Positions 1 through 64,000 of a DNA stretch of 64,000 nucleotides are shown here, in pieces. The stretch is from Methanocorpusculum parvum. GTDB lineage: Archaea > Halobacteriota > Methanomicrobia > Methanomicrobiales > Methanocorpusculaceae. Position 1 is the stretch's first letter. The number at the start of each line of letters is the position of its first letter. A model generated the notes under the pieces. That model saw only the letters and a list, made by a program, of their open reading frames with translations, had not been told where the DNA came from and did no database searches. A program made the translations under genes and the position numbers. The stretch covers positions 1 to 64,000 of the forward strand of contig SUTD01000004.1 in assembly GCA_015063085.1 (NCBI GenBank), given 5' to 3'.

Positions 1-1798
1 TCGGCTGAAGCTCTGCCGGGAAGATTGCCTTGTGGTGGAAGAGCTGGAAGGTTAAGTGGTTGGAGATTAAGTCCTTTGCACTGAAGCGGTAGTCATACGG
101 GTACCAGTAGAGGAACTCTGCTCTGAGGTCCTTTACGGTTGCCTCGTCAACCGGCAGGTTTGCGGCGTCTCCCTTTCCAAGGAAGATGTAGTCGAAGACT
201 TCCGGAACAAGCTTTTCTGCATCAATCTTCTCAATCTTGTGAGAGATGGTGTAGTATGCCATGTAGATGGTGGAGTCGGAGAGCGGTTCAAAGAGCCATT
301 TCGGATCCCACGGGACATGGGTTCCAAGACCTACACGGCGGGAGCATGGCCACTCGCGGAGCCAGTCGGTAGTTCTCTCGAACTCTGCTCTGACCTCTGC
401 CGGGACAAGCTCTAAGTTCGGGAGTTCCTCGTGAACTGCCTGCTTCCACTCTGCATCACCGTAGTTGATGAACCACTGGTCGTCTAAGATTCTGACATAG
501 ACGCGGTTTCCGCAGCGGCAGATGACACGCTTCTGGCTCATCTCGTGGAACATGATGGATCCGCGCTGTTCAACGAACTCGCGGGTGACATCCTCTCTTG
601 CCTGACGGACGGACTTTCCTGCGTGTTCTCCGCAGTTCTCGTTTAACTTGCCCTTGGAGAACTCAGCAGTGTAGAGCTCCTGAGTGAGGTCATCCATTCT
701 CGGGTCGTCCTGGTTTGGAATCTTGTTCTTCTCGACGATGTCCTGGGCTGGAATTGTTCCATAGTTCGGGACAGTTACGAGCGGGATTGGGACGATGTCA
801 GTGTATTTGCCCTGCTGCTGTAAGTCGCGAAGTGCGATGTAGTCGAACGGTGCGTGGGCTGGAACGGACATGACAAGACCGGAACCCATGTCGGAATCAA
901 CGAAGGATGCCGGAAGGATTGGGACTTCTGCACCGGTGTACGGGTTGATTGCTTTCTGATCGATGAGCTCGGTTCCCATGATTCTGCCAAGCTCGGTGAC
1001 AGTGTGCTTCTGCATGCGAAGCTTCTCTGCTGCCTCTTCGGAGATGATCCACTTCTTTCCGTCAACTTCTGCTTTGAGGTAGTTAGTCTCCGGGTTTGCC
1101 CAGAGGTTGGTGACACCGAAGATGGTTTCCGGACGAAGGGTTGCGCACGGAATCTGGAACTCACCGAACTGGTACATGACAAAGACGAAGTGCATGACTT
1201 CTGCGCTGTCGCCTTCGAGGAGATCGTGGTCTCCGACCGGCTGCTCACAGTGCGGGCAGTATCTTACCGGGTACTCGCCTTTCTGGACTTTGCCCTGACC
1301 GTGAATGTGGGTGTACTGCCATTCGATGAACTTGCTGTACTGCGGGATGATGGTGGTGAATCTGCGTCTCCAGTCAATGGAAAGACCGAGCTGCTGCATG
1401 ACACGCTGGTATTCGTCTGCGAAGTAGTTGACGATGGTAATCGGATCAGTGAACTTCTCTAAGGTCTCAGCTGGGACACGGTAGAGGCCTCCGTAGAGCT
1501 TTAAGGTCTTCTCATCTTTGTTTGCGATACGCTTTGCAATACCAAGGACAGGTGCTCCGGTGACGTGGAATGCCATTGGGAAGAGGACCTGCTTTCCTCT
1601 CATTCTCCAGAAGCGGGCAACAACATCAGGGATGATGTAGGTTCTTCCGTGTCCGACGTGCATTGCACCGGACGGATACGGGAATGCTACGTTTACGTAC
1701 AGCTTGTCTTTTTCCGGGTTCGGGTTTGATTCGAACTGCGGAATCCAGTTCTCGCGGATTGCCGGTTCGATTTCGCTCATTACGAGATTTTCTGTCAT
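1..1798 (-). CDS. leuS: Leucyl-tRNA synthetase, partial (C-terminus beyond window start)
   Basis: Class I aminoacyl-tRNA synthetase that charges tRNA-Leu in the cytoplasm. About 599 N-terminal residues are present. The reverse-strand translation has the HIGH-type signature [15 protein letters not shown] about 35 residues in, then [10 protein letters not shown] and an editing-domain region with the segment [20 protein letters not shown], all typical of the archaeal-type LeuRS. The frame is open to base 1, so the KMSKS loop and anticodon-binding domain lie outside the window. The start ATG at 1798 follows AGGA by a short spacer; a second in-frame ATG is at 1780. The long plus-strand ORF at 854-1462 is an antisense shadow. 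Confidence 0.95.
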
Positions 1799-1817
1799 GA
1801 TTTTTCCTATATTGTAT

Positions 1818-3836
1818 TTAATCTACGGGGCGGAGTTTGAGGTCTTCGCCGGCGCCGTAACGGCGCACCATTTCTACAGCGATACTTGAGTTTCTTGCGA
1901 GGTGGATTTCTCCGTGCGCATCCACCGTTGCGGTGAAGAGGTACTCTTTGCCGGAGAAGAGGTCAACAATCTTGCCGGAGTGTTCCGGACAGATGATTGA
2001 GAGCTGTTTTTTCTCGCTTCTGATTTTGAATCCGGGTCCGCTGCGGGTTGCAGGAGCCTGGATTTCAGTTAGGGTCTCCCTCCCCGGCAGGTCTGATAGC
2101 GGGCGGACGTCGATTCCGATTCCAACCTTGCTTACAACAGCAGCGATGTTTTTGCCGGCTTTTCCAATGGCTGCCGGAACATCGGTGTCATCGATGTAGA
2201 CTGCGGCTTTGGTGTCAGAGATCATGCGGACAACGATGTCGCCTTCGGTGAAGCGGCAGATTTCGTTCTGGATTTCCTTTTCCAGGACAAGCCATGCCGG
2301 GTTGTCTTCTGTTACCTCATAGGTCGGCATGGAGTGGATTGGCGGGGCCTGGCGCTCGGCTTCTGCCGGTGCCGGCACTGGTTCTGCCTTCGGTTTTGGC
2401 GGCTCGACCTTGGCTGCTTCCTTCTCCTTTGCCTCGGCTTTTGCCTGCTCAATGGTCTTTACCGGCGGGGCTTTTGGAAGTCCGGAGGCCGGAGTAACCA
2501 TGACTTCGCCTTCGTAGCGGAATGCTTCGGCAACGGTCTCAGTTGTGATGATGTTGGTGAGTCTGACAACCGGTCTGACCTGCGGATCGCCAATCTGCTC
2601 TAATGCCTTTGGAACGCCGAATCCGGTAGACACGTTGTAAATCTCAGAGATGTCTCCGCCTTTTACAAAGACCATGGTTGCGACAATCTGCGGAATGAGG
2701 TTTAAGTCAACGAGGCTTGCAAGTCTGATTAATGCATCAAGGGCGGACTTTGCGTGAAGGCCTCCGATGACTTTGATTCCAGACAGGCGAAGATCTGCGA
2801 ATACTGCAAGTTCCTCGCTTCTTCTCATCTCATCAAAGACAACGTAGTCAGGTCTGAGAAGGGTGATGACTTCTCCTGCCGCAGCAATACTTCCGTCAAG
2901 CGAGGTGTACTGGGTGATTTTATCGGTCACCATTAAGTCACGCGGGGATTCGATGGTTTTGACGATGTAGTTTTCGCTTGAGAGATACGTTGCGATGTTC
3001 TGCTCGAGAGTGGATTTTCCAGAGCCCGGAGTTCCGACAATGAGCATGCCGCCTGCGCTTTCCTTTAAGCGGTCCTTTAATGCTGCAGCAAAGTTGTAGG
3101 ACTCAAAGGAGACTTCGCGGGTTGGTCTGACGATAGTGACCTCGATTCCGTCAGAGAACGGCGGTCTCGTGGTGGTGATTCTCATAGATCCAATCTGGGA
3201 AACAGTAACGCCCGGGAGTTCTACTTCGACAAATCCGTCCGGGTGGCGCTTTGCGCGCTCGAGACACTCCTGAGAAATTGCACGGAGTTCGTACTCGGTG
3301 CACGGAGCATCGCGGATGGTGACGAGTTTGGATTCGCGGATGTTTCCTTTTCTGGCATACGGGGAGACACGCTCTTTTAAGTATACTGCAAAGGTGTTTT
3401 CGTCGAAGAATTCATCGATGAGTAATGGAGCAAAGTTGTCGATGGTCTCAGACTTTAAGAAGACAACGTCAAGTCCTTTTGCTTTTGCCACTTCTGCCTG
3501 AACATAGTCGCTGGTTAAAAAGGTCGCGTGATGTTCGATGGCGACAGCTCTGATCATGGAGTCAATCTCTCCTCCACCGGCGAGTTTGACCTGTTCGAGC
3601 TTCGGGCGTTCTCCTACATATTTTAGCGTGATGAGATTTTCATCAGCAAGTTTGCAGAGTTTCTGGAGTTCGGCTAAGCCGGAGAATCCTATTTCGCGTC
3701 CCTGGTTAGCCTGTGCTTCGAGTTCTGCAAAGACTGCCTCGGGTATAATTATTGTGGCGTCACGATATTCGCCTTTCTCGATTAAGGCAGTGACGCGGCC
3801 GTCGATGACGACGCTGGTATCTGGTACGAGTATCAT
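1818..3836 (-). CDS. PIN domain - ATPase - KH domain protein
   Basis: A 672-aa protein with three parts. An N-terminal PIN nuclease domain begins [12 protein letters not shown], with acidic residues near 6, 38 and 92. A secretion-type ATPase core has the Walker A motif GTPGSGKST at about 268-276 and an FDEMR Walker B motif. A Pro/Ala/Lys-rich linker (about 460-510) leads to a C-terminal KH-like domain with the segment [16 protein letters not shown]. This matches the archaeal PIN/VapC-family ATPase group (COG1855). A role in RNA processing or stability is inferred from the PIN and KH domains; no specific substrate is known to me. It starts with ATG and ends 19 bp upstream of the leuS start on the same strand, so the two may be co-transcribed. 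Confidence 0.9.
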
Positions 3837-4010
3837 GAGATATTCATCTATATTATGGGTTGTCCATCAGATATTATACTACTGTCTTGAACGTGAACTG
3901 TCTCTATACCTATGAGGCATGCGAATGGTGATTCGCGGGATACCTCAGGTCTTCAGCAAGCCGACTGGTTGGCAATCTTCGGCTATTCTCTAAAAAAAAG
4001 AAGAAGGGGA
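3837..4010. other. Intergenic leader of the PIN-ATPase gene
   Basis: No gene is seen. A perfect 6-bp hairpin (GCGAAT-GGTG-ATTCGC) lies at 3917-3932, followed on the plus strand by an A-rich run near 3991-4003. Read on the minus strand, that run is a T-tract just after the peroxiredoxin stop and could end that transcript. The hairpin would then sit in the 5' region of the PIN-ATPase mRNA. Confidence 0.35.
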
Positions 4011-4463
4011 TTACAGCCCGTCTAAAATCTCTTTTGCGTTTGTGTCCGCCTTTACTTTATACATAACCCGCTCGAGGATGCCGTTTTCATCAATGACAAA
4101 TGAAGACCGCACAACTCCCATGTTCACCTTTCCATACAGCTTCTTTTCCTGCCAGACACCATACTTCTGAATCGCATCAAGTTCCGGATCCGAAAGCAGG
4201 ATAAACGGCAGGCCGTGTTTTTCCGCAAACTTCTGATGTGATGCCTGTGAATCCTTGCTCACGCCAATGACGACGGCATTCTTCTTTTCAAATTCATCCA
4301 GAAGTCCGGCGAAAGCAACCGCCTGACGAGTGCATCCTGCGGTATTATCACGCGGATAAAAGTACAATACAACCTTCTTTCCTTTGAAATCGGAAAGAGG
4401 TACAATATTTCCATCCTTATCCGGCAAAGAAAACTCCGGTGCCGGCATGCCTGCTTCTAACAT
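4011..4463 (-). CDS. bcp: Peroxiredoxin, Bcp/PrxQ family
   Basis: Thiol peroxidase of 150 aa, the usual size for the Bcp family, reducing peroxides in the cytoplasm. The AhpC/TSA fold is visible: PAPEFSLPDKDG near the N-terminus, then YFYPRDNTAGCTRQA with the peroxidatic cysteine near residue 44. It is the only cysteine in the protein, so the resolving cysteine seen five residues later in E. coli Bcp is absent and the enzyme must use an external thiol. The family motif is usually TPGCT; here it is TAGCT. It is divergent from the aldehyde dehydrogenase gene. Thioredoxin-fold proteins at 46.5-47.2 kb could be reductants, but that is inference. Confidence 0.92.
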   Translation of the reverse strand: MLEAGMPAPEFSLPDKDGNIVPLSDFKGKKVVLYFYPRDNTAGCTRQAVAFAGLLDEFEKKNAVVIGVSKDSQASHQKFAEKHGLPFILLSDPELDAIQKYGVWQEKKLYGKVNMGVVRSSFVIDENGILERVMYKVKADTNAKEILDGL

Positions 4464-4574
4464 ATATCAAAATTGGGTGCGGGAGATAAAGAGATTTTTG
4501 TATGCGGCCTATGCTGTATATTCCAGAATCATTATCAGCATACAGAGGAAAGATATTTGATATCAGACACCAGC

Positions 4575-5942
4575 ATGAACATCGAAGAAATCCTCCGCGC
4601 TCAGAAAGCATTTTTCCGGACCGGTAAAACACTTCCTGTCAAATTCCGCATTGAACAGCTCAAAAAACTCTACTCCGCTGTCAAAAAATATGAACCCGAG
4701 ATAGCAGATGCCTTGCAGAAAGACTTAGGTAAAAGTGCCTTTGAAAGCTACATGTGCGAAACCGGGCTTGTGCTTTCTGAAATCTCCTTCATGATACGGA
4801 ATACGAAGCGCTTCGCCAGAGAACAGCGGGTAAAAACCCCGCTTTCCCAGTTTGCTTCCCGCAGTTACAAAAAGCCGTCACCGTACGGTACTGTGCTTAT
4901 CATGAGTCCGTGGAACTACCCGTTTCTCTTAACCCTTGATCCGCTGGTTGATGCTATCTCTGCCGGAAACACTGCTGTTGTCAAACCAAGCGCCTACTCG
5001 CCTGCAGCGAGCCGTATCATTGAAACGCTCATCTCCGAATGTTTCGCGCCGGAGTACGTTGCTGTTGTAACCGGAGGCAGGGCAGAAAATACTTCTCTTC
5101 TCAAACAGAAGTTCGACATGGTCTTTTTTACCGGAAGCCAGAACGTAGGACGCGAAGTTCTGCGGCACACTGCAGAAACCCTGACTCCTGCCGTCCTGGA
5201 GCTTGGCGGAAAAAGCCCCTGCATCGTGGATTCATCTGCAAAAATTCCGCTCGCCGCAAAACGCATTGTCTTTGGAAAATTCTTAAACTGCGGACAGACA
5301 TGCGTTGCTCCGGATTATATCCTCTGCGATGCAAAAATCAAAGACGAACTGACTGCAGCGCTTATCCGCGAAATTACTGTACAGTTTGGCAGACATCCGC
5401 TGGAAAATCCGGACTACGGGCATATCATCTCAGACAAACACTTTGAGAGAATTACCGGTTTAATCGAACAGAGCACGCTTCTCTTCGGAGGGTATACCGA
5501 TTCCTTCCGCAGAAAAATTGTTCCTGCCCTGGTTGATGCATCATGGGAAAGCGCTGTCATGCGGGAGGAAATCTTCGGCCCGGTTCTGCCGATTCTCACC
5601 TATGATGATTTCTCCTCAGTAGTCCCGCTTCTTTCGGACAAAGAAAAGCCGCTTGCTCTCTACATCTTCTCGGAAGATGCAGAACACATCCATGAAATAA
5701 CCAATCAGATATCCTTTGGCGGAGGGTGCGTAAATGATGCGGTAATTCATCTTGCAACATCTGAAATGGGCTTTGGCGGTGTCGGCGAAAGCGGCATGGG
5801 CAGCTATCACGGAAAGGCCGGTTTCGATGCCTTCTCGCATACGAAAAGCATTGTTGACAAAAAGACGTGGATGGATTTACCGATGCGGTATCAGCCGTAC
5901 AAAAGCGTTTTCAATCGCCTGCTTCACCTCTTCCTGCGTTGA
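4575..5942 (+). CDS. Aldehyde dehydrogenase, ALDH3-like
   Basis: NAD(P)-dependent aldehyde oxidation. With the ATG at 4575 the protein has 455 aa, which fits the short ALDH3 class better than the roughly 490-aa classical enzymes. Visible motifs are the cofactor segment MSPWNYPF, the FTGS loop, LELGGKSP with the general-base Glu, and FLNCGQTC with the catalytic Cys. The C-terminal segment GMGSYHGKAGFDAFSH is typical of ALDH3. The frame stays open upstream to 4473, but that stretch is rich in Cys and unlike the family. No strong ribosome-binding site precedes 4575. The substrate is unknown. The enzyme is not part of methanogenesis, and no operon partner is seen. Confidence 0.88.
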   Translation: MNIEEILRAQKAFFRTGKTLPVKFRIEQLKKLYSAVKKYEPEIADALQKDLGKSAFESYMCETGLVLSEISFMIRNTKRFAREQRVKTPLSQFASRSYKKPSPYGTVLIMSPWNYPFLLTLDPLVDAISAGNTAVVKPSAYSPAASRIIETLISECFAPEYVAVVTGGRAENTSLLKQKFDMVFFTGSQNVGREVLRHTAETLTPAVLELGGKSPCIVDSSAKIPLAAKRIVFGKFLNCGQTCVAPDYILCDAKIKDELTAALIREITVQFGRHPLENPDYGHIISDKHFERITGLIEQSTLLFGGYTDSFRRKIVPALVDASWESAVMREEIFGPVLPILTYDDFSSVVPLLSDKEKPLALYIFSEDAEHIHEITNQISFGGGCVNDAVIHLATSEMGFGGVGESGMGSYHGKAGFDAFSHTKSIVDKKTWMDLPMRYQPYKSVFNRLLHLFLR

Positions 5943-5987
5943 CTTTCCAAACATACAATACACCAGACACCCTATAATTTGGTACAT

Positions 5988-7085
5988 ATGGATGAGATTG
6001 GATGCAGCAGAGAAGAAGTGCTTTCCCTGCTTGCCGGATATCGGGCACGCGATGTTCCCCACAACAGAATCTTTAGTTCGATGTGTACCGTTCCGCACCA
6101 GGTGGCTCTCGCAGCACATGAGTTTTTTGCGTCAACGAACTTAGGCGATCCCGGACTTTATCCGGGAACGGCTGAGATTGAACGAAGGCTCATTGCAGAA
6201 CTTGGAAGCCTCCTGCATGGGACGTCTACTGGAGGCTATGCCACATCGGGCGGTACCGAGTCTAATCTCCAGGCAATCCGCATCGCAAAAAAACTTCATC
6301 CAACCGAAAAGCCGAACATCGTCGTCCCCGCATCTGCTCACTTCTCCTTTGATAAAACTGCAGATATCTTAGGAATTGAGATGCGGCTTGCTCCGTACCG
6401 CGAAGGGGAATACACTGTTGATGTTGACTCGATGGCAGAGCTCATCGACAAAAACACCATAGCTGTCGCTGCTGTTGCCGGAACTACCGAGTACGGAGTA
6501 ATTGATGATGTGCCGAAAGTTTCCGCCCTTGCCCGCGAGCATAATATCTGGTGTCATGTGGATGCGGCATTCGGCGGCCTGGTGATTCCGTTCCTCAAAA
6601 ATCCGGTGCCCTTTGATTTCGCTGTTGACGGAGTATCTTCGATAACGCTTGATCCGCATAAGATGGGGATGAGCACCATCCCCTGCGGCACGCTTCTCCT
6701 CCGCGAACCGGAGCACATGAACCTGCTCGCGGTAGATTCTCCGTACCTTACCATGAAAACCTCGTTCACCTTAACCGGCACACGTCCCGGGGCAGATGTT
6801 GCAGGAGCATATGCCGTGATCAAATATTTAGGGCGCGCAGGATTCCGTGAGATTGTGACCGGATGCATGGAAAACACCAGGCGTCTGGTCTCCGGCATGG
6901 AAGCGTTTGGGTACAAAACAGTCATAAATCCGGTAATGAATCTCGCAGCATTCCATCCTGCTGAAATTCCAAAAGGCTGGAAAGTTTCAAAAACACGGGC
7001 AGGCCATCTTCGTTTTGTCATGATGCCGCACGTAACCCGCGATATGGTTGAGACCTTCCTTTTGGAGGTCTCATCTCTTTTCTGA
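5988..7085 (+). CDS. mfnA: L-tyrosine decarboxylase (methanofuran biosynthesis)
   Basis: PLP-dependent decarboxylase of 365 aa that makes tyramine, the first committed step of methanofuran side-chain synthesis. Some archaeal homologs also decarboxylate aspartate to beta-alanine. Motifs: TSGGTESN for PLP phosphate binding near 87-93, HVDAAFGG near 190-197, and the PLP lysine in LDPHKMGM (Lys225). The first in-frame start-like codon is a TTG at 5979. The ATG at 5988 gives the usual N-terminus and is preferred. mfnE, from the same pathway, is in this window at 36.9 kb, so the pathway is dispersed. The enzyme is cytoplasmic and the gene appears to be a single transcription unit. Confidence 0.93.
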   Translation: MDEIGCSREEVLSLLAGYRARDVPHNRIFSSMCTVPHQVALAAHEFFASTNLGDPGLYPGTAEIERRLIAELGSLLHGTSTGGYATSGGTESNLQAIRIAKKLHPTEKPNIVVPASAHFSFDKTADILGIEMRLAPYREGEYTVDVDSMAELIDKNTIAVAAVAGTTEYGVIDDVPKVSALAREHNIWCHVDAAFGGLVIPFLKNPVPFDFAVDGVSSITLDPHKMGMSTIPCGTLLLREPEHMNLLAVDSPYLTMKTSFTLTGTRPGADVAGAYAVIKYLGRAGFREIVTGCMENTRRLVSGMEAFGYKTVINPVMNLAAFHPAEIPKGWKVSKTRAGHLRFVMMPHVTRDMVETFLLEVSSLF

Positions 7086-7155
7086 TTTTTGTTCACATTC
7101 TGCATCCGTTTTGTTCCTAAACAGCCTTAAATAGGCGGAAATAAAATCTGGATAT

Positions 7156-7581
7156 ATGGAAGATGATGCAGTATCTCCGGTAATAGCCACGCTTCTTTTA
7201 GTTGCAGTGGTGGTTGTTCTTGTGTCCATGATTTCAGCGGTCATTTTTCCGATGGCAGGAAATCTTGACCTGGGAAAGTCTGCGTCTGCTGTTGTGCGCC
7301 TCAATGATGCAGGGACACTTCCCGTGGTTTCAGTAATGGGCGGAAAGGATGCAGAACGGGTGACTTTCCTCACAGTCTATGTCTCCGGGACGCGTGATGC
7401 AGTAATTTCTGCGGAAAATCCTCTTGTGGGAAAACCCTACTCGTCAAAGCTTTCCGGTCTCGGGGCTGTCGGGCGCCAGACGGTAAGTGTTGTTGCAGCG
7501 TTTGATGACGGCTCTGTCCAAACGCTCTACACGGGAACTCTGGTGTTTCAAGGAACTCCTGTCCCATCGCTTGCAGAATAA
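7156..7581 (+). CDS. Archaeal type IV pilin-like protein
   Basis: A 141-aa protein starting MEDDAVSPVIATLLLVAVVVVLVS. The AVSPVI motif followed by a long hydrophobic helix is the signature of the archaeal type IV pilin N-terminal domain (PF07790). The hydrophobic segment (about 7-36) would anchor or assemble the subunit, and the rest (about 37-141) is a soluble extracellular domain with no cysteines. Only acidic residues precede the helix, so processing by a prepilin peptidase is not obvious. A TATA-like TTAAATA lies near 7128. No assembly ATPase or other pilin is nearby, so an orphan pilin or surface protein is likely. Confidence 0.75.
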   Translation: MEDDAVSPVIATLLLVAVVVVLVSMISAVIFPMAGNLDLGKSASAVVRLNDAGTLPVVSVMGGKDAERVTFLTVYVSGTRDAVISAENPLVGKPYSSKLSGLGAVGRQTVSVVAAFDDGSVQTLYTGTLVFQGTPVPSLAE

Positions 7582-7623
7582 TTTTGCGCGGGTATTTCTC
7601 TTTAGAAGACCAACATAGAAGAA

Positions 7624-8466
7624 ATGGACTGTGTACTCTTAGCAAGCGGAAGCAAAGGAAACTGTATCTACATTGGAAACGATACTGATGCTGTTGTCGT
7701 GGATGCAGGAATTGGATATCTGAAGCGAACGCTTGAAGAGTACCGCCTTCCGGTTGAAACGGTCCGTGCATTATGCGTGACACACGAACATGCAGACCAT
7801 GTGCGTTCCGCAAAGGCGTTCTTAAAGGCTGCAAAGATTCCGGCTGCAGCCTCCGGGGGAACACTTTCTGCGATGCAGAAAAACGGCATACTCTCACAGT
7901 CTGCAGAAAAAATTCTCCTGCATGACCGATGCGGCATGGATTTTGGAACACTGACAGTTACTGCGTTTCGGACGTACCATGATGCAGCAGAGCCGACAGG
8001 CTTTATCATCGAAGACGGGAATGCCAGAATCGGCGTCTGCTTAGATACGCATACTGTTTCTGATACGATGCTGACTGCGCTTTGTTCGTGCGATGCGGTT
8101 GTTCTCGAGAGTAATTATTCGGAAGATGCGATGAAGACCGATCGCTTCCCCGAGTGCCGGGAGTGCCGGATGTGCGGGGCTTCCTGCGGAGGTTCCTGTG
8201 CGGTAAAACGGGTGTACCCGCGGTATCTGAAAGATAGAATCAGAGAGGACGGGCACTTATCAAACGAGGTTTCGGCAAAGACTGTCTCCGTCCTCAAAGA
8301 CCATGTGGGTTGTGTGGCTCTCGCCCATCTCTCGGAAAACTACAACCGCCCAAACCTCGCCCGCGAAAAAGCTGAAGAGGCCGCAGGTGAAAGCGGGTGT
8401 GTAATTTACGTATCAGACCAGCTTCCGGAATATCGGGAGAAGCGTATGGTTCGGTTTTCAATCTAA
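7624..8466 (+). CDS. MBL-fold metallo-hydrolase with Cys-rich insert
   Basis: A 280-aa metallo-beta-lactamase-fold protein resembling the YycJ/WalJ group. It opens with LLASGSKGNC and has the metal-binding THEHADH motif at residues 53-59, followed by TYHDAAEPTGF and a second Asp in CLDTHT. Between about residues 175 and 195 it carries a cluster of five cysteines (CRECRMCGASCGGSC) that could bind zinc or an Fe-S cluster and is unusual for the family. An exonuclease or phosphodiesterase role is possible, but the substrate is unknown. It is convergent with the PsiE-like gene 5 bp away. Confidence 0.8.
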   Translation: MDCVLLASGSKGNCIYIGNDTDAVVVDAGIGYLKRTLEEYRLPVETVRALCVTHEHADHVRSAKAFLKAAKIPAAASGGTLSAMQKNGILSQSAEKILLHDRCGMDFGTLTVTAFRTYHDAAEPTGFIIEDGNARIGVCLDTHTVSDTMLTALCSCDAVVLESNYSEDAMKTDRFPECRECRMCGASCGGSCAVKRVYPRYLKDRIREDGHLSNEVSAKTVSVLKDHVGCVALAHLSENYNRPNLAREKAEEAAGESGCVIYVSDQLPEYREKRMVRFSI

Positions 8467-8471
8467 AAAAG

Positions 8472-8963
8472 TTATTTGGAAGCCGAATCCGGCTCCCCTG
8501 TTTTTGCGGCTTCGTTTTCTACCGCCTCTTTGTCCCCGCTTAAGAATTTGGTAACCGTTCTGTCTTCGCGTCCTAAATAAATCATTGCAACGGTAAGGCC
8601 GAGGATTACAATCGTGATGCCGATGACATCCAGAAACGACGGGGATGCGACTAACAACCGGCGAACCATTGTTGTGATGCCCGCGATTAAAATCGGGCGG
8701 ACAAGCACTCTGCCGTAGGTGACATAGGATCGCACCATGTCGATTAAGGTTGCAATAACGATAATCAAGAGAATCGACTGAAGTGCCGCAGTGAGTGTTT
8801 CCTGTGTCGGCATGGCTGCTGCTGCCTTCAAGAGCTGAATTGATTCAATCGCTCCAACAACCGCAGCCGCAACCAGGAGTCCTGCGATTAACAGGTAGAT
8901 AAGAATAGTGACAAGCGAACAGCCCTTCACCAGAAAGTCCCGAAGATCTGCAACTGTCGGCAT
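8472..8963 (-). CDS. PsiE-like integral membrane protein
   Basis: A 163-aa membrane protein with about four hydrophobic segments (near residues 18-40, 60-80, 92-108 and 112-130) and a charged, probably cytoplasmic C-tail. The pattern, including the conserved-looking segment DMVRSYVTYGRV between helices, fits the phosphate-starvation-inducible E (PsiE, PF06146) family. The function of the family is not established. Its ATG overlaps the stop of the upstream TPR gene (TGATG), indicating translational coupling. Confidence 0.65.
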   Translation of the reverse strand: MPTVADLRDFLVKGCSLVTILIYLLIAGLLVAAAVVGAIESIQLLKAAAAMPTQETLTAALQSILLIIVIATLIDMVRSYVTYGRVLVRPILIAGITTMVRRLLVASPSFLDVIGITIVILGLTVAMIYLGREDRTVTKFLSGDKEAVENEAAKTGEPDSASK

Positions 8964-9817
8964 CAGTCACCCCTCATTGCTTTGGTGTTTGCCCATCGGA
9001 CACGGATGGTGAACTCCTCTGCCTGTGTCGGATTTGCAGAAAGTGCATCCGCATAGGTGCTGTATGCATCGTCGAAGCGTTTGAGCTGTTCGAAAACGAT
9101 TCCTTTCAGGAACAGCACGTGTGCACGGTCAGCCGGTTCTGCGTCAAGGCATGCATCATAATACCGCAGTGCATCATAAAGCAGTCCTTCCTTTCTGAGA
9201 TTTCCTGCACGTTCCAGGAGTTCATCCGCAGTTCCCTTCGGCATCCGCCAGTTTTTCGATGCATAAACCTCTGCCGCATAGGATGGAGCAAATATGCCTC
9301 CAGCCTCCTGAGCACAGTGAACCTTTGTCAGCCAGACCTGCGTCAGCATCGAGTCATCGTTGAAGAAACACCACTCCTCGGCACGGTAGAGACAGTTTCC
9401 TGCCTCTTCCCACTCTTTTTTTTGTGCGTGCGCGTTTGCTCTGACAACTAACGATGCTGCGTCTGCTGCGCGAACCCCGTCTGCTTTGTCAAGTTCGGCA
9501 AATGCTGCATCCGGTTCATCCGCATAGAGCAGAGCTTCTGCCTTTAACACATGCAGCATTGAACAGAAATCAGCAAACCGCTTCTCGTCTTCCTTTGCCA
9601 CATTCCATTCAGGGAGAATTGCGAGCGCTTTTTCCAGTTCGTCTGCACATTCGCGAAACTTTCCCTGAGCCTTGATAACTGATGCCTTTCCGACATAGGC
9701 GAGCGGATTTTTGTCATCGTCAGCGATTGCCTCATCATATTTTGCCGCTGCCTCATCCAGTTTTCCGGCGAGTGCTAAATCTTCTGCTTCCTCGATTTTG
9801 TCAGGCAACTTCAACAC
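8963..9817 (-). CDS. TPR-repeat protein
   Basis: A 284-aa helical protein with tetratricopeptide-type repeats. Examples are the segments starting AAKYDEAIADDDKNPLAYVGKA near residue 24 and LRYYDACLDAEPADRAHVLFLKG near 215, both with the alternating small/aromatic TPR pattern. There is no signal peptide, so it is probably a cytoplasmic protein-interaction module. Its start overlaps the 3' end of cofC by 17 bp, and its stop overlaps the PsiE-like start. cofC, TPR and psiE-like genes therefore form one compact operon. The partner is unknown. Confidence 0.78.
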   Translation of the reverse strand: MLKLPDKIEEAEDLALAGKLDEAAAKYDEAIADDDKNPLAYVGKASVIKAQGKFRECADELEKALAILPEWNVAKEDEKRFADFCSMLHVLKAEALLYADEPDAAFAELDKADGVRAADAASLVVRANAHAQKKEWEEAGNCLYRAEEWCFFNDDSMLTQVWLTKVHCAQEAGGIFAPSYAAEVYASKNWRMPKGTADELLERAGNLRKEGLLYDALRYYDACLDAEPADRAHVLFLKGIVFEQLKRFDDAYSTYADALSANPTQAEEFTIRVRWANTKAMRGD

Positions 9818-10439
9818 CGTCCCGCACTACCCTTACGCGTCCTGATTCCGTAGACAGCGAAAATCCGTGATTGTAGAGCCATTCACGGGAATTTCCGTGC
9901 CCGTGAATCATGAGTTCAACTAAGTCCGACGGCTCGTCTACATCAGTTGACATCCGCATCGAGTCGATAATCTCAACCGACATGCCGAGCTCTTCGGCAA
10001 TCTGCAGGTGTCGGCGGAAAGAGAAGCCGTAGTATTCAACATGGAACTTCTCCGGATTTTTGATGAAGAGAATATTGGTACCTCCGCCAAGTCCCGGGAC
10101 GATAGCCAGATCTGCCTTGGTGGAAACCACCCGCTGCAGGCTTCCGGGCGTTACCATCGGGAGGTCTGACATGATAATTAATGCCGGGCAGTGGAACTGC
10201 GGGAGAGCCCAGTTGATTGCCTCGTTTAATCCTTCGCGGCGAATGGCGACCAGTGCATCCCGGCACTCGTATTTTGACGTGCAGAGAAGCGTTGCGGTAC
10301 ATCCGGTTCTGCGAACGGCGGAGATGACATCTCCAAGCATCACCTGTGCAAATTCTTCCCGTTCCTCCTCAGATAATACACCGGAAAGCCTGGTCTTCGG
10401 ATTGACCGGGCGGAAAGGAATCAGGGCGTGGAAATACAT
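9801..10439 (-). CDS. cofC: 2-phospho-L-lactate guanylyltransferase
   Basis: A 212-aa nucleotidyltransferase activating 2-phospholactate (or a related 3-carbon acid) with GTP for coenzyme F420 synthesis. The N-terminal LIPFRPVNPKTRLSG corresponds to the nucleotide-binding loop. The segments LIIMSDLPMV and GLGGGTNILF are the metal- and sugar-binding elements of the CofC family. Length is typical. It is the first gene of a three-gene minus-strand operon with the TPR and PsiE-like genes. F420 is a central hydride carrier in hydrogenotrophic methanogens. Confidence 0.93.
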   Translation of the reverse strand: MYFHALIPFRPVNPKTRLSGVLSEEEREEFAQVMLGDVISAVRRTGCTATLLCTSKYECRDALVAIRREGLNEAINWALPQFHCPALIIMSDLPMVTPGSLQRVVSTKADLAIVPGLGGGTNILFIKNPEKFHVEYYGFSFRRHLQIAEELGMSVEIIDSMRMSTDVDEPSDLVELMIHGHGNSREWLYNHGFSLSTESGRVRVVRDGVEVA

Positions 10440-10538
10440 ATAGTACCTATTTGCTTCCAGAACAAATAGATACTTTCCTTTGGAACGACTTGCTGATACA
10501 GAAATTCATATATTCTCCGGAAGAGATTCTTAAAATAT

Positions 10539-11222
10539 ATGGCTGATGAGTGTCTTATCTGCGGTGCTCCGATTGAATATCTGACAGAAGATGTCATTAT
10601 GGAATGTGTTGTCTGCCGCAAACGTGAGCCAAGTAAGAGCCGCTGTATTCATGGGCACTATATCTGCAGTAACTGTCATACAACCGGGGTTGATATGATT
10701 GTCTCGTTCTGTCTGCAGGAGAAAAGTACCAGCCCGATAGATATTCTGGAAGCGATGATGGGGATGCCGTTTTGTCATATGCATGGTCCGGAACATCATG
10801 TACTAGTGGGCGCTGCTCTGCTTACTGCATACAAAAATGCCGGCGGAGAGCTTGATTTGGAGAACGTTCTTTTGGAGATGATTCGCCGAGGAAAACAGGT
10901 GCCGGGAGGTTCCTGCGGATTTTATGGCACATGTGGTTCTGCGGTAAGTGCAGGGATTGCGTTTTCGCTTTTGAGCGGAACAACTCCGCTTTCAACAGAA
11001 ACCTGGGGATGGGCAAACCTTCTGACCTCGCGGGTTCTGGAGCGAATCGGAAGCCTTGGGGGTCCCCGGTGCTGTAAAAGAAATTCGTATATTTCGGTAT
11101 TGACTGCCGCTGAATTTATTCAGGAAAAATATCCGGTGACTCTGGAGACTGCAGACATCTCCTGTACCCGCAGTCAGCAGAATGCCCAGTGTATCGGGAA
11201 GCGCTGTCCGTTCTTTTGCTGA
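10539..11222 (+). CDS. DUF5714-type cysteine-rich protein
   Basis: A 227-aa soluble protein with about 17 cysteines. The N-terminal part holds CLICG, CVVCR, CIHGHYICSNC and a CHMHGPEHH His/Cys motif. The middle has GGSCGFYGTCGSAVSAG. The C-terminal part has RCCKR and ends CIGKRCPFFC. The layout matches the DUF5714 family of methanogens and anaerobic bacteria, whose function I do not know. The Cys and His groups suggest metal or Fe-S binding. A TATA-like TTAAAATA lies just upstream (near 10529), so the message may be leaderless. It is convergent with the CDP-alcohol transferase gene. Confidence 0.7.
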   Translation: MADECLICGAPIEYLTEDVIMECVVCRKREPSKSRCIHGHYICSNCHTTGVDMIVSFCLQEKSTSPIDILEAMMGMPFCHMHGPEHHVLVGAALLTAYKNAGGELDLENVLLEMIRRGKQVPGGSCGFYGTCGSAVSAGIAFSLLSGTTPLSTETWGWANLLTSRVLERIGSLGGPRCCKRNSYISVLTAAEFIQEKYPVTLETADISCTRSQQNAQCIGKRCPFFC

Positions 11223-11879
11223 TTAATCGGTTTTATATCCGCTATGTCGTTTCCAGAGATAGCGGATTCTCTGCAGGGCAGAAAGATTCGTACAGAGGGC
11301 AATTACGGCAACCGATATCCAGATGAATCCAAACAGTCCTCCGGCTATTAAGAAGAGTATGGTTTCCGGTCTTCCGAAGAATCCGACTCCCTCCAACGGA
11401 TCAGAGATTTTTCCGTCTTCTTTCTCGGAATATCCGGTCTCGGCATAGGTAACCGGTTTGATGAAGGTATTCATAATAGAGCCGATTACGGCAAGTCCTG
11501 CCACTCCCATATAGATAACCTGCGGGATGTTGAAGCCGGCAAGGTAAGACGGGATACTCACAAAGCAGGATAATCCAACGGCGAAGAGAACAATACCATC
11601 CACATATTTGTCGACAATCCAGTCGATAATTGCTCCGAAGTCGCTTTTCTTATTTGTAAGACGGGCAACTGAACCGTCTGTCAAGTCAAGGATTCCGGAT
11701 ACAGCAAGCAGAATGCTGCCGATTACAAAATGTGCTGTAAGGTAGCATGCGGCAGCGGCAAGGCCAAACAAAAACGAGAGGAAGGTGATTTGGTTCGGCG
11801 TGATTCCTGTTTTTGACAGAAGCAGGATAAACGGATCGAGCCATCCGGTTAGTTTGTGGCGTATGGAGGTAATGTTCAT
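11223..11879 (-). CDS. CDP-alcohol phosphatidyltransferase (possible archaetidylinositol phosphate synthase)
   Basis: A 218-aa membrane enzyme of polar lipid synthesis. The complete CDP-alcohol phosphotransferase signature is present: Asp65-x2-Asp68-Gly69-x2-Ala72-Arg73-x8-Gly82-x3-Asp86-x3-Asp90. Several hydrophobic helices surround it, including segments near 34-60, 95-110, 120-135 and 170-195. In archaea this family joins CDP-archaeol to an alcohol such as inositol phosphate, serine or glycerol phosphate. The inositol-phosphate assignment is a guess from length and the archaeal context. It is a single gene, converging with the DUF5714 gene. Confidence 0.85.
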   Translation of the reverse strand: MNITSIRHKLTGWLDPFILLLSKTGITPNQITFLSFLFGLAAAACYLTAHFVIGSILLAVSGILDLTDGSVARLTNKKSDFGAIIDWIVDKYVDGIVLFAVGLSCFVSIPSYLAGFNIPQVIYMGVAGLAVIGSIMNTFIKPVTYAETGYSEKEDGKISDPLEGVGFFGRPETILFLIAGGLFGFIWISVAVIALCTNLSALQRIRYLWKRHSGYKTD

Positions 11880-11951
11880 GATAGGGGAGAGTTTTTGAAC
11901 TCGTATACCAAATAATATGTATCTTTAAAATATAATAACCAGAGGTCCTCA

Positions 11952-12635
11952 ATGAATACAATATCCCCATCCCGCCCTCATGTTCTGATGATTTCAGAAA
12001 TCACGGTTGACGGTAAACTGACTTTGGGAAAAGGAGTCTCCAGTAAAATTCTGATGAAGCACATGTCTCACGAAGCAGAAATTCTGCTTCACCAGACCCG
12101 CGCTGATTATGATGCGATTATGGTCGGCTCTTCGACGATTCGAATCGACAATTCTTTCCTGACAGTACGCATGGTAGAAGGCGAGAGCCCGCTTCGGGTT
12201 ATTCCAAACTCGAAAGCAGACCTTGATGAGAACTCGAATGTGTTTGATACATCACTTGCAAAAACCATCCTCGCAGTAAGTGAAGAAGCACCGGAAGAAC
12301 GCATCGAAGTTTTCCGCGCAAAAGGTGTTGATGTGATTGTTGCCGGAAAAGAACACGTGGAGTATCCGCGTCTGATGGAGATTTTGTCAGAACAGTATGG
12401 TGTCAAATCCTTAATCGTGGAAGGAGGCCCTACGCTGAACTGGCATATGCTGAATGCGAGACTGGTCGATGAGATCCGCTTAATCCACATGCCCTTTATT
12501 GTCGGCGGAAGTGATACTCCGTCTTTAGTCGGCGGTATGCGGATTGGTTCGGAGAACGAGATGATTCGCTTAAAGCTTAAAGGGACTGCGATGTACGGCG
12601 AAAATCTTGTAACTGAGTATGATGTGGTTTACTAA
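11952..12635 (+). CDS. 2,5-diamino-6-ribosylamino-4(3H)-pyrimidinone 5'-phosphate reductase
   Basis: A 227-aa RibD C-terminal-domain reductase that uses NAD(P)H to reduce the ribose side chain of the early riboflavin (and hence FAD and F420) precursor. It lacks the deaminase half of bacterial RibD, as usual in archaea. Motifs: SEITVDGKLTLGKG near the N-terminus, YDAIMVGSSTIRIDN in the nucleotide-binding region, and LIVEGGPTLNWHML near 155-170. GAGG lies close upstream of the ATG. A TATA-like TTTAAAATATAA occurs near 11924-11935. Confidence 0.92.
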   Translation: MNTISPSRPHVLMISEITVDGKLTLGKGVSSKILMKHMSHEAEILLHQTRADYDAIMVGSSTIRIDNSFLTVRMVEGESPLRVIPNSKADLDENSNVFDTSLAKTILAVSEEAPEERIEVFRAKGVDVIVAGKEHVEYPRLMEILSEQYGVKSLIVEGGPTLNWHMLNARLVDEIRLIHMPFIVGGSDTPSLVGGMRIGSENEMIRLKLKGTAMYGENLVTEYDVVY

Positions 12636-12640
12636 CCGCA

Positions 12641-12877
12641 TCAGACTGCTTTTTTGATTGTATTTTCGTCTTTGACGAAGAAGGAAGCGCCAAAGAGAGC
12701 CACCATTACAAAGACGTAGATGGCATAACAGACTCTCCACTGTTCAGCACCAAAACGGAAGTCCCCTATGTAGATGGCTGTTCCAAGAGTTGGACTGCAG
12801 AGTGCGCAGGCTACAAAAATCACTGCTGCTATCAGCATGAGAAGACTAATCAGCCGAAGAATAGTCTTTTTCTTCAT
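12641..12877 (-). CDS. Small two-helix membrane protein, unknown
   Basis: A 78-aa protein with a positively charged N-terminus (MKKKTILR), a hydrophobic helix at about 9-30, a short polar loop and a second helix at about 47-68 with a charged tail. It has no recognisable family. The start ATG and compact two-helix topology support a real gene. It lies 5 bp from the end of the convergent riboflavin reductase gene. Confidence 0.55.
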   Translation of the reverse strand: MKKKTILRLISLLMLIAAVIFVACALCSPTLGTAIYIGDFRFGAEQWRVCYAIYVFVMVALFGASFFVKDENTIKKAV

Positions 12878-13286
12878 GATGTATAGTGTGTTCTGGTTAG
12901 AAATATATTTTCTGGGTAGGTTATGCCTGATATCCTGTTTCAGTGTAGGATGGAGAAGACAAACTTCACTAATTCTGAATGATTTACTGGCTTGTTTTTT
13001 GATTTTGAAGGATAATTTCTGTTAGTACAGTTTGTTTTGGTGTTTCTGTCTTTTGTGATATGTATCTATAGTTTGTTTGTTTTTTTATTTTTGAAGGAAA
13101 ATAAACTTCACTAACTACATAGCCTACAGCAGGGCTTGTTTTTGGATTTAGGGGCTTGTAATCCTGCATTTTCTGGTGTATGTCTGGTGCGTATATCCTA
13201 CATTTATTTCTGCGCTGATACCCGTTCCCGGAATTATTATGTGTGGTTAAAACATACATATTGTCCAGAACATTTTGAGGTTCTTT
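12878..13286. other. AT-rich intergenic region with imperfect direct repeats
   Basis: About 400 bp with no convincing gene. It is strongly T-rich on the plus strand. AAACTTCACTAA occurs twice (near 12963 and 13102), and a T-run followed by GAAGGA also occurs twice (near 12994-13012 and 13077-13095), so part of the region may be duplicated. It should contain the promoters of the divergent small membrane protein and the surface protein. Confidence 0.4.
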
Positions 13287-14978
13287 ATGAGAAACGCAAA
13301 CTTCGAGTCGAAAAACTCCCCCTCCCAGTGGAAGCTGCTTAGGGTTCTTGGGATTCTGTTTTGTCTGATTGTTTTCTCCGCAGGACTTGCCGGAGCGGCG
13401 GGTGCTGACGGGATTGTGATTGATTCAAATACTGGTAATGTTGGCGGAACTAAGTGGTCGTATGATCAGTACACTGAGACACTTACGCTTAACGGCGACA
13501 CGTGGGAGTACATCAATGCCACCGGTATTGATTTGACCATCGTACTCGCCGGTGATAACAAGATTACTCCGGGAACATCGGTAACTATTGATAGTAGTCC
13601 TCATCGCTGTGGTATCTACGTGAAAGGAAATCTCGAAATCCGGCAAAAGGAGGGTGCCGCAACAGGTTCACTGAATGTCACTGTACCTTCTGGTTCCGGG
13701 GATGTTTATGGTATCCGTGCTGACGGTAAGATTAATATCTCTGGCGGAGAGGTAAATGTGACCGTAAACGACAATTCTCAGGCATTTGGTATCTATGCAG
13801 ACCCTTCGTCTTCAACAAGTGAGTTTAATAATATTATTCATATCACTAAAAGTAAAGTGGCAGTAAAAGCAACCGCCCTGAATACTGCTGTGGGTATCAG
13901 CATTGTCGATTTGGGTCGGATTAACATTGGAATTGGCGGTATAGTTACTGTTGAAGCAAACGGTGGGAGTGATGCTAAAGGCATCTCTGCTGTAAATGGA
14001 AATATCGTAAACAATGAAGGAACAGTAACAGCAACGGCAACCAGTTCAGGCAATGATGCCTACGGTCTCTATGCCTCCCACACGCCAGGCACCGATTCCG
14101 GAAATATCCATATTGACGCTAGTAGCCGGGAAACAACAGCTGTCGGAAGCACCCAGGCAATACATGCTACTAATTCGTTGACCGTTTCTACCTCCCAATC
14201 CATTCAGGCAAGTACTAGTACTGATACCACTGAAAATGGGCTTAACTCAGTTACTGTGGATGATTTTATTGGAAACTTTTCTTCTTACAAATACGTAGTG
14301 ATTACGAAATTAGACTCTTCAACCGACCCGTCCAACCCGGGTTCACCAGGTAATCCTCAATCCTCCTCCTCCGGCAGTGCCGGTGACGGCAGATACTTCT
14401 CCTTCCCGAGAACCACCGACAACGGCGGTTCTGTAACCTTTGGAAAGAGCCCGGTTGTAACCGAAATCATCCTCCCGCAGGGTTCGAAAGGCTCAGTAGT
14501 ACTCGCTGTAGAATCCGTTGAAGACTGGCCGGGAATCGAACAGACTCCGTATGCCTTTGAAATCACCGCACCGGAAAAAGCAGACGGCATCTCTGAAATC
14601 CTCTTCAGAGTAGAGCTCTCGGAATTAGAACGCCTTGAAGTAGAGCCGGAAGGAATCGGAATCTTCGTCAAAAAAGGTGACGAATGGATGCCGCTTTTGA
14701 GCGTCTTTGAACTTGGCGAAAAGTATGCATACTATACTGTCGAGACCGATACCCTTGGCGAATTCGAGATTCGCTTTGAAGAAGGCGGTGCCGTATCTGG
14801 TGAAACCGAAGAACCTGTCGAACCGGAAACTCCGGCAGACCCGGTAATCCCGGATGAACCGCAGGAAGTTCTTCCGCCAATCGAGCCGCCAGTAAAAGAT
14901 GAAGAGCCAAAAAGCCCAGTGCCGATTCTTGCAGTACTCGCAGGACTTTCAGCGGCTGCAGCCCTTAGAAGAAAATAA
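13287..14978 (+). CDS. Secreted surface protein with PGF-pre-PGF-like domain and C-terminal sorting-like tail
   Basis: A 563-aa exported protein. The ATG at 13287 has GAGG six bases upstream and gives a signal peptide (hydrophobic core LLRVLGILFCLIVFSAGLAGA, about 17-38). The middle (about 50-340) is Gly/Thr/Asn-rich with repetitive ADGKINISGGEV-type strands, like a parallel beta-helix adhesin. A Ser/Gly/Pro linker near 350-375 is followed by a domain (about 380-500) with VTFGKSPVVTEIILPQGSKG and FEIRFEEGG, resembling PGF-pre-PGF. The C-terminus is a Pro/Glu linker, a short hydrophobic stretch (PILAVLAGLSAAAAL) and RRK, the tripartite layout of archaeosortase substrates, though no PGF triplet is visible. 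An archaeosortase-like gene is at 25.3 kb. Confidence 0.8.
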   Translation: MRNANFESKNSPSQWKLLRVLGILFCLIVFSAGLAGAAGADGIVIDSNTGNVGGTKWSYDQYTETLTLNGDTWEYINATGIDLTIVLAGDNKITPGTSVTIDSSPHRCGIYVKGNLEIRQKEGAATGSLNVTVPSGSGDVYGIRADGKINISGGEVNVTVNDNSQAFGIYADPSSSTSEFNNIIHITKSKVAVKATALNTAVGISIVDLGRINIGIGGIVTVEANGGSDAKGISAVNGNIVNNEGTVTATATSSGNDAYGLYASHTPGTDSGNIHIDASSRETTAVGSTQAIHATNSLTVSTSQSIQASTSTDTTENGLNSVTVDDFIGNFSSYKYVVITKLDSSTDPSNPGSPGNPQSSSSGSAGDGRYFSFPRTTDNGGSVTFGKSPVVTEIILPQGSKGSVVLAVESVEDWPGIEQTPYAFEITAPEKADGISEILFRVELSELERLEVEPEGIGIFVKKGDEWMPLLSVFELGEKYAYYTVETDTLGEFEIRFEEGGAVSGETEEPVEPETPADPVIPDEPQEVLPPIEPPVKDEEPKSPVPILAVLAGLSAAAALRRK

Positions 14979-14984
14979 GGGATA

Positions 14985-15012
14985 GGGGAATCAACCCCCA
15001 AGCTTTTTTTTT
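14985..15012 (+). terminator. Hairpin plus T-tract after the surface protein gene
   Basis: GGGG-AATCAA-CCCC followed by a run of nine Ts lies just past the stop codon at 14978. The layout is that of a terminator for the plus-strand surface protein transcript. Archaeal termination depends mostly on the T-tract, so the hairpin may be incidental. Confidence 0.55.
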
Positions 15013-15070
15013 GATATCCCAAAAACCACAAAATAAAATCAACAAAACAAAATAAAAAAAAGAAAGCGCG

Positions 15071-15463
15071 TTACTTCCAGTACGCGTTCTTCAGCTTTCT
15101 TCTTGCCGTTGGCGTCTGCTTTGCCTGCTGTTTCTTCTGCGGGCCAAGAGAAACTGCCTTTCCGCGGTTCTTTGCACCGAGGACTGCAATCTTTCCGCGA
15201 ACGGCTAATACATCTGCGGCAACGAGTTTTGCAAGCTCGCGAATCTCTTCTTCGGTTGCGTCAGAGTTCTGGAGCCACTTAATCTTGATTACTTTGCGTG
15301 CTTCGAGCTGCCGGCGGACTTCGTCTGCGATGTCATCCGTACAGCCGTTTTTCCCGACCCAGATAGTTGGTTTGAGGGTCTGGACATAATTTTCTGCCTT
15401 GTCCGTGATTATCTCACCTGGTTTGTATTTTTCCTTACGGGAATGCGAACCACATTCCCACAC
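15071..15463 (-). CDS. CRM (YhbY)-domain RNA-binding protein
   Basis: About 130 aa with the CRM/YhbY fold. The pattern VQTLKPTIWVGKNGCTDDIADEV and the GxxG-type loop VGKNG are visible, followed by KVIKIKWLQN and a basic tail (RRKLKNAYWK). The family is linked to ribosome biogenesis and RNA binding. The only in-frame start I find is a GTG at 15463, which puts 55 bp of overlap with rnp4; the fold itself begins about 25 residues later. The start is therefore uncertain. The overlap suggests translation coupled to the RNase P subunit. Confidence 0.82.
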   Translation of the reverse strand: MWECGSHSRKEKYKPGEIITDKAENYVQTLKPTIWVGKNGCTDDIADEVRRQLEARKVIKIKWLQNSDATEEEIRELAKLVAADVLAVRGKIAVLGAKNRGKAVSLGPQKKQQAKQTPTARRKLKNAYWK

Positions 15464-15732
15464 TCCTGACAGGTATAGATAACCTTGCCGTGCTGAACAC
15501 GCACACGGAGATTTCTGCCCGGAACAAAATGTGCTCCGCAGCTGCGGCAGAAGGAACGCTTCTGCTGCTTTGAAAGTCTGAGACGCTGTCTCATGGATAT
15601 TTCGCGCGCAAGAGAAACATACCGGTCGGCAAGCTCCGGATTATCCTGCTTGTCATGCACAAGAGAGAACAGAATTTCAATCCGTTCCCGTGCGATTTGT
15701 TTGACCGGTACGCCCTTTTCAGACTTTGCCAT
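15409..15732 (-). CDS. rnp4: Ribonuclease P protein component 4 (Rpp21)
   Basis: A 107-aa basic protein subunit of archaeal RNase P, which matures tRNA 5' ends. The N-terminal half is helical (ARERIEILFSLVHDKQ). The C-terminal half carries the zinc ribbon CRSCGAHFVPG with CQECG. Length and motif order fit Rpp21. It overlaps the CRM-domain gene downstream. purN starts about 650 bp upstream on the same strand, so rpiA-purN-rnp4-CRM may be one transcription unit. Confidence 0.92.
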   Translation of the reverse strand: MAKSEKGVPVKQIARERIEILFSLVHDKQDNPELADRYVSLAREISMRQRLRLSKQQKRSFCRSCGAHFVPGRNLRVRVQHGKVIYTCQECGNVVRIPVRKNTNQVR

Positions 15733-15765
15733 GTTATGCCCTAACTTATGGAACGCAAAAGGTCT

Positions 15766-16377
15766 TCATACTTTGGGTAACACACGGACTTTTCTGCCCT
15801 CGATAACGAGGCGGTCATCACAGAATAATGCGATGGCTTCAGAGTATGCGATGTGTTCCTGTTCTAAAATACGGGCATCGATAGCGTCTTCGTCGTCATC
15901 ATCAAAGACTGGAACTGCCTTCTGGATAATGATTGGTCCTGAGTCTAAGCCTTCATCTACGAAGTGGACTGTGCATCCGGCAATCTTGACTCCGTAGTCT
16001 AAAGCCTGCTTCTGGGCATGCAGTCCCGGAAATGCCGGAAGAAGAGCCGGATGGATGTTGAGCATTCTGCCGGCAAAGGTTCTGGCGATTTCCGGACCAA
16101 TGATTCTCATGTATCCTGCACAGACAAAAAGGTCTGCACCTGTTTTTTTCATGGACTCAAGAAGGTCTGCCTCAAAGGATGCCTTGTCCGGGTAGTCCTT
16201 AAAGTTGTGGATGATTGCCGGAATTCCGACATTCTTTGCCCGCTCAATAGAGTAGGAGTCCTTGTTGTCCGTTAAAAGAGCAACACATTCTCCGTTGATT
16301 TTTCCCGCGGCAAGGCTGTCTAAGATTGCCTGGAAGTTGGAACCTCTGCCGGATGCGAGAACTGCAATCTTCTTCAT
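15766..16377 (-). CDS. purN: Phosphoribosylglycinamide formyltransferase
   Basis: A 203-aa enzyme transferring a formyl group to GAR in purine synthesis. It opens KIAVLASGRGSNFQAI (phosphate-binding GRGSN), has the formyl-folate motif in LFVCAGYMRIIGP, the catalytic segment LNIHPALLPAFPG with Asn and His, and GCTVHFVDEGLDSGPII with the catalytic Asp. Length is normal for GART. Its ATG overlaps the stop of rpiA by 4 bp, so the two are co-translated. Confidence 0.95.
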   Translation of the reverse strand: MKKIAVLASGRGSNFQAILDSLAAGKINGECVALLTDNKDSYSIERAKNVGIPAIIHNFKDYPDKASFEADLLESMKKTGADLFVCAGYMRIIGPEIARTFAGRMLNIHPALLPAFPGLHAQKQALDYGVKIAGCTVHFVDEGLDSGPIIIQKAVPVFDDDDEDAIDARILEQEHIAYSEAIALFCDDRLVIEGRKVRVLPKV

Positions 16378-17045
16378 GGCTGTCCGCCAATAATGACCTC
16401 GGTCTTCTCAGTCAGGTTTGCAAAGATACCGTTCTCGAGAACTCCCGGGATTGCGTTGATGGCTGCTTCAAGTGCTTTTGCGTCCTTGATCTCTCCAAAT
16501 GCACAGTCAAAGATGTAGTTTCCGTTATCAGAGATGACAGGTCCATCCTTCTTGGTTCCGTTTCTCATAACCGGTTCTCCGCCTAATGCCTTTAACTTCT
16601 CGCAGACACTTCCGTATGCGAATGGAAGAATCTCGATTGGGACTGCTGCGTTTGGAACATCAACTGCCTTGGACGGGTCGATGACGACGACAAACTTCTT
16701 TGCGGCGTCTGCAACAATTTTCTCGCGAAGAAGTGCTGCTCCTCTTCCCTTGATTAAATTCTTCTCCGGAGATACCTGGTCTGCTCCGTCGATTGCGATG
16801 TCTAAAACCGGGTGAAGGGATAAGGTTGTCAGCGGAATGCCGTACTCTTCAGCACGCATTGCCGTCTGGTGGGAAGTTGGAACGCCCATAATTTTAAGGC
16901 CCTCGGTCTTGATTCTCTCACCAAGTCTCTCCATTGCGAAGAAAACAGTAGAGCCGGTTCCCAGACCGACAATCATGCCGTCTTCTACCATATTTGCCGC
17001 GCGGAATCCTGCGTCCTGCTTGGCGTTTGCAGCTGCATCACTCAT
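16374..17045 (-). CDS. rpiA: Ribose-5-phosphate isomerase A
   Basis: A 223-aa isomerase of ribulose-5-P and ribose-5-P, feeding PRPP and nucleotide synthesis. Motifs: VGLGTGSTVFFAMERL near 26-41, DGADQVSPEKNLIKGRGAALLREK near 90-115 (substrate and catalytic residues), and a KFVVVIDPSK strand. It is directly upstream of purN, a sensible pairing because both serve purine synthesis. Confidence 0.95.
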   Translation of the reverse strand: MSDAAANAKQDAGFRAANMVEDGMIVGLGTGSTVFFAMERLGERIKTEGLKIMGVPTSHQTAMRAEEYGIPLTTLSLHPVLDIAIDGADQVSPEKNLIKGRGAALLREKIVADAAKKFVVVIDPSKAVDVPNAAVPIEILPFAYGSVCEKLKALGGEPVMRNGTKKDGPVISDNGNYIFDCAFGEIKDAKALEAAINAIPGVLENGIFANLTEKTEVIIGGQP

Positions 17046-17116
17046 ATGATACTATTGGTCTTATCAAATAGTAATGGCTTTGGATGCTCAAAAAAAGAAT
17101 GTGAGGGAGAAGTATT

Positions 17117-17737
17117 TTACTCCCCTTTTTTCAGCGGGATTCTGTCATCCCGCGCATCGCCGATGAAGTTCTTGGCAACAATGTAACACTCGGTACTGCC
17201 GCGGCGGGTGGCCTTCGAGCGGATAACACGGACAGAATAGAAGCGTTCCTTGACTAAGTCAAGCAGATCATTGAAATCCTCTCCCTGGAAGGACTTCATC
17301 ACAAGGTTTCCGCCCTGCTTGAGAAGCGTTGCGGCAAACAGTAAAGCATCCTCGTTTAAGGCCATAATCCGTGCCTGGTCATACGATTTAGCTCCGGATA
17401 AGTGAGGTGCTGCATCGCAGACCACTACATTTACGACAGGCATTGCCGCGCGTACTTTTTCCTGGATGTCGGTTGTGGTGAAATCTCCGATAAAGGTGAT
17501 GACTCCTTCAAGCGGGGCGATTGGATTTAAGTCAACTCCGCAGAGCTGACCTTCGGTTAACGTCTTTAAAACCTGAAGCCAGCTGCCCGGAGCGCAGCCT
17601 AAATCGACGACATTGTCCGTTTTTCTGATTACATTGAACCGGTCGTTGATATCGATTAATTTGTATGCCGACCGTGCTCGAAATCCCTCTTTCAAGGATT
17701 TTCTATATGTTGCGTCTCTTGTCCAAAGCGACCCCAT
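17117..17737 (-). CDS. rlmE: rRNA 2'-O-methyltransferase, RlmE/FtsJ family
   Basis: A 206-aa SAM-dependent methyltransferase modifying 23S rRNA uridine 2'-OH. The FtsJ signature is intact: RARSAYKLIDINDRF with the first catalytic Lys, VVDLGCAPGSWLQVL for SAM binding, VVCDAAPHLSG with the catalytic Asp, and LVMKSFQGED with the second catalytic Lys. Length is typical. It is divergent from pcn, and the two share a 111-bp intergenic region. Confidence 0.93.
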   Translation of the reverse strand: MGSLWTRDATYRKSLKEGFRARSAYKLIDINDRFNVIRKTDNVVDLGCAPGSWLQVLKTLTEGQLCGVDLNPIAPLEGVITFIGDFTTTDIQEKVRAAMPVVNVVVCDAAPHLSGAKSYDQARIMALNEDALLFAATLLKQGGNLVMKSFQGEDFNDLLDLVKERFYSVRVIRSKATRRGSTECYIVAKNFIGDARDDRIPLKKGE

Positions 17738-17805
17738 GATTCTCCCTCGGAAATAGTAGTAATTATCTATGATTAAAGAACATATAATTATAGTTATGAA
17801 TCTGT

Positions 17806-17825
17806 CACTCTAACCAATTAGAGTG
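17806..17825. promoter_or_regulatory. Perfect inverted repeat in the pcn promoter region
   Basis: CACTCTAA-CCAA-TTAGAGTG is a perfect 8-bp inverted repeat with a 4-bp spacer. It lies about 20 bases after a TATA-like element (CATATAATTATA near 17781-17792), which places it at or near the expected pcn transcription start. It could be an operator, or a hairpin at the 5' end of the pcn mRNA. It also lies upstream of divergent rlmE. Confidence 0.55.
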
Positions 17826-17848
17826 CTGAGTATCAAGGGGTTTCAGAT

Positions 17849-18598
17849 ATGTTACAAGCAACTCTCAAAGCAGATATTTTCCGTGAAACGATTGATGCAG
17901 TTTCCGCACTGGTAAACGAATGCCGCCTTCACCTCACCGCAGACGGAATCAGAACCATCACTGTTGACACATCCAACGTGGCAATGGTTTCTTTAGAGCT
18001 TGCGGCATCCGCATTTGACAGCTACACGCTGACGACCGAATCTGCAGAAATCGGTCTCGACATCGAAAAGATTCGTGCCATGCTTGGTATGATCGGCAAA
18101 GCAGATGTCATTGCTTTAGATCTTGACGACTCCGGAAAGAAACTGAAGCTCTCCTTTGGCGGATATGAATACTCCATCACCCTCCTCGATACCAAGACCA
18201 TCAGAAAGGATCCAAACGCACCGAACTTAAATCTCCCGGCAACCTTTGAAATTGGCGGAGTTATGTTCAACGAGGCAATCAAGGCATCCGGCATGGTCTC
18301 TGACAAGATTTACCTCTCTGTTTCCGGTGAAACCCGCATCTTTACCATGAATGCAGAAGGAGACTCCGACAGAATCAAGAGAGAACTTGCAGGAGACGAT
18401 GTACACTACATCACCTGTGCAGACGCCCGCTCTCTCTTCTCCCTTGACTACTTAAAGGACATGGGTAAATCCATCTCCCGCGCAGACAAGGTTCAGATTC
18501 GCCTTGGAAACGACCACCCGGTTCAGTTCTCCTTTGAATACGCAGACGGCAAAGGAAAGATCGGTTACCTCTTAGCTCCGAGAATCGAGGCAGATTAA
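17849..18598 (+). CDS. pcn: DNA polymerase sliding clamp (PCNA)
   Basis: A 249-aa replication clamp that forms a homotrimeric ring tethering polymerases and other replication proteins. It opens LQATLKADIFRETIDAVSALV, has LTADGIRTITVDTSNVAMVSL in the first domain, an interdomain region near 115-125, and ends with the C-terminal segment KIGYLLAPRIEAD. Its length is standard for archaeal PCNA. GGGG precedes the ATG at a usable distance. priL starts 8 bp after its stop, so the two replication genes are co-transcribed. Confidence 0.96.
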   Translation: MLQATLKADIFRETIDAVSALVNECRLHLTADGIRTITVDTSNVAMVSLELAASAFDSYTLTTESAEIGLDIEKIRAMLGMIGKADVIALDLDDSGKKLKLSFGGYEYSITLLDTKTIRKDPNAPNLNLPATFEIGGVMFNEAIKASGMVSDKIYLSVSGETRIFTMNAEGDSDRIKRELAGDDVHYITCADARSLFSLDYLKDMGKSISRADKVQIRLGNDHPVQFSFEYADGKGKIGYLLAPRIEAD

Positions 18599-18605
18599 AT
18601 ACAAA

Positions 18606-19661
18606 ATGGCGGCTGTTGAGCTCGCGGATCTGCTTCATTACCCCTTTTTACCGGAAGCCCAGAAGATTTTAGCATCCCGCGGGATTTCTGTTGCCGGCCT
18701 GTCGAAAACAGGTTCGGGTAAGAATTATTTAGATAAGGCAGCCGAACGGGTGGTTTTCGCAATTGACGGAAAAGATACGTACCCGTCTGATACCTCAGGC
18801 GACAATATTTCAGACATCGTAACCTATGTCTTAGCCCGCGTTCTTGTTTCCTGCACGAAGGACAAAAGGACTGTTGAGCGTTTTGTCCGCGCAGAAGCAA
18901 GACGGGTGTTTTCCTATCTGAAGCAGGAGCAGAACCAGACGATTAAGGCACGTGTGTGCTCGGAGTTTGGCATCTCTCTTGAAGCAGAGCGTCTGAGCGT
19001 ACTGCAGTACGTGGAGATGGCAGCAAACATCCGCGAGGAGAAGTGGCGGCTGATTAACCGCGAGGTATCTTCTGGGCAGGTGAAAATCTCCGCGGATGAG
19101 CTGGAGATTCTTTTAAGCGAAAAGATTCGCGCCCACTTAGGCTCGTCTCTTCCGATGAATGTTCCCGGAGCCGTCGAGCGCGAGTTTGCTCCGTGGACGG
19201 AAAAGCTCCTCATAAAAACGCAGGAGAGAACCCTTGCGGAGTTTGGTGCGATTGATGAATCCGCATATCCTCCGTGTATTCAGGCGCTGATTCAGGGGGC
19301 TGCAGCCGGCGTTAACCTGACGCACTCAGGGCGATTTGCCCTTGTGTCATTCCTGCACTTAATCGGCATGGATGCAATGCAGATTGAAGGAATCTTTGCA
19401 AGAAGCCCGGATTATAATCCTGATATGACGATGTATCAGGTAGATCATATCTTAACCAATGAGTACACGCCCCCTTCCTGTGTTACGATGCTGACGCATG
19501 GAATCTGTGTGTCAAAGGATGCAACCTGTGAGAAGGTGTCTCATCCGCTGAATTATTACCGCGAAAAGAAGCGGTATCTGGAGCGCAAACGGCGGCTTGA
19601 GGAAGCCAAGGCGAAGAAGGCAGCAGAGGCTTTGAAGAAGGACGAGAGTTCTTCTGAATAA
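18606..19661 (+). CDS. priL: DNA primase large subunit
   Basis: A 351-aa regulatory subunit of the archaeal primase (PriSL). The N-terminal half is mostly helical. The C-terminal Fe-S domain shows four cysteines, in YPPCIQALI, PPSCVTMLTHGICVSKDATCEK, and HPLNYYREK follows, as in the PriL/Pri2 family. The charged C-tail (about 320-351) is Lys/Glu-rich. It is coupled to pcn. The catalytic subunit priS is not in the window. Confidence 0.93.
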   Translation: MAAVELADLLHYPFLPEAQKILASRGISVAGLSKTGSGKNYLDKAAERVVFAIDGKDTYPSDTSGDNISDIVTYVLARVLVSCTKDKRTVERFVRAEARRVFSYLKQEQNQTIKARVCSEFGISLEAERLSVLQYVEMAANIREEKWRLINREVSSGQVKISADELEILLSEKIRAHLGSSLPMNVPGAVEREFAPWTEKLLIKTQERTLAEFGAIDESAYPPCIQALIQGAAAGVNLTHSGRFALVSFLHLIGMDAMQIEGIFARSPDYNPDMTMYQVDHILTNEYTPPSCVTMLTHGICVSKDATCEKVSHPLNYYREKKRYLERKRRLEEAKAKKAAEALKKDESSSE

Positions 19662-19676
19662 TCTTTATTCCCATCC

Positions 19677-19703
19677 GTGAGATAGATATTCTCACAAACC
19701 AAA
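19677..19703 (+). promoter_or_regulatory. Promoter/operator repeat, copy 1 (iron-sulfur flavoprotein)
   Basis: A 27-bp block identical to the one at 20411-20437. It contains GTGAGATAGATATTCTCAC, an inverted repeat with GTGAGA/TCTCAC arms and a 7-bp AT-rich centre, followed by AAACCAAA. The centre is TATA-like and sits 24 bp before the end of a short leader ahead of the ATG at 19727. A repressor bound here would block TBP. Confidence 0.7.
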
Positions 19704-19726
19704 CGACATACTCAGGCAGTATCATT

Positions 19727-20368
19727 ATGAAAAAGATTGTCGCAATCAATGCAAGTCCGCGCACCACCTGGAATACCGCAACCTTAGTCCGTGAAGCAGC
19801 AAAAGGTGCTGAGTCGAAAGGTGCTGAAGTAATTACCTTTGATCTGTACAGATTAGAAAAATACAGCGGCTGTATCTCCTGCTTCGGCTGCAAACTGCCG
19901 GAACACAAAGGAGTTTGTATCTGCAAAGACGGACTATCTCCGGTATTCGAAGAAATCCGCAGCGCAGACGGATTAATCCTTGGAACGCCGAACTATCTCG
20001 GCGATGTCTCTGCGGCATTTCGGGCACTGTACGAGCGGTTAATTTTCCAGTCCCTCACCTACAAAGTTGAACAGATGAGTTACAACGAGCGCCAGATTCC
20101 GGTACTGATGATTATGACAAGCAACGTAGCAGAGGAGTTCTACCCGCAGATCGGCTACGATACGGTGCTTGAAAAATACCGGCAGATGTTAGGCCGCATA
20201 GTTGGACCGACAAAAATTCTTATCTCCGGCGATACACTGCAGGTCAAAGACTACGATAAATACCAGTGGACCATGTTTGATCCCAAAGCAAAGCAGGAAC
20301 GCCATGAAACGGTCTTCCCGAAGGAAATGCAGAAGGCATTTGAACTTGGCGCAGAGCTTGCCGGGTAA
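19727..20368 (+). CDS. Iron-sulfur flavoprotein (Isf-like NAD(P)H-dependent FMN protein)
   Basis: A 213-aa flavodoxin-fold protein. It opens with an INASPRTTWNTATLV phosphate-binding loop. At about 44-60 it has the compact cysteine motif C-x2-C-x2-C-x8-C (GCISCFGCKLPEHKGVC), the hallmark of Isf proteins that bind a [4Fe-4S] cluster next to FMN. LILGTPNYLGDVSAAF is the second flavin loop. Isf family members transfer electrons and help detoxify O2 or peroxide in methanogens; a specific role here is inference. The gene shares an identical operator-like promoter with pyrD. Confidence 0.88.
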   Translation: MKKIVAINASPRTTWNTATLVREAAKGAESKGAEVITFDLYRLEKYSGCISCFGCKLPEHKGVCICKDGLSPVFEEIRSADGLILGTPNYLGDVSAAFRALYERLIFQSLTYKVEQMSYNERQIPVLMIMTSNVAEEFYPQIGYDTVLEKYRQMLGRIVGPTKILISGDTLQVKDYDKYQWTMFDPKAKQERHETVFPKEMQKAFELGAELAG

Positions 20369-20410
20369 TCCTTCATTTCTTTTTTCTTTCCATACTCCCA
20401 TTATCCAACA

Positions 20411-20437
20411 GTGAGATAGATATTCTCACAAACCAAA
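20411..20437 (+). promoter_or_regulatory. Promoter/operator repeat, copy 2 (pyrDK operon)
   Basis: Same 27 bp as at 19677-19703, including the GTGAGA/TCTCAC inverted repeat and the AAACCAAA tail. The pyrD ATG is only 14 bp after the block. If the AT-rich centre is the TATA box, the transcript would be nearly leaderless. Flanking sequences differ from copy 1, so the block itself is what is conserved. Confidence 0.7.
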
Positions 20438-20450
20438 TAATTACCCATCA

Positions 20451-21335
20451 ATGATTAAGCTGCAGCTTCCACAAAAAGAAATTGCGGGTGTCTCCTTAAA
20501 CAACCACATGCTTTTAGCAGCAGGTGTTCTTGGAACAACCGCATCCTCCTTAAACCGGATGCTCGAAAACGGTGCAGGAGGAGTTGTCACCAAATCCATT
20601 GGTCCGGTCCCGATTCCGGGACACCATGGACCTGCCCTTCTTCCAGTCGACGGAGGTCTCATGAATGCCATGGGGCTCCCGAACCCGTCCGAGAAGTTCC
20701 CGGAAGAAATCGCGCCGCTTGCCGGAAAACCGGTCGTTGTAAGCATCTTCGGCGGAACTCCGGAAGACTTCGGCAAAGTCGCATCATGGTTCCCGGATGC
20801 ACAGGCATTCGAACTCAACCTCTCCTGCCCGCACGCAGAAGGATACGGAGCATCTATCGGTGTCAACCCGAGAGTTGTTCAGGAATGTACTGAGATTGTC
20901 AAAGCATACGGAAAGCCGGTCTGGGTAAAACTCACTCCGAATGTAACAGACATCAAAGTCATCGGACGCGCCGCAGAAGAAGGAGGCGCTGATGCAATTG
21001 TTGCAATCAATACAGTCAAAGCCATGAGAATCTCAACCGAACTCCGCCGTCCGATTCTCGGAAACAAATTCGGCGGCTTATCCGGAAAAGCAGTCTTCCC
21101 GATTGCGGTCCGCACAGTTTACGACCTCTACGAGGCTGTTGATATCCCGATTATCGGATGCGGAGGAATCGACTGTGCAGACAACGTCCTTGAGATGATG
21201 ATGGCCGGAGCCTCCGCTGTCGAGATTGGAAGCGCTGTCTACGACAACTTCAACGTCTTCTCCGACATTGAAGCAGAACTCTATGCCGAAGACGGAATAC
21301 CGGCAGAGGAAATTGTGGGGTGCGCACATGACTGA
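20451..21335 (+). CDS. pyrD: Dihydroorotate dehydrogenase, catalytic subunit (class 1B)
   Basis: A 294-aa FMN-dependent TIM-barrel enzyme oxidising dihydroorotate to orotate in pyrimidine synthesis. Motifs: LAAGVLGTTASSLNRM near the N-terminus, FELNLSCPHAEGYGASIG with the catalytic Cys in the class 1B position, VWVKLTPNVTD, and IIGCGGIDCADNVLEMMMAGASAVEIGSA for FMN phosphate binding. The stop overlaps the pyrK start by 8 bp. The class 1B type needs PyrK to pass electrons to NAD(P), consistent with the arrangement. Confidence 0.95.
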   Translation: MIKLQLPQKEIAGVSLNNHMLLAAGVLGTTASSLNRMLENGAGGVVTKSIGPVPIPGHHGPALLPVDGGLMNAMGLPNPSEKFPEEIAPLAGKPVVVSIFGGTPEDFGKVASWFPDAQAFELNLSCPHAEGYGASIGVNPRVVQECTEIVKAYGKPVWVKLTPNVTDIKVIGRAAEEGGADAIVAINTVKAMRISTELRRPILGNKFGGLSGKAVFPIAVRTVYDLYEAVDIPIIGCGGIDCADNVLEMMMAGASAVEIGSAVYDNFNVFSDIEAELYAEDGIPAEEIVGCAHD

Positions 21336-22089
21336 ATCGGCATTACCGGAAATCGTCACCCTGACCAAAGTCATTGACGAATCTCCATCCATCAAGACCT
21401 TCGTCTTCGACAAAGTATTCGACATCAGACCGGGACAGTTCTGCATGGTCTGGATTCCGGGTGTTGACGAGATTCCGATGGCGTTCTCTGCAGCGAACTC
21501 CATCACCGTCATGAAGGTCGGAGATGCGACCGCATCTCTTTTCGAGTTAAAAGAGGGAGACAAGATTGGAATCCGCGGACCATTTGGAAACGGCTTCCAC
21601 CCGGAGGGAAAGACCTTAGCCATCGCCGGCGGAATCGGAGTTACTCCGCTCTTTACGCTTGCGGCAACAGGCGAGGTCGACACCTTCATCATCGGTGCCA
21701 GAACAAAGACTGAGCTCATCTTCGCTGACGAACTCGAAAAGGTCACCGACCTGAAAATTGCAACCGACGACGGAACCTTCGGATACCACGGTTTTGTCAC
21801 CGGCATCATGGATCAGCTTGACATCAGCGAGTACGACTCAATCTGCGTCTGCGGACCGGAGATGATGATGTACGGCATCTTAAAGCGCTTAGAAGAAAAA
21901 GGACTTGCCGGACGCGGACAGTTCTCCATGCACAGATACATGAAATGCGCAATCGGCGTCTGCGGCTCATGCTGCATGGATCCAAACGGATACCGCGTCT
22001 GCAAAGACGGACCGGTATTCTCCGGCGAGATTCTCTTAACCGGAGAACTCGGACAGCATCACAGAGGACCAAGCGGAAGAAGAGAGTAA
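21328..22089 (+). CDS. pyrK: Dihydroorotate dehydrogenase electron transfer subunit
   Basis: A 253-aa FAD and [2Fe-2S] subunit passing electrons from PyrD to a pyridine nucleotide. The FAD domain has PGQFCMVWIPG and IPMAFSAAN. The nucleotide-binding part has LAIAGGIGVTPLFTLA. The cluster motif near 210-235 is MKCAIGVCGSCCMDPNGYRVCKDGP. The ATG at 21328 starts inside the end of pyrD. The frame is open further upstream, but that stretch lies within pyrD and is not family-like. Confidence 0.95.
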   Translation: MTESALPEIVTLTKVIDESPSIKTFVFDKVFDIRPGQFCMVWIPGVDEIPMAFSAANSITVMKVGDATASLFELKEGDKIGIRGPFGNGFHPEGKTLAIAGGIGVTPLFTLAATGEVDTFIIGARTKTELIFADELEKVTDLKIATDDGTFGYHGFVTGIMDQLDISEYDSICVCGPEMMMYGILKRLEEKGLAGRGQFSMHRYMKCAIGVCGSCCMDPNGYRVCKDGPVFSGEILLTGELGQHHRGPSGRRE

Positions 22090-22091
22090 TC

Positions 22092-22721
22092 ATGAAACCA
22101 GAAGTAAAAATCATCACCTGCCCGAAGTGCGGCTCCAAACAGCACTTCACCATGTTTCCAAGCATCAACGCAGGAAACCATGAACTGCGCGAAAAATTCC
22201 TTGACGGACAGCTGACCACATTAGTCTGCGAAGAGTGCGGATTCTCCGGTGTTGTCGAGTACCCGATGCTCTACCACGATTTAGAAGAGAAGTTCTCCCT
22301 TTTCTTCAAGCCGGACTCAGACGAGCGCGAAGTAAAACTTCCGAATGTATTGCCGGCACACTTAGTCAAAGACATCAGAATGCGCCTTGTCCACAACCAG
22401 GATGACCTTCGCGAGAAGATTTTCATCTTCCGCGACAAACTCGACGACCGCCTGATTGAGGTAGTCAAAGACTCCATCCTCCGCGAGATGGAAGCAAAGA
22501 AGGAAAAGATTCTGCCGGATGCACTCTACTATGCAGAGGATCGCTTTGCCTGCGAGGGAAGAAGCTTAATCTTTGTTCCAAGAAAGGGCGAGGAGTACCT
22601 TGACCCGATTAAGATTCCGTTCACCACCTACGAAAACATCGGGAAGATGATGTCTGGAATCTGGGAGCGCGAGGTTGTTGGATACTCGGTTGTCGATGCC
22701 GAGTGGGTAAAAACTGTATGA
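22092..22721 (+). CDS. CpXC-domain protein 1
   Basis: A 209-aa cytoplasmic protein with an N-terminal CpXC domain: ITCPKCGSKQ, then about 30 residues later LVCEECGFSG, giving two CxxC pairs, followed by YPMLYHDLE. The rest (about 75-209) is mixed helical/strand with no further motif. The family function is unknown to me; zinc binding is likely. It starts 2 bp after pyrK and overlaps the next CpXC gene (ATGA), so it is expressed with pyrDK. Confidence 0.75.
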   Translation: MKPEVKIITCPKCGSKQHFTMFPSINAGNHELREKFLDGQLTTLVCEECGFSGVVEYPMLYHDLEEKFSLFFKPDSDEREVKLPNVLPAHLVKDIRMRLVHNQDDLREKIFIFRDKLDDRLIEVVKDSILREMEAKKEKILPDALYYAEDRFACEGRSLIFVPRKGEEYLDPIKIPFTTYENIGKMMSGIWEREVVGYSVVDAEWVKTV

Positions 22722-23446
22722 ACTTCGAAGACGATATTGAAGACGCAATCATCTGCCCGAACTGTAACCATGAGCAAGAACTCCATGTAACGCCGACGGT
22801 AAACGTCACCCTTGATCCTGAAATGAAGGAGAAGGTTCTCTCCGGAGAAATCTTCCTTTTCACCTGCGAGAACTGCGGATTTTCCGGATATGCCGGTTTC
22901 CCGTTCATTTATGAGGACAAGGAGACCAACGGCGGGTTCTTAATCTATATGGAGCCGGGATGCGAGGACCGTGAGGTCGGCGTTGACGGCGATGTTGCAG
23001 ACCAGGTGCTTCTCCAGAATATGACGATGCGCCTTGTCACAACCATCAACGAGCTGAAAGAGAAGATTTTCATCTTCGAGGCAGGCTTAGATGACCGTGT
23101 GGTGGAACTCTTTAAGATGCTGTCGCTTTCCAAGATGAAGGCGGATGAGGCGTCCCAGATTCCAGATGAGCTTCGCTTCAGCAAGATGGATACCATAGAC
23201 GGCGAGGAGAAGATTTTCTTTGCGGCATTCGCAGACGAGCAGTACTTAGGTGTTCTTGAGCTTCCGTACGCGCTCTACCAGTCCTGTCTGATTACCGGAG
23301 AGCCTATCTGGGATTATCCGGTAAACGAGTGCGGTATGGTCGACCAGAAATGGATTCTTGACAGACTTCAGTCCGGCATCACCGAGAACGCAGATTCTGA
23401 GTGCGACTTAGACTGCGGCGGTGACTGTGACTGCTGCGGAAAGTAA
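22718..23446 (+). CDS. CpXC-domain protein 2, paralog with Cys-rich tail
   Basis: A 242-aa paralog of the preceding gene: IICPNCNHEQ and FTCENCGFSGYAGFP form the CxxC pairs, and MRLVTTINELKEKIFIFEAGLDDRVVE parallels the same region in copy 1. It differs by a C-terminal tail with CDLDCGGDCDCCGK, which adds a possible second metal site. The ATG at 22718 overlaps the previous stop. Tandem duplication and co-transcription with pyrDK suggest a joint role, but the function is unknown. Confidence 0.75.
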   Translation: MNFEDDIEDAIICPNCNHEQELHVTPTVNVTLDPEMKEKVLSGEIFLFTCENCGFSGYAGFPFIYEDKETNGGFLIYMEPGCEDREVGVDGDVADQVLLQNMTMRLVTTINELKEKIFIFEAGLDDRVVELFKMLSLSKMKADEASQIPDELRFSKMDTIDGEEKIFFAAFADEQYLGVLELPYALYQSCLITGEPIWDYPVNECGMVDQKWILDRLQSGITENADSECDLDCGGDCDCCGK

Positions 23447-23447
23447 G

Positions 23448-24818
23448 ATGAAGCGTTTAGCAGAGTTCGGGCTGTCTGGTGTTGTTTCGTTTGAGACGAT
23501 GCGGGCAGTGGATACGAATGCGGACCGTTGGATTTCTCCGCGCGAGAGAATGGAAGCCGCAGGCACGCAGCTTGCAAATGCAATCCGCGCAGAACGCCCG
23601 AACTCTGTTCTTTTTTTGTGCGGTTCAGGAAACAACGGAGGCGATGGATATGTTGCAGCAAGGCATTTGGCAGAGGAGATGTCTGTCACGGTTGTTTCTC
23701 TCGGCGCAAAGACGCGTGAGGCAGCATCTGCATTCGATGCACTAACGGCATCTCCTGTTTCTCTCTTCGAGGTTAAAACGGCTGATGATTTCCCGCCGTT
23801 TGAGGCTGATGTTATCGTTGACTGCCTTTTGGGAACAGGTGCAAAGCTTCCGCTTCGGCCGCTTTACGCAGAGGCGGTTTGCCGGATGAATGCCGCATCA
23901 GCAATGGTTATCGCGTGCGATGTTCCAACGCCAAAGGCAAGGGCGGACCGCGTCTGTGCGTTCCATCTGGCGAAGTCTGAAGATGCTGAGGTTTACCGCA
24001 TCGGCATTCCGCTCGCTGCTGAGATTTTCTGCGGCGAGGGAGATCTGCTGTCTGTTCAGGCGAAGGATTCCGCGTCCCATAAAGGTGCGGGTGGCTCTGT
24101 TCTGGTGATTGGTGGAGGCCCGTATCAGGGAGCTCCATTCTTAGCAGCAGAAGCCGCGTTTAGGGCGGGAGCTGATATTGTGCGGACGGCAAGCCCTGTT
24201 GACGGGTTTATGCCTGATGTGATTTTGGAGCGGCTCTCCGGCGATAGGATTACAGAGGAACATAAGGCCCGGTTAATTGAGCTCGCCAAATCTTCAGACG
24301 CGGTTGTCGCAGGCCCGGGGCTTGGCACTGATGAGGAATCTCTGGAGACGGTTCGCGAGGTTGTGTCTCATGCAAAGCGTGCGGTAGTCGATGCGGATCT
24401 GCTTCGTCTGCCTCTTCCAAGAGCACGCGGTGAGACGATTTATACTCCGCATGCCGGAGAGTTCTCCCGTTTGTTCGGTGCTGCACCGGAGGATCTTGCA
24501 GAGCGCGGCAGGGCCGTTTGCGAAGCTGCAAAGGCATCCGGCGGAGTTGTTGTTCTGAAAGGAGAAACTGATGTCATCTCGGACGGACGTCGTGTGCGTT
24601 TTAACAAAAGCGGATGTTCGGCGATGACGGTCGGCGGTACCGGCGATGTTTTAGCTGGAGTCTGCGGTGGACTTCTTTGCAGAATGCCGGCATTTGATGC
24701 GGCGTGTGCGGCTGTGTATGCAGAAGGTTTGGCAGGAGAGAAGGCAGCGTCTGTTGTGGGTGACGGGCTTCTGGCTTCTGATCTGCTGCAGAGAATTGCT
24801 GAAGTTCTCTGGAAGTAA
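23448..24818 (+). CDS. nnr: Bifunctional NAD(P)HX epimerase / ADP-dependent NAD(P)HX dehydratase
   Basis: A 456-aa two-domain repair enzyme that restores hydrated NADH and NADPH. The N-terminal YjeF epimerase domain (about 1-210) has LFLCGSGNNGGDGYVAARHL and VDCLLGTGA. The C-terminal ribokinase-like dehydratase domain (about 215-456) has HKGAGGSVLVIGGG, AVVAGPGLGTDEES, PHAGEFSRL and SAMTVGGTGDVLAG, with the catalytic Asp in GTGD. The ATG at 23448 is one base after the preceding stop. It closes the pyrDK-CpXC operon. Confidence 0.93.
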   Translation: MKRLAEFGLSGVVSFETMRAVDTNADRWISPRERMEAAGTQLANAIRAERPNSVLFLCGSGNNGGDGYVAARHLAEEMSVTVVSLGAKTREAASAFDALTASPVSLFEVKTADDFPPFEADVIVDCLLGTGAKLPLRPLYAEAVCRMNAASAMVIACDVPTPKARADRVCAFHLAKSEDAEVYRIGIPLAAEIFCGEGDLLSVQAKDSASHKGAGGSVLVIGGGPYQGAPFLAAEAAFRAGADIVRTASPVDGFMPDVILERLSGDRITEEHKARLIELAKSSDAVVAGPGLGTDEESLETVREVVSHAKRAVVDADLLRLPLPRARGETIYTPHAGEFSRLFGAAPEDLAERGRAVCEAAKASGGVVVLKGETDVISDGRRVRFNKSGCSAMTVGGTGDVLAGVCGGLLCRMPAFDAACAAVYAEGLAGEKAASVVGDGLLASDLLQRIAEVLWK

Positions 24819-24941
24819 TTTTTGCGCAGGGGAGTATTTGCCCTTACATACTCCTCATATACTTTTTTAGATATATTTCCACATGAAGAGCCACAGAAAC
24901 AGAATACTGCACCTCCTGAACGGCCGGCGTTTTTTAAAGAA

Positions 24942-25307
24942 TCAGGGGTAATTCCTTTTTTCCGGAATAACTCCGCGGACGCCTCCGCGCGGGTTTTCCA
25001 CATCGCCTGCGTATCGTGGAATCAGATGCACATGTACATGAAAAATCGTCTGACCTGCTGCTCCTCCGCAGTTGATTCCGATATTGTATCCATCCGGGGA
25101 AAACTTTGCATCGAGCATCTGCTTCGCCTCTGATATCAGCAAAAATATCGACGACTGTTCTGCTTCTGTTAAATCAAACCAGTCTGCTGCATGCCTCCGC
25201 GGAATTACCAAAAGATGTCCGGGGGAGACCGGGTACGCATCATATTTTGCGTACGCCAGTTCATTTCCCAGAACTGCCTCGTCTGCCTCGCAGAACGGAC
25301 AACTCAT
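24942..25307 (-). CDS. HIT-family nucleotide hydrolase
   Basis: A 121-aa histidine-triad protein, the usual length, acting on nucleotide phosphate conjugates. It starts MSCPFCEADE (CxxC), has SPGHLLVIPRRHAADWFDL, NIGINCGGAAGQTIFHVHVHLIPR with the triad, and a C-terminal loop GGVRGVIPEKRNYP. The start overlaps the archaeosortase stop (4 bp), so it is the second gene of that operon. No functional link between the two is evident. Confidence 0.93.
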   Translation of the reverse strand: MSCPFCEADEAVLGNELAYAKYDAYPVSPGHLLVIPRRHAADWFDLTEAEQSSIFLLISEAKQMLDAKFSPDGYNIGINCGGAAGQTIFHVHVHLIPRYAGDVENPRGGVRGVIPEKRNYP

Positions 25308-26197
25308 CTCTTTCTCACCAGAGCCCGAAGGTCTGCAACATAGACATCTACAATATCGCGGATGCTCGAAAGAAGGCCGGGCGAGAATTTAAACATCAGG
25401 AAAGCAATCAGGATAATCAGCAGGAAAGCCCCGCCTTCGCACATCACATTATGCGACCAGAAGTAGCTGGCAAAGCCCGGGATTGTTGCGTGCGTTACCA
25501 CATTTTCAAACCAGGGGAACCACTGACCAAAGTACGCCATAATCACAAACACATTGCGGAAAATGTTTACAATATAGATTGGAACACTTACCAGCAGAAT
25601 CAGTGCAATTTTCTTCCCGATCGAGGTTTTCGTAAGGAAAACAACGCCGATTAAGATGGCTATCGCCGTAATGCCGGTACATCCAAGCACAATCTGATCA
25701 CGGTATCCATGGGCAAACCCGGGGATAAGCCATGCGGACTCAAATATGTTCCAGGTATACATCTTGAATGGATATTCAATCAGATAAAAGAACTGCTGAA
25801 CAAAGTAGACCACTGTTTCAATAAGCCACCGTCCAAGCGGTTCAAAAACAGCAAACGGTGCATAAATAATTGCGGCAACTCCTGCTCCGCGGGTGAAATT
25901 TTTAACCGGCTCATTATCTGCTAAAAGGCGTTTGATTGTGATATAGAGAAGCGGCAGACAAAGAACAATCAAAACCGGATAGAATACATTTCCTTCATGG
26001 AAAATAAGCTTTGGAAGCATGCAGACAAATCCGGCAATAAGTGCTGACCATGCGGCAATTCCAAGATACTTCTGATATTTGCCTGGAATATAGAACAGCA
26101 CAAAACAGATAAGTGCAGTCATGAAGCAGATGACTTTCAGGATATCAAGCATAATCAGATAACTGTATTTCTCTGCAGGATTATAGTCTTTATTCAA
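25304..26197 (-). CDS. Archaeosortase/exosortase family membrane protease-transpeptidase
   Basis: A polytopic membrane protein (297 aa from TTG 26197, or 282 aa from ATG 26152) with about seven or eight hydrophobic helices. In the C-terminal half the expected catalytic residues are visible in order: Cys in QIVLGCTGITA, Arg in YIVNIFRNVFV, and His in FWSHNVMCEG. Archaeosortases cleave substrates at a C-terminal tripartite sorting signal and attach a lipid. AGGA lies 7 bp upstream of the TTG, and no such signal precedes the ATG. The surface protein at 13.3 kb is a plausible substrate. The exact subclass (ArtA or other) is not resolved. Confidence 0.85.
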   Translation of the reverse strand: MNKDYNPAEKYSYLIMLDILKVICFMTALICFVLFYIPGKYQKYLGIAAWSALIAGFVCMLPKLIFHEGNVFYPVLIVLCLPLLYITIKRLLADNEPVKNFTRGAGVAAIIYAPFAVFEPLGRWLIETVVYFVQQFFYLIEYPFKMYTWNIFESAWLIPGFAHGYRDQIVLGCTGITAIAILIGVVFLTKTSIGKKIALILLVSVPIYIVNIFRNVFVIMAYFGQWFPWFENVVTHATIPGFASYFWSHNVMCEGGAFLLIILIAFLMFKFSPGLLSSIRDIVDVYVADLRALVRKR

Positions 26198-26255
26198 TGA
26201 GTAGTCCTGCGTTCTCCGTAAATACTATTAAGCACGAAAGACAACGTTATATTCT

Positions 26256-26576
26256 ATGATGTTCTGTCCAGAATGCGGGAAACTCATGAAGTCCAAGGAC
26301 GGCAAGCTCACCTGCTCTAAATGCGGCTACGCAGAAGAAATTACTGCAAAAGAAAAAGAGCAGATGAAGAAGGTCGCCTACATGCAGGAAAACGATATCT
26401 TAATCGTTGACGGTGACGAAAACCTCGGAACCAAACCAACTCTGGCCGTTACCTGTCCAAACTGCGGTCATGACCTTGCTGAGTGGTGGCTCAGACAGAT
26501 TCGAAGCGCTGATGAATCCGAGGTCAGATTCTTCCGCTGCACCAAATGCCGTCACACCTGGCGTGAATACGACTAA
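26256..26576 (+). CDS. tfs: Transcription factor S
   Basis: A 106-aa transcript-cleavage factor that rescues backtracked RNA polymerase. An N-terminal zinc ribbon (FCPECGKLM and CSKCGYAE) and a C-terminal TFIIS-type ribbon (CPNCGHDLAEWWLRQIRSADE and FFRCTKCRHTWREY) are both present, with the acidic DE pair of the catalytic loop intact. Two consecutive ATG codons occur (26256 and 26259); either may start. Confidence 0.95.
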   Translation: MMFCPECGKLMKSKDGKLTCSKCGYAEEITAKEKEQMKKVAYMQENDILIVDGDENLGTKPTLAVTCPNCGHDLAEWWLRQIRSADESEVRFFRCTKCRHTWREYD

Positions 26577-26673
26577 AATCATCATACGGTGAATGCTGAA
26601 TTCAGCATTCTTCTCCATTTTTTCTCCCGGATGAACCGAGTATTTATATAGCTGTGTGTTGTACTTATAACAT

Positions 26674-27234
26674 ATGTCAACTTTTCCTGCTGAGTCATTG
26701 AAAATTGAGAATGTCGTTGCATCAACGAAGCTCAGCGATTCGCTGGACCTTGTATCTCTCGCTTCCCAGATTCCGGGAGCAGAGTATAATAAGAAACGCT
26801 TCCCGGGCGTTGTTCTTCGTATGCAGGAGCCGAAAATTGCCGCACTGGTTTTCGGTTCCGGAAAAGTTGTTTTAACCGGGGCAAAGAGTATTCCCAGTCT
26901 TGCTGACGGTCTTTCCGCCCTGGTAAATCTGATGAAAAGCCTGAATGTTGAGATTGCGGACAATCCAACCTACAGTATTCAGAATATTGTAACGTCTGCC
27001 GATCTTGGTTCCCGCATCAACTTAAATAAAATCGCCATGAGCTTAACGCTCGATAAAATCGAGTACGAGCCGGAACAGTTCCCGGGACTTGTGTACCGCC
27101 TGGATGACCCGAAGGTGGTTGTTCTGCTCTTTGGTTCGGGAAAGCTGATTATCACCGGCGGAAAAGTGACAGAGGATGCACAGCGGGCAGTTGATAAAAT
27201 CTATCAGGATTTACAGAACCTGAAGATGATTTAA
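26674..27234 (+). CDS. tbp: TATA-box-binding protein
   Basis: A 186-aa general transcription factor with two direct repeats of the TBP saddle. Repeat 1 includes KIENVVASTKLSDSLDL, FPGVVLRMQEPKIAALVFGSGKVVLTGAKS. Repeat 2 includes SIQNIVTSADLGSRINL and FPGLVYRLDDPKVVVLLFGSGKLIITGGK. The length is standard for archaea. A TATA-like TTTATATA at 26643-26650 lies about 24-31 bp upstream of the ATG, so the message is probably nearly leaderless. Confidence 0.97.
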   Translation: MSTFPAESLKIENVVASTKLSDSLDLVSLASQIPGAEYNKKRFPGVVLRMQEPKIAALVFGSGKVVLTGAKSIPSLADGLSALVNLMKSLNVEIADNPTYSIQNIVTSADLGSRINLNKIAMSLTLDKIEYEPEQFPGLVYRLDDPKVVVLLFGSGKLIITGGKVTEDAQRAVDKIYQDLQNLKMI

Positions 27235-27317
27235 ATACTTTTTTTCATATCTGTTGGAATTTTTCCGGGTTATGCATGGAGCGAAGCCATCTGGCTTGCG
27301 ACGGCCGTTCAAAAAAA

Positions 27318-27782
27318 TTATCCGTGGTAGAAGTACTCTGCACTTCCGTATGCCACGGTGTTTCCGTCACGAAGAGCTTTGATTACATCGTCCATGGTGG
27401 ACTCCGGAGAGAGAACAAGACGGTCGTTTCTTCCAAAGACCTGGAACAAGAGTTTGTCACGGACACCTAAGCCCGGAGACGGTCCATGCCACATGTGCTC
27501 TCCAAAGTCATTAACTCCCTGTACTGCCGGGAAGGGGAACTTTGGTGCCGGTCCTTCTTCATAACCGGGCGGAACGTGCCCAACGGATGGAATGTTCCAG
27601 ATTACCCATATGCACTTGTTTTTCTCGTCTCCTGATTTGTTCTGTACGATAACTGCCAGGTACTGTAAGTCTTTTGGTACGCCCTCGAGCTGGATACGCG
27701 GAGAGATATTTCCTCCGTGTAAGGTGCTGGATGGGGTGATGCCGTTTACGCCAAGATTAATAGTGATTGCGTCCATACTCAT
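27318..27782 (-). CDS. YbhB/YbcL family Raf-kinase-inhibitor-like protein
   Basis: A 154-aa PEBP-fold protein. It has GNISPRIQLEGVPKDLQYLAVIVQ and WVIWNIPS, the anion-pocket segment, followed by YEGPAPKFP and a C-terminal helix. The usual PEBP motif DPDAP is not clearly present, since NKSGDEKNK occupies that position. Cytoplasmic, with unknown ligand. It is divergent from the RNase H-TrmO gene. Confidence 0.85.
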   Translation of the reverse strand: MSMDAITINLGVNGITPSSTLHGGNISPRIQLEGVPKDLQYLAVIVQNKSGDEKNKCIWVIWNIPSVGHVPPGYEEGPAPKFPFPAVQGVNDFGEHMWHGPSPGLGVRDKLLFQVFGRNDRLVLSPESTMDDVIKALRDGNTVAYGSAEYFYHG

Positions 27783-27825
27783 ACATCAGCAGGAAAGATT
27801 AATAGATTATGGATAGAGGCAAAAA

Positions 27826-28680
27826 ATGAAAAAACTCACAATATATACTGACGGAGCATCCCGCGGAAACCCGGGACTTGCCGCATGTGCCTGGCTCATC
27901 CTTGACGGGTGCGAAGTACTGGAAGCAGAATCTGCCGGTGCTGGAGAAAATACCAATAATTTCGCAGAGTATACTGCCCTTATCAATGCTCTTCGCTCCG
28001 CAAAAAAATACTGTACTGCAGAAGAGACCGAAATTGACGTCTATTCCGACAGCGAGCTGATGATTCGTCAGGTAACCGGACAGTATGCCGTTCGTGCTTC
28101 CGCTCTCAAACCGCTCTATGCCGAGGTGAAACGCCTGGCAGAAAGCTACGCATCCGTGTCCTATACGCACGTTCCAAGAGAAAATCCCTATGTGAGTTCG
28201 TGTGACTGGATGTGCAATCAGGCGCTTGATATGCTCAAAAAGCGTGAGGAGGAACAGTGTTCTCTTCCAAAACCGGTCTGCAATCCGGTTGGAATTGTTC
28301 ACTCTCCTTTTGTGGAGAAGGGTTCTGCACCAAAACAGGGACGACATCTCAATGCCGAATCCACTCTGGAAATTTTCCCGGAGTTTGCAGAAGCAATCGG
28401 GGGCCTTTCTGCCGGCGATGATATCTTTGTCCTCTGCTGGTTTGACCGTGCAGAACGTGTTGTTCTTCGAACCAAATCCGGCAGGAATCCGGAAGGAGAA
28501 CCGCGCGGAGTCTTTTCGACCAGAAGCCCTGCCCGCCCCAACCCAATCTCGCTGACGCTGGTAAAACTCCTGGAGATTGACGGAACAAAACTTCGTGTCA
28601 GAGGTCTGGAGATGTATGACGGAACCCCTGTCTTAGACATCAAACCGTATTATGCAGATATTGACTCTCCGGACGCATGA
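27826..28680 (+). CDS. Fusion: RNase HI-like domain + TrmO-type tRNA methyltransferase domain
   Basis: A 284-aa two-domain protein. Residues 1-140 are an RNase HI fold: IYTDGASRGNPGLAACAW with the first Asp, NNFAEYTALINAL with Glu, YSDSELMIRQVTG with the second Asp, and a C-terminal NPYVSSCDWMCNQALD with the last Asp. Residues about 148-284 are a TsaA/TrmO domain: VGIVHSPFVEKGSAPKQGR, EPRGVFSTRSPARPNPISLT and YDGTPVLDIKPY. TrmO methylates N6 of t6A37 in tRNA-Thr; RNase HI cleaves RNA in RNA:DNA hybrids. I see no frameshift: a single frame spans both domains, joined by a Lys/Glu-rich linker. Confidence 0.9.
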   Translation: MKKLTIYTDGASRGNPGLAACAWLILDGCEVLEAESAGAGENTNNFAEYTALINALRSAKKYCTAEETEIDVYSDSELMIRQVTGQYAVRASALKPLYAEVKRLAESYASVSYTHVPRENPYVSSCDWMCNQALDMLKKREEEQCSLPKPVCNPVGIVHSPFVEKGSAPKQGRHLNAESTLEIFPEFAEAIGGLSAGDDIFVLCWFDRAERVVLRTKSGRNPEGEPRGVFSTRSPARPNPISLTLVKLLEIDGTKLRVRGLEMYDGTPVLDIKPYYADIDSPDA

Positions 28681-28731
28681 TTTCAGCGACTGCAATATTT
28701 ATTGTCTGAGACTGACAAACAAGTAATATTT

Positions 28732-29937
28732 ATGGATGCGATTCGAAAACAGCTGATTCTGCTTCTCTGCTCAACAGCTCTGCTTGTCGCATCCCCCTTT
28801 ATTGATCATCGGCTTCTGGCACTCATCGGTATCATATTTGCCGCGCTGATGTATTTTGTTGGAAATATCCGATACTTTGCCATCGGGACTGCGGTTCTCG
28901 CCCTGCTCTACGGGTTCAGTATCATCCCAATCTCTGCTTTTGCCGGCCCGCTGGTTATGGTGCTGTTTGGTGAGTCACTCCGTACGCTGTCGGTTCGAAC
29001 CGGCCATTCTCTTGCAGTGTTTGGTTTAGGCTCTGCGGTTGCCCTTATTTTTGCGATGATCTACACCAACGAGTTCGAACCGCTGGTCGGTTCTCTGGCG
29101 ATTCTAGTACTTCTGATGCTTCGCAGCATTCTGGGAGAACGGGAAGACGGCTCAATGCTGAGTCTGATCGGAGTCTCGATGACTATAGTGCTGTTCGAGG
29201 ACCTGGAGTTTTTAGTTGACCTGCGAACACTTGCGTTTGCAATTCTTCTGTGCGCTGCATTCGGCTATTTCGCTTACCGGGCAAAAACCATCGATTTAAC
29301 CGGTGTGTTCTCCGCTGTTCTCTTTGGCGTTATCTTAATCTCGTTCACCGGAACGGTTACGTGGTTCATTATCGTTCTGGCATTTTTTATTCTCGGCTCG
29401 GCATTTACGAAGTTTAAGTATTCGGAGAAGGAGTTTCTGGGTGTCGCACAGGGAAAGAGCGGCAAACGCGGATATAAGAATGCGTTTGCCAATGTAGGTG
29501 TCGGTGTTGCAGCAGCTATTCTCTACGGCGTTACCGGTGAAATGATTTATGCCGCAGTCTTCCTTGGTTCCGTTTCAACAGCAACCGCTGATACGATGGC
29601 GAGTGAGATTGGAGTTATCGGCGGAAATCCGGTGATGATTACCACATTCAGGCGCTGTCCTCCGGGGACAAACGGCGGTGTCACGCTTTTAGGAGAGGCA
29701 GCCTGTGCTGCAGGCTCTCTGCTCATTGCAGGTCTTGGATTCCTGTTTGGGATTGCTCCGTGGCCTGTCTGTCTGGCCGCTGCTGCAGCCGGAGTGATTG
29801 GAACAAACATAGACAGTCTCCTTGGTGCACTTCTGGAAAACCGCGGAGTATTTGGAAACTCCGGCACCAATCTTCTGGCAACACTTTCCGGCGGACTTGC
29901 GGCAGCAGGATTGTATGCCCTGATACTGCTTTTCTAA
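28732..29937 (+). CDS. DUF92 (TIGR00297) polytopic membrane protein, VTE6-like kinase family
   Basis: A 401-aa integral membrane protein with about ten helices. The C-terminal half carries the DUF92 signatures: FILGSAFTKFKYSEKE, GKRGYKNAFANVGVGVAAA, TADTMASEIGVIGG, CPPGTNGGVTLLGEAA and NIDSLLGALLENRG. Plant VTE6 in this family is a phytyl-phosphate kinase, so phosphorylation of an isoprenoid alcohol phosphate is a plausible archaeal role, but this is inference. The ATG at 28732 is preferred over a TTG at 28702. The N-terminal extension of about 170 residues is entirely hydrophobic. Confidence 0.8.
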   Translation: MDAIRKQLILLLCSTALLVASPFIDHRLLALIGIIFAALMYFVGNIRYFAIGTAVLALLYGFSIIPISAFAGPLVMVLFGESLRTLSVRTGHSLAVFGLGSAVALIFAMIYTNEFEPLVGSLAILVLLMLRSILGEREDGSMLSLIGVSMTIVLFEDLEFLVDLRTLAFAILLCAAFGYFAYRAKTIDLTGVFSAVLFGVILISFTGTVTWFIIVLAFFILGSAFTKFKYSEKEFLGVAQGKSGKRGYKNAFANVGVGVAAAILYGVTGEMIYAAVFLGSVSTATADTMASEIGVIGGNPVMITTFRRCPPGTNGGVTLLGEAACAAGSLLIAGLGFLFGIAPWPVCLAAAAAGVIGTNIDSLLGALLENRGVFGNSGTNLLATLSGGLAAAGLYALILLF

Positions 29938-29945
29938 AAAAGTAT

Positions 29946-30821
29946 TTAGAGGGTGGTGATTATCGGCTCGTCTTCAGTGACGATTACTGTGTGTTCAAAC
30001 TGGGAGACAAAACTTCCCGGCACATCAGATAAGACATGGTAATCATAGAGATTGCCCTGCTTCAAAAGCATCGGGATTGCAAGCTCTGCCTTTGGGATTC
30101 CAAGCCATCTGCGGGAGAATGGAAGGCCGCACATCTCATCAGCTTTTTTGAGGATTTTGCGTCCGGTAGGTGACCTGACCGGAGCATCTCCAACGACCTG
30201 ATAAATTTCTGCACGGGTTGCTTCGTGGACAGAACCGGAGCCGGTTGTTGCGAACGGCTCGATGGCTATGACACTTCCTTCGCGAAGAACGCCGGTTCCA
30301 AAGACACCGGTGTTCGGGATTGATAATCCGTGGTGCAGGCTGTAGCGTCCAAGCCCGTGTCCGGTTAAGTTGATAATCGGCTTGTATCCGTAAGAGGTGA
30401 TTGTCTCCTCAACTACTTTTCCAATCTCAGATACAACAAGTTCAGGTTTTACGACACTGATTGCTGCTTCAAGTGCTTTCTGTGCGGCCTCACAGAGCTT
30501 ATCATGCTCTCCGAGGTTTACTGATACTGCTGTGTCTGCGATGTATCCGTCGATGTGAGTTCCGATATCGAGTTTTACCAGGTCTCCCTCTTCAAACACG
30601 CGCTCGTCAATAGGTGACGGGGTATCATGGGCTGCACATTCATTAATCGAGATGTTCGGCGGGAAGGATGGGAATGCTCCGGCCTCCTCGATTTTATCCA
30701 GAACCATATCAAAAATATCGGTATGGAGTACGCCGGGCTTAATCTCGGCCGCACAGGAGTGGAGGACAGCTTTGGCTACTTTGCCTGCTTCCAGATAACA
30801 GTCAAGCTCTGTATCGTTCAT
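29946..30821 (-). CDS. map: Methionine aminopeptidase, type II
   Basis: A 291-aa dinuclear metalloprotease removing the N-terminal Met. Family landmarks: FPSFPPNISINECAAHDTPSP with the first substrate-binding His, VKLDIGTHIDGYIADTAVSV with both metal Asp residues, NLTGHGLGRYSLHHG with metal His, SVIAIEPFATTG with Glu, and the C-terminal TVIVTEDEP Glu. The insert typical of type II enzymes is present. Its ATG overlaps the stop of the M24B peptidase gene upstream. Confidence 0.95.
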   Translation of the reverse strand: MNDTELDCYLEAGKVAKAVLHSCAAEIKPGVLHTDIFDMVLDKIEEAGAFPSFPPNISINECAAHDTPSPIDERVFEEGDLVKLDIGTHIDGYIADTAVSVNLGEHDKLCEAAQKALEAAISVVKPELVVSEIGKVVEETITSYGYKPIINLTGHGLGRYSLHHGLSIPNTGVFGTGVLREGSVIAIEPFATTGSGSVHEATRAEIYQVVGDAPVRSPTGRKILKKADEMCGLPFSRRWLGIPKAELAIPMLLKQGNLYDYHVLSDVPGSFVSQFEHTVIVTEDEPIITTL

Positions 30822-31960
30822 ACTACTATTAATTCCTCCTCAAAGGTAGTAAATCTATCAAACCCATCTTCAGTTACAGCACCCATATCCTCTAAACGAA
30901 CTCCTCCAACGCCCGGATAATACAGTCCCGGCTCTATTGTTACCACATTTCCTTCTTCAAGAACTCCTCCGCGCAGGGAAAGTGACGGGCTTTCGTGAAT
31001 CGCAAGACCAACTCCGTGTCCTAAGCTGTGGATAAATCCTGATGTGCCGGCTGTAACATATCCCGCTTTTGTGAAGTAATCTGCTGCTGCATTATGCACA
31101 TCCGCGCCGGATACGCCTGCTTTGATGAGTGAGGCTGCAAGCTCTTTTGCTTCATGGACAACCTCGTACATGCGGCAGATTTCATCCGACGGCTTTCCTT
31201 TCGAGATTGTGCGCGTCATGTCTGCAAAGTATCCGGTTTCAATGTCGCGCGGGAAAACATCCAGGACAATCGGCTGGTTGGCAAAGAGCTGTCCTTCACC
31301 TTTTGCATGCGGAAGCGCAGTGTCTGCTCCGCAGGAGGCAATCGTGTCTTTGTCGTCAAGTCCCATGCGGAAGAATGCCTCATGCATAATCGCGCGGAGT
31401 TTCTCTGATGTCAGCGGAGCATCTTCGAAGATGAGACCTCCGTCTTCTGCGACATCTGCTTTGCGGACGGCATCAACAGCGAGAGAGACGCCCCGCTCAT
31501 TTTTCTTTTGCACTGCACGAATCATCTCAATTTCCTCTGCGGTCTTTTTTGCCCGCATGGAAAGCACAGTATCTCTGTCGATTGATATCCTGGCAGTTTT
31601 TTCGAGTGCGCGGGCAAATCCGACCGGCATCGAGTACGGAATCAGCAGTTTGTCTCCGCAGAAATTCTTAATCATCTCTGCGTATGCTGCGTCCACATCC
31701 TGAGTCTCTTTCAGGAATTCAGCAAACCCTGCCGCGTTGCGTGTTACAATGCTGCATGGTGACTCGCGGCGCGCACGCAGTTCCTCCATCGAAGAGACGA
31801 TTAAAAACTGCCCTCCGTCTTTTTTGTAAACGTAAATATATGGGTCTGTTGTAAGAAATCTGCTTAAATAACGCATATCTTCGTTCTCTGAAGAATCGTA
31901 TATCACGTATGCATCGCAGTCTCTCTTTGCAAGTTCCTCCAAAATCCCTGCCATATTCAA
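30818..31960 (-). CDS. Xaa-Pro peptidase, M24B family
   Basis: A 380-aa pita-bread-fold peptidase with an N-terminal creatinase-like domain (about 1-140) and a catalytic domain. Metal-ligand segments visible are IVLDVFPRDIETGYFADMTRTIS (two Asp), SLGHGVGLAIHESP (His), NVVTIEPGLYYPG (Glu), and VRLEDMGAV (Glu). It probably cleaves X-Pro dipeptides or peptides. It overlaps map by 4 bp, forming a two-gene aminopeptidase operon. Confidence 0.92.
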   Translation of the reverse strand: MNMAGILEELAKRDCDAYVIYDSSENEDMRYLSRFLTTDPYIYVYKKDGGQFLIVSSMEELRARRESPCSIVTRNAAGFAEFLKETQDVDAAYAEMIKNFCGDKLLIPYSMPVGFARALEKTARISIDRDTVLSMRAKKTAEEIEMIRAVQKKNERGVSLAVDAVRKADVAEDGGLIFEDAPLTSEKLRAIMHEAFFRMGLDDKDTIASCGADTALPHAKGEGQLFANQPIVLDVFPRDIETGYFADMTRTISKGKPSDEICRMYEVVHEAKELAASLIKAGVSGADVHNAAADYFTKAGYVTAGTSGFIHSLGHGVGLAIHESPSLSLRGGVLEEGNVVTIEPGLYYPGVGGVRLEDMGAVTEDGFDRFTTFEEELIVV

Positions 31961-32024
31961 TAGATATTGGTGCTCTCAAGACATGTAGTTTTTATCTCTG
32001 CGGCGCAGATTTAGATATAACAAC

Positions 32025-32396
32025 ATGGACGACAAAGAGCGGGAACAGTTTAAGGGGATGTTTACGGTAAATGTCATTTATCTAAACATCCTTATCTTTG
32101 CAATTGCTCTGGCAGTTTCTCTTGGAATCATCGCTCCAAACACCTGGGGTCCGAAGTTTCCAATAGTTATTGGCAGTATTATCGTTTTTGTAGTTTTCCT
32201 GATTCTCTTCATCCGGAAATACCGTTCCACAAAAGCATGGCTTGCAATTCATGGAACTACCAAGGAAGAGCGTATGGCACAGATTCGTGCAGAGCGCGAG
32301 GCAGAGCGTGCGCGTATCCGGGCTGAGCTTGAGGCAGAACTCCGCGAAGAGATAGAAGAGGAAAAGAGACGCGAAGAGGAGGAAAAAAATGCTTGA
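32025..32396 (+). CDS. Small membrane protein with charged coiled-coil tail
   Basis: A 123-aa protein with two transmembrane helices (about 14-34 and 44-66) and a cytoplasmic tail that is a continuous Arg/Glu-rich helix (about 80-123), likely a coiled coil. No family is recognised. It overlaps the winged-helix gene downstream by 8 bp, so the pair may form a membrane-linked regulatory unit; that is inference. Confidence 0.7.
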   Translation: MDDKEREQFKGMFTVNVIYLNILIFAIALAVSLGIIAPNTWGPKFPIVIGSIIVFVVFLILFIRKYRSTKAWLAIHGTTKEERMAQIRAEREAERARIRAELEAELREEIEEEKRREEEEKNA

Positions 32397-32673
32397 TAAA
32401 ATTTTAGGTGAAGTCGATCTTTTAGAGCGTCACCTCTCGGTGATGCGTGCTGTATCATCTCAGGGTCCGATTGGAATCATGAAACTCACTGAAGAGCTGG
32501 GATTGTCCCAGCACCGCGTCAGGTACTCGCTTCGTGTTTTAGAGCAGATGCAGTACATCAAGGCAACGCCGGCAGGTGCTGTCGCGACTTCGCGCGCGGA
32601 TGAGATGCTGCAGAACTTCAACGATGATCTGGATGAACTTATCAGCAAACTCCAGGGACTCAGACACCAATAA
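32389..32673 (+). CDS. Winged-helix DNA-binding protein
   Basis: A 94-aa protein resembling archaeal wHTH regulators (COG2512-like). The helix-turn-helix is visible in MKLTEELGLSQHRVRYSLRVLEQMQYIKATPAGAV (about 28-62): recognition helix, then a beta wing. A C-terminal helix (about 70-94) could dimerise. Its start lies inside the membrane-protein gene. Targets are unknown. Confidence 0.75.
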   Translation: MLDKILGEVDLLERHLSVMRAVSSQGPIGIMKLTEELGLSQHRVRYSLRVLEQMQYIKATPAGAVATSRADEMLQNFNDDLDELISKLQGLRHQ

Positions 32674-32747
32674 TTCTTCTTTTTCGCTGCTGCGAATAAA
32701 AACATTTAATACAAACCAAGTTCCATCTAATTAGGCAACACACTTGT

Positions 32748-32820
32748 GCCGCCATAACTCAGTTGGTAGAGTGTCTGGCTGTTAACCAGAATGTCTCAGG
32801 TTCGAGTCCTGATGGCGGCG
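32748..32820 (+). tRNA. tRNA-Asn (GTT)
   Basis: A complete cloverleaf of 73 nt. The acceptor arms GCCGCCA and TGGCGGC pair fully, the anticodon loop is CTGTTAA (anticodon GTT), and the T stem TCAGG/CCTGA pairs. The discriminator is G, and the CCA is not encoded. There is no intron. A TATA-like TTTAATA lies about 42 bp upstream. Confidence 0.97.
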
Positions 32821-32987
32821 TAACTTTTCTTTTTGTTTTCTTAAATTCTCAAAACTGTACGTGAGTGTTGTTTTCAGTATGCATCACCTTTATCTACTCT
32901 CGACGCAAATAATATGTGTTCTTCTGCAAGGGAACAAATTTTCGAGAAAGGGAATTTCTCCCTGTCTCTTCTTTCTGTAATTTTAAC

Positions 32988-33059
32988 GGGCCCGTAGCTT
33001 AGTGGTGGAGCGCCCGGCTCATAACCGGGTGGTCGTGGGTTCGAACCCCTCCAGGCCCA
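32988..33059 (+). tRNA. CAU tRNA (elongator tRNA-Met; tRNA-Ile2 not excluded)
   Basis: A 72-nt cloverleaf with anticodon loop CTCATAA and a CCCGG/CCGGG anticodon stem, hence not the initiator (which has a GGG/CCC stem). Two mismatches are visible: C6-A67 in the acceptor stem, and U50-U64 in the T stem (GTGGG against CCCTC). The discriminator is A. Whether the anticodon C is modified to agmatidine, which would make it tRNA-Ile, cannot be read from the gene. Confidence 0.9.
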
Positions 33060-33122
33060 TTTTACTGAATTTTGTGCTTACCAATCCAACATCATTTTAT
33101 TCCGAGAACGCGATTACTATAT

Positions 33123-33430
33123 GGGACTAGTCCGGGTGGTTTGGCGTCACCTGTAATCTGAAATTGTCAATACGCAGAGGACGAAGTTTGAGGACGGATT
33201 CGGCAGTCCTTTTGAGGCGGCAGGGTTTCCGATGTTGATACCTTGTCCTGCGAGGTCAGCGGATGTCTGTGGTGTATCCGGAGGGATGCATCCTCTCATT
33301 GTCGTGGGCACCGGTTCAGGCCCGGAAGGGAGCAGACCTACTGTGAACGCATGGCGCCCGCAGGGTTGCGGGGCGGAGTCTGGCTCTGTCGAAGAGACTG
33401 GATATGTGTCTTCAACCGATAACATGTCCC
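33123..33430 (+). ncRNA. Signal recognition particle RNA (archaeal 7S)
   Basis: About 308 nt. The universally conserved helix 8 core is present near 33314-33336 (TTCAGGCCCGGAAGGGAGCA), with the GGAA tetraloop. The 5' domain has GGGTGG...TCACC and the UGUAA motif typical of archaeal SRP RNA. The 5' GGGAC can pair with GTCCC at 33426-33430, and TTGTC near 33167 with GATAA near 33417, which sets the ends. A TATA-like element lies just upstream (near 33114-33121). Exact ends are estimates. The two ORFs within it (33147-33527 and 33232-33462) are shadows. Confidence 0.92.
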
Positions 33431-33449
33431 ATTTGATTTTGAGGGTTTT

Positions 33450-34406
33450 ATGGCAAAAGTAACAATTATCGGAGCTACCGGACAGGTTGGTTCGTACGTG
33501 GCGCATGCAGTATCCCAGTTTCCTCATGTAAAGGAGATGTGTCTTTTCGGCCGTCCCGGAAATGAGCAGTTCTTAGACGGTCTTGCTCATGATATGATGG
33601 ACTCTTTTGCAGCGCGCGGTACAAACACTGTTGTTACATTCGGTACTGACCCAAAGGATCTCAAAGGTTCTGATATTGTTGTTTTAACGTCAGGCATTCC
33701 AAGAAAAGCTGACCAGACGCGTTTGGATCTGGCTCTTGAGAATGCGCGGATTGTAAAAGTATATGCAGAGATGGTGGGCAGAATGGCTCCTCAGTCTCTC
33801 CTTCTTGTAGTTACCAATCCTGTTGACATCATGACAACTGTCGCCCTCAAATACTCGCGCATGATGGCAAATCAGGTGTTCGGTCTTGGAACGCATCTGG
33901 ACTCGATGCGCCTGAAAGCCTGCCTTGCAGAATTTTTCAATGTTCATGTAAGCGAAGTCCACACGAGAATTGTCGGAGAGCATGGGGACTCAATGGTTCC
34001 TATGTGGTCTGCGACAACTGTCGGAGGAATATCGCTTGATAATCTGATGGACGCAGGAAGCATTGACCGCGAAGGATTAATCGACCGCGTGAAAAACAGC
34101 GGTTCCTACATCATCAAATCAAAGGGTGCAACGGTCTACGGCCCGGGTGATGCAATTGCATCATTGATTAGAACAATTGTAGAGGATGAAAACCGCCTGC
34201 TTACTGTTTCATCCAACCTCTGCCGCGAGAAGTTCTGCTATGACGGTGTCTGTATCGGAGTTCCGGCAAGAATCACCAGAAACGGTGTCTTCCCGATTGG
34301 CGTAAAGATGTCAGAGGATGAACTTGAAGCCTTTGCACGCTCGGTAAAAATTATCAAAGATATCACAGACGAAGTATTCGCTGTTCTCGATAAGGAGGCT
34401 GCATAA
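33450..34406 (+). CDS. mdh: Malate dehydrogenase (LDH/MDH superfamily)
   Basis: A 318-aa NAD(P)-dependent enzyme interconverting malate and oxaloacetate in the partial reductive TCA route. It has the GATGQVGSY dinucleotide loop of archaeal MDHs. The Arg in TSGIPRKADQTRLD fits MDH-type substrate binding, and VGEHGDSMVPMWS contains the catalytic His. GAGG precedes the ATG. The flavodoxin-like gene overlaps its stop (TAATG), so the two form an operon. Confidence 0.92.
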   Translation: MAKVTIIGATGQVGSYVAHAVSQFPHVKEMCLFGRPGNEQFLDGLAHDMMDSFAARGTNTVVTFGTDPKDLKGSDIVVLTSGIPRKADQTRLDLALENARIVKVYAEMVGRMAPQSLLLVVTNPVDIMTTVALKYSRMMANQVFGLGTHLDSMRLKACLAEFFNVHVSEVHTRIVGEHGDSMVPMWSATTVGGISLDNLMDAGSIDREGLIDRVKNSGSYIIKSKGATVYGPGDAIASLIRTIVEDENRLLTVSSNLCREKFCYDGVCIGVPARITRNGVFPIGVKMSEDELEAFARSVKIIKDITDEVFAVLDKEAA

Positions 34407-34918
34407 TGGAGTATATCGTCTACGAGTCAAACACCGGCTTTACGAAGCAGTATGCCGAGATGCTTTCAGAAGCCGTCGGTCTTCCGGCTCTTCCGATGGT
34501 TCAGGCGGTAAGCAGAATTCCGCGCGGCACTGAAATCTTCTTCCTCGGATGGGTTTGCGGAGGAAAAATTACCGGTCTTCCGGTTGCTGATAAGCGGTTC
34601 ATCGTTGAGGGCGCTGCAGCGGTTGGTATCGTATATCCGCATCCGGATGTTATTGCAGAGCTTAGGAAACTGAATAAGCTCTCCTGCCCGCTCTTCTATC
34701 TTCAGGGGGGAGTTGAACCAAAGAAGCTTGGATACTTCAAGCGAAAGATTCTCTCTATGATTGCACAGAATCTGGAAAGACAGGAGAACAAGACTGCAGC
34801 CGTCTGGGATTTAGCTGATACACTTCGCATCGGCGGAAGCTACGTCTCTGCTGCAAATCTTGAACCGGTTGTCTCCTGGGTGAAAGAGAGTAACGGAAGA
34901 GAAGAATCCTCTGACTGA
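34406..34918 (+). CDS. Flavodoxin-like protein
   Basis: A 170-aa protein with a flavodoxin-type start (IVYESNTGFTKQYAEMLSEAVG), the segment IFFLGWVCGGKITGL in place of the second FMN loop, and CPLFYLQGGVEPKKLG. No Cys cluster is seen, so it is distinct from the Isf-like protein. It probably binds FMN, or has lost it. The gene is coupled to mdh. Confidence 0.7.
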   Translation: MEYIVYESNTGFTKQYAEMLSEAVGLPALPMVQAVSRIPRGTEIFFLGWVCGGKITGLPVADKRFIVEGAAAVGIVYPHPDVIAELRKLNKLSCPLFYLQGGVEPKKLGYFKRKILSMIAQNLERQENKTAAVWDLADTLRIGGSYVSAANLEPVVSWVKESNGREESSD

Positions 34919-35067
34919 AGATTTTATCATCGGGAATGTTACTTCCAAAAAAGAAGGTGTAACAGTATCAGGGGTTTGGAAGCGGGTTCGTAATGTGCCA
35001 AAACGCCAGAGCACTGTTAGAGACTCTCGCTCCCGAGGGGTGTTACAAAATATAATTCGATGCGTGG
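34919..35067. other. Intergenic region holding the candidate minus-strand RNA
   Basis: No ORF is convincing here. A minus-strand ORF call covering 34811-35014 overlaps the flavodoxin-like gene and is probably spurious. The candidate RNA is entered separately. Confidence 0.5.
34958..35047 (-). ncRNA. Candidate structured RNA driven by the repeated promoter module
   Basis: On the minus strand, 35047 down to 34958 begins TGTAACA and ends TGTTACA, a perfect 7-bp closing stem. Inside it, GGGAGCG pairs with CGCTTCC (one G-U pair), and smaller helices are possible. A T-rich run (TTCTTTTTT) follows immediately, like a terminator. The minus-strand TATA of the repeat module at 35068-35104 lies at the right distance, about 22-26 bp, to start a transcript at 35047. 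The family is unknown to me, and existence as an RNA is inferred from these four coincident signals. Confidence 0.5.
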
Positions 35068-35233
35068 GTATATAAACCCCTGACCGCGCGGTGCGAAAGT
35101 GCCCACTGCTCTGTTTTTTTATGTGCTGTATTTTGAGTATTTGTGGGTGTGTTTCCTCGTCTATTTGTTCACATTTGGTGATTTTTGAGTTCTATTCTGC
35201 GGTTGTGTTTTTCAAAAACGCACTTTCGCGAAA
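35068..35233 (-). repeat. Repeated promoter module, copy 1 (166 bp)
   Basis: The 37-bp core at 35068-35104 contains a TATA box (TTTATATAC read on the minus strand), a BRE-like GGGG, the palindrome ACCGCGCGGT at 35083-35092, and GCGAAAGTGC at 35092-35101. The inverted partner GCACTTTCGC is at 35220-35229. The 115-bp interior is T-rich. The core is identical in copies at 42149-42185 and 59760-59796. Here the promoter faces the candidate RNA at 34958-35047. Confidence 0.75.
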
Positions 35234-35239
35234 CGGTAT

Positions 35240-36895
35240 TTATCGTCTTCTTCTCCAAACATACAGCACCACAAATCCGGCAATAATTACCCCTGCCAGG
35301 AGGAAGCGGATATCAAATCCCACGGCCGCTGATGCCGGATTATCCAGGACAACTCCTTCCCAGTCGTAGGTGAAAACACGCGTGTAGTACTCTGCAGCAT
35401 CTTCGCTTTCTATCAGAAGGCCTGCTTCGCGATTATTTGTCGGGCTGTTGTAGTTCCAGTTAATCGAAGATATGAGAACGAGTTCGTCATCGATGATGAA
35501 GCCCTTGTTGTGGAGTTTGAGAATGCCGTCTCTGTCCGTTAGAATTTTTGCATGCAGATTCTCCCGTCCCATCTGGTTTATCTCTGCAGCAATTTCATCA
35601 TTGTCTGCTTCAGAATCTGTGTTGTAATACATTCCGTCGAGCTGGATTCTGACATCTGCACCTGCTTCTGCTGCACGGACTGCCGCAGAGAGCCAGGGAT
35701 TTCTGCTGTCTGGATAGTGTGAGATGTATGCCTGCTGAATATCGAGTGAGTATTTTGTCTTCTTTAGCGCGTCGCCTACGAGATGACTGGTGTCCGGGGA
35801 GATTACCGGAGTTATTTTGCAGTTGGCAATCGTTTTCGGCTTGAAGATGACAGTTGCCCCTTCTCCTGCCGAAACCTCCGGCAGAGGTTCTGTTCCGGGC
35901 ATCCATGGATAGATGTCGTATCCGGCAAGATCTGCTTCGAACACTTTTGTAAAGTACCTGGCAACCTCTCTGTCTTCAACTGCTGCACCCCATCCGCGGT
36001 TTCCCAATCCTGATTCCGGGATTCCTGAGTCTTTGAAGTTTTCCGAGAGGACTATGGTGACTGTTTCATCTGCGATGAGATATTTGGTATGCAGATACCG
36101 GTAGCGTGCCGGGAGTTTTCCTTCGCTTTCAATAGTATACACATCAGCACCTGCACGGGAGAGGTAGTTGAGCACACCTTTTTCCTCCTCAGAGATTCCG
36201 CCGACAGGTCCTCCTTCCATAATGAGTATGACTTCTACCCCGCGCCTTTCTGCATCAGCAAGACTTTCTGCAAGAGAGACGCTCGTGAATTCATACATCG
36301 AGATGAGAATGGATTCATCTGCATTGTCGATAACGCCGGTGACTACTTCATGCGAGCAGTCGGGAGATACAAACAGTGTCACTTTTTCTGCGGGGAAGGT
36401 CTCCGGCTTGAAGTCTGACTGCCCGATTTTGTACACCCGTTTGTCCCAGACACCGTTTTCGAACCGATGCACTCTGCCGTTCCCGTTTGCAACATCCTCA
36501 GGCCAGGAAACTGTCTGTACCGGAATGCCGTTCTTTTTTAATGTCAGACTGTCTCCGGTATTTGCCATCTGGAATTTTTTGGAGACTTCTGCATTCGGGA
36601 CGTTTGGTGTGCTGTCAACAATCTCCAAATCAGGATATGCGTTGTGGATCTCATAATACAGCTCTGCGTTCCTTGCGACAACAACATGCCCGCTTTCCGT
36701 CCCAAAAGAGATGGTTCCTTCTCCATCAGTAACCGTCCATGCGGCAAGACTTCCTTCTCCTTCGAGGATGAAGTATTCATCTCCGTCTCCTTCTGCATAT
36801 CCGTCTGCGCAGAACTCGGTTATCGTATACGCAGCAGCAGGACTTGAGACTAGGCAGAGGAGGAAAAGCAGAAGTACCGTCCGACAGAATTTCAT
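35240..36895 (-). CDS. Secreted phospholipase D-like nuclease/lipase with lamin-tail domain
   Basis: A 551-aa exported protein. ATG 36895 gives a signal peptide (FCRTVLLLFLLCLVSSPAAA), and an in-frame ATG at 36922 would add nine residues. An N-terminal lamin-tail-like domain (TITEFCADG to about residue 110) is followed by two PLD half-domains. Each has an HKD motif: HTKYLIAD near 305 and HNKGFIIDD near 500. A C-terminal transmembrane helix (FLLAGVIIAGFVVLYVW) with an RRRR stop-transfer tail anchors it, so the catalytic domains face outside. The family cleaves phosphodiesters; the substrate is unknown. It is divergent from mfnE. Confidence 0.85.
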   Translation of the reverse strand: MKFCRTVLLLFLLCLVSSPAAAYTITEFCADGYAEGDGDEYFILEGEGSLAAWTVTDGEGTISFGTESGHVVVARNAELYYEIHNAYPDLEIVDSTPNVPNAEVSKKFQMANTGDSLTLKKNGIPVQTVSWPEDVANGNGRVHRFENGVWDKRVYKIGQSDFKPETFPAEKVTLFVSPDCSHEVVTGVIDNADESILISMYEFTSVSLAESLADAERRGVEVILIMEGGPVGGISEEEKGVLNYLSRAGADVYTIESEGKLPARYRYLHTKYLIADETVTIVLSENFKDSGIPESGLGNRGWGAAVEDREVARYFTKVFEADLAGYDIYPWMPGTEPLPEVSAGEGATVIFKPKTIANCKITPVISPDTSHLVGDALKKTKYSLDIQQAYISHYPDSRNPWLSAAVRAAEAGADVRIQLDGMYYNTDSEADNDEIAAEINQMGRENLHAKILTDRDGILKLHNKGFIIDDELVLISSINWNYNSPTNNREAGLLIESEDAAEYYTRVFTYDWEGVVLDNPASAAVGFDIRFLLAGVIIAGFVVLYVWRRRR

Positions 36896-36933
36896 GAAGG
36901 TCTTTTTGCGGGGAAATGACATATAGATATGGT

Positions 36934-37470
36934 ATGAATGGTGTGGTGGTGAAAATCGGAGGCAGTCTCCTCGATACTGCAGAAAATGTTCTAGCCGAAC
37001 TCTCTGCATCAGATATTCCCCTGCTGGTTGTTCCGGGAGGGGGGATTTTTGCCGACTCGGTTCGTGCGGCAGATTTGGATGATGACGCCGCGCACTGGCA
37101 GGCAATTTCTTCCATGAACCGGTACGGGCGATATCTCTCAACCTTCGGCTTTCCGGTAACAGAAACGTTCTCATCCCCGAAATCCGGAGTGAGCATTCTC
37201 CTTCCGGAGAAAATTCTGCGGGCATCAGATCCGCTTCCGCATTCGTGGGATGTGACCTCGGATTCACTTGCGCTGTGGATGGCAGGAGAGCTCTCTCTTC
37301 CGCTTCTACTGGTGAAATCGAGAGAGGGTGATACTTCTGATTTAGCGCTTGTTGATGCGTATTTTTCGACGCTTCTGTCTTCTATCGGTGTTCCGGTGTA
37401 CTTTGCAAACGGTCGCGTGAGGGGTTCTGTTACCCGTCAGCTTGAGGCCTTGGAAGCCACACTTTTATAA
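36934..37470 (+). CDS. mfnE: [5-(Aminomethyl)furan-3-yl]methyl phosphate kinase
   Basis: A 178-aa amino-acid-kinase-fold protein related to the archaeal COG2054 group. In methanofuran synthesis MfnE phosphorylates the aminomethylfuran phosphate intermediate. Visible are VVVKIGGSLLDT at the N-terminus, VVPGGGIFADSVR, DDDAAHWQAISSMNRYGRYL, and HSWDVTSDSLALWMAGEL in the C-terminal half. This is somewhat shorter than typical (about 200-230 aa). ATG 36934 matches family starts better than ATG 36916. mfnA at 6 kb belongs to the same pathway. Confidence 0.85.
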   Translation: MNGVVVKIGGSLLDTAENVLAELSASDIPLLVVPGGGIFADSVRAADLDDDAAHWQAISSMNRYGRYLSTFGFPVTETFSSPKSGVSILLPEKILRASDPLPHSWDVTSDSLALWMAGELSLPLLLVKSREGDTSDLALVDAYFSTLLSSIGVPVYFANGRVRGSVTRQLEALEATLL

Positions 37471-37502
37471 TAACTGGGCGCCAATAAGTTAAGGAGTTTC
37501 AT

Positions 37503-37658
37503 ATGGCAAAATGTACATCTTGCAATGCCCCACTCGCAGAGCGCGGGGCAACCGAATTCAAGTGCCCGGACTGCGGAGAGATTATCTACCGCTGTGCACA
37601 GTGCAGAAAACAGAGCGTTAAATACACCTGCCCGAAGTGCGGCTTTATGGGACCGTGA
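37503..37658 (+). CDS. Small zinc-ribbon protein
   Basis: A 51-aa microprotein with four CxxC pairs: KCTSCNAPL, FKCPDCGEI, YRCAQCRKQ and YTCPKCGFM. Eight cysteines fit two zinc sites. It resembles the HVO_2753-type zinc-finger microproteins of archaea. AAGGAG precedes the ATG. It is five bases upstream of the aEF1B gene, a pairing I recall from other archaea, which suggests a translation-linked role. Confidence 0.9.
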   Translation: MAKCTSCNAPLAERGATEFKCPDCGEIIYRCAQCRKQSVKYTCPKCGFMGP

Positions 37659-37663
37659 GTATC

Positions 37664-37921
37664 ATGGGAGACGTAGCATTAATCTTAAAAGTCATGCCGG
37701 AATCCCCGGACGTTGACCTCGCACAGATGCAGGAAGACATTAAGGCAAAGGTTGCCGGTGTCCAGGATATCAAGGTCGAACCAATCGGATTCGGTCTTTC
37801 CGCACTCAAAGTCGCTGTCGTTACTCAGGACGGCGCAGGTGCAGACGACCAGGTCGTTGCATCCTTCGAGGGCATTGCAGGCCTCGAGAACGTTGAAGTT
37901 GAGTCCATGACTCTTCTCTAA
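37664..37921 (+). CDS. ef1b: Elongation factor 1-beta
   Basis: An 85-aa guanine-nucleotide exchange factor for aEF1-alpha. The sequence MGDVALILKVMPESPDVDL with VEPIGFGLSALKVAVV and the C-terminal NVEVESMTLL is the archaeal aEF1B signature, and the length is right. The ATG is at 37664; the frame is open further upstream within the zinc-ribbon gene, but that would not be family-like. It is co-transcribed with the zinc-ribbon gene. Confidence 0.95.
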   Translation: MGDVALILKVMPESPDVDLAQMQEDIKAKVAGVQDIKVEPIGFGLSALKVAVVTQDGAGADDQVVASFEGIAGLENVEVESMTLL

Positions 37922-37996
37922 ATATTTTTTTACGATTTATTTTCAGCATTTTTCCGCAGGATGCCTGCGGTTCCAAAAATTGGGAAAAAAGATTAT

Positions 37997-38356
37997 TTAT
38001 GCTTTCGATTTGAAGAGCGCTTCTATCTCATCAAGAAGATGTGCTGTTTCACTTCGCTGTCTTCCGATATCTACTTTGAACTCTTCTGCCAGAGAATAGA
38101 ACACGAGAAATGCTTCCCGGATTTTCTGAATCTCTCCTATGCCTTCTGCAAACTGTTTTCTTTTCTCAATCTCTTCTGCCCGGCGTTTTACGAGAACCCG
38201 GCATTCTGCATAGTCCATGCAGAGCTTATTGTACTTCTTCTCTGCTGAAATGACTTTTCCTGCATCCAGAAGGGATTGTACCTGCCGGGAACCTTTTAAC
38301 AGCCGTCCCATATATCGATTAAATCTGCGGGTTACCGGAAACTGATAGAGAGACAT
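37997..38356 (-). CDS. Conserved helical protein, unknown
   Basis: A 119-aa Lys/Glu/Arg-rich protein predicted to be almost all helix with heptad-like runs (about 40-75 and 85-115). There are no membrane segments, and two cysteines are present. The ATG start and length are plausible. I recognise no family. It is convergent with aEF1B and divergent from hypC. Confidence 0.6.
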   Translation of the reverse strand: MSLYQFPVTRRFNRYMGRLLKGSRQVQSLLDAGKVISAEKKYNKLCMDYAECRVLVKRRAEEIEKRKQFAEGIGEIQKIREAFLVFYSLAEEFKVDIGRQRSETAHLLDEIEALFKSKA

Positions 38357-38442
38357 TCTATACCTATTCGGCGGGCTCGGTTATACCTTTTTTCCCGTGT
38401 CACTTCGCTTCCTTTATCAATAAGCCCATCCAATAGTACATC

Positions 38443-38682
38443 ATGTGTATTGCTGTTCCCGCAGAGGTTTTAGAAATCCGTGACGGAAATGTTGCACTCG
38501 TAGACTATGGAGAACTCCAGCAGGAGGTCAGAATCGACCTCGTTGACGTCAAAGTCGGTGAGTTCGTCCTTGTCCACGTAGGATTTGCCATTCAGCGCTT
38601 ATCCCGCGAAGAAGGCCTTGAAACCCGCGAAATCTTCAAAGAAGTCTATCAGGCAATGGCCGAAGACGGAGTTACGGAATAA
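38443..38682 (+). CDS. hypC: [NiFe]-hydrogenase maturation chaperone HypC
   Basis: A 79-aa HypC/HupF-family protein, with the invariant N-terminal MCIAVPAEVLEI (Met1-Cys2 binds the Fe(CN)2CO unit with HypD). The body is a small beta-barrel. It heads the hypC-hypA-hypE cluster. HypB, HypD and HypF are not in the window. Confidence 0.96.
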   Translation: MCIAVPAEVLEIRDGNVALVDYGELQQEVRIDLVDVKVGEFVLVHVGFAIQRLSREEGLETREIFKEVYQAMAEDGVTE

Positions 38683-38689
38683 ATAAGCC

Positions 38690-39028
38690 ATGCATGAATC
38701 AGGAATTGCCTACGACATCTACGCAACCGCAAAACGCGCCGCAGAAGACAACTGTGCAACACTTGTCAAAGCCATTCACGTAGACGTAGGCAGCATGGCT
38801 ATGGTTAACTCTGACCAGGTTGAATTCATGTTCAACACCTTTATCGCAGAAGACCCGCTCTTCAAGGACACCAAACTGATATTCAATACGGTTCTCCCTG
38901 TAGCCGAGTGTTCCTGCGGATACAAGGGTTCAGAGATTTTCGTATGTCCGACCTGCGGAAAACTTCCGCATATGATTCAGGGCAAGGAAATTCTGGTGAA
39001 AAATATTGAGATAGAAACAGAGGACTAA
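38690..39028 (+). CDS. hypA: Hydrogenase nickel insertion protein HypA
   Basis: A 112-aa nickel metallochaperone. MHESGIAYDI supplies the N-terminal Met-His nickel ligand, although Glu at position 3 is preceded by no second His. The zinc site is CSCGYKGSEIFVCPTCG in the C-terminal part. It starts 7 bp after hypC and ends 2 bp before hypE. Confidence 0.95.
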   Translation: MHESGIAYDIYATAKRAAEDNCATLVKAIHVDVGSMAMVNSDQVEFMFNTFIAEDPLFKDTKLIFNTVLPVAECSCGYKGSEIFVCPTCGKLPHMIQGKEILVKNIEIETED

Positions 39029-39030
39029 AC

Positions 39031-40050
39031 ATGGTAAAAGATACTGAAGTCAATATGATGCACGGAGCAGGAGGCGAAGTCATGGGAGAACTTCTCCAGA
39101 CGCTTACTGCTTTCAAAAACAACAACGCAGGAGGAATCGGTCTCGAGTCCCTTGATGACGGATCCACCTTCACGATTGGTGACAAGACTGTTGTCTTAAC
39201 AACCGATTCCCACGTGGTAAAACCGCTCTTCTTCCCCGGAGGAGACATTGGCAGAATTGCAGTTTCCGGAACCATTAACGATTTATCCGTGATGGGGGCC
39301 CGCCCGATTGCTCTGACCTGTGCGATGGTTATCGAAGAGGGATTCCCGATTGCAGATCTTGAAAAAATCGTTGCATCCATGGATGAAGCCTTAGGAGAAG
39401 TCGGAGCTTCAATTATCACCGGAGACACCAAGGTTGTCGAGAAGGGAAGCATTGACGGTATCGCCATCAATACCGCAGGTGTTGGTGTTGTCGAGAACTA
39501 CCTCATCCGTGACAGAAACTTAAAAGTCGGAGACAAGATTATCGTATCCGGAAATCTCGGAGACCACGGCATGGCTATTGTTTCGTACCGCGAGGGATTC
39601 GACTTGGGAGACCAGTTAAAGTCTGATGTTGCCCCTCTCTGGAAGATGATCGAAGGAGCAATTCTTGCAGGCGGAGACGGAGCAATCCATGCCATGAAAG
39701 ATCCGACCCGCGGAGGATTTGCCGCATGTATGAACGAGATGGCAAGAAAGGCAGGCGTCAAAGTGGTTGTTCACGAAGAGGCAGTGCCGATTCGCGAAAG
39801 CGTTGCATCCGCTGGCGGTCTCTTAGGCATTGATCCCCTGCAGGTCGCAAACGAAGGAAAATGTGTCATGGGCGTAGCACCCGAAGCAGCGGACAAAATC
39901 GTAGAAGCACTCCGCGCACACCCGTATGGAAAGGATGCCAGAATCATTGGAGAAGTTGTCGAAGGTTCCGGTGTTGTTATGCTTACCAGAATCGGAAGCG
40001 AGCGCTTCATTGAACCGCCGATGGGCGATCCTGTTCCAAGAGTCTGCTGA
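39031..40050 (+). CDS. hypE: Hydrogenase expression/formation protein HypE
   Basis: A 339-aa PurM-like enzyme that dehydrates the HypF-carbamoylated C-terminal cysteine to thiocyanate, supplying cyanide ligands. It has MHGAGGEVMGELLQ at the N-terminus, DGSTFTIGDKTVVLTTDSHVV, and GGDIGRIAVSGTINDLSVMGA for ATP binding. The C-terminus ends PVPRVC, the expected catalytic cysteine tail (PRIC-like). The start of pyrC follows 2 bp after the stop. Confidence 0.96.
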   Translation: MVKDTEVNMMHGAGGEVMGELLQTLTAFKNNNAGGIGLESLDDGSTFTIGDKTVVLTTDSHVVKPLFFPGGDIGRIAVSGTINDLSVMGARPIALTCAMVIEEGFPIADLEKIVASMDEALGEVGASIITGDTKVVEKGSIDGIAINTAGVGVVENYLIRDRNLKVGDKIIVSGNLGDHGMAIVSYREGFDLGDQLKSDVAPLWKMIEGAILAGGDGAIHAMKDPTRGGFAACMNEMARKAGVKVVVHEEAVPIRESVASAGGLLGIDPLQVANEGKCVMGVAPEAADKIVEALRAHPYGKDARIIGEVVEGSGVVMLTRIGSERFIEPPMGDPVPRVC

Positions 40051-40052
40051 AA

Positions 40053-41297
40053 ATGGCAGACCTTATCTTAGCAGACGTCCGTCTTCCTGATGGAAGAATT
40101 GCGGATATCTCCATCAAAGACGGTCGCGTATCCCATATCGGCTCGTCTGATAAGAACGGTGCAGAAGTAATCTTCTGCAAAAACCGCCTTTGTGTTCCGG
40201 CAGCAACAGATATGCACGTGCATATGCGGGATGGAACACAGAAGGCAAAAGAAGACTGGAAAACCGGAACGCAGTCTGCTGTCGCAGGCGGGGTGGCAAC
40301 AGTTGTTGACCAGCCAAACTCTGTTCCGGCCATTGATAATGCCGAAATCTTTTCTGCCCGCATTGAGCTTGCAAAATCTCAGGCTTACTGCCGCTTTGCG
40401 GTAAACGGTTCGCTGAATGATACGGCAGACATCAAAGGCCTCGCAGAAGCAGGTGTTCTTGCATTCGGCGAGATGTTTGCAGCGCCCTCAAGCTACGGCT
40501 CGGCACTTACTCCGGAAGTAATCGCCCGCGTGACAAAAGAGGCTGCATCTCTTGGAAAGCTCATCACAGTACATGCAGAAGAGGTAGCCCCGGGCATGGT
40601 TCACTCACTCGCAGAACATGCAGCATCCCGCCCTGCATCCGGTGAGACCAAAACCATCGCTCTGGTAAACTCACTTGCCCCGGAGAATGCAAAACTTCAC
40701 TACTGTCATATCAGCAGTACTGATTCATTTTCTGCAATGAAGCCTGGTTCAACTTTTGAAGTTGCCCCGCATCATTTATTCCTCTCGTATGAGAACGCAC
40801 GCGACGCGGCAGACACTCACATGAGAATGAACCCTCCGCTTCGTGAGGAATCAGAGCGAAAGAATCTCCTTGCGGCCTTCGATACAATTGATGTGATAGC
40901 CTCAGACCATGCTCCGCATACCATATCTGAAAAGGCAGCAGACTTCGCATCAGCACCGTCCGGAATCCCCGGTGTTGAGACGATGCTTCCTCTTTTGATG
41001 AATGAGGTGCATGCAGGCCGCATGAATCTGAATGCGGTAATCGAAAAAACCGTAACCAATCCGAATAGGATTTTAGGAATCGAGTCTCCGGCATTTGTGC
41101 CCGGAGCACGTGCTGACTTTGCCTTATATGCAGAGTCTCCGGTAAAAATCGATGCCGAAAACCTCCACAGCAAATGCGGATGGTCTCCGTATGAGGGAAT
41201 GTACGGACTGTTCTCGGAGATTACTGTAGTATCCGGCGTATGTGCCTGGAAGGAAGGCGAGTTCTCCCGTGAGGGTGCCTGCTTCCTTCGCGGATAA
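40053..41297 (+). CDS. pyrC: Dihydroorotase
   Basis: A 414-aa amidohydrolase closing carbamoyl-aspartate to dihydroorotate. Metal ligands are visible in ATDMHVHMRDG, VHAEEVAP, HYCHISSTD and IASDHAPH, as in class I (DHOase-type) enzymes. It shares an operon with hypCAE, although the functions are unrelated. pyrD and pyrK are at 20.4-22.1 kb, so the pathway is split across the region. Confidence 0.94.
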   Translation: MADLILADVRLPDGRIADISIKDGRVSHIGSSDKNGAEVIFCKNRLCVPAATDMHVHMRDGTQKAKEDWKTGTQSAVAGGVATVVDQPNSVPAIDNAEIFSARIELAKSQAYCRFAVNGSLNDTADIKGLAEAGVLAFGEMFAAPSSYGSALTPEVIARVTKEAASLGKLITVHAEEVAPGMVHSLAEHAASRPASGETKTIALVNSLAPENAKLHYCHISSTDSFSAMKPGSTFEVAPHHLFLSYENARDAADTHMRMNPPLREESERKNLLAAFDTIDVIASDHAPHTISEKAADFASAPSGIPGVETMLPLLMNEVHAGRMNLNAVIEKTVTNPNRILGIESPAFVPGARADFALYAESPVKIDAENLHSKCGWSPYEGMYGLFSEITVVSGVCAWKEGEFSREGACFLRG

Positions 41298-41303
41298 CTT
41301 TTT

Positions 41304-41984
41304 TTAGAAATATTTTCTCAGCGCTTTTGCCACAGCATCGCCGTATGGTTCATCAAGAACCGCAGAGCTCGCAGCTTTTGCATCAGCAGTTCCATTCGAC
41401 GGGACAACGGAAAATCCTGCAAGCTTTAACATCGAAACGTCATTGACTGAATCTCCTGCCGCAAGGAAGTCAGACGGGGAAATTCCCATTTCAGCGGCAA
41501 GCTTTTCGAATGCCGCACCCTTGGAAAGCCCCGGAGTATGCAGGTGAATGGCAAATCCGGTATCTACAGCAACAACTCCCATTCCGGCGATAATTTCATT
41601 TACCCTCCCGATAGAAACATCCCGCGAGAACGCTACATCAGAGTGGCGAAGCTCAGCGCTGAAAAGCCGAAGTTCTCCATCCTTCGGGCAGACAGCTTCA
41701 CGGATTTTTTCGTATGCCTGCATACAAAGCGCTTTGTCTCCGGCAACAGTTCGCGTCCCAAGAAATCCCTTTCGATATACTCCGCCGTTTTCCGCAATCA
41801 CATTTCCGTCTGTACCAATCATATGCGACAGTCCGTCAAGGAAACAGAGCGTGTTTCCCGAAGCAAGCACAACCGGAATATCAGCATCTATCAGACGGCG
41901 AATCTCCTCTACCGCCTTTGTTGAAAGACGGCGCCGGTTGTCTGTCAGCGTCCCGTCAATATCGGTGATAAATGCCTTGTACAT
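41304..41984 (-). CDS. pgp: Phosphoglycolate phosphatase, archaeal type
   Basis: A 226-aa HAD hydrolase of the TA0175/Cof-like type. Motif I is ITDIDGTLTDNRR at the N-terminus, motif II VLASGN, and motifs III-IV GISPSDFLAAGDSVNDVSML with the Lys in LSKGAAF. A mobile cap sits between. Archaeal members act on phosphoglycolate; other sugar phosphates cannot be excluded. It is convergent with pyrC. Confidence 0.9.
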   Translation of the reverse strand: MYKAFITDIDGTLTDNRRRLSTKAVEEIRRLIDADIPVVLASGNTLCFLDGLSHMIGTDGNVIAENGGVYRKGFLGTRTVAGDKALCMQAYEKIREAVCPKDGELRLFSAELRHSDVAFSRDVSIGRVNEIIAGMGVVAVDTGFAIHLHTPGLSKGAAFEKLAAEMGISPSDFLAAGDSVNDVSMLKLAGFSVVPSNGTADAKAASSAVLDEPYGDAVAKALRKYF

Positions 41985-42056
41985 ACTCTTATCTTTGTCT
42001 CTGATGGGTATAATTATTCTCTGATTCCAGCCCCAAACTGACCGTATTTCCGGGTG

Positions 42057-42185
42057 TTCGCGAAAGTGCTCAATCTTGTCTGTAATTCGTTTAAATCAAA
42101 ATCAGAAACATCTGATGCCTCTGATTTTTCGAAATTCAAACGGCTTTTGGGCACTTTCGCACCGCGCGGTCAGGGGTTTATATAC
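42057..42185 (+). repeat. Repeated promoter module, copy 2 (upstream of radA)
   Basis: The core 42149-42185 (inverse of the listed core at 35068) contains GCACTTTCGC at 42151-42160, palindrome ACCGCGCGGT at 42161-42170, BRE-like CAGGGG, and TATA box TTTATATAC near 42177-42185, on the radA-coding strand. The partner GCGAAAGTGC is at 42060-42069. The 79-bp interior includes a perfect 9-bp hairpin (AAAATCAGA/TCTGATTTT on the complementary strand). The expected transcription start is near 42210, before radA. Confidence 0.78.
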
Positions 42186-42236
42186 TCGCAGGTTGATGTA
42201 TTAGTATATCTCATACGATACAGGAGAAAAGAAGAT

Positions 42237-43226
42237 ATGTCATCTATTGAAATTGAAGATTTACCAGGAGTCGGACCGGCAACCGCGGACCGTCTGCGCG
42301 AGGCAGGATACTTAACCGTTGAATCTATAGCCACGGCTTCTCCTGCCGACTTATCCGAAGCGACCGATATTGGAGAAACCACCGCAAAGAAAATCATCCG
42401 TGCTGCAGGCGAGATGGCAGACATTGGCGGATTCAAAACCGGCACTGACATTCTTCTCCGCAGAAAAGATGTCTTAAAACTCAAAACCCTTGTCCCAGAG
42501 TTTGACGAAATGCTCGAAGGCGGTTTCGAAACGCAGGCAATCACTGAAGTCTACGGAGAGTTTGGTTCCGGTAAATCCCAGATTGTTCACCAGATGGCAG
42601 TAAACTGTCAGCTTCCGCCGGAGCTCGGCGGCCTTGGAGGATCGTGTCTGTACATTGACACAGAAAACACCTTCCGTCCGGAGCGTATCGAGCAGATGGT
42701 AAAAGGTCTTGAGTTCGAAAAACTTCCGGAAGGCTACGAAATTCCGCCTGTTGAAACCTTCCTCGCAAACATTCACGTAGCCCGTGCCCACTCGTCTGAC
42801 CACCAGATGCTCTTAATCGATGCCGCCCGCGAGCTCGCAACCCAGATGGAGATGGAAGGAAGGCCGGTAAAACTCGTCATCATCGATTCATTAACTGGTC
42901 TTTTCCGTGCAGAGTATGCAGGACGCGGAACTCTTGCAGGCCGTCAGCAGAAGCTCAACCGCCACATGCATGACCTCTTCAAACTCATCGACAACTTAAA
43001 TGCTGTCGGCATCGTCACAAATCAGGTTATGGCAAGCCCCGGTGTTCTCTTCGGAGATCCGACCAGACCGATTGGCGGAAACATTGTCGGACACACCGCA
43101 ACATTCCGTCTGTACTTACGTAAGAGTAAGGGCGGCAAACGTATTGCGCGCCTCGTCGACAGTCCAAACCTTCCGGAAGGAGAAGCTGCATTCTCTGTTG
43201 AAATGGACGGTCTCAAAGAAGCATAA
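42237..43226 (+). CDS. radA: DNA repair and recombination protein RadA
   Basis: A 329-aa RecA/Rad51-family recombinase. An N-terminal helix-hairpin-helix region ([27 protein letters not shown] and [19 protein letters not shown]) is followed by the ATPase core: GEFGSGKSQ Walker [16 protein letters not shown] Walker B, and [31 protein letters not shown] with the L2-side segment. ATG 42237 has AGGAG 11 bp upstream. A frame open to 42054 is not part of the gene. The promoter lies in repeat module copy 2. Confidence 0.97.
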
Positions 43227-43303
43227 TCCTTCAACAATTCCTCCTCCTATTTTTGTCCTCATAGAAAGTATATAACCTCACGGGACATCATAATAAATCA
43301 GAT

Positions 43304-44509
43304 ATGAAATCATCCTCCTGTCTTAAATTCATCTTAGTGACAGCTGTCTTCGCTCTGGTTTTTGCCGGCGCAGGCAGTGCAGCCACTATCACTGAGCCAT
43401 CGTATTCCATTCAAAGTCTGACTGTCACCCCAAGCACCCTCCTGCCGGGAGAAACCGGTCAGATTCAGGTAACGATTCTGAATGCCGGTTTAACCACGCC
43501 GCTTGTCATTGACAAAGTGTCTGTCACTGATTCCGAGGGAGTAATTTCAGTAAAACATCCGGCAATCACCGCTCTTGGTGCGATTGGTGCGGGAAAAACA
43601 CTGACAATCACGCTTCCAATCTCTGCAAAAGAGACAGAAGGAACATTTTATCCGACTCTTTACATTGACTTCAAATATGATTCCGCAACAAATCTGCAGT
43701 ATACCTACCTCAAATACCCGTTCGCAGTAACTGTTGACAGCAAATCCCTCTCCCTCTCTGTTGTCGAACGCCCGGAGTACTTCGAGCCGGGAACAACCAT
43801 GATTGTCGGCCTCTCTATTGGAAACCTCCGCTCCAACCAGATTGATTCCGTCACCGTCACCGCATCCGGAAACGGAGTTTCCTGCGAAGAAGGCATGGTC
43901 TTTGCCGGTTCGCTTCTCCCGGGAGAATCCAAAGATGTCTTCCTCACCGTAATCACCTCTGAGAATACCGAAGAAATCAGTCTTGACGTCAGCTATAAAA
44001 ACGGAGCAAACTGGCACACCGAAAGCCTTGTCATCCCGGTTGAAGGAGGGGAACTGAAAACCGGTGCGGAGATTTTCATTAACAATGTTGAAATCATTTC
44101 CGGTGTCTCCTATACCACAATCACTGGTGATGTGAACAATGCAGGTCTCGACACCGCAAAAGGCCTCGTTGTAAGCCTTGCCGGCGCGGAATCTGTCCAG
44201 CCGTACCCGGTGTTTGTTGTCGGTTCTCTTGACACAGACGGGCTCTCTGAGTTTGAGTTAACCTTTACCAATCCGGAAACAGACAGTATTGACCTTCTCT
44301 TCACCTACAAGGATGATAATGGGAACACCTATGTTCATGAGGAATCCATCTCAATCTCCTCCGTCCAGAGCTCCGGAGACGGACTTTCCTCCGGCGGAAA
44401 CCCTATTCTTGCAGGAATCGCTGTTGTTCTCCTGATATTAATCGTTGGCGGCGCAGTATTCCTTGTCTGGAAGAAAGGAAATCTGATTCCGAAGAAAGAG
44501 CAGAAGTAA
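43304..44509 (+). CDS. S-layer-like extracellular protein linked to an ABC transporter
   Basis: A 401-aa exported protein. An N-terminal signal peptide (FILVTAVFALVFAGAGSAAT) leads to repeated beta-sandwich-type domains (about 40-350) with VTVTASGNGVSC and LTPSTLLPGETGQIQV-like phrases. A C-terminal helix (IAGIAVVLLILIVGGAVFLVW) with a short basic tail follows. It resembles COG1361-type S-layer domain proteins. It is 11 bp before an ABC ATPase and may be a substrate or periplasmic-side partner of the transporter; that is inference. Confidence 0.75.
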   Translation: MKSSSCLKFILVTAVFALVFAGAGSAATITEPSYSIQSLTVTPSTLLPGETGQIQVTILNAGLTTPLVIDKVSVTDSEGVISVKHPAITALGAIGAGKTLTITLPISAKETEGTFYPTLYIDFKYDSATNLQYTYLKYPFAVTVDSKSLSLSVVERPEYFEPGTTMIVGLSIGNLRSNQIDSVTVTASGNGVSCEEGMVFAGSLLPGESKDVFLTVITSENTEEISLDVSYKNGANWHTESLVIPVEGGELKTGAEIFINNVEIISGVSYTTITGDVNNAGLDTAKGLVVSLAGAESVQPYPVFVVGSLDTDGLSEFELTFTNPETDSIDLLFTYKDDNGNTYVHEESISISSVQSSGDGLSSGGNPILAGIAVVLLILIVGGAVFLVWKKGNLIPKKEQK

Positions 44510-44520
44510 AGGAGTTTATC

Positions 44521-45204
44521 ATGGATGATGCTCCAGTTGTTGAGTTAATTGACGTCTCCAAAGTTTACCGCATGAAAGCGGGAGACGTCTATGCCCTCAA
44601 CCACGTAAACTTCTCGGTCAAACGCGGAGAGTTTGTTGCAATCATGGGGCCGTCAGGTTCCGGTAAATCCACGCTCATGAACATGATCGGATGCCTCGAT
44701 GTCCCGACGTCCGGCACAATTAAGATTAACGGTGTCTCGACAACAGACATGACGGATGATGAACTGACCGAACACCGATTAAATACCATTGGCTTCATCT
44801 TCCAGAAGTTCAACTTAATCAGTCTCTTGACGGCATACGAAAATGTTGAGTACCCGCTGATTTTAAAGTACGGTCAGCGTGACCACTCCGAGCGCGTCAA
44901 AAAACTCCTGACTATGGTCGGTTTTACCGAAGACCGCATGCAGCATACACCGTACGAACTCTCCGGAGGTCAGCAGCAGCGTGTCTCTATCGCCCGCGCT
45001 CTTGCAAACGATCCGACCTTCCTCCTCTGTGACGAACCGACCGGAAATCTTGACTCAAAGATGAGCACGCAGATTATGGAAATCTTAAGCGACCTCCATA
45101 AACAGGGAAGAACCCTTGTCATGGTCACCCACAACCCGGAGACCGCAGAGTATGCGGACCGCGTAATCATTATCAGGGATGGTGAGATTGTTGGCGAAGA
45201 ATGA
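44521..45204 (+). CDS. ABC transporter ATP-binding protein, MacB/LolD type
   Basis: A 227-aa ATPase. It has GPSGSGKSTLMNMIGCLD (Walker A), FQKFNLISLLTAYENVEYPL (Q-loop), LSGGQQQRVSIARALANDP (signature), LLCDEPTGNLDSK (Walker B), and MVTHNPETAEYADR (H-loop). This type powers extrusion of lipoproteins, peptides or macrolide-like molecules. It is followed, with a 26-bp overlap, by its permease. Confidence 0.93.
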   Translation: MDDAPVVELIDVSKVYRMKAGDVYALNHVNFSVKRGEFVAIMGPSGSGKSTLMNMIGCLDVPTSGTIKINGVSTTDMTDDELTEHRLNTIGFIFQKFNLISLLTAYENVEYPLILKYGQRDHSERVKKLLTMVGFTEDRMQHTPYELSGGQQQRVSIARALANDPTFLLCDEPTGNLDSKMSTQIMEILSDLHKQGRTLVMVTHNPETAEYADRVIIIRDGEIVGEE

Positions 45205-46435
45205 TGAAAAAACCCTCTGGCAGAAGATTTATTCGCCGATGATTATCTCTCTTGCTCTGCGCAATCTGAAACTGAATAAGTTTCGAACCATCCTCTCCAT
45301 GATCGGTATCGTAATCGGCGTCTTTGCCATCTGTTCGATGGGCATGGTCAGTGCCGGATTTACCGATGAGCTGGACAACATGATTACTGACACCGCAGAC
45401 ACCCTCACCTTATCGCCCTTGGGTGAGAAGGTTGTAGGCGGAGCTACCGCTGTCGGATTTTCAGAGAAGGACGTTCGAAACATTGAGCTTGCCACAAAAT
45501 CCGTTACCAAAGAGTACGCGCTTATCCCTTACTACACAACATACAAGCCCGTAACGATTGGAAAAGAGATGGCAACCGTTTCCGTCTACGGCCTTGAATC
45601 AAACGACATGGCGCCTCTGGTGACGCTTGTTTCCGGCACATGGCCGAAGGGAGGGACCAACGTAATCGTTGGAGAACAGTTCGCAGAAGACAATAACCTC
45701 AGAATCGGAAGTCGTATCTCGTTCCTTGGTGTCAGCGGCCAGGAGATTACCTGCCGTGTTGTCGGCCTCATGGAAAATACCGGAGTGCTTACCTTTGGAA
45801 TAGCAACAGATAACTCGGTTCTTGGAACTACCGAATGGTATGCATCAATCGTCGGAAACAATCACGGCCTCTACAACAACATCATCATCAAAGCAGCTGA
45901 TCCTACAGAGCTCGCAGCAATCGACGAGGCTATTGTTAAGAAGATGAATGGAAAACCGGACAAGGATTCCGACAACACCGTCTCTGTCTTAAACTCGTAT
46001 GAGCTTATGGACATCTTTGACGAGATGATGAACATGAGTTCCATCTTCACGACCATTATCTCGGCAATCTCGCTTCTGGTAGCCGCTGTTGCCATCACGA
46101 ATGTGATGCTCATGAGCGTCAAAGAAAGAACCCGCGAGGTTGGAATTCTCAGGAGTATTGGAACATACCGCAGTCAGATTCTTCAGATGTTCCTCTATGA
46201 AGCAGGACTTATCGGCCTGATAGGATCTGTTGTTGGTGTTATCATATCCCTGATTATCGCACCAATCTTTATGATAATTATGGGACTCACCCTCTCTGCG
46301 GTGTTCTCCGTTTCCGTCCTCCTCTATATCCCGCTTGGAATCGCAGTAGGACTTGCAGTCTGTCTGGCATCCGGTCTCTATCCGGCATGGAAGGCCGCAA
46401 ACTTAAACCCGGTTGAAGCAATGTCAACCGACTAA
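45179..46435 (+). CDS. ABC transporter permease, MacB/FtsX type
   Basis: A 418-aa permease with a first membrane helix near 33-55 (FRTILSMIGIVIGVFAICSMG), a large extracellular domain (about 60-285) and three C-terminal helices (near 290-310, 335-370 and 380-405), the MacB topology. It starts inside the ATPase gene at ATG 45179; an internal ATG at 45239 gives the common SLALRNLKLNKFRT start and is also possible. It forms a transporter with the preceding ATPase, probably with the S-layer-like protein. The substrate is unknown. Confidence 0.9.
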   Translation: MVRLLAKNDEKTLWQKIYSPMIISLALRNLKLNKFRTILSMIGIVIGVFAICSMGMVSAGFTDELDNMITDTADTLTLSPLGEKVVGGATAVGFSEKDVRNIELATKSVTKEYALIPYYTTYKPVTIGKEMATVSVYGLESNDMAPLVTLVSGTWPKGGTNVIVGEQFAEDNNLRIGSRISFLGVSGQEITCRVVGLMENTGVLTFGIATDNSVLGTTEWYASIVGNNHGLYNNIIIKAADPTELAAIDEAIVKKMNGKPDKDSDNTVSVLNSYELMDIFDEMMNMSSIFTTIISAISLLVAAVAITNVMLMSVKERTREVGILRSIGTYRSQILQMFLYEAGLIGLIGSVVGVIISLIIAPIFMIIMGLTLSAVFSVSVLLYIPLGIAVGLAVCLASGLYPAWKAANLNPVEAMSTD

Positions 46436-46497
46436 TCTATTTTTTACCGGAGAGTGCCTTCGGCTTTGTAACGGCGGGAGTGCCAAAAAAAAAAGAT

Positions 46498-46842
46498 TTA
46501 GTGCTTCATCAGCGCTATATCAACATATTCGGAAATCTTTGGAACAGAGACAGCTCCGACCGGTACAAGCTCATCGTTTACTAAAACGATTGGAAGCGGC
46601 GGGTGCTCTTTTGCAACAAGCTCTTTTACATACTCCGGAATTTCTTTATCCAAAGCAACAAGCTCGAGCACGACCTTCTCACCGTATTTTTCTGCGAGAG
46701 CCTTTTCGAGTGCCGGGAATGCAAAGGAGAGCTTTTCCTTTTCGAAACACTCCTCAAGACCGCAGGCTCTATCTTTATCGCACGGGAACGGACCGCACGG
46801 GCGGTAGGTAAACCCGATGATGGAAACTTTAACAGAACTCAT
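46498..46842 (-). CDS. Thioredoxin-fold protein with Cys-rich motif
   Basis: A 114-aa protein. The N-terminal strand SVKVSIIGFTYRPCGPFPCDKDRACGLEECF holds four cysteines, and a thioredoxin-like core follows with VVLELVALDKEIPEYVKEL and HPPLPIVLVNDELVPVG. The ATG at 46842 is preferred to a GTG at 46848. A [2Fe-2S]- or disulfide-based redox role is inferred. It is next to a classical thioredoxin on the same strand. Confidence 0.7.
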   Translation of the reverse strand: MSSVKVSIIGFTYRPCGPFPCDKDRACGLEECFEKEKLSFAFPALEKALAEKYGEKVVLELVALDKEIPEYVKELVAKEHPPLPIVLVNDELVPVGAVSVPKISEYVDIALMKH

Positions 46843-46881
46843 ATACACATATATGCACTGTCAGAAAAAAAGGATGTTGTA

Positions 46882-47151
46882 TTAGTAAAGCGGTTCTAAG
46901 AGTGCAATCAGGGTAACTTCGTCTGTTACGCCCTCACGCCGGTGAATAATTTTTCCGTCCTTTTCGATGATTAACGTTGGAACAACACTGATGCTGTATT
47001 TGTTTGCTAAATCCGGGTGCTCATCAACATCGACCAGTTCAACATCGACCTTGTCTGCAAGGCGCTCTTTTAAGCTGTGAACAATCGGGCTCTGGATTCT
47101 GCACGGACCGCACCATGTTGCGAAGAAATCGTAGAGAATTGGTTTAGACAT
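46882..47151 (-). CDS. trx: Thioredoxin
   Basis: An 89-aa thioredoxin-fold protein with the WCGPC active site (FATWCGPCRIQ, residues 9-19), the cis-Pro segment VVPTLII, and a short C-terminus. The size fits the small archaeal thioredoxin/glutaredoxin-like redoxins. The ATG at 47151 is chosen over an upstream in-frame extension. It is a possible electron donor to the single-Cys Bcp peroxiredoxin; that is inference. Confidence 0.92.
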   Translation of the reverse strand: MSKPILYDFFATWCGPCRIQSPIVHSLKERLADKVDVELVDVDEHPDLANKYSISVVPTLIIEKDGKIIHRREGVTDEVTLIALLEPLY

Positions 47152-47268
47152 ACTAGAAAATAGGTTCATATGCTTAATATATCTTCTCATTGAGGAAAAA
47201 AGAGATATTGACAGAATATCCTCTAAAGAGAATCCTGTTTCAGCGGAAAACGCCTGCCTGATATATTT

Positions 47269-48123
47269 TTATTCGAAGAGTGCGCGAATTACATCGCGGT
47301 CGAAGAGCATGCCGGAAAGTCTTCCGTCATTGTCAATGACCGGCATCTGATCAACTCTGCCGCGCTTCATCTTTAATGCACAGTCGCTGATTTCTGCGTT
47401 GTTCGGGACAGAGATAACTTTGGTAATCATGACTTCCTTTACCGGTTTGTTTGGCAGTTCGACCTTGGAGATGCCGTAGGTGATTCTGTGATTGTCGCGG
47501 ATACTCTCCCAGGTCCACTCGTCATCATCGGTTCCGGTGGAGAAGTCGCTGGTCTGCACATCATCTTCAATCTTGGAACAGCGGATTAAGTCACGCTCGG
47601 AGATGATGCCGGTTAAGACATTGTCAGAGTTTAAAATCGGCATTGCATCAACGTGTGCGAGTTCCATGATACGACCGACAACCGGAAGCGGAGTCTCTTC
47701 CCAGATGGCAAAGGTCTTGTGGCTGACAAAGGACTCACGGATTTCGCGTGCATCGTTTAACTTTGCAACAGCACTGATGATATCAGATGCGCTTAAAATA
47801 CCAACGAGGTTTCCGTTGTCGATAACCGGCAGACGGCGGATGCGCATCTCGGTCATGATGCGGGCAGCTTCAGCGATGTCAGTCTCCGGCTCGATAGTGA
47901 GCGGGTCAGAGGTCATAAGAAGAGCAATCTGCGTTTCTTCCGGCTTTCTTAAGATATCCTTTCTGGTAACGATTCCCAGAAGTTTCTTCTCTTCACCTTT
48001 TACTACAGGAACACCGCTGATACCGGTTCTCTTTAAGATACGAAGAACATCGTCACGGCTGGATGGAATTTCCACCGTTACAACGTCTTTTGTCATGAAA
48101 TCTTTAGCAAGCATATCCGACAT
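47269..48123 (-). CDS. Four-CBS-domain protein
   Basis: A 284-aa protein of two CBS pairs, beginning MSDMLAKDFMTKDVVTVEIPSS. The repeats are marked by GISGVPVV, IRRLPVIDNGNLVGILSASDII, AHVDAMPILNSDNVLTGIISERDLI and VDQMPVIDNDGRLSGMLFDRDVI. CBS pairs bind adenosyl ligands such as AMP, ATP or SAM and act as regulatory sensors. GGTGA sits 6 bp before the ATG at 48123, supporting it over the upstream GTGs. No partner domain is present. Confidence 0.93.
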   Translation of the reverse strand: MSDMLAKDFMTKDVVTVEIPSSRDDVLRILKRTGISGVPVVKGEEKKLLGIVTRKDILRKPEETQIALLMTSDPLTIEPETDIAEAARIMTEMRIRRLPVIDNGNLVGILSASDIISAVAKLNDAREIRESFVSHKTFAIWEETPLPVVGRIMELAHVDAMPILNSDNVLTGIISERDLIRCSKIEDDVQTSDFSTGTDDDEWTWESIRDNHRITYGISKVELPNKPVKEVMITKVISVPNNAEISDCALKMKRGRVDQMPVIDNDGRLSGMLFDRDVIRALFE

Positions 48124-48224
48124 AATATTCACCACAATTTCTAATCGAAATTGTATGTATTGGTATGCAATTAATCAGTAAATAAATGGTCTCATTCGAC
48201 ACCATCAAAGTTTAAAAAAGAGGG

Positions 48225-48653
48225 TTAATTTCTGATAACCAGAATATTTGTCTTCGCATAGTTTACAACATGAGAAGACACACTTCCAAGAAGCAGGCGG
48301 TCAAGTTTGGATTTGCCAAGAGAGCCGACAATAATCAAATCGCAGCCCAAATCTTCGGCTTTTTTGATGATGGTATTTCCGGCGTGGCCGACTTCAAGGT
48401 GGCTTTCTACAGGAATGCCTGCATCTTTTACTTTTAAGGTGAGTTTATCCAGAGTTTCCCGTCCTTCATCCTCGAAACGCTTGTGTACGAGGTCGCGAAC
48501 AGTGTCTCCGGGTCCTGGAGAGATGAAACCTGCATCAATTACGTAAATTAAATGCAGTTCGGCTCCATTCTGCTTTGCAAGATCTACAGCTTTTTCAACA
48601 GCGCGCTCGCTGATCTCCGAGCCATCGACGGCAGTTAAAATCCTGGTGAACAT
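48225..48653 (-). CDS. Universal stress protein, UspA family
   Basis: A 142-aa single-domain Usp: ILTAVDGSEISERAVEKAVDLAK at the N-terminus and the nucleotide-binding loop IIVGSLGKSKLDRLLLGSVSSHVVNYAKTNILVIR (GxxG-x9-G(S/T)). Length is normal. It is probably an ATP-binding type. It is separate from the CBS gene by 101 bp. Confidence 0.93.
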   Translation of the reverse strand: MFTRILTAVDGSEISERAVEKAVDLAKQNGAELHLIYVIDAGFISPGPGDTVRDLVHKRFEDEGRETLDKLTLKVKDAGIPVESHLEVGHAGNTIIKKAEDLGCDLIIVGSLGKSKLDRLLLGSVSSHVVNYAKTNILVIRN

Positions 48654-48658
48654 AGTAG

Positions 48659-49720
48659 TTACTCGTATTTTTTGGAATAAATATCTTCTCCATGGGCTAT
48701 TACCTGACAGACATGCCCGCGCCCAAGTCTTGTCAAAGCAGTCGTCAGCGGCTTTCTGCTCAGAGAAAGAAGCCCTGCGTCATCCATGACATACAGGTTT
48801 GCCGGTTTTCCTTTTTCGATGAGGGAAGAGGTTCCCGCAAGAGAAAATCCGCCAGAAGCCATCGACAGCGTCTCTTCCGCAGTTGTTTTGTATGCCGTCA
48901 TGAGAAACGCGCATTCAGCAGCCATGTCTGGTGAGACGAACATGACATTATCGGTTCCCAGATACACCCGGCATCCTGCATCTAAAAGCTCACGGACAGG
49001 AGGCTTTTTTGCAGAGTCAGTGACACCAAGAAGCCAGTTTGAGCGCGGACACAAAACAATGGCAATGTCCTCATCTGCCGCGCGGCGAATGTCCTGAGGC
49101 CTGAAGTTTACTGCATGGATAATTACATCTGGCTCAAGCTCGAATGCAGGCTCAATATCTTTTATCCCTCCTTCGCCTGCATGAACAGCAACGAGCTTTC
49201 CAGCCTTTTTTGCGGCTGCTGCGGCTTCTATTTCCGCGTCCAGACGATGCGCGTTGGAAAGTCCAAGTCCTGCAGCCTCACCGGTCAGCTCACCGCCGTC
49301 ACGACCAAGAATTACCGGGGTGATTCCCGGAATCCGCGCTTTAGTGAGTGCTTCCACTCCTTCTTTTCCGCCTTCGCGAAATTCTGCAAAACCGGTTGTA
49401 CCGCCCTTAACCATGAACTCCATAGAGTGACGCATTGCAGAGATGAGTGTGTCTTTTGGCGTCTCCCGAAGAATTACATGCTTTAGACCGTCAGGCGGGG
49501 CTACCAGCTCCTTTAACGGACGGTCGATTGGAGTATCCATTCCCACAGTGTCTCCGATGTGCGTGTGGGCGTTGAAAAATGCCGGGAGAATAAGTTTTCC
49601 GGAATTCTCGCGCGCGGGGGAAATATCGGCAATAATTCCATTATTTATGGTCAGTTCTACATTTTCCGGTGAAAAATCCGTTCCTAAAAATGCAGTTCCG
49701 GTGATCTGTATGGTATTCAT
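48659..49720 (-). CDS. Amidohydrolase, nucleoside-deaminase-like
   Basis: A 353-aa TIM-barrel metal hydrolase related to the S-adenosylhomocysteine/methylthioadenosine deaminase group (COG0402). Metal-ligand segments are AFFNAHTHIGDT, VAVHAGEGG, IIHAVNF, and VYLGTDNVMF. The ATG at 49720 starts the family-like N-terminus; an open upstream frame is not included. The substrate is uncertain. It is divergent from Sec61-beta, with a short shared promoter region. Confidence 0.82.
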   Translation of the reverse strand: MNTIQITGTAFLGTDFSPENVELTINNGIIADISPARENSGKLILPAFFNAHTHIGDTVGMDTPIDRPLKELVAPPDGLKHVILRETPKDTLISAMRHSMEFMVKGGTTGFAEFREGGKEGVEALTKARIPGITPVILGRDGGELTGEAAGLGLSNAHRLDAEIEAAAAAKKAGKLVAVHAGEGGIKDIEPAFELEPDVIIHAVNFRPQDIRRAADEDIAIVLCPRSNWLLGVTDSAKKPPVRELLDAGCRVYLGTDNVMFVSPDMAAECAFLMTAYKTTAEETLSMASGGFSLAGTSSLIEKGKPANLYVMDDAGLLSLSRKPLTTALTRLGRGHVCQVIAHGEDIYSKKYE

Positions 49721-49773
49721 TTCCGTATCTTTCCCTCTTCTTTTATATGGGTAGAGGTTCAATATAATATGAT

Positions 49774-49935
49774 ATGGCTCAGAAAAGTTCGGGACGCGGG
49801 CTTTCTTCCTCTGCAGGTCTTGTTACCTACTATGATGCAGATGATAAGAAGGCAATCCACATTAAGCCGGCTGCAGTATTAATCACCGCAGCAGTTATCG
49901 GCGTAGTACTTTATGTACTGAATCTTATCTTCTAA
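49774..49935 (+). CDS. secG: Preprotein translocase Sec61-beta subunit
   Basis: A 53-aa tail-anchored protein. It starts AQKSSGRGLSSSAGLVTYYD, then has an IHIKPAAVLITAAVIGVVLYVLNLIF single membrane helix to the C-terminus. Basic/Gly-rich N-terminus and one C-terminal helix are the archaeal Sec61-beta pattern. Its small size keeps it out of normal ORF cutoffs. Confidence 0.93.
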   Translation: MAQKSSGRGLSSSAGLVTYYDADDKKAIHIKPAAVLITAAVIGVVLYVLNLIF

Positions 49936-49953
49936 GATTCAAAAATATTCTTT

Positions 49954-50718
49954 TTACTCTTCTGTTTTGATTTTCAGTTCTGAAAGATTCTTCCAGTATT
50001 CGCTGCCGTCTCCGTATCCTGCGGCAAAGATATATTCCTTATCGAAGTACTTCAGCGCGGTTTTCAGCGCGGAAGTATCAGCATCGCGAATGTAGACATT
50101 TCGAATCCGGTAACAGTCGAGAAGCTCTTCCAGACGTGATATGCTGTCTGTGTCAATAACAATATCGCGCGCGGATTCCAACAGCCGCTCGAGCTCACTG
50201 CCTCCAACATACCAGAGATATTTTTTCCCGCGTAAGAGTTCAAGCTCTAGATCATCAGGAGATTCGGCATGGAAAATCACACGGCAAGCCCCATTATCAC
50301 GCAGCTCGCGGGAGATGAATTTGTATGTCTCAGCACCTGCTGCGAAGAACTCTTCTGAATCCTTATAGTATGCATCAGTCAGGTTCAGATTTGAAAAAGC
50401 AGGAAGAGCAAAGCCGCAGTTTTTGATTTTTACCGCGCGGAGGTCTTCATGAATGGATTCTGCATCGGGCAGGAAATCCTGCGTAACCTTATCCTCGAAT
50501 CCAAGAACCTCTTTTATGCGCGGAGTGTAAAATTCACCCCCTGCTGCAGGCTCTGCTGTGTACGGCTTCTGGTCTTCCAACGACCTTTGGAGATTGTAGG
50601 TGATGATATCTGCCGTGTTTCCCTTAACTCCTGAAATCCATTTGGCGACATCTGCCGCATCCGGCTTTTCCTCTGCCGGAGAACCTAAGGACATAAGGGG
50701 AAACACAATCTCTCGCAT
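49954..50718 (-). CDS. Methanogen protein of unknown function
   Basis: A 254-aa soluble protein without signal peptide, membrane segment or metal motif. Mixed alpha/beta is expected from alternating strands (YLWYVGGSEL, IVIDTDS, VYIRDADTS, YIFAAGYGDGS). I recognise no family. It has only two or three cysteines. It is divergent from metG and convergent with secG. Confidence 0.65.
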   Translation of the reverse strand: MREIVFPLMSLGSPAEEKPDAADVAKWISGVKGNTADIITYNLQRSLEDQKPYTAEPAAGGEFYTPRIKEVLGFEDKVTQDFLPDAESIHEDLRAVKIKNCGFALPAFSNLNLTDAYYKDSEEFFAAGAETYKFISRELRDNGACRVIFHAESPDDLELELLRGKKYLWYVGGSELERLLESARDIVIDTDSISRLEELLDCYRIRNVYIRDADTSALKTALKYFDKEYIFAAGYGDGSEYWKNLSELKIKTEE

Positions 50719-50802
50719 GATTATACCTTCACCTTTCCATCAGATAAAACCCCATGTCCAAGCAATCAATTCATACTCTCTCGCGCCAAATACATAAATC
50801 AC

Positions 50803-52821
50803 ATGAATAAGCCCACCGTTGTAACATGCGGTCTGCCCTACACCAACGGCTTATGCCATTTAGGACACCTCCGCACCTATATCCCGGGAGATTTCTATGT
50901 CAGATATCTCCGCCGGCTGGGAGAGGACATTGTATTTGTCTGCGGTTCCGACAATCACGGAACTCCAATCGTCGTATCCGCAGAGGCTGAAAAGGTCTCC
51001 CCGCGTGCCATCTCCGAGCGTTACCATGAGCACTTCGACGAAGTCTTCAAGGCCATGGGAGTTCGCTTCGACCGTTTCGGCATGACTGATGACACAACCA
51101 ATCATCAGAGAACAACTGCAATCCTCAACAAATTAATCGAGAAAGGATACGTCTACGAGCAGGTCATTCAGCAGAGTTACTGTCCAAAGTGCGGAAGATT
51201 CCTGCCGGACCGCTACGTGGAAGGAACATGCCCCTACTGTGGTAAGCACGCAAGAGGAGATGAGTGCGATCAGGGATGCGGAAGACACTTGGAGCCTGGA
51301 GAGATTTTAGACCCGCAGTGTGCAACCTGCGGAACGAAAGCAGAACTTCGCGAGCAGAAGCATTACTACTTCAAGCTCAGCGCATTCCGTGACTATCTCT
51401 TAGAGTACCTCCCGTCCTTACAGGGAACTATCAACGCCAGAAACTATGCAATCGGCTGGGTTGAGAATGAGTTAAAGGACTGGTGTATTACCCGTATGAT
51501 GGACTGGGGAGTGCGCTTCCCGGGTACTGACGATTTAGTCTGCTATGTGTGGGTTGATGCGCCAATAGGATACATCTCATTCACCGAGGAGTGGGCAAAC
51601 GAGCACAACGATTCCTGGAAGAAATACTGGTGCGAAGGAGACCGCGTACACTTCATTGGATCTGATATTATCTATCATCACTGCGTATTCTGGCCGGCAA
51701 TGCTGCACGGCGCAGGATATCAGCCCCCGACAGCAGTCGTCGCTTCCGGAATGGTCACTATTGAGGGTGAGAAGTTCTCGAAGTCCCGCGGATATGTCGT
51801 CTGGACGAAGGAGGACTACCTCGACAAAGGACTTCCGGCAGACTACCTCAGATACTATCTCTTAGACTACACAAGCCACACACGAGAGCTTGATTTCAGC
51901 TGGAAAGAGTTCCAGGCAAGAATCAACAATGAGCTGGTAAACACTTTCGGAAACTTCGCAAACCGCAGCATGACGCTTGTTAAGAACAAGTTAGGTCATG
52001 TCCCGACCGTTGATGTCCAGCCGGAAATCTTTGCAGAGATTGAGAAGTCTCTCGCACTGATTGAAGAGAATGTCAGAGCCTACGAGTTCAAGGCAGCAGT
52101 CGATAATATCCTTCTTCTTGCAGGATATGGAAACAGTTACATCTCCAACGCTGCTCCGTGGAAGCTGTTAAAAGAGGATGTTCCGGCAGCAGAGCAGGTC
52201 TTAAAGAACTGTCTCCAGATTGTAAAGGCATGCGCTCTTGTTATGCAGCCGGTTATGCCTGAGTCTTCCCAGAAGCTCTGGGAGATGCTCGGATACACTG
52301 ATTTAATCGAGAATCACCCAATCAGCGATGCTCTTGTTCCGTTCGAGAATACGGAGCTTGGAGAGGTAAAGCCGCTGTTCCCGAGAATTGAGGATAAGCA
52401 GAGAGAAGAGCTTGAGGCAACGCTTGCAAAGCGCTGTGAAGAGGCAAAAGCAAAAGCAGAAGGTAAGAATATGACAGAAACTGTACTTGAACCAATCTCA
52501 GAAGAAATTGTAACGATTGATGATGTAGCAAAGCTCGATCTTCGCGTCGGCGAGGTCATTAAGGCAGAGAAGGTGCCGAAGACTGAAAAGCTTCTGCGCT
52601 TACAGGTTGATATCGGCCATGAGGTTCGCCAGATTGTATCAAGCATTGCTCTTGAGTACACTCCGGAGGAGATGGTTGGCAAGAAGATTATCGTGATTGT
52701 GAACTTAAAGCCGGCTAAGTTCCGCGGCGAGGAGAGTAACGGTATGCTGTTTGCCGCAGGTGAAGAGGCATCTCTCTTAATTCCGCTCCGCGATGTGCCG
52801 AACGGAACTAAGGTTCACTAA
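50803..52821 (+). CDS. metG: Methionyl-tRNA synthetase with C-terminal tRNA-binding domain
   Basis: A 672-aa class I synthetase. HLGHLRT (HIGH) follows TCGLPYTNGLCH near residues 6-20. Zinc cysteines appear in YCPKCGRF, TCPYCGKH, GCGRHL and CATCGTK. EGEKFSKSRGY is the KMSKS loop near 320-330. The extension after about residue 550 ends with a tRNA-binding OB-fold (LDLRVGEVIKAEKVPKTEKLLRLQVDIG), fused here in one protein, while some archaea have it as a separate chain. Confidence 0.96.
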   Translation: MNKPTVVTCGLPYTNGLCHLGHLRTYIPGDFYVRYLRRLGEDIVFVCGSDNHGTPIVVSAEAEKVSPRAISERYHEHFDEVFKAMGVRFDRFGMTDDTTNHQRTTAILNKLIEKGYVYEQVIQQSYCPKCGRFLPDRYVEGTCPYCGKHARGDECDQGCGRHLEPGEILDPQCATCGTKAELREQKHYYFKLSAFRDYLLEYLPSLQGTINARNYAIGWVENELKDWCITRMMDWGVRFPGTDDLVCYVWVDAPIGYISFTEEWANEHNDSWKKYWCEGDRVHFIGSDIIYHHCVFWPAMLHGAGYQPPTAVVASGMVTIEGEKFSKSRGYVVWTKEDYLDKGLPADYLRYYLLDYTSHTRELDFSWKEFQARINNELVNTFGNFANRSMTLVKNKLGHVPTVDVQPEIFAEIEKSLALIEENVRAYEFKAAVDNILLLAGYGNSYISNAAPWKLLKEDVPAAEQVLKNCLQIVKACALVMQPVMPESSQKLWEMLGYTDLIENHPISDALVPFENTELGEVKPLFPRIEDKQREELEATLAKRCEEAKAKAEGKNMTETVLEPISEEIVTIDDVAKLDLRVGEVIKAEKVPKTEKLLRLQVDIGHEVRQIVSSIALEYTPEEMVGKKIIVIVNLKPAKFRGEESNGMLFAAGEEASLLIPLRDVPNGTKVH

Positions 52822-53300
52822 TCTTTTCCTTTTTTTGTTTTTGCGCTGAATTTTGGGTGCGCATTGGATTTGGATGTTGTTTTGCGGTTTTTTATATCAG
52901 GTATTTTTGAGATGGGTGACTTTTGCAGATTTTGTGTGTGAATTTGGTTAATAAGAATAAAAAAAGTGTCCCTGGAAAGATTTGTGTGTATATGTGCGGC
53001 ACATTTTTCTCAGTAAGTATTATATTGTTGTAATTCTATATAATAACAACAAGGAAACGCTGTTTTTAAAGAGTTTGGCATTCTTTGGAAAGGTAAACTC
53101 TTTTCCAAAAAATTTATTGTAAATTATTTTCATTTAACATTTGGGTTTGTGTGTATATGCGCATAAAACCAGGCCGGGTTATCTTTTAAAATGTTATTAA
53201 ATTATATAGGGTGTGAATTCGGAGTGTTTTGTGTGTACTTTTTCAGTTGTTCGCACTGTTACTCAGGTGTTTTTGGGTTGTTGAATGTATCTTTTTTTTT
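52822..53300. other. AT-rich, probably non-coding region
   Basis: About 480 bp rich in A and T with scattered TATA-like words and T-tracts. It includes the metG terminator region. The predicted ORF crossing 53191-53658 runs into the GC-patterned repeat words and has no family-like features. I see no gene. Confidence 0.5.
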
Positions 53301-53856
53301 ATCCCACTGCTCCGCACGCCCTTTGGTCGTGCTCAACGGCTCGAGCGCACTCTCGCCCCCCGCCGCGACAGCGTCGCGGGTAGGCGGGTTGTTTAGTTAT
53401 TGTAAGAATCCACTGCTCCGCCTAGCCGCTTCGCTGTCGCGGCGGCTCGAGACGGCGGAGGAGGTCAGGAAGGATTTGGGATTTGGCGTGCGGAATCGTT
53501 CAGGCTACAAAAAACCGCATCACCCCTTTCGCATGCTGTCGCATGCTTCGGGGTTCTGCTTCCGTCCGCTCCTTTGTCCTCGGTCTTCGACCTGCGGACT
53601 TCGGCGCGTCCGTCTTTTTTGCTTGACGCCTTCACTACATATACAAACGGTTGGATAGGGCGGGGCACAGGCAGTCGCACGCCGTTCCGTCGTGCTCATG
53701 GCTTAGTCGCTTCGCTCCCTCGCCTTTCACCCCAAGGAAAATAATGCCGCCGGTCTGCTCATCTTCGATTCGCATCCCGTCAGCAATATCATCCTTGGGC
53801 TGTCACGCCAGCCTCAGAGCCGCCCGGACTGCCCGGGCAGGCTTCGGAGTTATACT
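53301..53856. repeat. GC-patterned repeat-word region (left flank of the GxxExxY island)
   Basis: An abrupt change from AT-rich to GC-rich DNA. Repeated words include CACTGCTCCGC (near 53305 and 53411), CGGCTCGAG (near 53338 and 53450), and the hairpin CCGCGAC-AGC-GTCGCGG. TGGCTTAGTCGCT(T/G)CGCTCCCTCGCC occurs here (near 53699-53723) and inverted at 56165-56190. TGCGGACTTCGGCGC (near 53591) is also shared with the right flank. No coding gene is convincing. Confidence 0.6.
53731..53814 (+). repeat. 84-bp repeat, left copy
   Basis: Identical at 82 of 84 positions to the reverse complement of 55986-56069. The block begins CCCAAGGA and contains TCCTTGGG near its end (53791-53798), so it can form an imperfect hairpin of about 68 nt. 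It lies 42 bp before the GxxExxY start at 53857 and reads through in the same frame. Confidence 0.85.
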
Positions 53857-54228
53857 ATGAAAAGATTAGATGACAACTCGGATTTACTGAAAATCCTTCG
53901 CTGTGCTTTTGAGACATACAACACTTTAAAGTCTGGTTATCTGGAATCGGTGTATGAAGCAGCTCTGGAATACGAGCTTTTGCAGGCGGGCTTTTCTGTT
54001 TCCCGTCAGGTTCGGATTCCTGTTTTCTATAAGGGTGTTGAGTTGAAGAAGGACTTCTATGCAGACATGGTTGTGAATGACTGTATTCTTTTAGAGTTAA
54101 AGGCTGTATCAACGATTACTCAGGCTCACGAAAAACAGCTTCAAAGTTATATGAAGAGTACAGGAATCAAAGAAGGCATGCTGTTAAACTTCGGGCATGT
54201 TAGAAGTTTACAATGGCGTGTGTACTGA
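53857..54228 (+). CDS. GxxExxY protein 1 (PD-(D/E)xK nuclease-like, PDDEXK_3)
   Basis: A 123-aa single-domain protein with the family motif SGYLESVYE (GxxExxY), VRIPVFYKGVEL, YADMVVNDCILLELKAVS (candidate Asp and Glu-x-Lys of a PD-(D/E)xK fold) and a C-terminal MLLNFGHVRSLQWRVY. The family is predicted nuclease-like, with no established biology that I know. It pairs with a diverged inverted copy at 55562-55942. The upstream flank is a repeat. Confidence 0.85.
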   Translation: MKRLDDNSDLLKILRCAFETYNTLKSGYLESVYEAALEYELLQAGFSVSRQVRIPVFYKGVELKKDFYADMVVNDCILLELKAVSTITQAHEKQLQSYMKSTGIKEGMLLNFGHVRSLQWRVY

Positions 54229-54531
54229 GGCGAAAGCCTCAGGACACATGCGTGAGCACGGCTGAAGGCGAGAGACACGAAGTGGCTCAAGCCGTGAGCA
54301 AGACGAGAGCATGCTCGAGTCATAAGCATGACCGCAGGGCATGCGAAGGGCTCGAAGAGACTTGCGAAAGACGTGCGATGAGAGCTTTCTCTCCATGATT
54401 TCATTTCATCTTTGATGTGGGTATTTGCCCATGTTATTTGCGTATTTTTCAAATTATTGCACAAATTAATGGAGATTCTATTAAGAATAAACCGAAATGT
54501 TTTTTTTTTTTCCTACATCACATATACTCGC
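54226..54531. repeat. Hairpin-rich region between GxxExxY 1 and the lipoprotein
   Basis: TGAGGC-GAAA-GCCTCA at 54226-54241 overlaps the gene's stop codon. CACGGCT at 54257-54263 pairs with AGCCGTG at 54290-54296, and GAGCATGCTC is a palindrome near 54308. Many short self-complementary words occur in tandem up to about 54390; the rest is AT-rich with a T11 run near 54500-54511 before the lipoprotein gene. No ORF here is credible. Confidence 0.6.
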
Positions 54532-55524
54532 ATGAAGAAATTCATTATCGCTGTAGGGCTTCTTCTCGTCGCAGCAGTATTTATGAGCGGCTGTGTAACC
54601 GAGGCAGAAGACCCGATTGTTGGAATCTGGCATAACGGTGAAGCAGACGTCCTTGACGAATCTGCCGGAGATGCAGACCCATTTGATTCCAGAATCTTTG
54701 TATTCAATGCTGACAAGACTGGATTTTCTCTGTTCCAGTTTGACGGTGAGCCTGTCTCAGGAAAACTTGACTTTACATGGAAGAATGAAGGTGACGGAAA
54801 GTACGTCATCAACTACCCAAGCACAAACGGCGGTGACTTCCCGGCAACAAATGAACTCGTGTTAGCAGGCGATGTATTATCCGTTACTTCTGAACCAACC
54901 AAGTTCGAGCTCCACAGAGAATCTGCCGCAGAGTACCTTGTCGGTCTCTGGGCATCTGATTTATCCGCCTATGACGGACCGGAAAATACTGTCTGCCTTT
55001 CCTACATTTCTAAAGACGGTACTGGAAACATTATTGTCTACGGCTCGGATGTCATGGGAATCGATGACGTCTACACCACTAAATTCACCTGGGAAGAAAA
55101 AGACGGTGTAATGTACATTGTTGAAGAAGACGGCGAAAAGTTTACACTCACTCTGAAAAACGGTGCACTCTACGAAGGCAGTGAAGAAGCATTCCACAAG
55201 TACACTGTCGAAGACCGCTTACTTGGTCTCTGGATGTCTGACGAGCCAAGCAAAGAAGCAGAAGGCACTTTCGACATCGTAATCCTCTTAAGACCAGACG
55301 GCTCTGGTGTTGAAATCTGGACTCTCCCAGGCTCTCATGTTGCATCTGCAAAGTACTACTTTGACTGGAAGATGACTGGTCCGATTACCTACCAGGCAGT
55401 CTATGATGACGGAGAGGTTTGGGACTTTTCCGCTGCCAACCTCGGTCTCACTGACGGTGGAGTTACCTACAGCAAAGTAGGATACGACGTCTTAGCTGAG
55501 TATGCACAGAAAGTAACTGCATAA
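54532..55524 (+). CDS. Putative lipoprotein with three tandem repeats
   Basis: A 330-aa protein. A lipobox-like LLLVAAVFMSGC follows a short basic N-terminus (MKKFIIAVG), so the mature protein starts at Cys21. Three repeats of about 90-110 aa follow: DPIVGIWHNGE (near 27), EYLVGLWASDLS (near 134) and DRLLGLWMSDEPS (near 225). Each has a GxW start, a DGxG turn and a FxW segment. It lies between two inverted GxxExxY genes. The function is unknown, but a cell-surface role is likely. Confidence 0.8.
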   Translation: MKKFIIAVGLLLVAAVFMSGCVTEAEDPIVGIWHNGEADVLDESAGDADPFDSRIFVFNADKTGFSLFQFDGEPVSGKLDFTWKNEGDGKYVINYPSTNGGDFPATNELVLAGDVLSVTSEPTKFELHRESAAEYLVGLWASDLSAYDGPENTVCLSYISKDGTGNIIVYGSDVMGIDDVYTTKFTWEEKDGVMYIVEEDGEKFTLTLKNGALYEGSEEAFHKYTVEDRLLGLWMSDEPSKEAEGTFDIVILLRPDGSGVEIWTLPGSHVASAKYYFDWKMTGPITYQAVYDDGEVWDFSAANLGLTDGGVTYSKVGYDVLAEYAQKVTA

Positions 55525-55561
55525 CCCAAATCCCTTTTTTTACCCCTTTACAGCAAAAAAA

Positions 55562-55942
55562 TCATGGAGAGTTAATCACTCTCCACTCAAGCCTCCTCAT
55601 GTTTCCAAAGTTCACTAAAAGCCCATCAGACATCCCTGTCGATTTCAGATAACTCTCAACCTGCCGCTCGTGAATCTTCGCGAGGCTTGAAACCGCTTTT
55701 AACTCAATCAGCAGTGAATCATTTATCACCAAATCAGCAACAAAATTAGCATCGAGCAGAACGCCCTTGTAGTGCACAGGAATCCTGACCTGACGCTTCA
55801 CTGAAAAGCCTGCTTCCTCTAATTCCATCTGAAATGCCTTCTCATACACCGATTCAAGGTAACCCGGCTTTAGGCTGTTGTAAACCTTAAGAGCGCATCC
55901 GACAATTCTGTACATATCTGAGTTTGTATCTAATTTGTTCAT
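55562..55942 (-). CDS. GxxExxY protein 2 (PD-(D/E)xK nuclease-like)
   Basis: A 126-aa paralog of GxxExxY 1, roughly half identical in sequence. It has PGYLESVYE, VRIPVHYKGVLL, VADLVINDSLLIELKAVS and LLVNFGNMRRLEWRV. The GxxExxY motif and the Asp/Glu-x-Lys positions are retained. It is in the opposite orientation to copy 1, with the 84-bp repeat upstream. Confidence 0.85.
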   Translation of the reverse strand: MNKLDTNSDMYRIVGCALKVYNSLKPGYLESVYEKAFQMELEEAGFSVKRQVRIPVHYKGVLLDANFVADLVINDSLLIELKAVSSLAKIHERQVESYLKSTGMSDGLLVNFGNMRRLEWRVINSP

Positions 55943-55985
55943 AATTTATCACCAAAGCCAACCGGGAAACCAGGCGGGCTTACAA

Positions 55986-56069
55986 AGGCTGGCATGACAG
56001 CCCAAGGATGATATTGCTGACGGGATGCGAATCGAAGATGAGCAGACCGGCGGCATTATCTTCCTTGGG
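55986..56069 (-). repeat. 84-bp repeat, right (inverted) copy
   Basis: Differs from the left copy at two positions only (A to G, and C to T, in the left-copy orientation). The frame downstream ends in TAA here, whereas the left copy runs on into the GxxExxY frame. The right copy also forms the CCCAAGGA/TCCTTGGG stem, extended by GATA/TATC past an A-A mismatch. Confidence 0.85.
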
Positions 56070-56341
56070 ATGAAATGCCTGTGCCCCGCCCCTCCCCTGT
56101 ATATTAAGGAGGGCGTAAGCGAAAAGGCGAGTGCGCCGAAGTCCGCAGGAATCGAGCTGTGATTGGCGAGGGAGCGCAGCGACTAAGCCAATAGCATGGC
56201 GATTAGACATGCGTTAGCAGCGAGATTTCGAGGACAAAGGAGCAGTCGTATTTTCGTAGCCCGACGCACAAACAGCAAAAGAGCATCTACCCAATAAAAC
56301 CAAATCTGACAAAAGCATCCCAACCATCCATCCCCGATTGC

Positions 56342-56384
56342 CCCGCCGAAATAGGGCGACGCGATTAGCAGTCGCCCCGGCGGG
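56342..56384 (+). other. Two-step GC-rich hairpin
   Basis: CCCGCCG (56342-56348), a 5-nt bulge, GGGCGAC (56354-56360), a 10-nt loop, GTCGCCC (56371-56377), CGGCGGG (56378-56384): both 7-bp stems pair perfectly. It lies downstream of the helicase gene, which ends at 56489 on the minus strand, and could help end that transcript or be part of the repeat island. Confidence 0.6.
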
Positions 56385-56488
56385 TACGCTAAACAAAACC
56401 AAACACCAAATCATGCCCCTGCCGCGCTGCATTCCCACTTATCCCAAACGCATAAACCAAACACACCCGTACCAAAACCCGCACCCAT

Positions 56489-58660
56489 TCACTTCATCTC
56501 CTTCACCAGATATGAAAGAAGTGCAGCCGTTCCTGCCTTATCCAGCATCTGATTATTATTTCCGCACTTCGGCGAGTGAATACACGACGGACAGCCTGAC
56601 ACGCAGGAACACCCGGAAACAATTCTGTAAGCAAGTTCGGCAATCTTTGGGAACAGTTCTGCCGCCTTCTCTGCCAAACCAATACCGCCCGCAACCCCGT
56701 CATAGATAAACACCGCAGGGCCTCCGACATCTGCATGGAATGGACTGGAAACCCCGCCTATGTCTGCCCGGTCGGAGAGGACATACAAAGGCATCGCTGC
56801 AATTAACGCGTGCTCTGTACCATGCAGAGCACCGCCCAGATTTTCTGCTGTCAGCGGAGCGTCATCATCTACGGTAATCCAGCAGGCTTTTGTCTGGAAA
56901 GATCGCGGCTCAACAGTAAGCTCCTCTGTTGTTACCACCCGGTCATATTCGAGAACCGAGTACCCGTAGATTTGTGTGGAAACAGAAACATCACCGAAAT
57001 GCACTGATATGTTTCCGTGACGTACCGTTTTTTCCTTCTTGTTGATGGTGATATTCGTCTCAGAAATCGGGCGCGTATGATAGTTATCCGATGTCTTTCT
57101 AACGCGGATTACTGATATCTCCGGCTCAATCTTTTCTACCCGGTATCGTTCTCCCTGATGGAAAATGACAGCGCCTAAATACGCCTCGCGGTACGCCTGC
57201 CCGTCATCCATTGTCTCAAGGGTTGAGTTCCCGAAAACAACAGCCCAGGTTTTTCCAATGTTTCCAAAGATGGTGTGCTCCATCACCGGATTTCCAATGC
57301 CCGAGTAAACAAAACCCCGTGCCGTACTCGTTACGAGTTTTCTCTCCTTTAAGTCGGTAATAATCTCGTCTGCCGCTTCTCCAAAATACTTTCTGTCGCG
57401 CTCTGCTTTGTAGGGAAGCTCTGCTGCCGCACAGAGCAGATGGGATTCTAAAAGATACGGGTTTTCGATTCCAAGGATTGCCTCTTCAGGTTTTGCGGAG
57501 AAGAATGCATCAGGATTGTTTGCATAGTACTGGTCGATAGGATTTTGTCCCGCAACAAAAGTAACAGTCGCCTCCTGTCCTTTTCGTCCGGCGCGTCCTG
57601 CCTGCTGAAATACCGAAATCATTGAGCCCGGATATCCGCTGATAACAACAGAATCCAGGTTTCCGATATCAATTCCAACCTCAAGAGCGTTGGTGCTTAC
57701 AACTCCCGACACTTTGCCCTGCTTTAAGTTCGATTCGATGCGCTTTCGCTCTTCAGGTCTGTATCCTCCCCGGTATGAGGAAATTTGTTCCTTTGAATTC
57801 TCCTCTAAGCAGCGAAGAGCAGTAAGCTCTGCGCCGGTTCGCGACTTCGTAAAGCAGATGGTCTGTTTCCCGTCGCGGATACTCTCCTGCATAATCTCTG
57901 CGGCTGCAGCTGACGCGCTCTTCCCGGGATTCTTATAGATACGAAATGTCCGCTTTGCGCGCGGCGCGCCGTCTGAGGCAATTTCCTGTGCGGGAAGGCC
58001 GGTCAAGGTCTCGGCAAAGCGTTTTGCGTTTCCAAGCGTTGCAGATGATAAAATAAACTGCGGATAGCTGTCATAATAATTACAGATTCTGCGCAGCCGT
58101 CTTATCAGAAGGGCTGTGTTTGAGCCAAACACTCCGCGGTATTTGTGTGCTTCATCAATCACGACAAACGAAAGATTCGCAAAGAAATCTCCCCACTTAG
58201 CCCGCCACGGCAGGATGTGGTGGAGCTCGTACATGTTTGTCAGGATAATCCGTGAACGTGCGCGAATCTTTGCCCGCGCTTCCTGCTTTGTATCTCCGTC
58301 ATATATTGCAGGTTTGGTTTTTGCATTCAGAATCTCATCCATCTCCTGAATAGTCAAAAGCTGGTCGCGGGTAAGTGCCTTTGTCGGATAGATGAATAGA
58401 GCCGTGGCGTCTGGAATCTCCAGGAGTTTTGCAAATACCGGAAGAAGGCAGGAGAGGGTTTTTCCGGAAGCCGTCGGTGTTGTCAGGATAATATTTTCTC
58501 CGCGGCGGACTGCATCGTATGCTTCTGCCTGATGAGTATAGGTTCTGATATTTTTCTGCTTCAGGTATGCCACAAGTGTTTCCGGCACCAGCTCAGCGGG
58601 ATTTTGAAAGACTGCTGTTTTTGCATCTTCCGTTTTTTCGAAGAGGAGGATATCATCCAT
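56489..58660 (-). CDS. DEAD/DEAH-box helicase, MrfA (YprA)-like
   Basis: A 723-aa SF2 helicase with TPTASGKT (motif I), DEAH (motif II), SATLGNAKR (motif III) and RAGRKGQ (motif VI). The C-terminal part carries a DUF1998-like Cys cluster: SGCSCVSGCPSCIHSPKC, as in the MrfA family that removes mitomycin adducts in Bacillus. The ATG at 58660 has GGAG 8 bp upstream, and it overlaps the stop of the exonuclease gene. A role in DNA repair is inferred. Confidence 0.88.
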   Translation of the reverse strand: MDDILLFEKTEDAKTAVFQNPAELVPETLVAYLKQKNIRTYTHQAEAYDAVRRGENIILTTPTASGKTLSCLLPVFAKLLEIPDATALFIYPTKALTRDQLLTIQEMDEILNAKTKPAIYDGDTKQEARAKIRARSRIILTNMYELHHILPWRAKWGDFFANLSFVVIDEAHKYRGVFGSNTALLIRRLRRICNYYDSYPQFILSSATLGNAKRFAETLTGLPAQEIASDGAPRAKRTFRIYKNPGKSASAAAAEIMQESIRDGKQTICFTKSRTGAELTALRCLEENSKEQISSYRGGYRPEERKRIESNLKQGKVSGVVSTNALEVGIDIGNLDSVVISGYPGSMISVFQQAGRAGRKGQEATVTFVAGQNPIDQYYANNPDAFFSAKPEEAILGIENPYLLESHLLCAAAELPYKAERDRKYFGEAADEIITDLKERKLVTSTARGFVYSGIGNPVMEHTIFGNIGKTWAVVFGNSTLETMDDGQAYREAYLGAVIFHQGERYRVEKIEPEISVIRVRKTSDNYHTRPISETNITINKKEKTVRHGNISVHFGDVSVSTQIYGYSVLEYDRVVTTEELTVEPRSFQTKACWITVDDDAPLTAENLGGALHGTEHALIAAMPLYVLSDRADIGGVSSPFHADVGGPAVFIYDGVAGGIGLAEKAAELFPKIAELAYRIVSGCSCVSGCPSCIHSPKCGNNNQMLDKAGTAALLSYLVKEMK

Positions 58661-59588
58661 ACAAAAGCTCCGTTTCATAGTTCAAAAGGCATGTGAGGTT
58701 TGCCACATCAAGGGTGTTGTGCTCAACAACCGGCCGTAAGATTTCGAGGTTTTTTGACCGCAGATAGTTCTGATAATACGCCGGAACCAGATAGCCTGGA
58801 ACATCCTCCACGCGGGAAAATGTCGGGATGTATGCCTCTACGGTTTCTAAGCGGCAGTCGGGAAACTCGTGCCGGAACAGTCTGCGGGTTGGATGCAGAA
58901 GATCGATGTGTACTCCAAACCGTACTTCCCGTTCTCCGTAATATGCGAGACGGTTGTTCAGATACGGGATGTCAAAGCATCTTCCGTTGTAGGAGATAAC
59001 TGCCGAGTGCTTTTTGAAATGTTCTCTGGTAAGCATCAAAGCCGGCAGTTCTTCTTCGATATCGCGCAGGAGATACTGGGTTACTTTGACCGAATCCGCT
59101 TCAATCTCACCAATTCCGAAGAGAATTATCGGGGAATGCGCCATTCCGAGTGTTTCTATATCGAAGTAGAGGTGACTGTTCTCATCTCCCATGAGACCTA
59201 AGAGCAGCGGCTCAGAGTTTCGTCTCAGCTCAGCATAGAGGCTGAGGATTTCTTTGACAGTTCCGTTTTCGAGGATGTCTGAAACATCTTCTGCAGCATT
59301 CCGGAACCGGGTTCTTTTGAGATCATGAACCGTTTGTATCCCGTTTCGTTTCAGCTCTGCCTCCCGGATTTTTCCGATTCCGGCAATGAGGGTTAAATCC
59401 TCTGCAAGACGCAGACGTACCATCTCCTCGTCAACTCCATGACGCGGCATGAGGGGAAAGACTGTCTCCTTTTTCAGACATGTGCCGTCTGCGGTCACCG
59501 CTTCTTCTCCGAAGGAGAATCTCTCAGTGGTTTTTGTATCCTGCATCAGTGATGATGCTGTGACAAATCCGGGATATGCCTCGGTCAT
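58653..59588 (-). CDS. RNase H-fold exonuclease, MrfB (YprB)-like
   Basis: A 311-aa protein with a helix-hairpin-helix-like segment (LTLIAGIGKIREAELKRNGI near 80-100) and a DEDD-type exonuclease domain: YFDIETLGM (first acidic pair), SYNGRCFDIPYLNNRLAY, and EHNTLDVANL. It matches YprB, the partner of the MrfA helicase. ATG 59588 follows a TGA by one base; the frame stays open upstream to 59705, so the start is uncertain. It is coupled to the helicase by an 8-bp overlap. The repeat module promoter at 59760 drives this operon. Confidence 0.82.
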   Translation of the reverse strand: MTEAYPGFVTASSLMQDTKTTERFSFGEEAVTADGTCLKKETVFPLMPRHGVDEEMVRLRLAEDLTLIAGIGKIREAELKRNGIQTVHDLKRTRFRNAAEDVSDILENGTVKEILSLYAELRRNSEPLLLGLMGDENSHLYFDIETLGMAHSPIILFGIGEIEADSVKVTQYLLRDIEEELPALMLTREHFKKHSAVISYNGRCFDIPYLNNRLAYYGEREVRFGVHIDLLHPTRRLFRHEFPDCRLETVEAYIPTFSRVEDVPGYLVPAYYQNYLRSKNLEILRPVVEHNTLDVANLTCLLNYETELLYG

Positions 59589-59589
59589 T

Positions 59590-59739
59590 TCAGCAGACGA
59601 AATAGTTACTGTCGCGGGACGCAGTGAACTCACTGTTGTCTGATGCAAACCAGCAGAGTTTGGATAACTGGTTCTTTCTCTGGATGATGGTGTATCCGGC
59701 TGCACGTTCTGCGATTGAGGTTAATGCGATACTTGTCAT
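59590..59739 (-). CDS. Possible small leader ORF before the MrfB-like gene
   Basis: A 49-codon ORF beginning MTSIALTSIAERAAGYTI, and ending one base before the ATG at 59588 (TGAAATG). Its ATG lies about 21 bp from the module TATA box, so it would be translated leaderless. It may be a leader peptide, a shifted N-terminal part of MrfB, or spurious. Confidence 0.3.
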   Translation of the reverse strand: MTSIALTSIAERAAGYTIIQRKNQLSKLCWFASDNSEFTASRDSNYFVC

Positions 59740-59759
59740 ACACAAAAATCAGCATGTGA

Positions 59760-59889
59760 GTATATAAACCCCTGACCGCGCGGTGCGAAAGTGCCCCTTC
59801 TCAAAAACATAACGTCGTTAAGATGGAGTTATGCGGGGTTGTTTTCGAAATCAGACTTTTTTGCAGTCGATTTGGGCACTTTCGCGAAA
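59760..59889 (-). repeat. Repeated promoter module, copy 3 (upstream of the MrfB/MrfA genes)
   Basis: The core 59760-59796 is identical to copies 1 and 2 over 37 bp. It contains TATA (read on the minus strand) at 59760-59768, ACCGCGCGGT at 59775-59784 and GCGAAAGTGC at 59785-59794. The inverted partner GCACTTTCGC is at 59876-59885. The interior is 79 bp, exactly as in copy 2, but of different sequence, with possible hairpins (CATAAC/GTTATG; AAATC-GACT/AGTC-GATTT). Confidence 0.78.
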
Positions 59890-59966
59890 TCAATAAAATC
59901 CCGGAATTTTCCGTCTCAAATACACACATTTACAATACTGTACAACCAACTAATATCTGAATTTTC

Positions 59967-60695
59967 ATGCTAGAGATAAATAACCTCCATGTTGAAGTAG
60001 GAGGACGGGAAGTTCTGCATGGTGTATCCCTCACTATTCAGGACGGACAGACCCATGTTCTTCTTGGACCAAACGGTTCTGGAAAGACAACTCTGCTTCG
60101 CACAATAATGGGCTTTGGCTCTTCCAAGGTAACCGAAGGTTCGATTATCTTCAACGGCGTTGACGTGACCTATAAACCGGTTCACGAGCGCGCAAGACTT
60201 GGAATGGGTATCATGTTCCAGCGTCCGCCGACAATCTCCGGACTGAAACTGGGAAAATTCATCAACGCAACAACCAATATCGGAACCGAGGAAATCCCGG
60301 CTCTTGCAGAAAAACTGCACATGACCAAATTCCTTGAGCGTGATGTCAACGCAGGATTCTCCGGCGGAGAAATCAAGAGAAGCGAAATTTTACAGCTCAC
60401 CGTTCAGAACCCGAGCTTTGTCATGCTTGACGAGCCGGAAAGCGGTGTTGATGTTGAAAACATGTCTCTTCTTGGAAACGCAGCAGCAGCCCTTCTTGAA
60501 AAGGACATGCACATGAAGACGCGCACCAAGTCCGGTCTGATTATCACGCACACCGGATACATCTTAGACTACATCGAAGCAGATGTAGGCCACGTCTTAA
60601 TCGACGGATACATGCGCTGCAGCGGAAACCCGCGCGAGATTTTAAAGAGCGTAAAAGCATCAGGATATAAGGAGTGTATCGCATGCCAGAAATGA
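59967..60695 (+). CDS. sufC: Fe-S cluster assembly ATPase SufC
   Basis: A 242-aa ABC-type ATPase without membrane partner: GPNGSGKTTLLRTIMGF (Walker A), FQRPPTISGLKLGKF (Q-loop), FSGGEIKRSEILQ (signature), FVMLDEPESGVDVEN (Walker B). The LDEPESGLD-type motif is the SufC signature. With SufD/B below it builds the minimal archaeal SufBC(D) scaffold. Confidence 0.95.
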   Translation: MLEINNLHVEVGGREVLHGVSLTIQDGQTHVLLGPNGSGKTTLLRTIMGFGSSKVTEGSIIFNGVDVTYKPVHERARLGMGIMFQRPPTISGLKLGKFINATTNIGTEEIPALAEKLHMTKFLERDVNAGFSGGEIKRSEILQLTVQNPSFVMLDEPESGVDVENMSLLGNAAAALLEKDMHMKTRTKSGLIITHTGYILDYIEADVGHVLIDGYMRCSGNPREILKSVKASGYKECIACQK

Positions 60696-61795
60696 AGGGA
60701 TTTGACGAAATCAGCGCAGAGGACAAGGAACGCCTCACCTTAACCGGAATCAACACCGAAAACATGGAAGGACGTTCCGGCAGTTTCCTTCTTGTCAACG
60801 ACCACGTATACCACGCAGGCTCTGCTGCAGAAGGCATTGAGACCTTAATGATTGAGGCAGCTCTTGAAAAGTATGAGTGGCTCAAGGACTACTTCTGGAA
60901 CATTGTCCCGGCTGACAAAGATGAGTACACCAAATACGTTGCCGAGCGCCCGCAGAGAGGATACGTTATCATCGCCCACAAGGGAGCAAAAGCAACCTTC
61001 CCGCTCCAGAGCTGTATGTTCCTTCAGGGAGACACTATCCAGTGTGTCCACAACATTGTAATCGCAGAAGAAGGCTCTGAGATTCACTTAATCGCAGGAT
61101 GTGCTTCCTCGATGGACACCAAGGTCGGCGCACACTACGGTGTCAACGAGATTTATGTTGGAAAGAACGCAAAAGTCACCTCCACCATGATTCACACCTG
61201 GGGAGAAGAGGTTGAGGTCTTCCCGCGTACCTGTACTGTAGTCGAGGAAGGCGGAACGTTCCTTTCCAACTATGTCTGCATGAAACCGACCAAGATGGTC
61301 CAGATGTACCCGACAGCCTACCTCAAAGGCGAAGGGGCTGTTGCCCGCTTCTCCGGAGTTGTTGTCGCTGGAACCGGCTCGTATGTTGATACCGGATCGC
61401 GCGCAGTATTACAGGCACCAAACACCAGTGCAGAACTGGTAACCCGCGCAATCACCAATGGCGGAACGATTATTTCCCGAGGTGCGGTTGTTGCTGAGTG
61501 CCCGAAGACCAAAGGTCACATCGAGTGCCGCGGTTTAATCTTAAAGGACGGCATCATGCATGCAATCCCGGAGATTGAAGGTCACGTTGTTGATGTCGAG
61601 CTTTCCCACGAAGCAGCAGTCGGAAAGATTGCCCGTGATGAAATCGAGTACTTAATGGCTCGCGGTCTCTCAGAGGAGGAGGCCACTGCAACCATTATCC
61701 GCGGATTCCTTGACATCAAGATTGAGGGACTTCCGCCGGCACTGCAGAAGCAGATTGACGCAGCAATTGACTCTGCCGATAACGAAGGCTACTGA
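60683..61795 (+). CDS. sufB: SufB/SufD-family Fe-S scaffold protein
   Basis: A 370-aa beta-helix scaffold protein. GSEIHLIAGCASSMDTKVGAHYGVNEI, MIHTWGEEVEVFPRTCTVVEEGG and AVGKIARDEIEYLMARGLSEEEATATIIRGF are the archaeal SufB/D hallmarks. AGGAG lies 10 bp before ATG 60683, which falls inside the end of sufC. Whether it acts as SufB or SufD is not resolved; sufBC is the typical minimal set. Confidence 0.92.
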   Translation: MPEMKGFDEISAEDKERLTLTGINTENMEGRSGSFLLVNDHVYHAGSAAEGIETLMIEAALEKYEWLKDYFWNIVPADKDEYTKYVAERPQRGYVIIAHKGAKATFPLQSCMFLQGDTIQCVHNIVIAEEGSEIHLIAGCASSMDTKVGAHYGVNEIYVGKNAKVTSTMIHTWGEEVEVFPRTCTVVEEGGTFLSNYVCMKPTKMVQMYPTAYLKGEGAVARFSGVVVAGTGSYVDTGSRAVLQAPNTSAELVTRAITNGGTIISRGAVVAECPKTKGHIECRGLILKDGIMHAIPEIEGHVVDVELSHEAAVGKIARDEIEYLMARGLSEEEATATIIRGFLDIKIEGLPPALQKQIDAAIDSADNEGY

Positions 61796-62326
61796 ATGAA
61801 GATTTACGATGTGTCATCTCCTCTCTATGAGGGGATGCCGGTCTATCCGGGTGACCCAAAGTTCGAGCGCGAAGAGATTCCTGCAGGAGATGCGGTAATC
61901 TCAAAGCTTTCGCTTTCCACACACACAGGCACACACATCGACGCTCCGTCTCATTATATCAGCGGAGCATCAGGGATTGATGCTGTCCCTCTTGAGCAGC
62001 TTATCTGCCGGGTAGAGGTCACTGAGTTTCCGGAGTTTTCCGGAGACGTCCCTGCTGTTTTTTTTAAACACGCACAAGAATTTTCGATAGAACTTGCAAA
62101 GCGTCTCTGCAGTTCTGGAATCACTGCTGTCGGATGTGATTCGGATTCGGTTGGAGACACTGCGGTTCATAAAATGCTTCTTGAAAATAACATTGCAATC
62201 ATCGAAAATCTTTGTCTGGAGTCTGTCCCCTGCAAAGAATTTTTGATGGCTGCTCTTCCTTTGAGGATAGTTTCAGCAGACGCAGCCCCGGCACGGGTTG
62301 TTCTGCTTGATGAGGTGATGATATGA
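61796..62326 (+). CDS. Cyclase/kynurenine-formamidase-family hydrolase
   Basis: A 176-aa metal-dependent hydrolase. The motif HTGTHIDAPSHY (H-x-G-T-H-x-D) and the N-terminal YPGDPKFE fit the cyclase family (PF04199). It starts one base after the sufB stop and overlaps the next gene by 4 bp, so it is part of the suf operon, though its substrate is unknown. Confidence 0.88.
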   Translation: MKIYDVSSPLYEGMPVYPGDPKFEREEIPAGDAVISKLSLSTHTGTHIDAPSHYISGASGIDAVPLEQLICRVEVTEFPEFSGDVPAVFFKHAQEFSIELAKRLCSSGITAVGCDSDSVGDTAVHKMLLENNIAIIENLCLESVPCKEFLMAALPLRIVSADAAPARVVLLDEVMI

Positions 62327-62913
62327 TTTTACATGATGCTGTTGTAAAGCTCCGCGAAGCAGGAGAGGATATGGGAACTGAAGACGGAGATCTGATGTAT
62401 CAGTATCTTCCAGATAACCATGTCTGCCAGTTTTCCCGCGGAAAATGTATGGGCTGTGAGTTTGGCGGAAGAATCTCCGAGGTGTCAACCCCTGAGCCGT
62501 TTTCCGCATGCATGCGCCTTGAAAATATCTACGGTGCTCCGCTCAAGTCTCCAAAGACCAGAGCCGCTGCGCTTGGTGCACTGAGTGCTGCTGCAGGCTT
62601 TCTGATGCTGAACAGAAAAACAGGCCCGTGTAATTCGGTGTACTTTGAAGACTGTCGTGCAGAGCTTATTGAGTTCTGTTCCGGAAAGGCAGTCTACATC
62701 ATCGGAGAGGACATCGCAGGAATTGCCCAGACATTAATGCCTGAGGAAGCCGAGCTTGTTCTGATTAACGGAGAAGCATTCTTCGAGGATTCCCAACTCG
62801 AAGAGATTGAAGAGGTGTTGGCTCTTGGAAAAGAGGTTATGCTGATTGGGCAGAACTGTCACGGTCTCTCGGCTTTGATGCATCTTCCCCTCTGGTGCCC
62901 GTACGGCGTCTGA
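62323..62913 (+). CDS. Unknown protein with Cys-rich N-terminal and Rossmann-like C-terminal part
   Basis: A 196-aa protein. The N-terminal third has CQFSRGKCMGCEFGG. The C-terminal half has a VYIIGEDIAGIAQTL strand-loop-helix and LVLINGEAFFEDSQLEEIEEVLALGKEVMLIGQ, resembling the second half of DUF364-type putative metal-binding proteins, without certainty. It has eight cysteines. It is the last gene of the suf-linked operon by overlap. Confidence 0.6.
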   Translation: MILHDAVVKLREAGEDMGTEDGDLMYQYLPDNHVCQFSRGKCMGCEFGGRISEVSTPEPFSACMRLENIYGAPLKSPKTRAAALGALSAAAGFLMLNRKTGPCNSVYFEDCRAELIEFCSGKAVYIIGEDIAGIAQTLMPEEAELVLINGEAFFEDSQLEEIEEVLALGKEVMLIGQNCHGLSALMHLPLWCPYGV

Positions 62914-62979
62914 ATCCTCATTTTTTCTCATTCAGAGAGCAGTGTGTTTATATTATAGTACAGCTAAAATAACCACATT

Positions 62980-64000
62980 ATGCTCTTTGGTTCATCAGGG
63001 ATTCGAAAGCTTTTCTCCCAGGAGCTTTTGTCCTTAGGCCCTCTTGTCGGAGCGGCAGTGGCTGTCGATGCAAAACGCGTAGTTCTTGCAACAGACGCCA
63101 GAACAAGCCGCAGCACGCTGTCTGACGCGATTCTCTCCGGTCTCATCTCCGGCGGCGCTGAGGTTTTCTTTGGCGGAATTGCTCCAACCCCGTCCGTTGC
63201 TCTCGCTGCAGGGAATGCTGATGCAGGAGTTATGATTACTGCATCCCACAACCCGGAAAACTACAACGGATACAAACTGTTCCGCAAAGACGGTTCATCC
63301 TACACTGTTGCACAGCAGGAAGAGATTGAAAGACGGGTGGCCGCGCCGGTCTATGCTGCTTGGGACAAACAGGGCACAGTGTCCCAAGCTGATATCATCA
63401 CCCCGCACAAAGAAAAAATCCTTGCTGAGATTTCTGTCCCGGAAAATATGACTGTGGTCGTAGACTGCGGAAACGGTGCAGGCGGACAGATAACGCCGGA
63501 TGTCATTGGAGCAGGAGGGGCAACAGTAATCCCGGTAAACTGTGATCCTTCCGGAAAGTTTGCACGGCCGTCTGAGCCTCTGGAGAAAAACCTCCTCCAC
63601 ATACCAGAGCTCATCAGAAAAACCCATGCATCCTGTGCCGTCGTAAACGACGGAGATGCGGACCGCATGATGGCGTTTGACAACCGTGGACGATACGTTG
63701 ACGGAGATCAGCTCTTAGCTCTCTTTGCAAAATATCTTGACGCAAAGCAGGTCGTAACAACCGTTGACGCTTCGATGTCTATCGAGGAAGTGGCAGAAGT
63801 CCGCAGGACGCCGGTTGGCGACAGCTTTGTCTCCGAAGAGCTTCTCTCATGGGGAACATTTGGCGGAGAGCCGTCTGGAAGCTGGATTTTCCCAGACCAC
63901 TCGCTTTGTCCTGACGGACCGTACGCAGCAGCCCTCTTTGCGGAGATTTCTTCCGAATGGAATGTGGCAGAAGAGCTTGACGCACTTCCAAAATACCCGA
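62980..64000 (+). CDS. Phosphohexomutase (phosphoglucosamine/phosphomannomutase), partial
   Basis: The first 340 residues of an alpha-D-phosphohexomutase, cut by the window end. Domain 1 holds the phosphoserine loop TASHNPENYNGYK near 88-100, and the Mg-binding loop DGDADRMM appears near 225-232. GGEPSGSWIF in the third domain follows. It interconverts the 1- and 6-phosphates of glucosamine, mannose or glucose; the substrate is not resolved. Confidence 0.9.
   Translation, partial: MLFGSSGIRKLFSQELLSLGPLVGAAVAVDAKRVVLATDARTSRSTLSDAILSGLISGGAEVFFGGIAPTPSVALAAGNADAGVMITASHNPENYNGYKLFRKDGSSYTVAQQEEIERRVAAPVYAAWDKQGTVSQADIITPHKEKILAEISVPENMTVVVDCGNGAGGQITPDVIGAGGATVIPVNCDPSGKFARPSEPLEKNLLHIPELIRKTHASCAVVNDGDADRMMAFDNRGRYVDGDQLLALFAKYLDAKQVVTTVDASMSIEEVAEVRRTPVGDSFVSEELLSWGTFGGEPSGSWIFPDHSLCPDGPYAAALFAEISSEWNVAEELDALPKYP

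Follow-up and report, generated by a model that had tools for sequence, protein, structure and literature searches.

A conserved operator-promoter module ahead of repair genes in Methanocorpusculum: a probable DNA-damage regulon with a candidate Orc1/Cdc6 regulator

The Module in the Window

The window, meaning the whole 64,000-nucleotide stretch of Methanocorpusculum parvum DNA analysed here, carries radA, a pair of overlapping genes encoding an MrfB-like exonuclease and an MrfA-like helicase, and a candidate small structured RNA, each preceded by the same promoter block (Table 1). A preliminary description of this DNA had claimed three exact 37-bp copies of the block, one directed toward radA, one toward MrfB-MrfA and one toward a candidate RNA, with an inverted copy of part of it upstream of all three. 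A search for GGGCACTTTCGCACCGCGCGGTCAGGGGTTTATATAC found it at the three positions, facing radA, MrfB-MrfA and a non-coding stretch, and the inverted GCACTTTCGC was located upstream of each. In the window modules the proximal operator ends 2 bp before a BRE-like GGGG, and ACTTTC stands 24 bp from TTTAT. In an alternative form a further GCACTTTCGC is repeated directly, 18 bp upstream, for example ahead of a tyrosine integrase gene. Elsewhere in the window, an archaeal SRP RNA (33120-33433, + strand, 166 bits) lies just upstream of a malate/lactate-dehydrogenase-like gene.

Table 1. Genes, promoter elements and candidate RNA associated with the module in the window.
Feature	Position	Strand	Remarks
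radA, DNA repair and recombination protein RadA, 329 aa	42237-43226	+	NCBIfam equivalogs TIGR02236/NF003301 above cut-off
radA proximal operator and BRE/TATA	42149-42185	+	GGGCACTTTCGC-ACCGCGCGGT-CA-GGGG-TTTATATAC; orthologous radA promoters in the genus have the same module
radA distal inverted GCACTTTCGC (TTCGCGAAAGTGC on +)	42060-42069	-	Outer distance to proximal operator 101 bp
MrfB-like exonuclease, RNase_H_2 domain	58653-59705	-	Pfam PF13482, 116 bits; start codon uncertain
MrfA-like helicase (DEAD, Helicase_C, MZB zinc domain)	56489-58678	-	PF09369 MrfA Zn-binding domain, PF00270, PF00271; overlaps MrfB
MrfB-MrfA operon proximal operator and BRE/TATA	59760-59796	-	Module precedes MrfB in 14 genomes of the genus
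MrfB-MrfA promoter distal inverted GCACTTTCGC	59876-59885	+	Outer distance 101 bp
Candidate small structured RNA (AUUUUGUAACACCCC...CUCUAACAGUGC...GUUUUGGCAC...)	34971-35051	-	Homologs and covariation
Candidate-RNA proximal operator and BRE/TATA	35068-35104	-	Exact copy of the 37-bp block
Candidate-RNA promoter distal inverted GCACTTTCGC	35220-35229	+	Outer distance 137 bp

The module occurs far above chance expectation. With at most one mismatch, the palindrome ACCGCGCGGT gave 7 matches against 1.2 expected, a count reached in none of 100 shuffles. The whole assembly (1.40 Mb in 36 contigs, about 80% complete) holds 7 copies of ACCGCGCGGTCAGGGGTTTATATA at up to 3 mismatches, compared with 0 for the reversed control, and 17 exact copies of GCACTTTCGC, compared with 1 for the control.

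Conservation and Target Genes in the Genus

At up to 3 mismatches, ACCGCGCGGTNNGGGGTTTATA is present in 23 of 25 genomes of the genus, including all 12 good ones, with no more than 15 copies in each; a stricter, longer form of the module was absent from the searched genomes of other genera. On comparative grounds the module is a predicted genus-wide regulatory promoter. The preliminary description had proposed that related genomes be searched and downstream genes listed, and repair genes do recur behind the module across the genus. Among the sites read with their flanking DNA in 17 genomes, the gene behind it is MrfB in 14 genomes, RadA in 13, a radical SAM protein in 10 and RPA (PRK07217 replication factor A) in 5. 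Inspection of orthologs placed the module, at times in degenerate form, ahead of radA in 20/20 loci and ahead of RPA in 18/18. The radical SAM target scores 208 bits against TIGR03916, below the cut-off of 343.5, and can therefore be called only related to that family, as a putative repair-type, TIGR03916-like protein. Targets of a mobile type comprise an integrase, RhuM, RHH proteins, and an HTH protein with a C5 methyltransferase; CorA and Sel1-repeat proteins are targets without explanation. That some sites face CorA, Sel1-repeat, RHH or unknown genes argues against taking the gene set as a DNA-damage regulon.

The left arm of the operator is near-uniform over the sites within one genome and differs from clade to clade, reading GCACTTTCGC in clade A, to which the window belongs, GCATTATCGC in clade B, GCACTTTCAG/C in clade C and GCACTTCCGC in genome G022. 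Such parallel drift at all sites would be expected from one diffusible, site-specific factor. In clade B, ACTTTC is replaced by ATTATC and ANTTTC is no longer matched. In clade A, 26 of 32 sites have 99-101 bp between the outer ends of the distal and proximal operators, and four have 134-137 bp; the 35-bp gap between the two classes corresponds to about 3.3 helical turns, which gives no clean phase. The clade-A spacer is 66% A+T (window 51%) with little sequence in common, and the interiors between the inverted repeats have a mean identity of 0.38 (26 spacers). Downstream of TATA lies a conserved YGA-type start region. At the clade-A RPA promoter (two loci), extra direct copies of GCACTTTCGC recur in 86-bp steps within an 86-bp repeat (GGCACTTTCGC..CAGGCACAGCCGCA...).

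Some modules retain ACCGCGCGGTNNGGGG-TATA behind another left arm, which is AGGACTGGCG at five clade-A loci and CACCCCGCC or similar at four clade-B loci. These modules, often found ahead of peptide leaders or RhuM, perhaps serve a second regulator acting on the same core.

The Candidate RNA and the Peptide Leaders

The third module had been described as facing a candidate RNA, and a conserved structured RNA backed by covariation does lie there. Three further clade-A species have homologs downstream of this module, and in three clade-C species homologs occur there in pairs. The predicted structure has 11 pairs, with 94.5% of cells paired compared with 34-44% for slid positions; this percentage is biased in its favour, the structure having been predicted from the same alignment, and the related sequences number only ten. 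There were 22 two-sided changes (0/500 shuffles), and the covariation can be regarded as good, if not final, evidence for the RNA. A comparison with Rfam matched no family.

Nine repeated leaders also lie behind the module, about 75 bp past the point where the operator starts. They contain GGAGGTGAT or a close relative and then a conserved frame, which encodes about 30 hydrophobic residues with an end like ISREIRAWYLILTKK and is followed by a hairpin and a T run. The frames, mostly without a standard start codon, look like candidate small membrane peptides under damage control, comparable to TisB.

A Looser Operator Beyond the Genus

Across the order the operator takes a looser form, CACTTTCRC and a GC-rich part followed by TATA, which precedes radA, RPA, MrfB, SbcD, a Rad3-like helicase, a radical SAM gene and Cdd1. 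A search of 11 complete genomes of the order with TCACTTTCACNCYGCRCGG gave matches in all 11, compared with 1 match for the control. When the targets of the approximately 60 matches were counted by coordinates and protein identity, they included radA (8), Orc1/Cdc6 (7), RPA (5), a 136-aa family (4), radical SAM (3), MrfB (3), and one each of SbcD, the Rad3-like helicase, Cdd1 and an integrase.

The clearest test was at radA itself, where a sense ACTTTC within 150 bp was found at 26 of 29 loci in the order outside the genus (shuffles: mean 1.0, maximum 5) and at 20 of 24 from other classes (mean 1.0, maximum 4). It was also found in 69 of 80 named haloarchaeal genomes, always 55 to 58 bp upstream of the start codon; these 80 loci, which exclude Halobacterium itself, were fetched with a haloarchaeal RadA sequence as query. 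Antisense ACTTTC was found at none of the radA promoters in the order (29), other classes (24) or haloarchaea (80). A search with the haloarchaeal 12-mer TTTCACTTTCAC returned radA, top6B and Orc genes. Outside the genus the palindrome ACCGCGCGGT is degraded to CCYGCRCGG, and haloarchaea have GTTAAC instead; on this comparison it is a local elaboration and not part of the ancestral core. The earlier proposal of a shared regulator site before repair genes holds in the genus, in the order and, for radA, in the phylum, with more repair genes added, and the site is probably linked to DNA damage.

Relation to Known Systems

In Halobacterium sp. NRC-1, TTTCACTTTCA was reported in 2008 upstream of the UV-B-induced genes radA1, top6B, vng17 and vng280, and likewise ahead of radA in further haloarchaea and in Methanospirillum hungatei; its authors proposed it as the target of a regulator then unidentified (PMC2556686). 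An earlier study found radA1 and the RPA operon to be UV-induced and stated that archaea lack a LexA system (PMC1224876). UV-induced promoters of Sulfolobales depend on A(N)TTTC, located upstream of BRE at -44 to -39, and the motif reads ACTTTC in upsE (PMC5817253). Orc1-2 of Sulfolobales binds ANTTTC in its own promoter and in other damage promoters (PMC9738581). The suggestion in the preliminary description that the motif may be undescribed therefore does not stand, as its core TTTCACTTTCA was published in 2008 (PMC2556686) and ACTTTC also fits the Sulfolobales ANTTTC (PMC5817253). A literature search covering mainly papers outside subscription journals found no publication joining the haloarchaeal motif and the Sulfolobales Orc1-2 system.

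Like the haloarchaeal UV-B motif, the methanogen element has an ACTTTC core on the same strand, upstream of TATA and before radA. The window has ACTTTCG in the sense orientation 24 bp before the radA TATA, and the spacing of ACTTTC to TTTAT in one haloarchaeal radA promoter is 25 bp. However, the full 11-mer TTTCACTTTCA with its internal TTTCA repeat was not found, the window having GGGCACTTTCGC and the order as a whole TTCACTTTCAC with a partial repeat; in the window ACTTTCGC lacks a preceding TTTC repeat and is followed by ACCGCGCGGT and GGGG, whereas the haloarchaeal motif has GTTAACGAGGG. Methanogen sites also differ in often having a distal inverted copy, and their targets RPA, MrfBA, radical SAM, SbcD, Orc1/Cdc6 and the RNA fall outside the four genes listed for the haloarchaeal motif. 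By this comparison, the methanogen element is best regarded as a derived form of the haloarchaeal UV-response element.

With the damage-response element (DDRE) of Sulfolobales and Orc1-2, the methanogen element shares a non-palindromic ANTTTC upstream of BRE, in the same orientation and at damage-response genes; it reads ACTTTC in clade A, clade C and other families, with ATTATC of clade B as the exception. Both also occur on promoters of Orc1/Cdc6 paralogs, the present element in other Methanomicrobiales and in haloarchaea but not on the Orc2 gene of the window's genus. In contrast, the methanogen ACTTTC lies about 12 bp, or about one helical turn, further from the predicted TATA, and the operator is longer, with a GC-rich second part. 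The Sulfolobales element targets ups, ced and tfb3, whereas the methanogen targets are recombination and other repair genes, and here Orc binding is a candidate property. Because the match between ACTTTC and ANTTTC spans six bases, it could be a coincidence. The system also resembles bacterial SOS/LexA: recombinase, SSB, repair and mobile-element genes share one operator, and in some species the candidate regulator family has copies of it as well, but here the core promoter is archaeal and the operator core non-palindromic.

The Operator on Orc1/Cdc6 Genes

In nearly every searched genome of the order, an initiator Orc1 scoring about 450 bits against TIGR02928 is accompanied by a second Orc at about 200-270 bits. 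The operator lies ahead of ten Orc1/Cdc6 paralog genes in two classes, eight in Methanomicrobiales and two in haloarchaea. In the former, spread over five genomes, it is 46-76 bp upstream of the gene, and in a tree all eight proteins group with Orc2, on long branches and apart from Orc1-1 (100/100). One haloarchaeal genome has TTTCACTTTCAC ahead of an Orc with 49% identity to the Orc2 group, and another has it ahead of a more distant Orc. As orc genes are numerous in haloarchaea, two Orcs among 30 haloarchaeal sites amount to a modest link. All 30 initiator orc1-1 promoters lack the operator, and it is also absent from the promoter of Orc2, the only non-initiator Orc, in the window's genus, so that the operator on Orc promoters, suggestive of autoregulation, is seen in other families only. 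The genes found behind the element include none of LexA type. The wH wing of Orc2 parallels the operator arm in different clades; phylogeny also explains this parallel, and it was therefore kept out of the argument.

Proposed Mechanism and Alternatives

An Orc1/Cdc6-controlled DNA-damage regulon, with the block as its operator and core promoter, would best explain what was observed, namely a conserved element of fixed geometry, the set of genes behind it and its occurrence on Orc1/Cdc6 genes; we favour this reading with moderate confidence. Taken by themselves, the gene set very probably represents a DNA-damage regulon, and control of the operator by an Orc-family protein appears somewhat better than an even bet. 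A sequence-specific factor would recognise CACTTTCRC and the adjoining GC-rich part (ACCGCGCGGT here), directly upstream of BRE/TATA, and on DNA damage would activate, or stop blocking, transcription of radA, RPA, MrfB-MrfA, the TIGR03916-like radical SAM protein, the RNA and a number of genes of mobile elements; that damage induces them in this organism is a prediction. The likeliest factor would be a non-initiator Orc1/Cdc6 protein of the 'Orc2' subfamily, acting as an ATP-dependent activator that aids TFB/TBP binding, a role proposed by analogy with the supposed role of Orc1-2 in Sulfolobales. As the operator lies 2 bp from GGGG, a bound protein would adjoin TFB. ATP-dependent activation after damage seems likelier than repression. 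At most sites of clade A, the second inverted operator about 100 bp away could let two Orc molecules cooperate across the AT-rich spacer, and we conjecture that two molecules probably do act jointly at paired inverted operators; the paired sites of clade A recall paired origin boxes flanking AT-rich DNA.

Several features would also be compatible with the same DNA-damage regulon under an unrelated winged-helix or HTH repressor or activator, with the Orc1/Cdc6 genes as mere targets restraining replication during repair. We consider this unlikely, if the most serious competitor. An operator of at least 19 bp with a palindromic part would suit a dimeric HTH protein, and Orc genes of the window's genus lack the operator; however, the operator core is non-palindromic and matches the known Orc1-2 site. 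Sta1 has been discussed for Sulfolobus and is absent from Halobacterium (PMC2556686). The recurrent operator targets include no other transcription-factor gene in the species examined.

RPA, radA and Orc1/Cdc6 all function at forks, and their presence among the operator targets would agree with a replication or cell-cycle regulon in which S-phase genes are switched on jointly. This seems distinctly improbable given the 30 initiator orc1-1 promoters, none of which has the operator; MrfB-MrfA, SbcD, radical SAM, Rad3-like helicase, integrase and methyltransferase targets suit damage better, and the Halobacterium genes with the core are UV-B induced (PMC2556686). There is very little probability that the promoter was carried and spread by mobile elements as MITE-like inverted repeats. 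Although GCGAAAGTGC...GCACTTTCGC resemble inverted terminal repeats and several copies lie ahead of integrase, RhuM, methyltransferase and repeated leader sequences, an insertion-element origin is largely refuted by the unrelated spacer interiors, whose low mean identity is given above, and by core targets that are orthologous repair genes throughout the order, with operator drift parallel at all sites of a clade.

With an Orc1/Cdc6-controlled damage regulon as the preferred reading, what is new is the size of the regulon, its local elaboration by the palindrome and by an inverted copy some 100 bp away, the RNA and the regulator candidate; the core is already known. The operator on orc genes points to a specific protein family for the motif reported in 2008 without a regulator, and an Orc link, if true, would unite two damage responses thought separate. 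More tentatively, and with rather less than even confidence, one ACTTTC-based, Orc1/Cdc6-controlled damage response could be common to methanogens, haloarchaea and Sulfolobales by descent from an early archaeal ancestor, initiators having become damage activators once. The Methanocorpusculum-type module, with its paired inverted sites, structured RNA and possibly SOS-type small membrane peptides, would then be one derived form.

Further Protein Families Behind the Operator

For archaeal repair studies, the analysis supplies a target list of RPA, MrfBA, the radical SAM protein, the RNA and the 136-aa family. Four genomes of the order have members of this last family, of about that length (MEKAGYLQ...ELHILG.RYAIRRSDLIRAV), downstream of the operator, and those tested had no Pfam or NCBIfam match. 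Haloarchaeal matches to the long 19-mer were followed by long false frames, as found in GC-rich genomes, and were re-read from the ATG at fixed distance, which gave small conserved proteins. In several haloarchaeal genomes, TTTCACTTTCAC is followed at about 56 bp by the start of a small protein of 57-66 aa (VDVTE...VHLERRGGRTYLV), possibly related to the UV-B-induced vng17 or vng280. RecA-like ATPase fragments that form one family (..RVARAFTAHQHHALVRQL.. / ..EVARAFTSHQLLTLLEN..) follow the core in one haloarchaeon and in the distant family f9.
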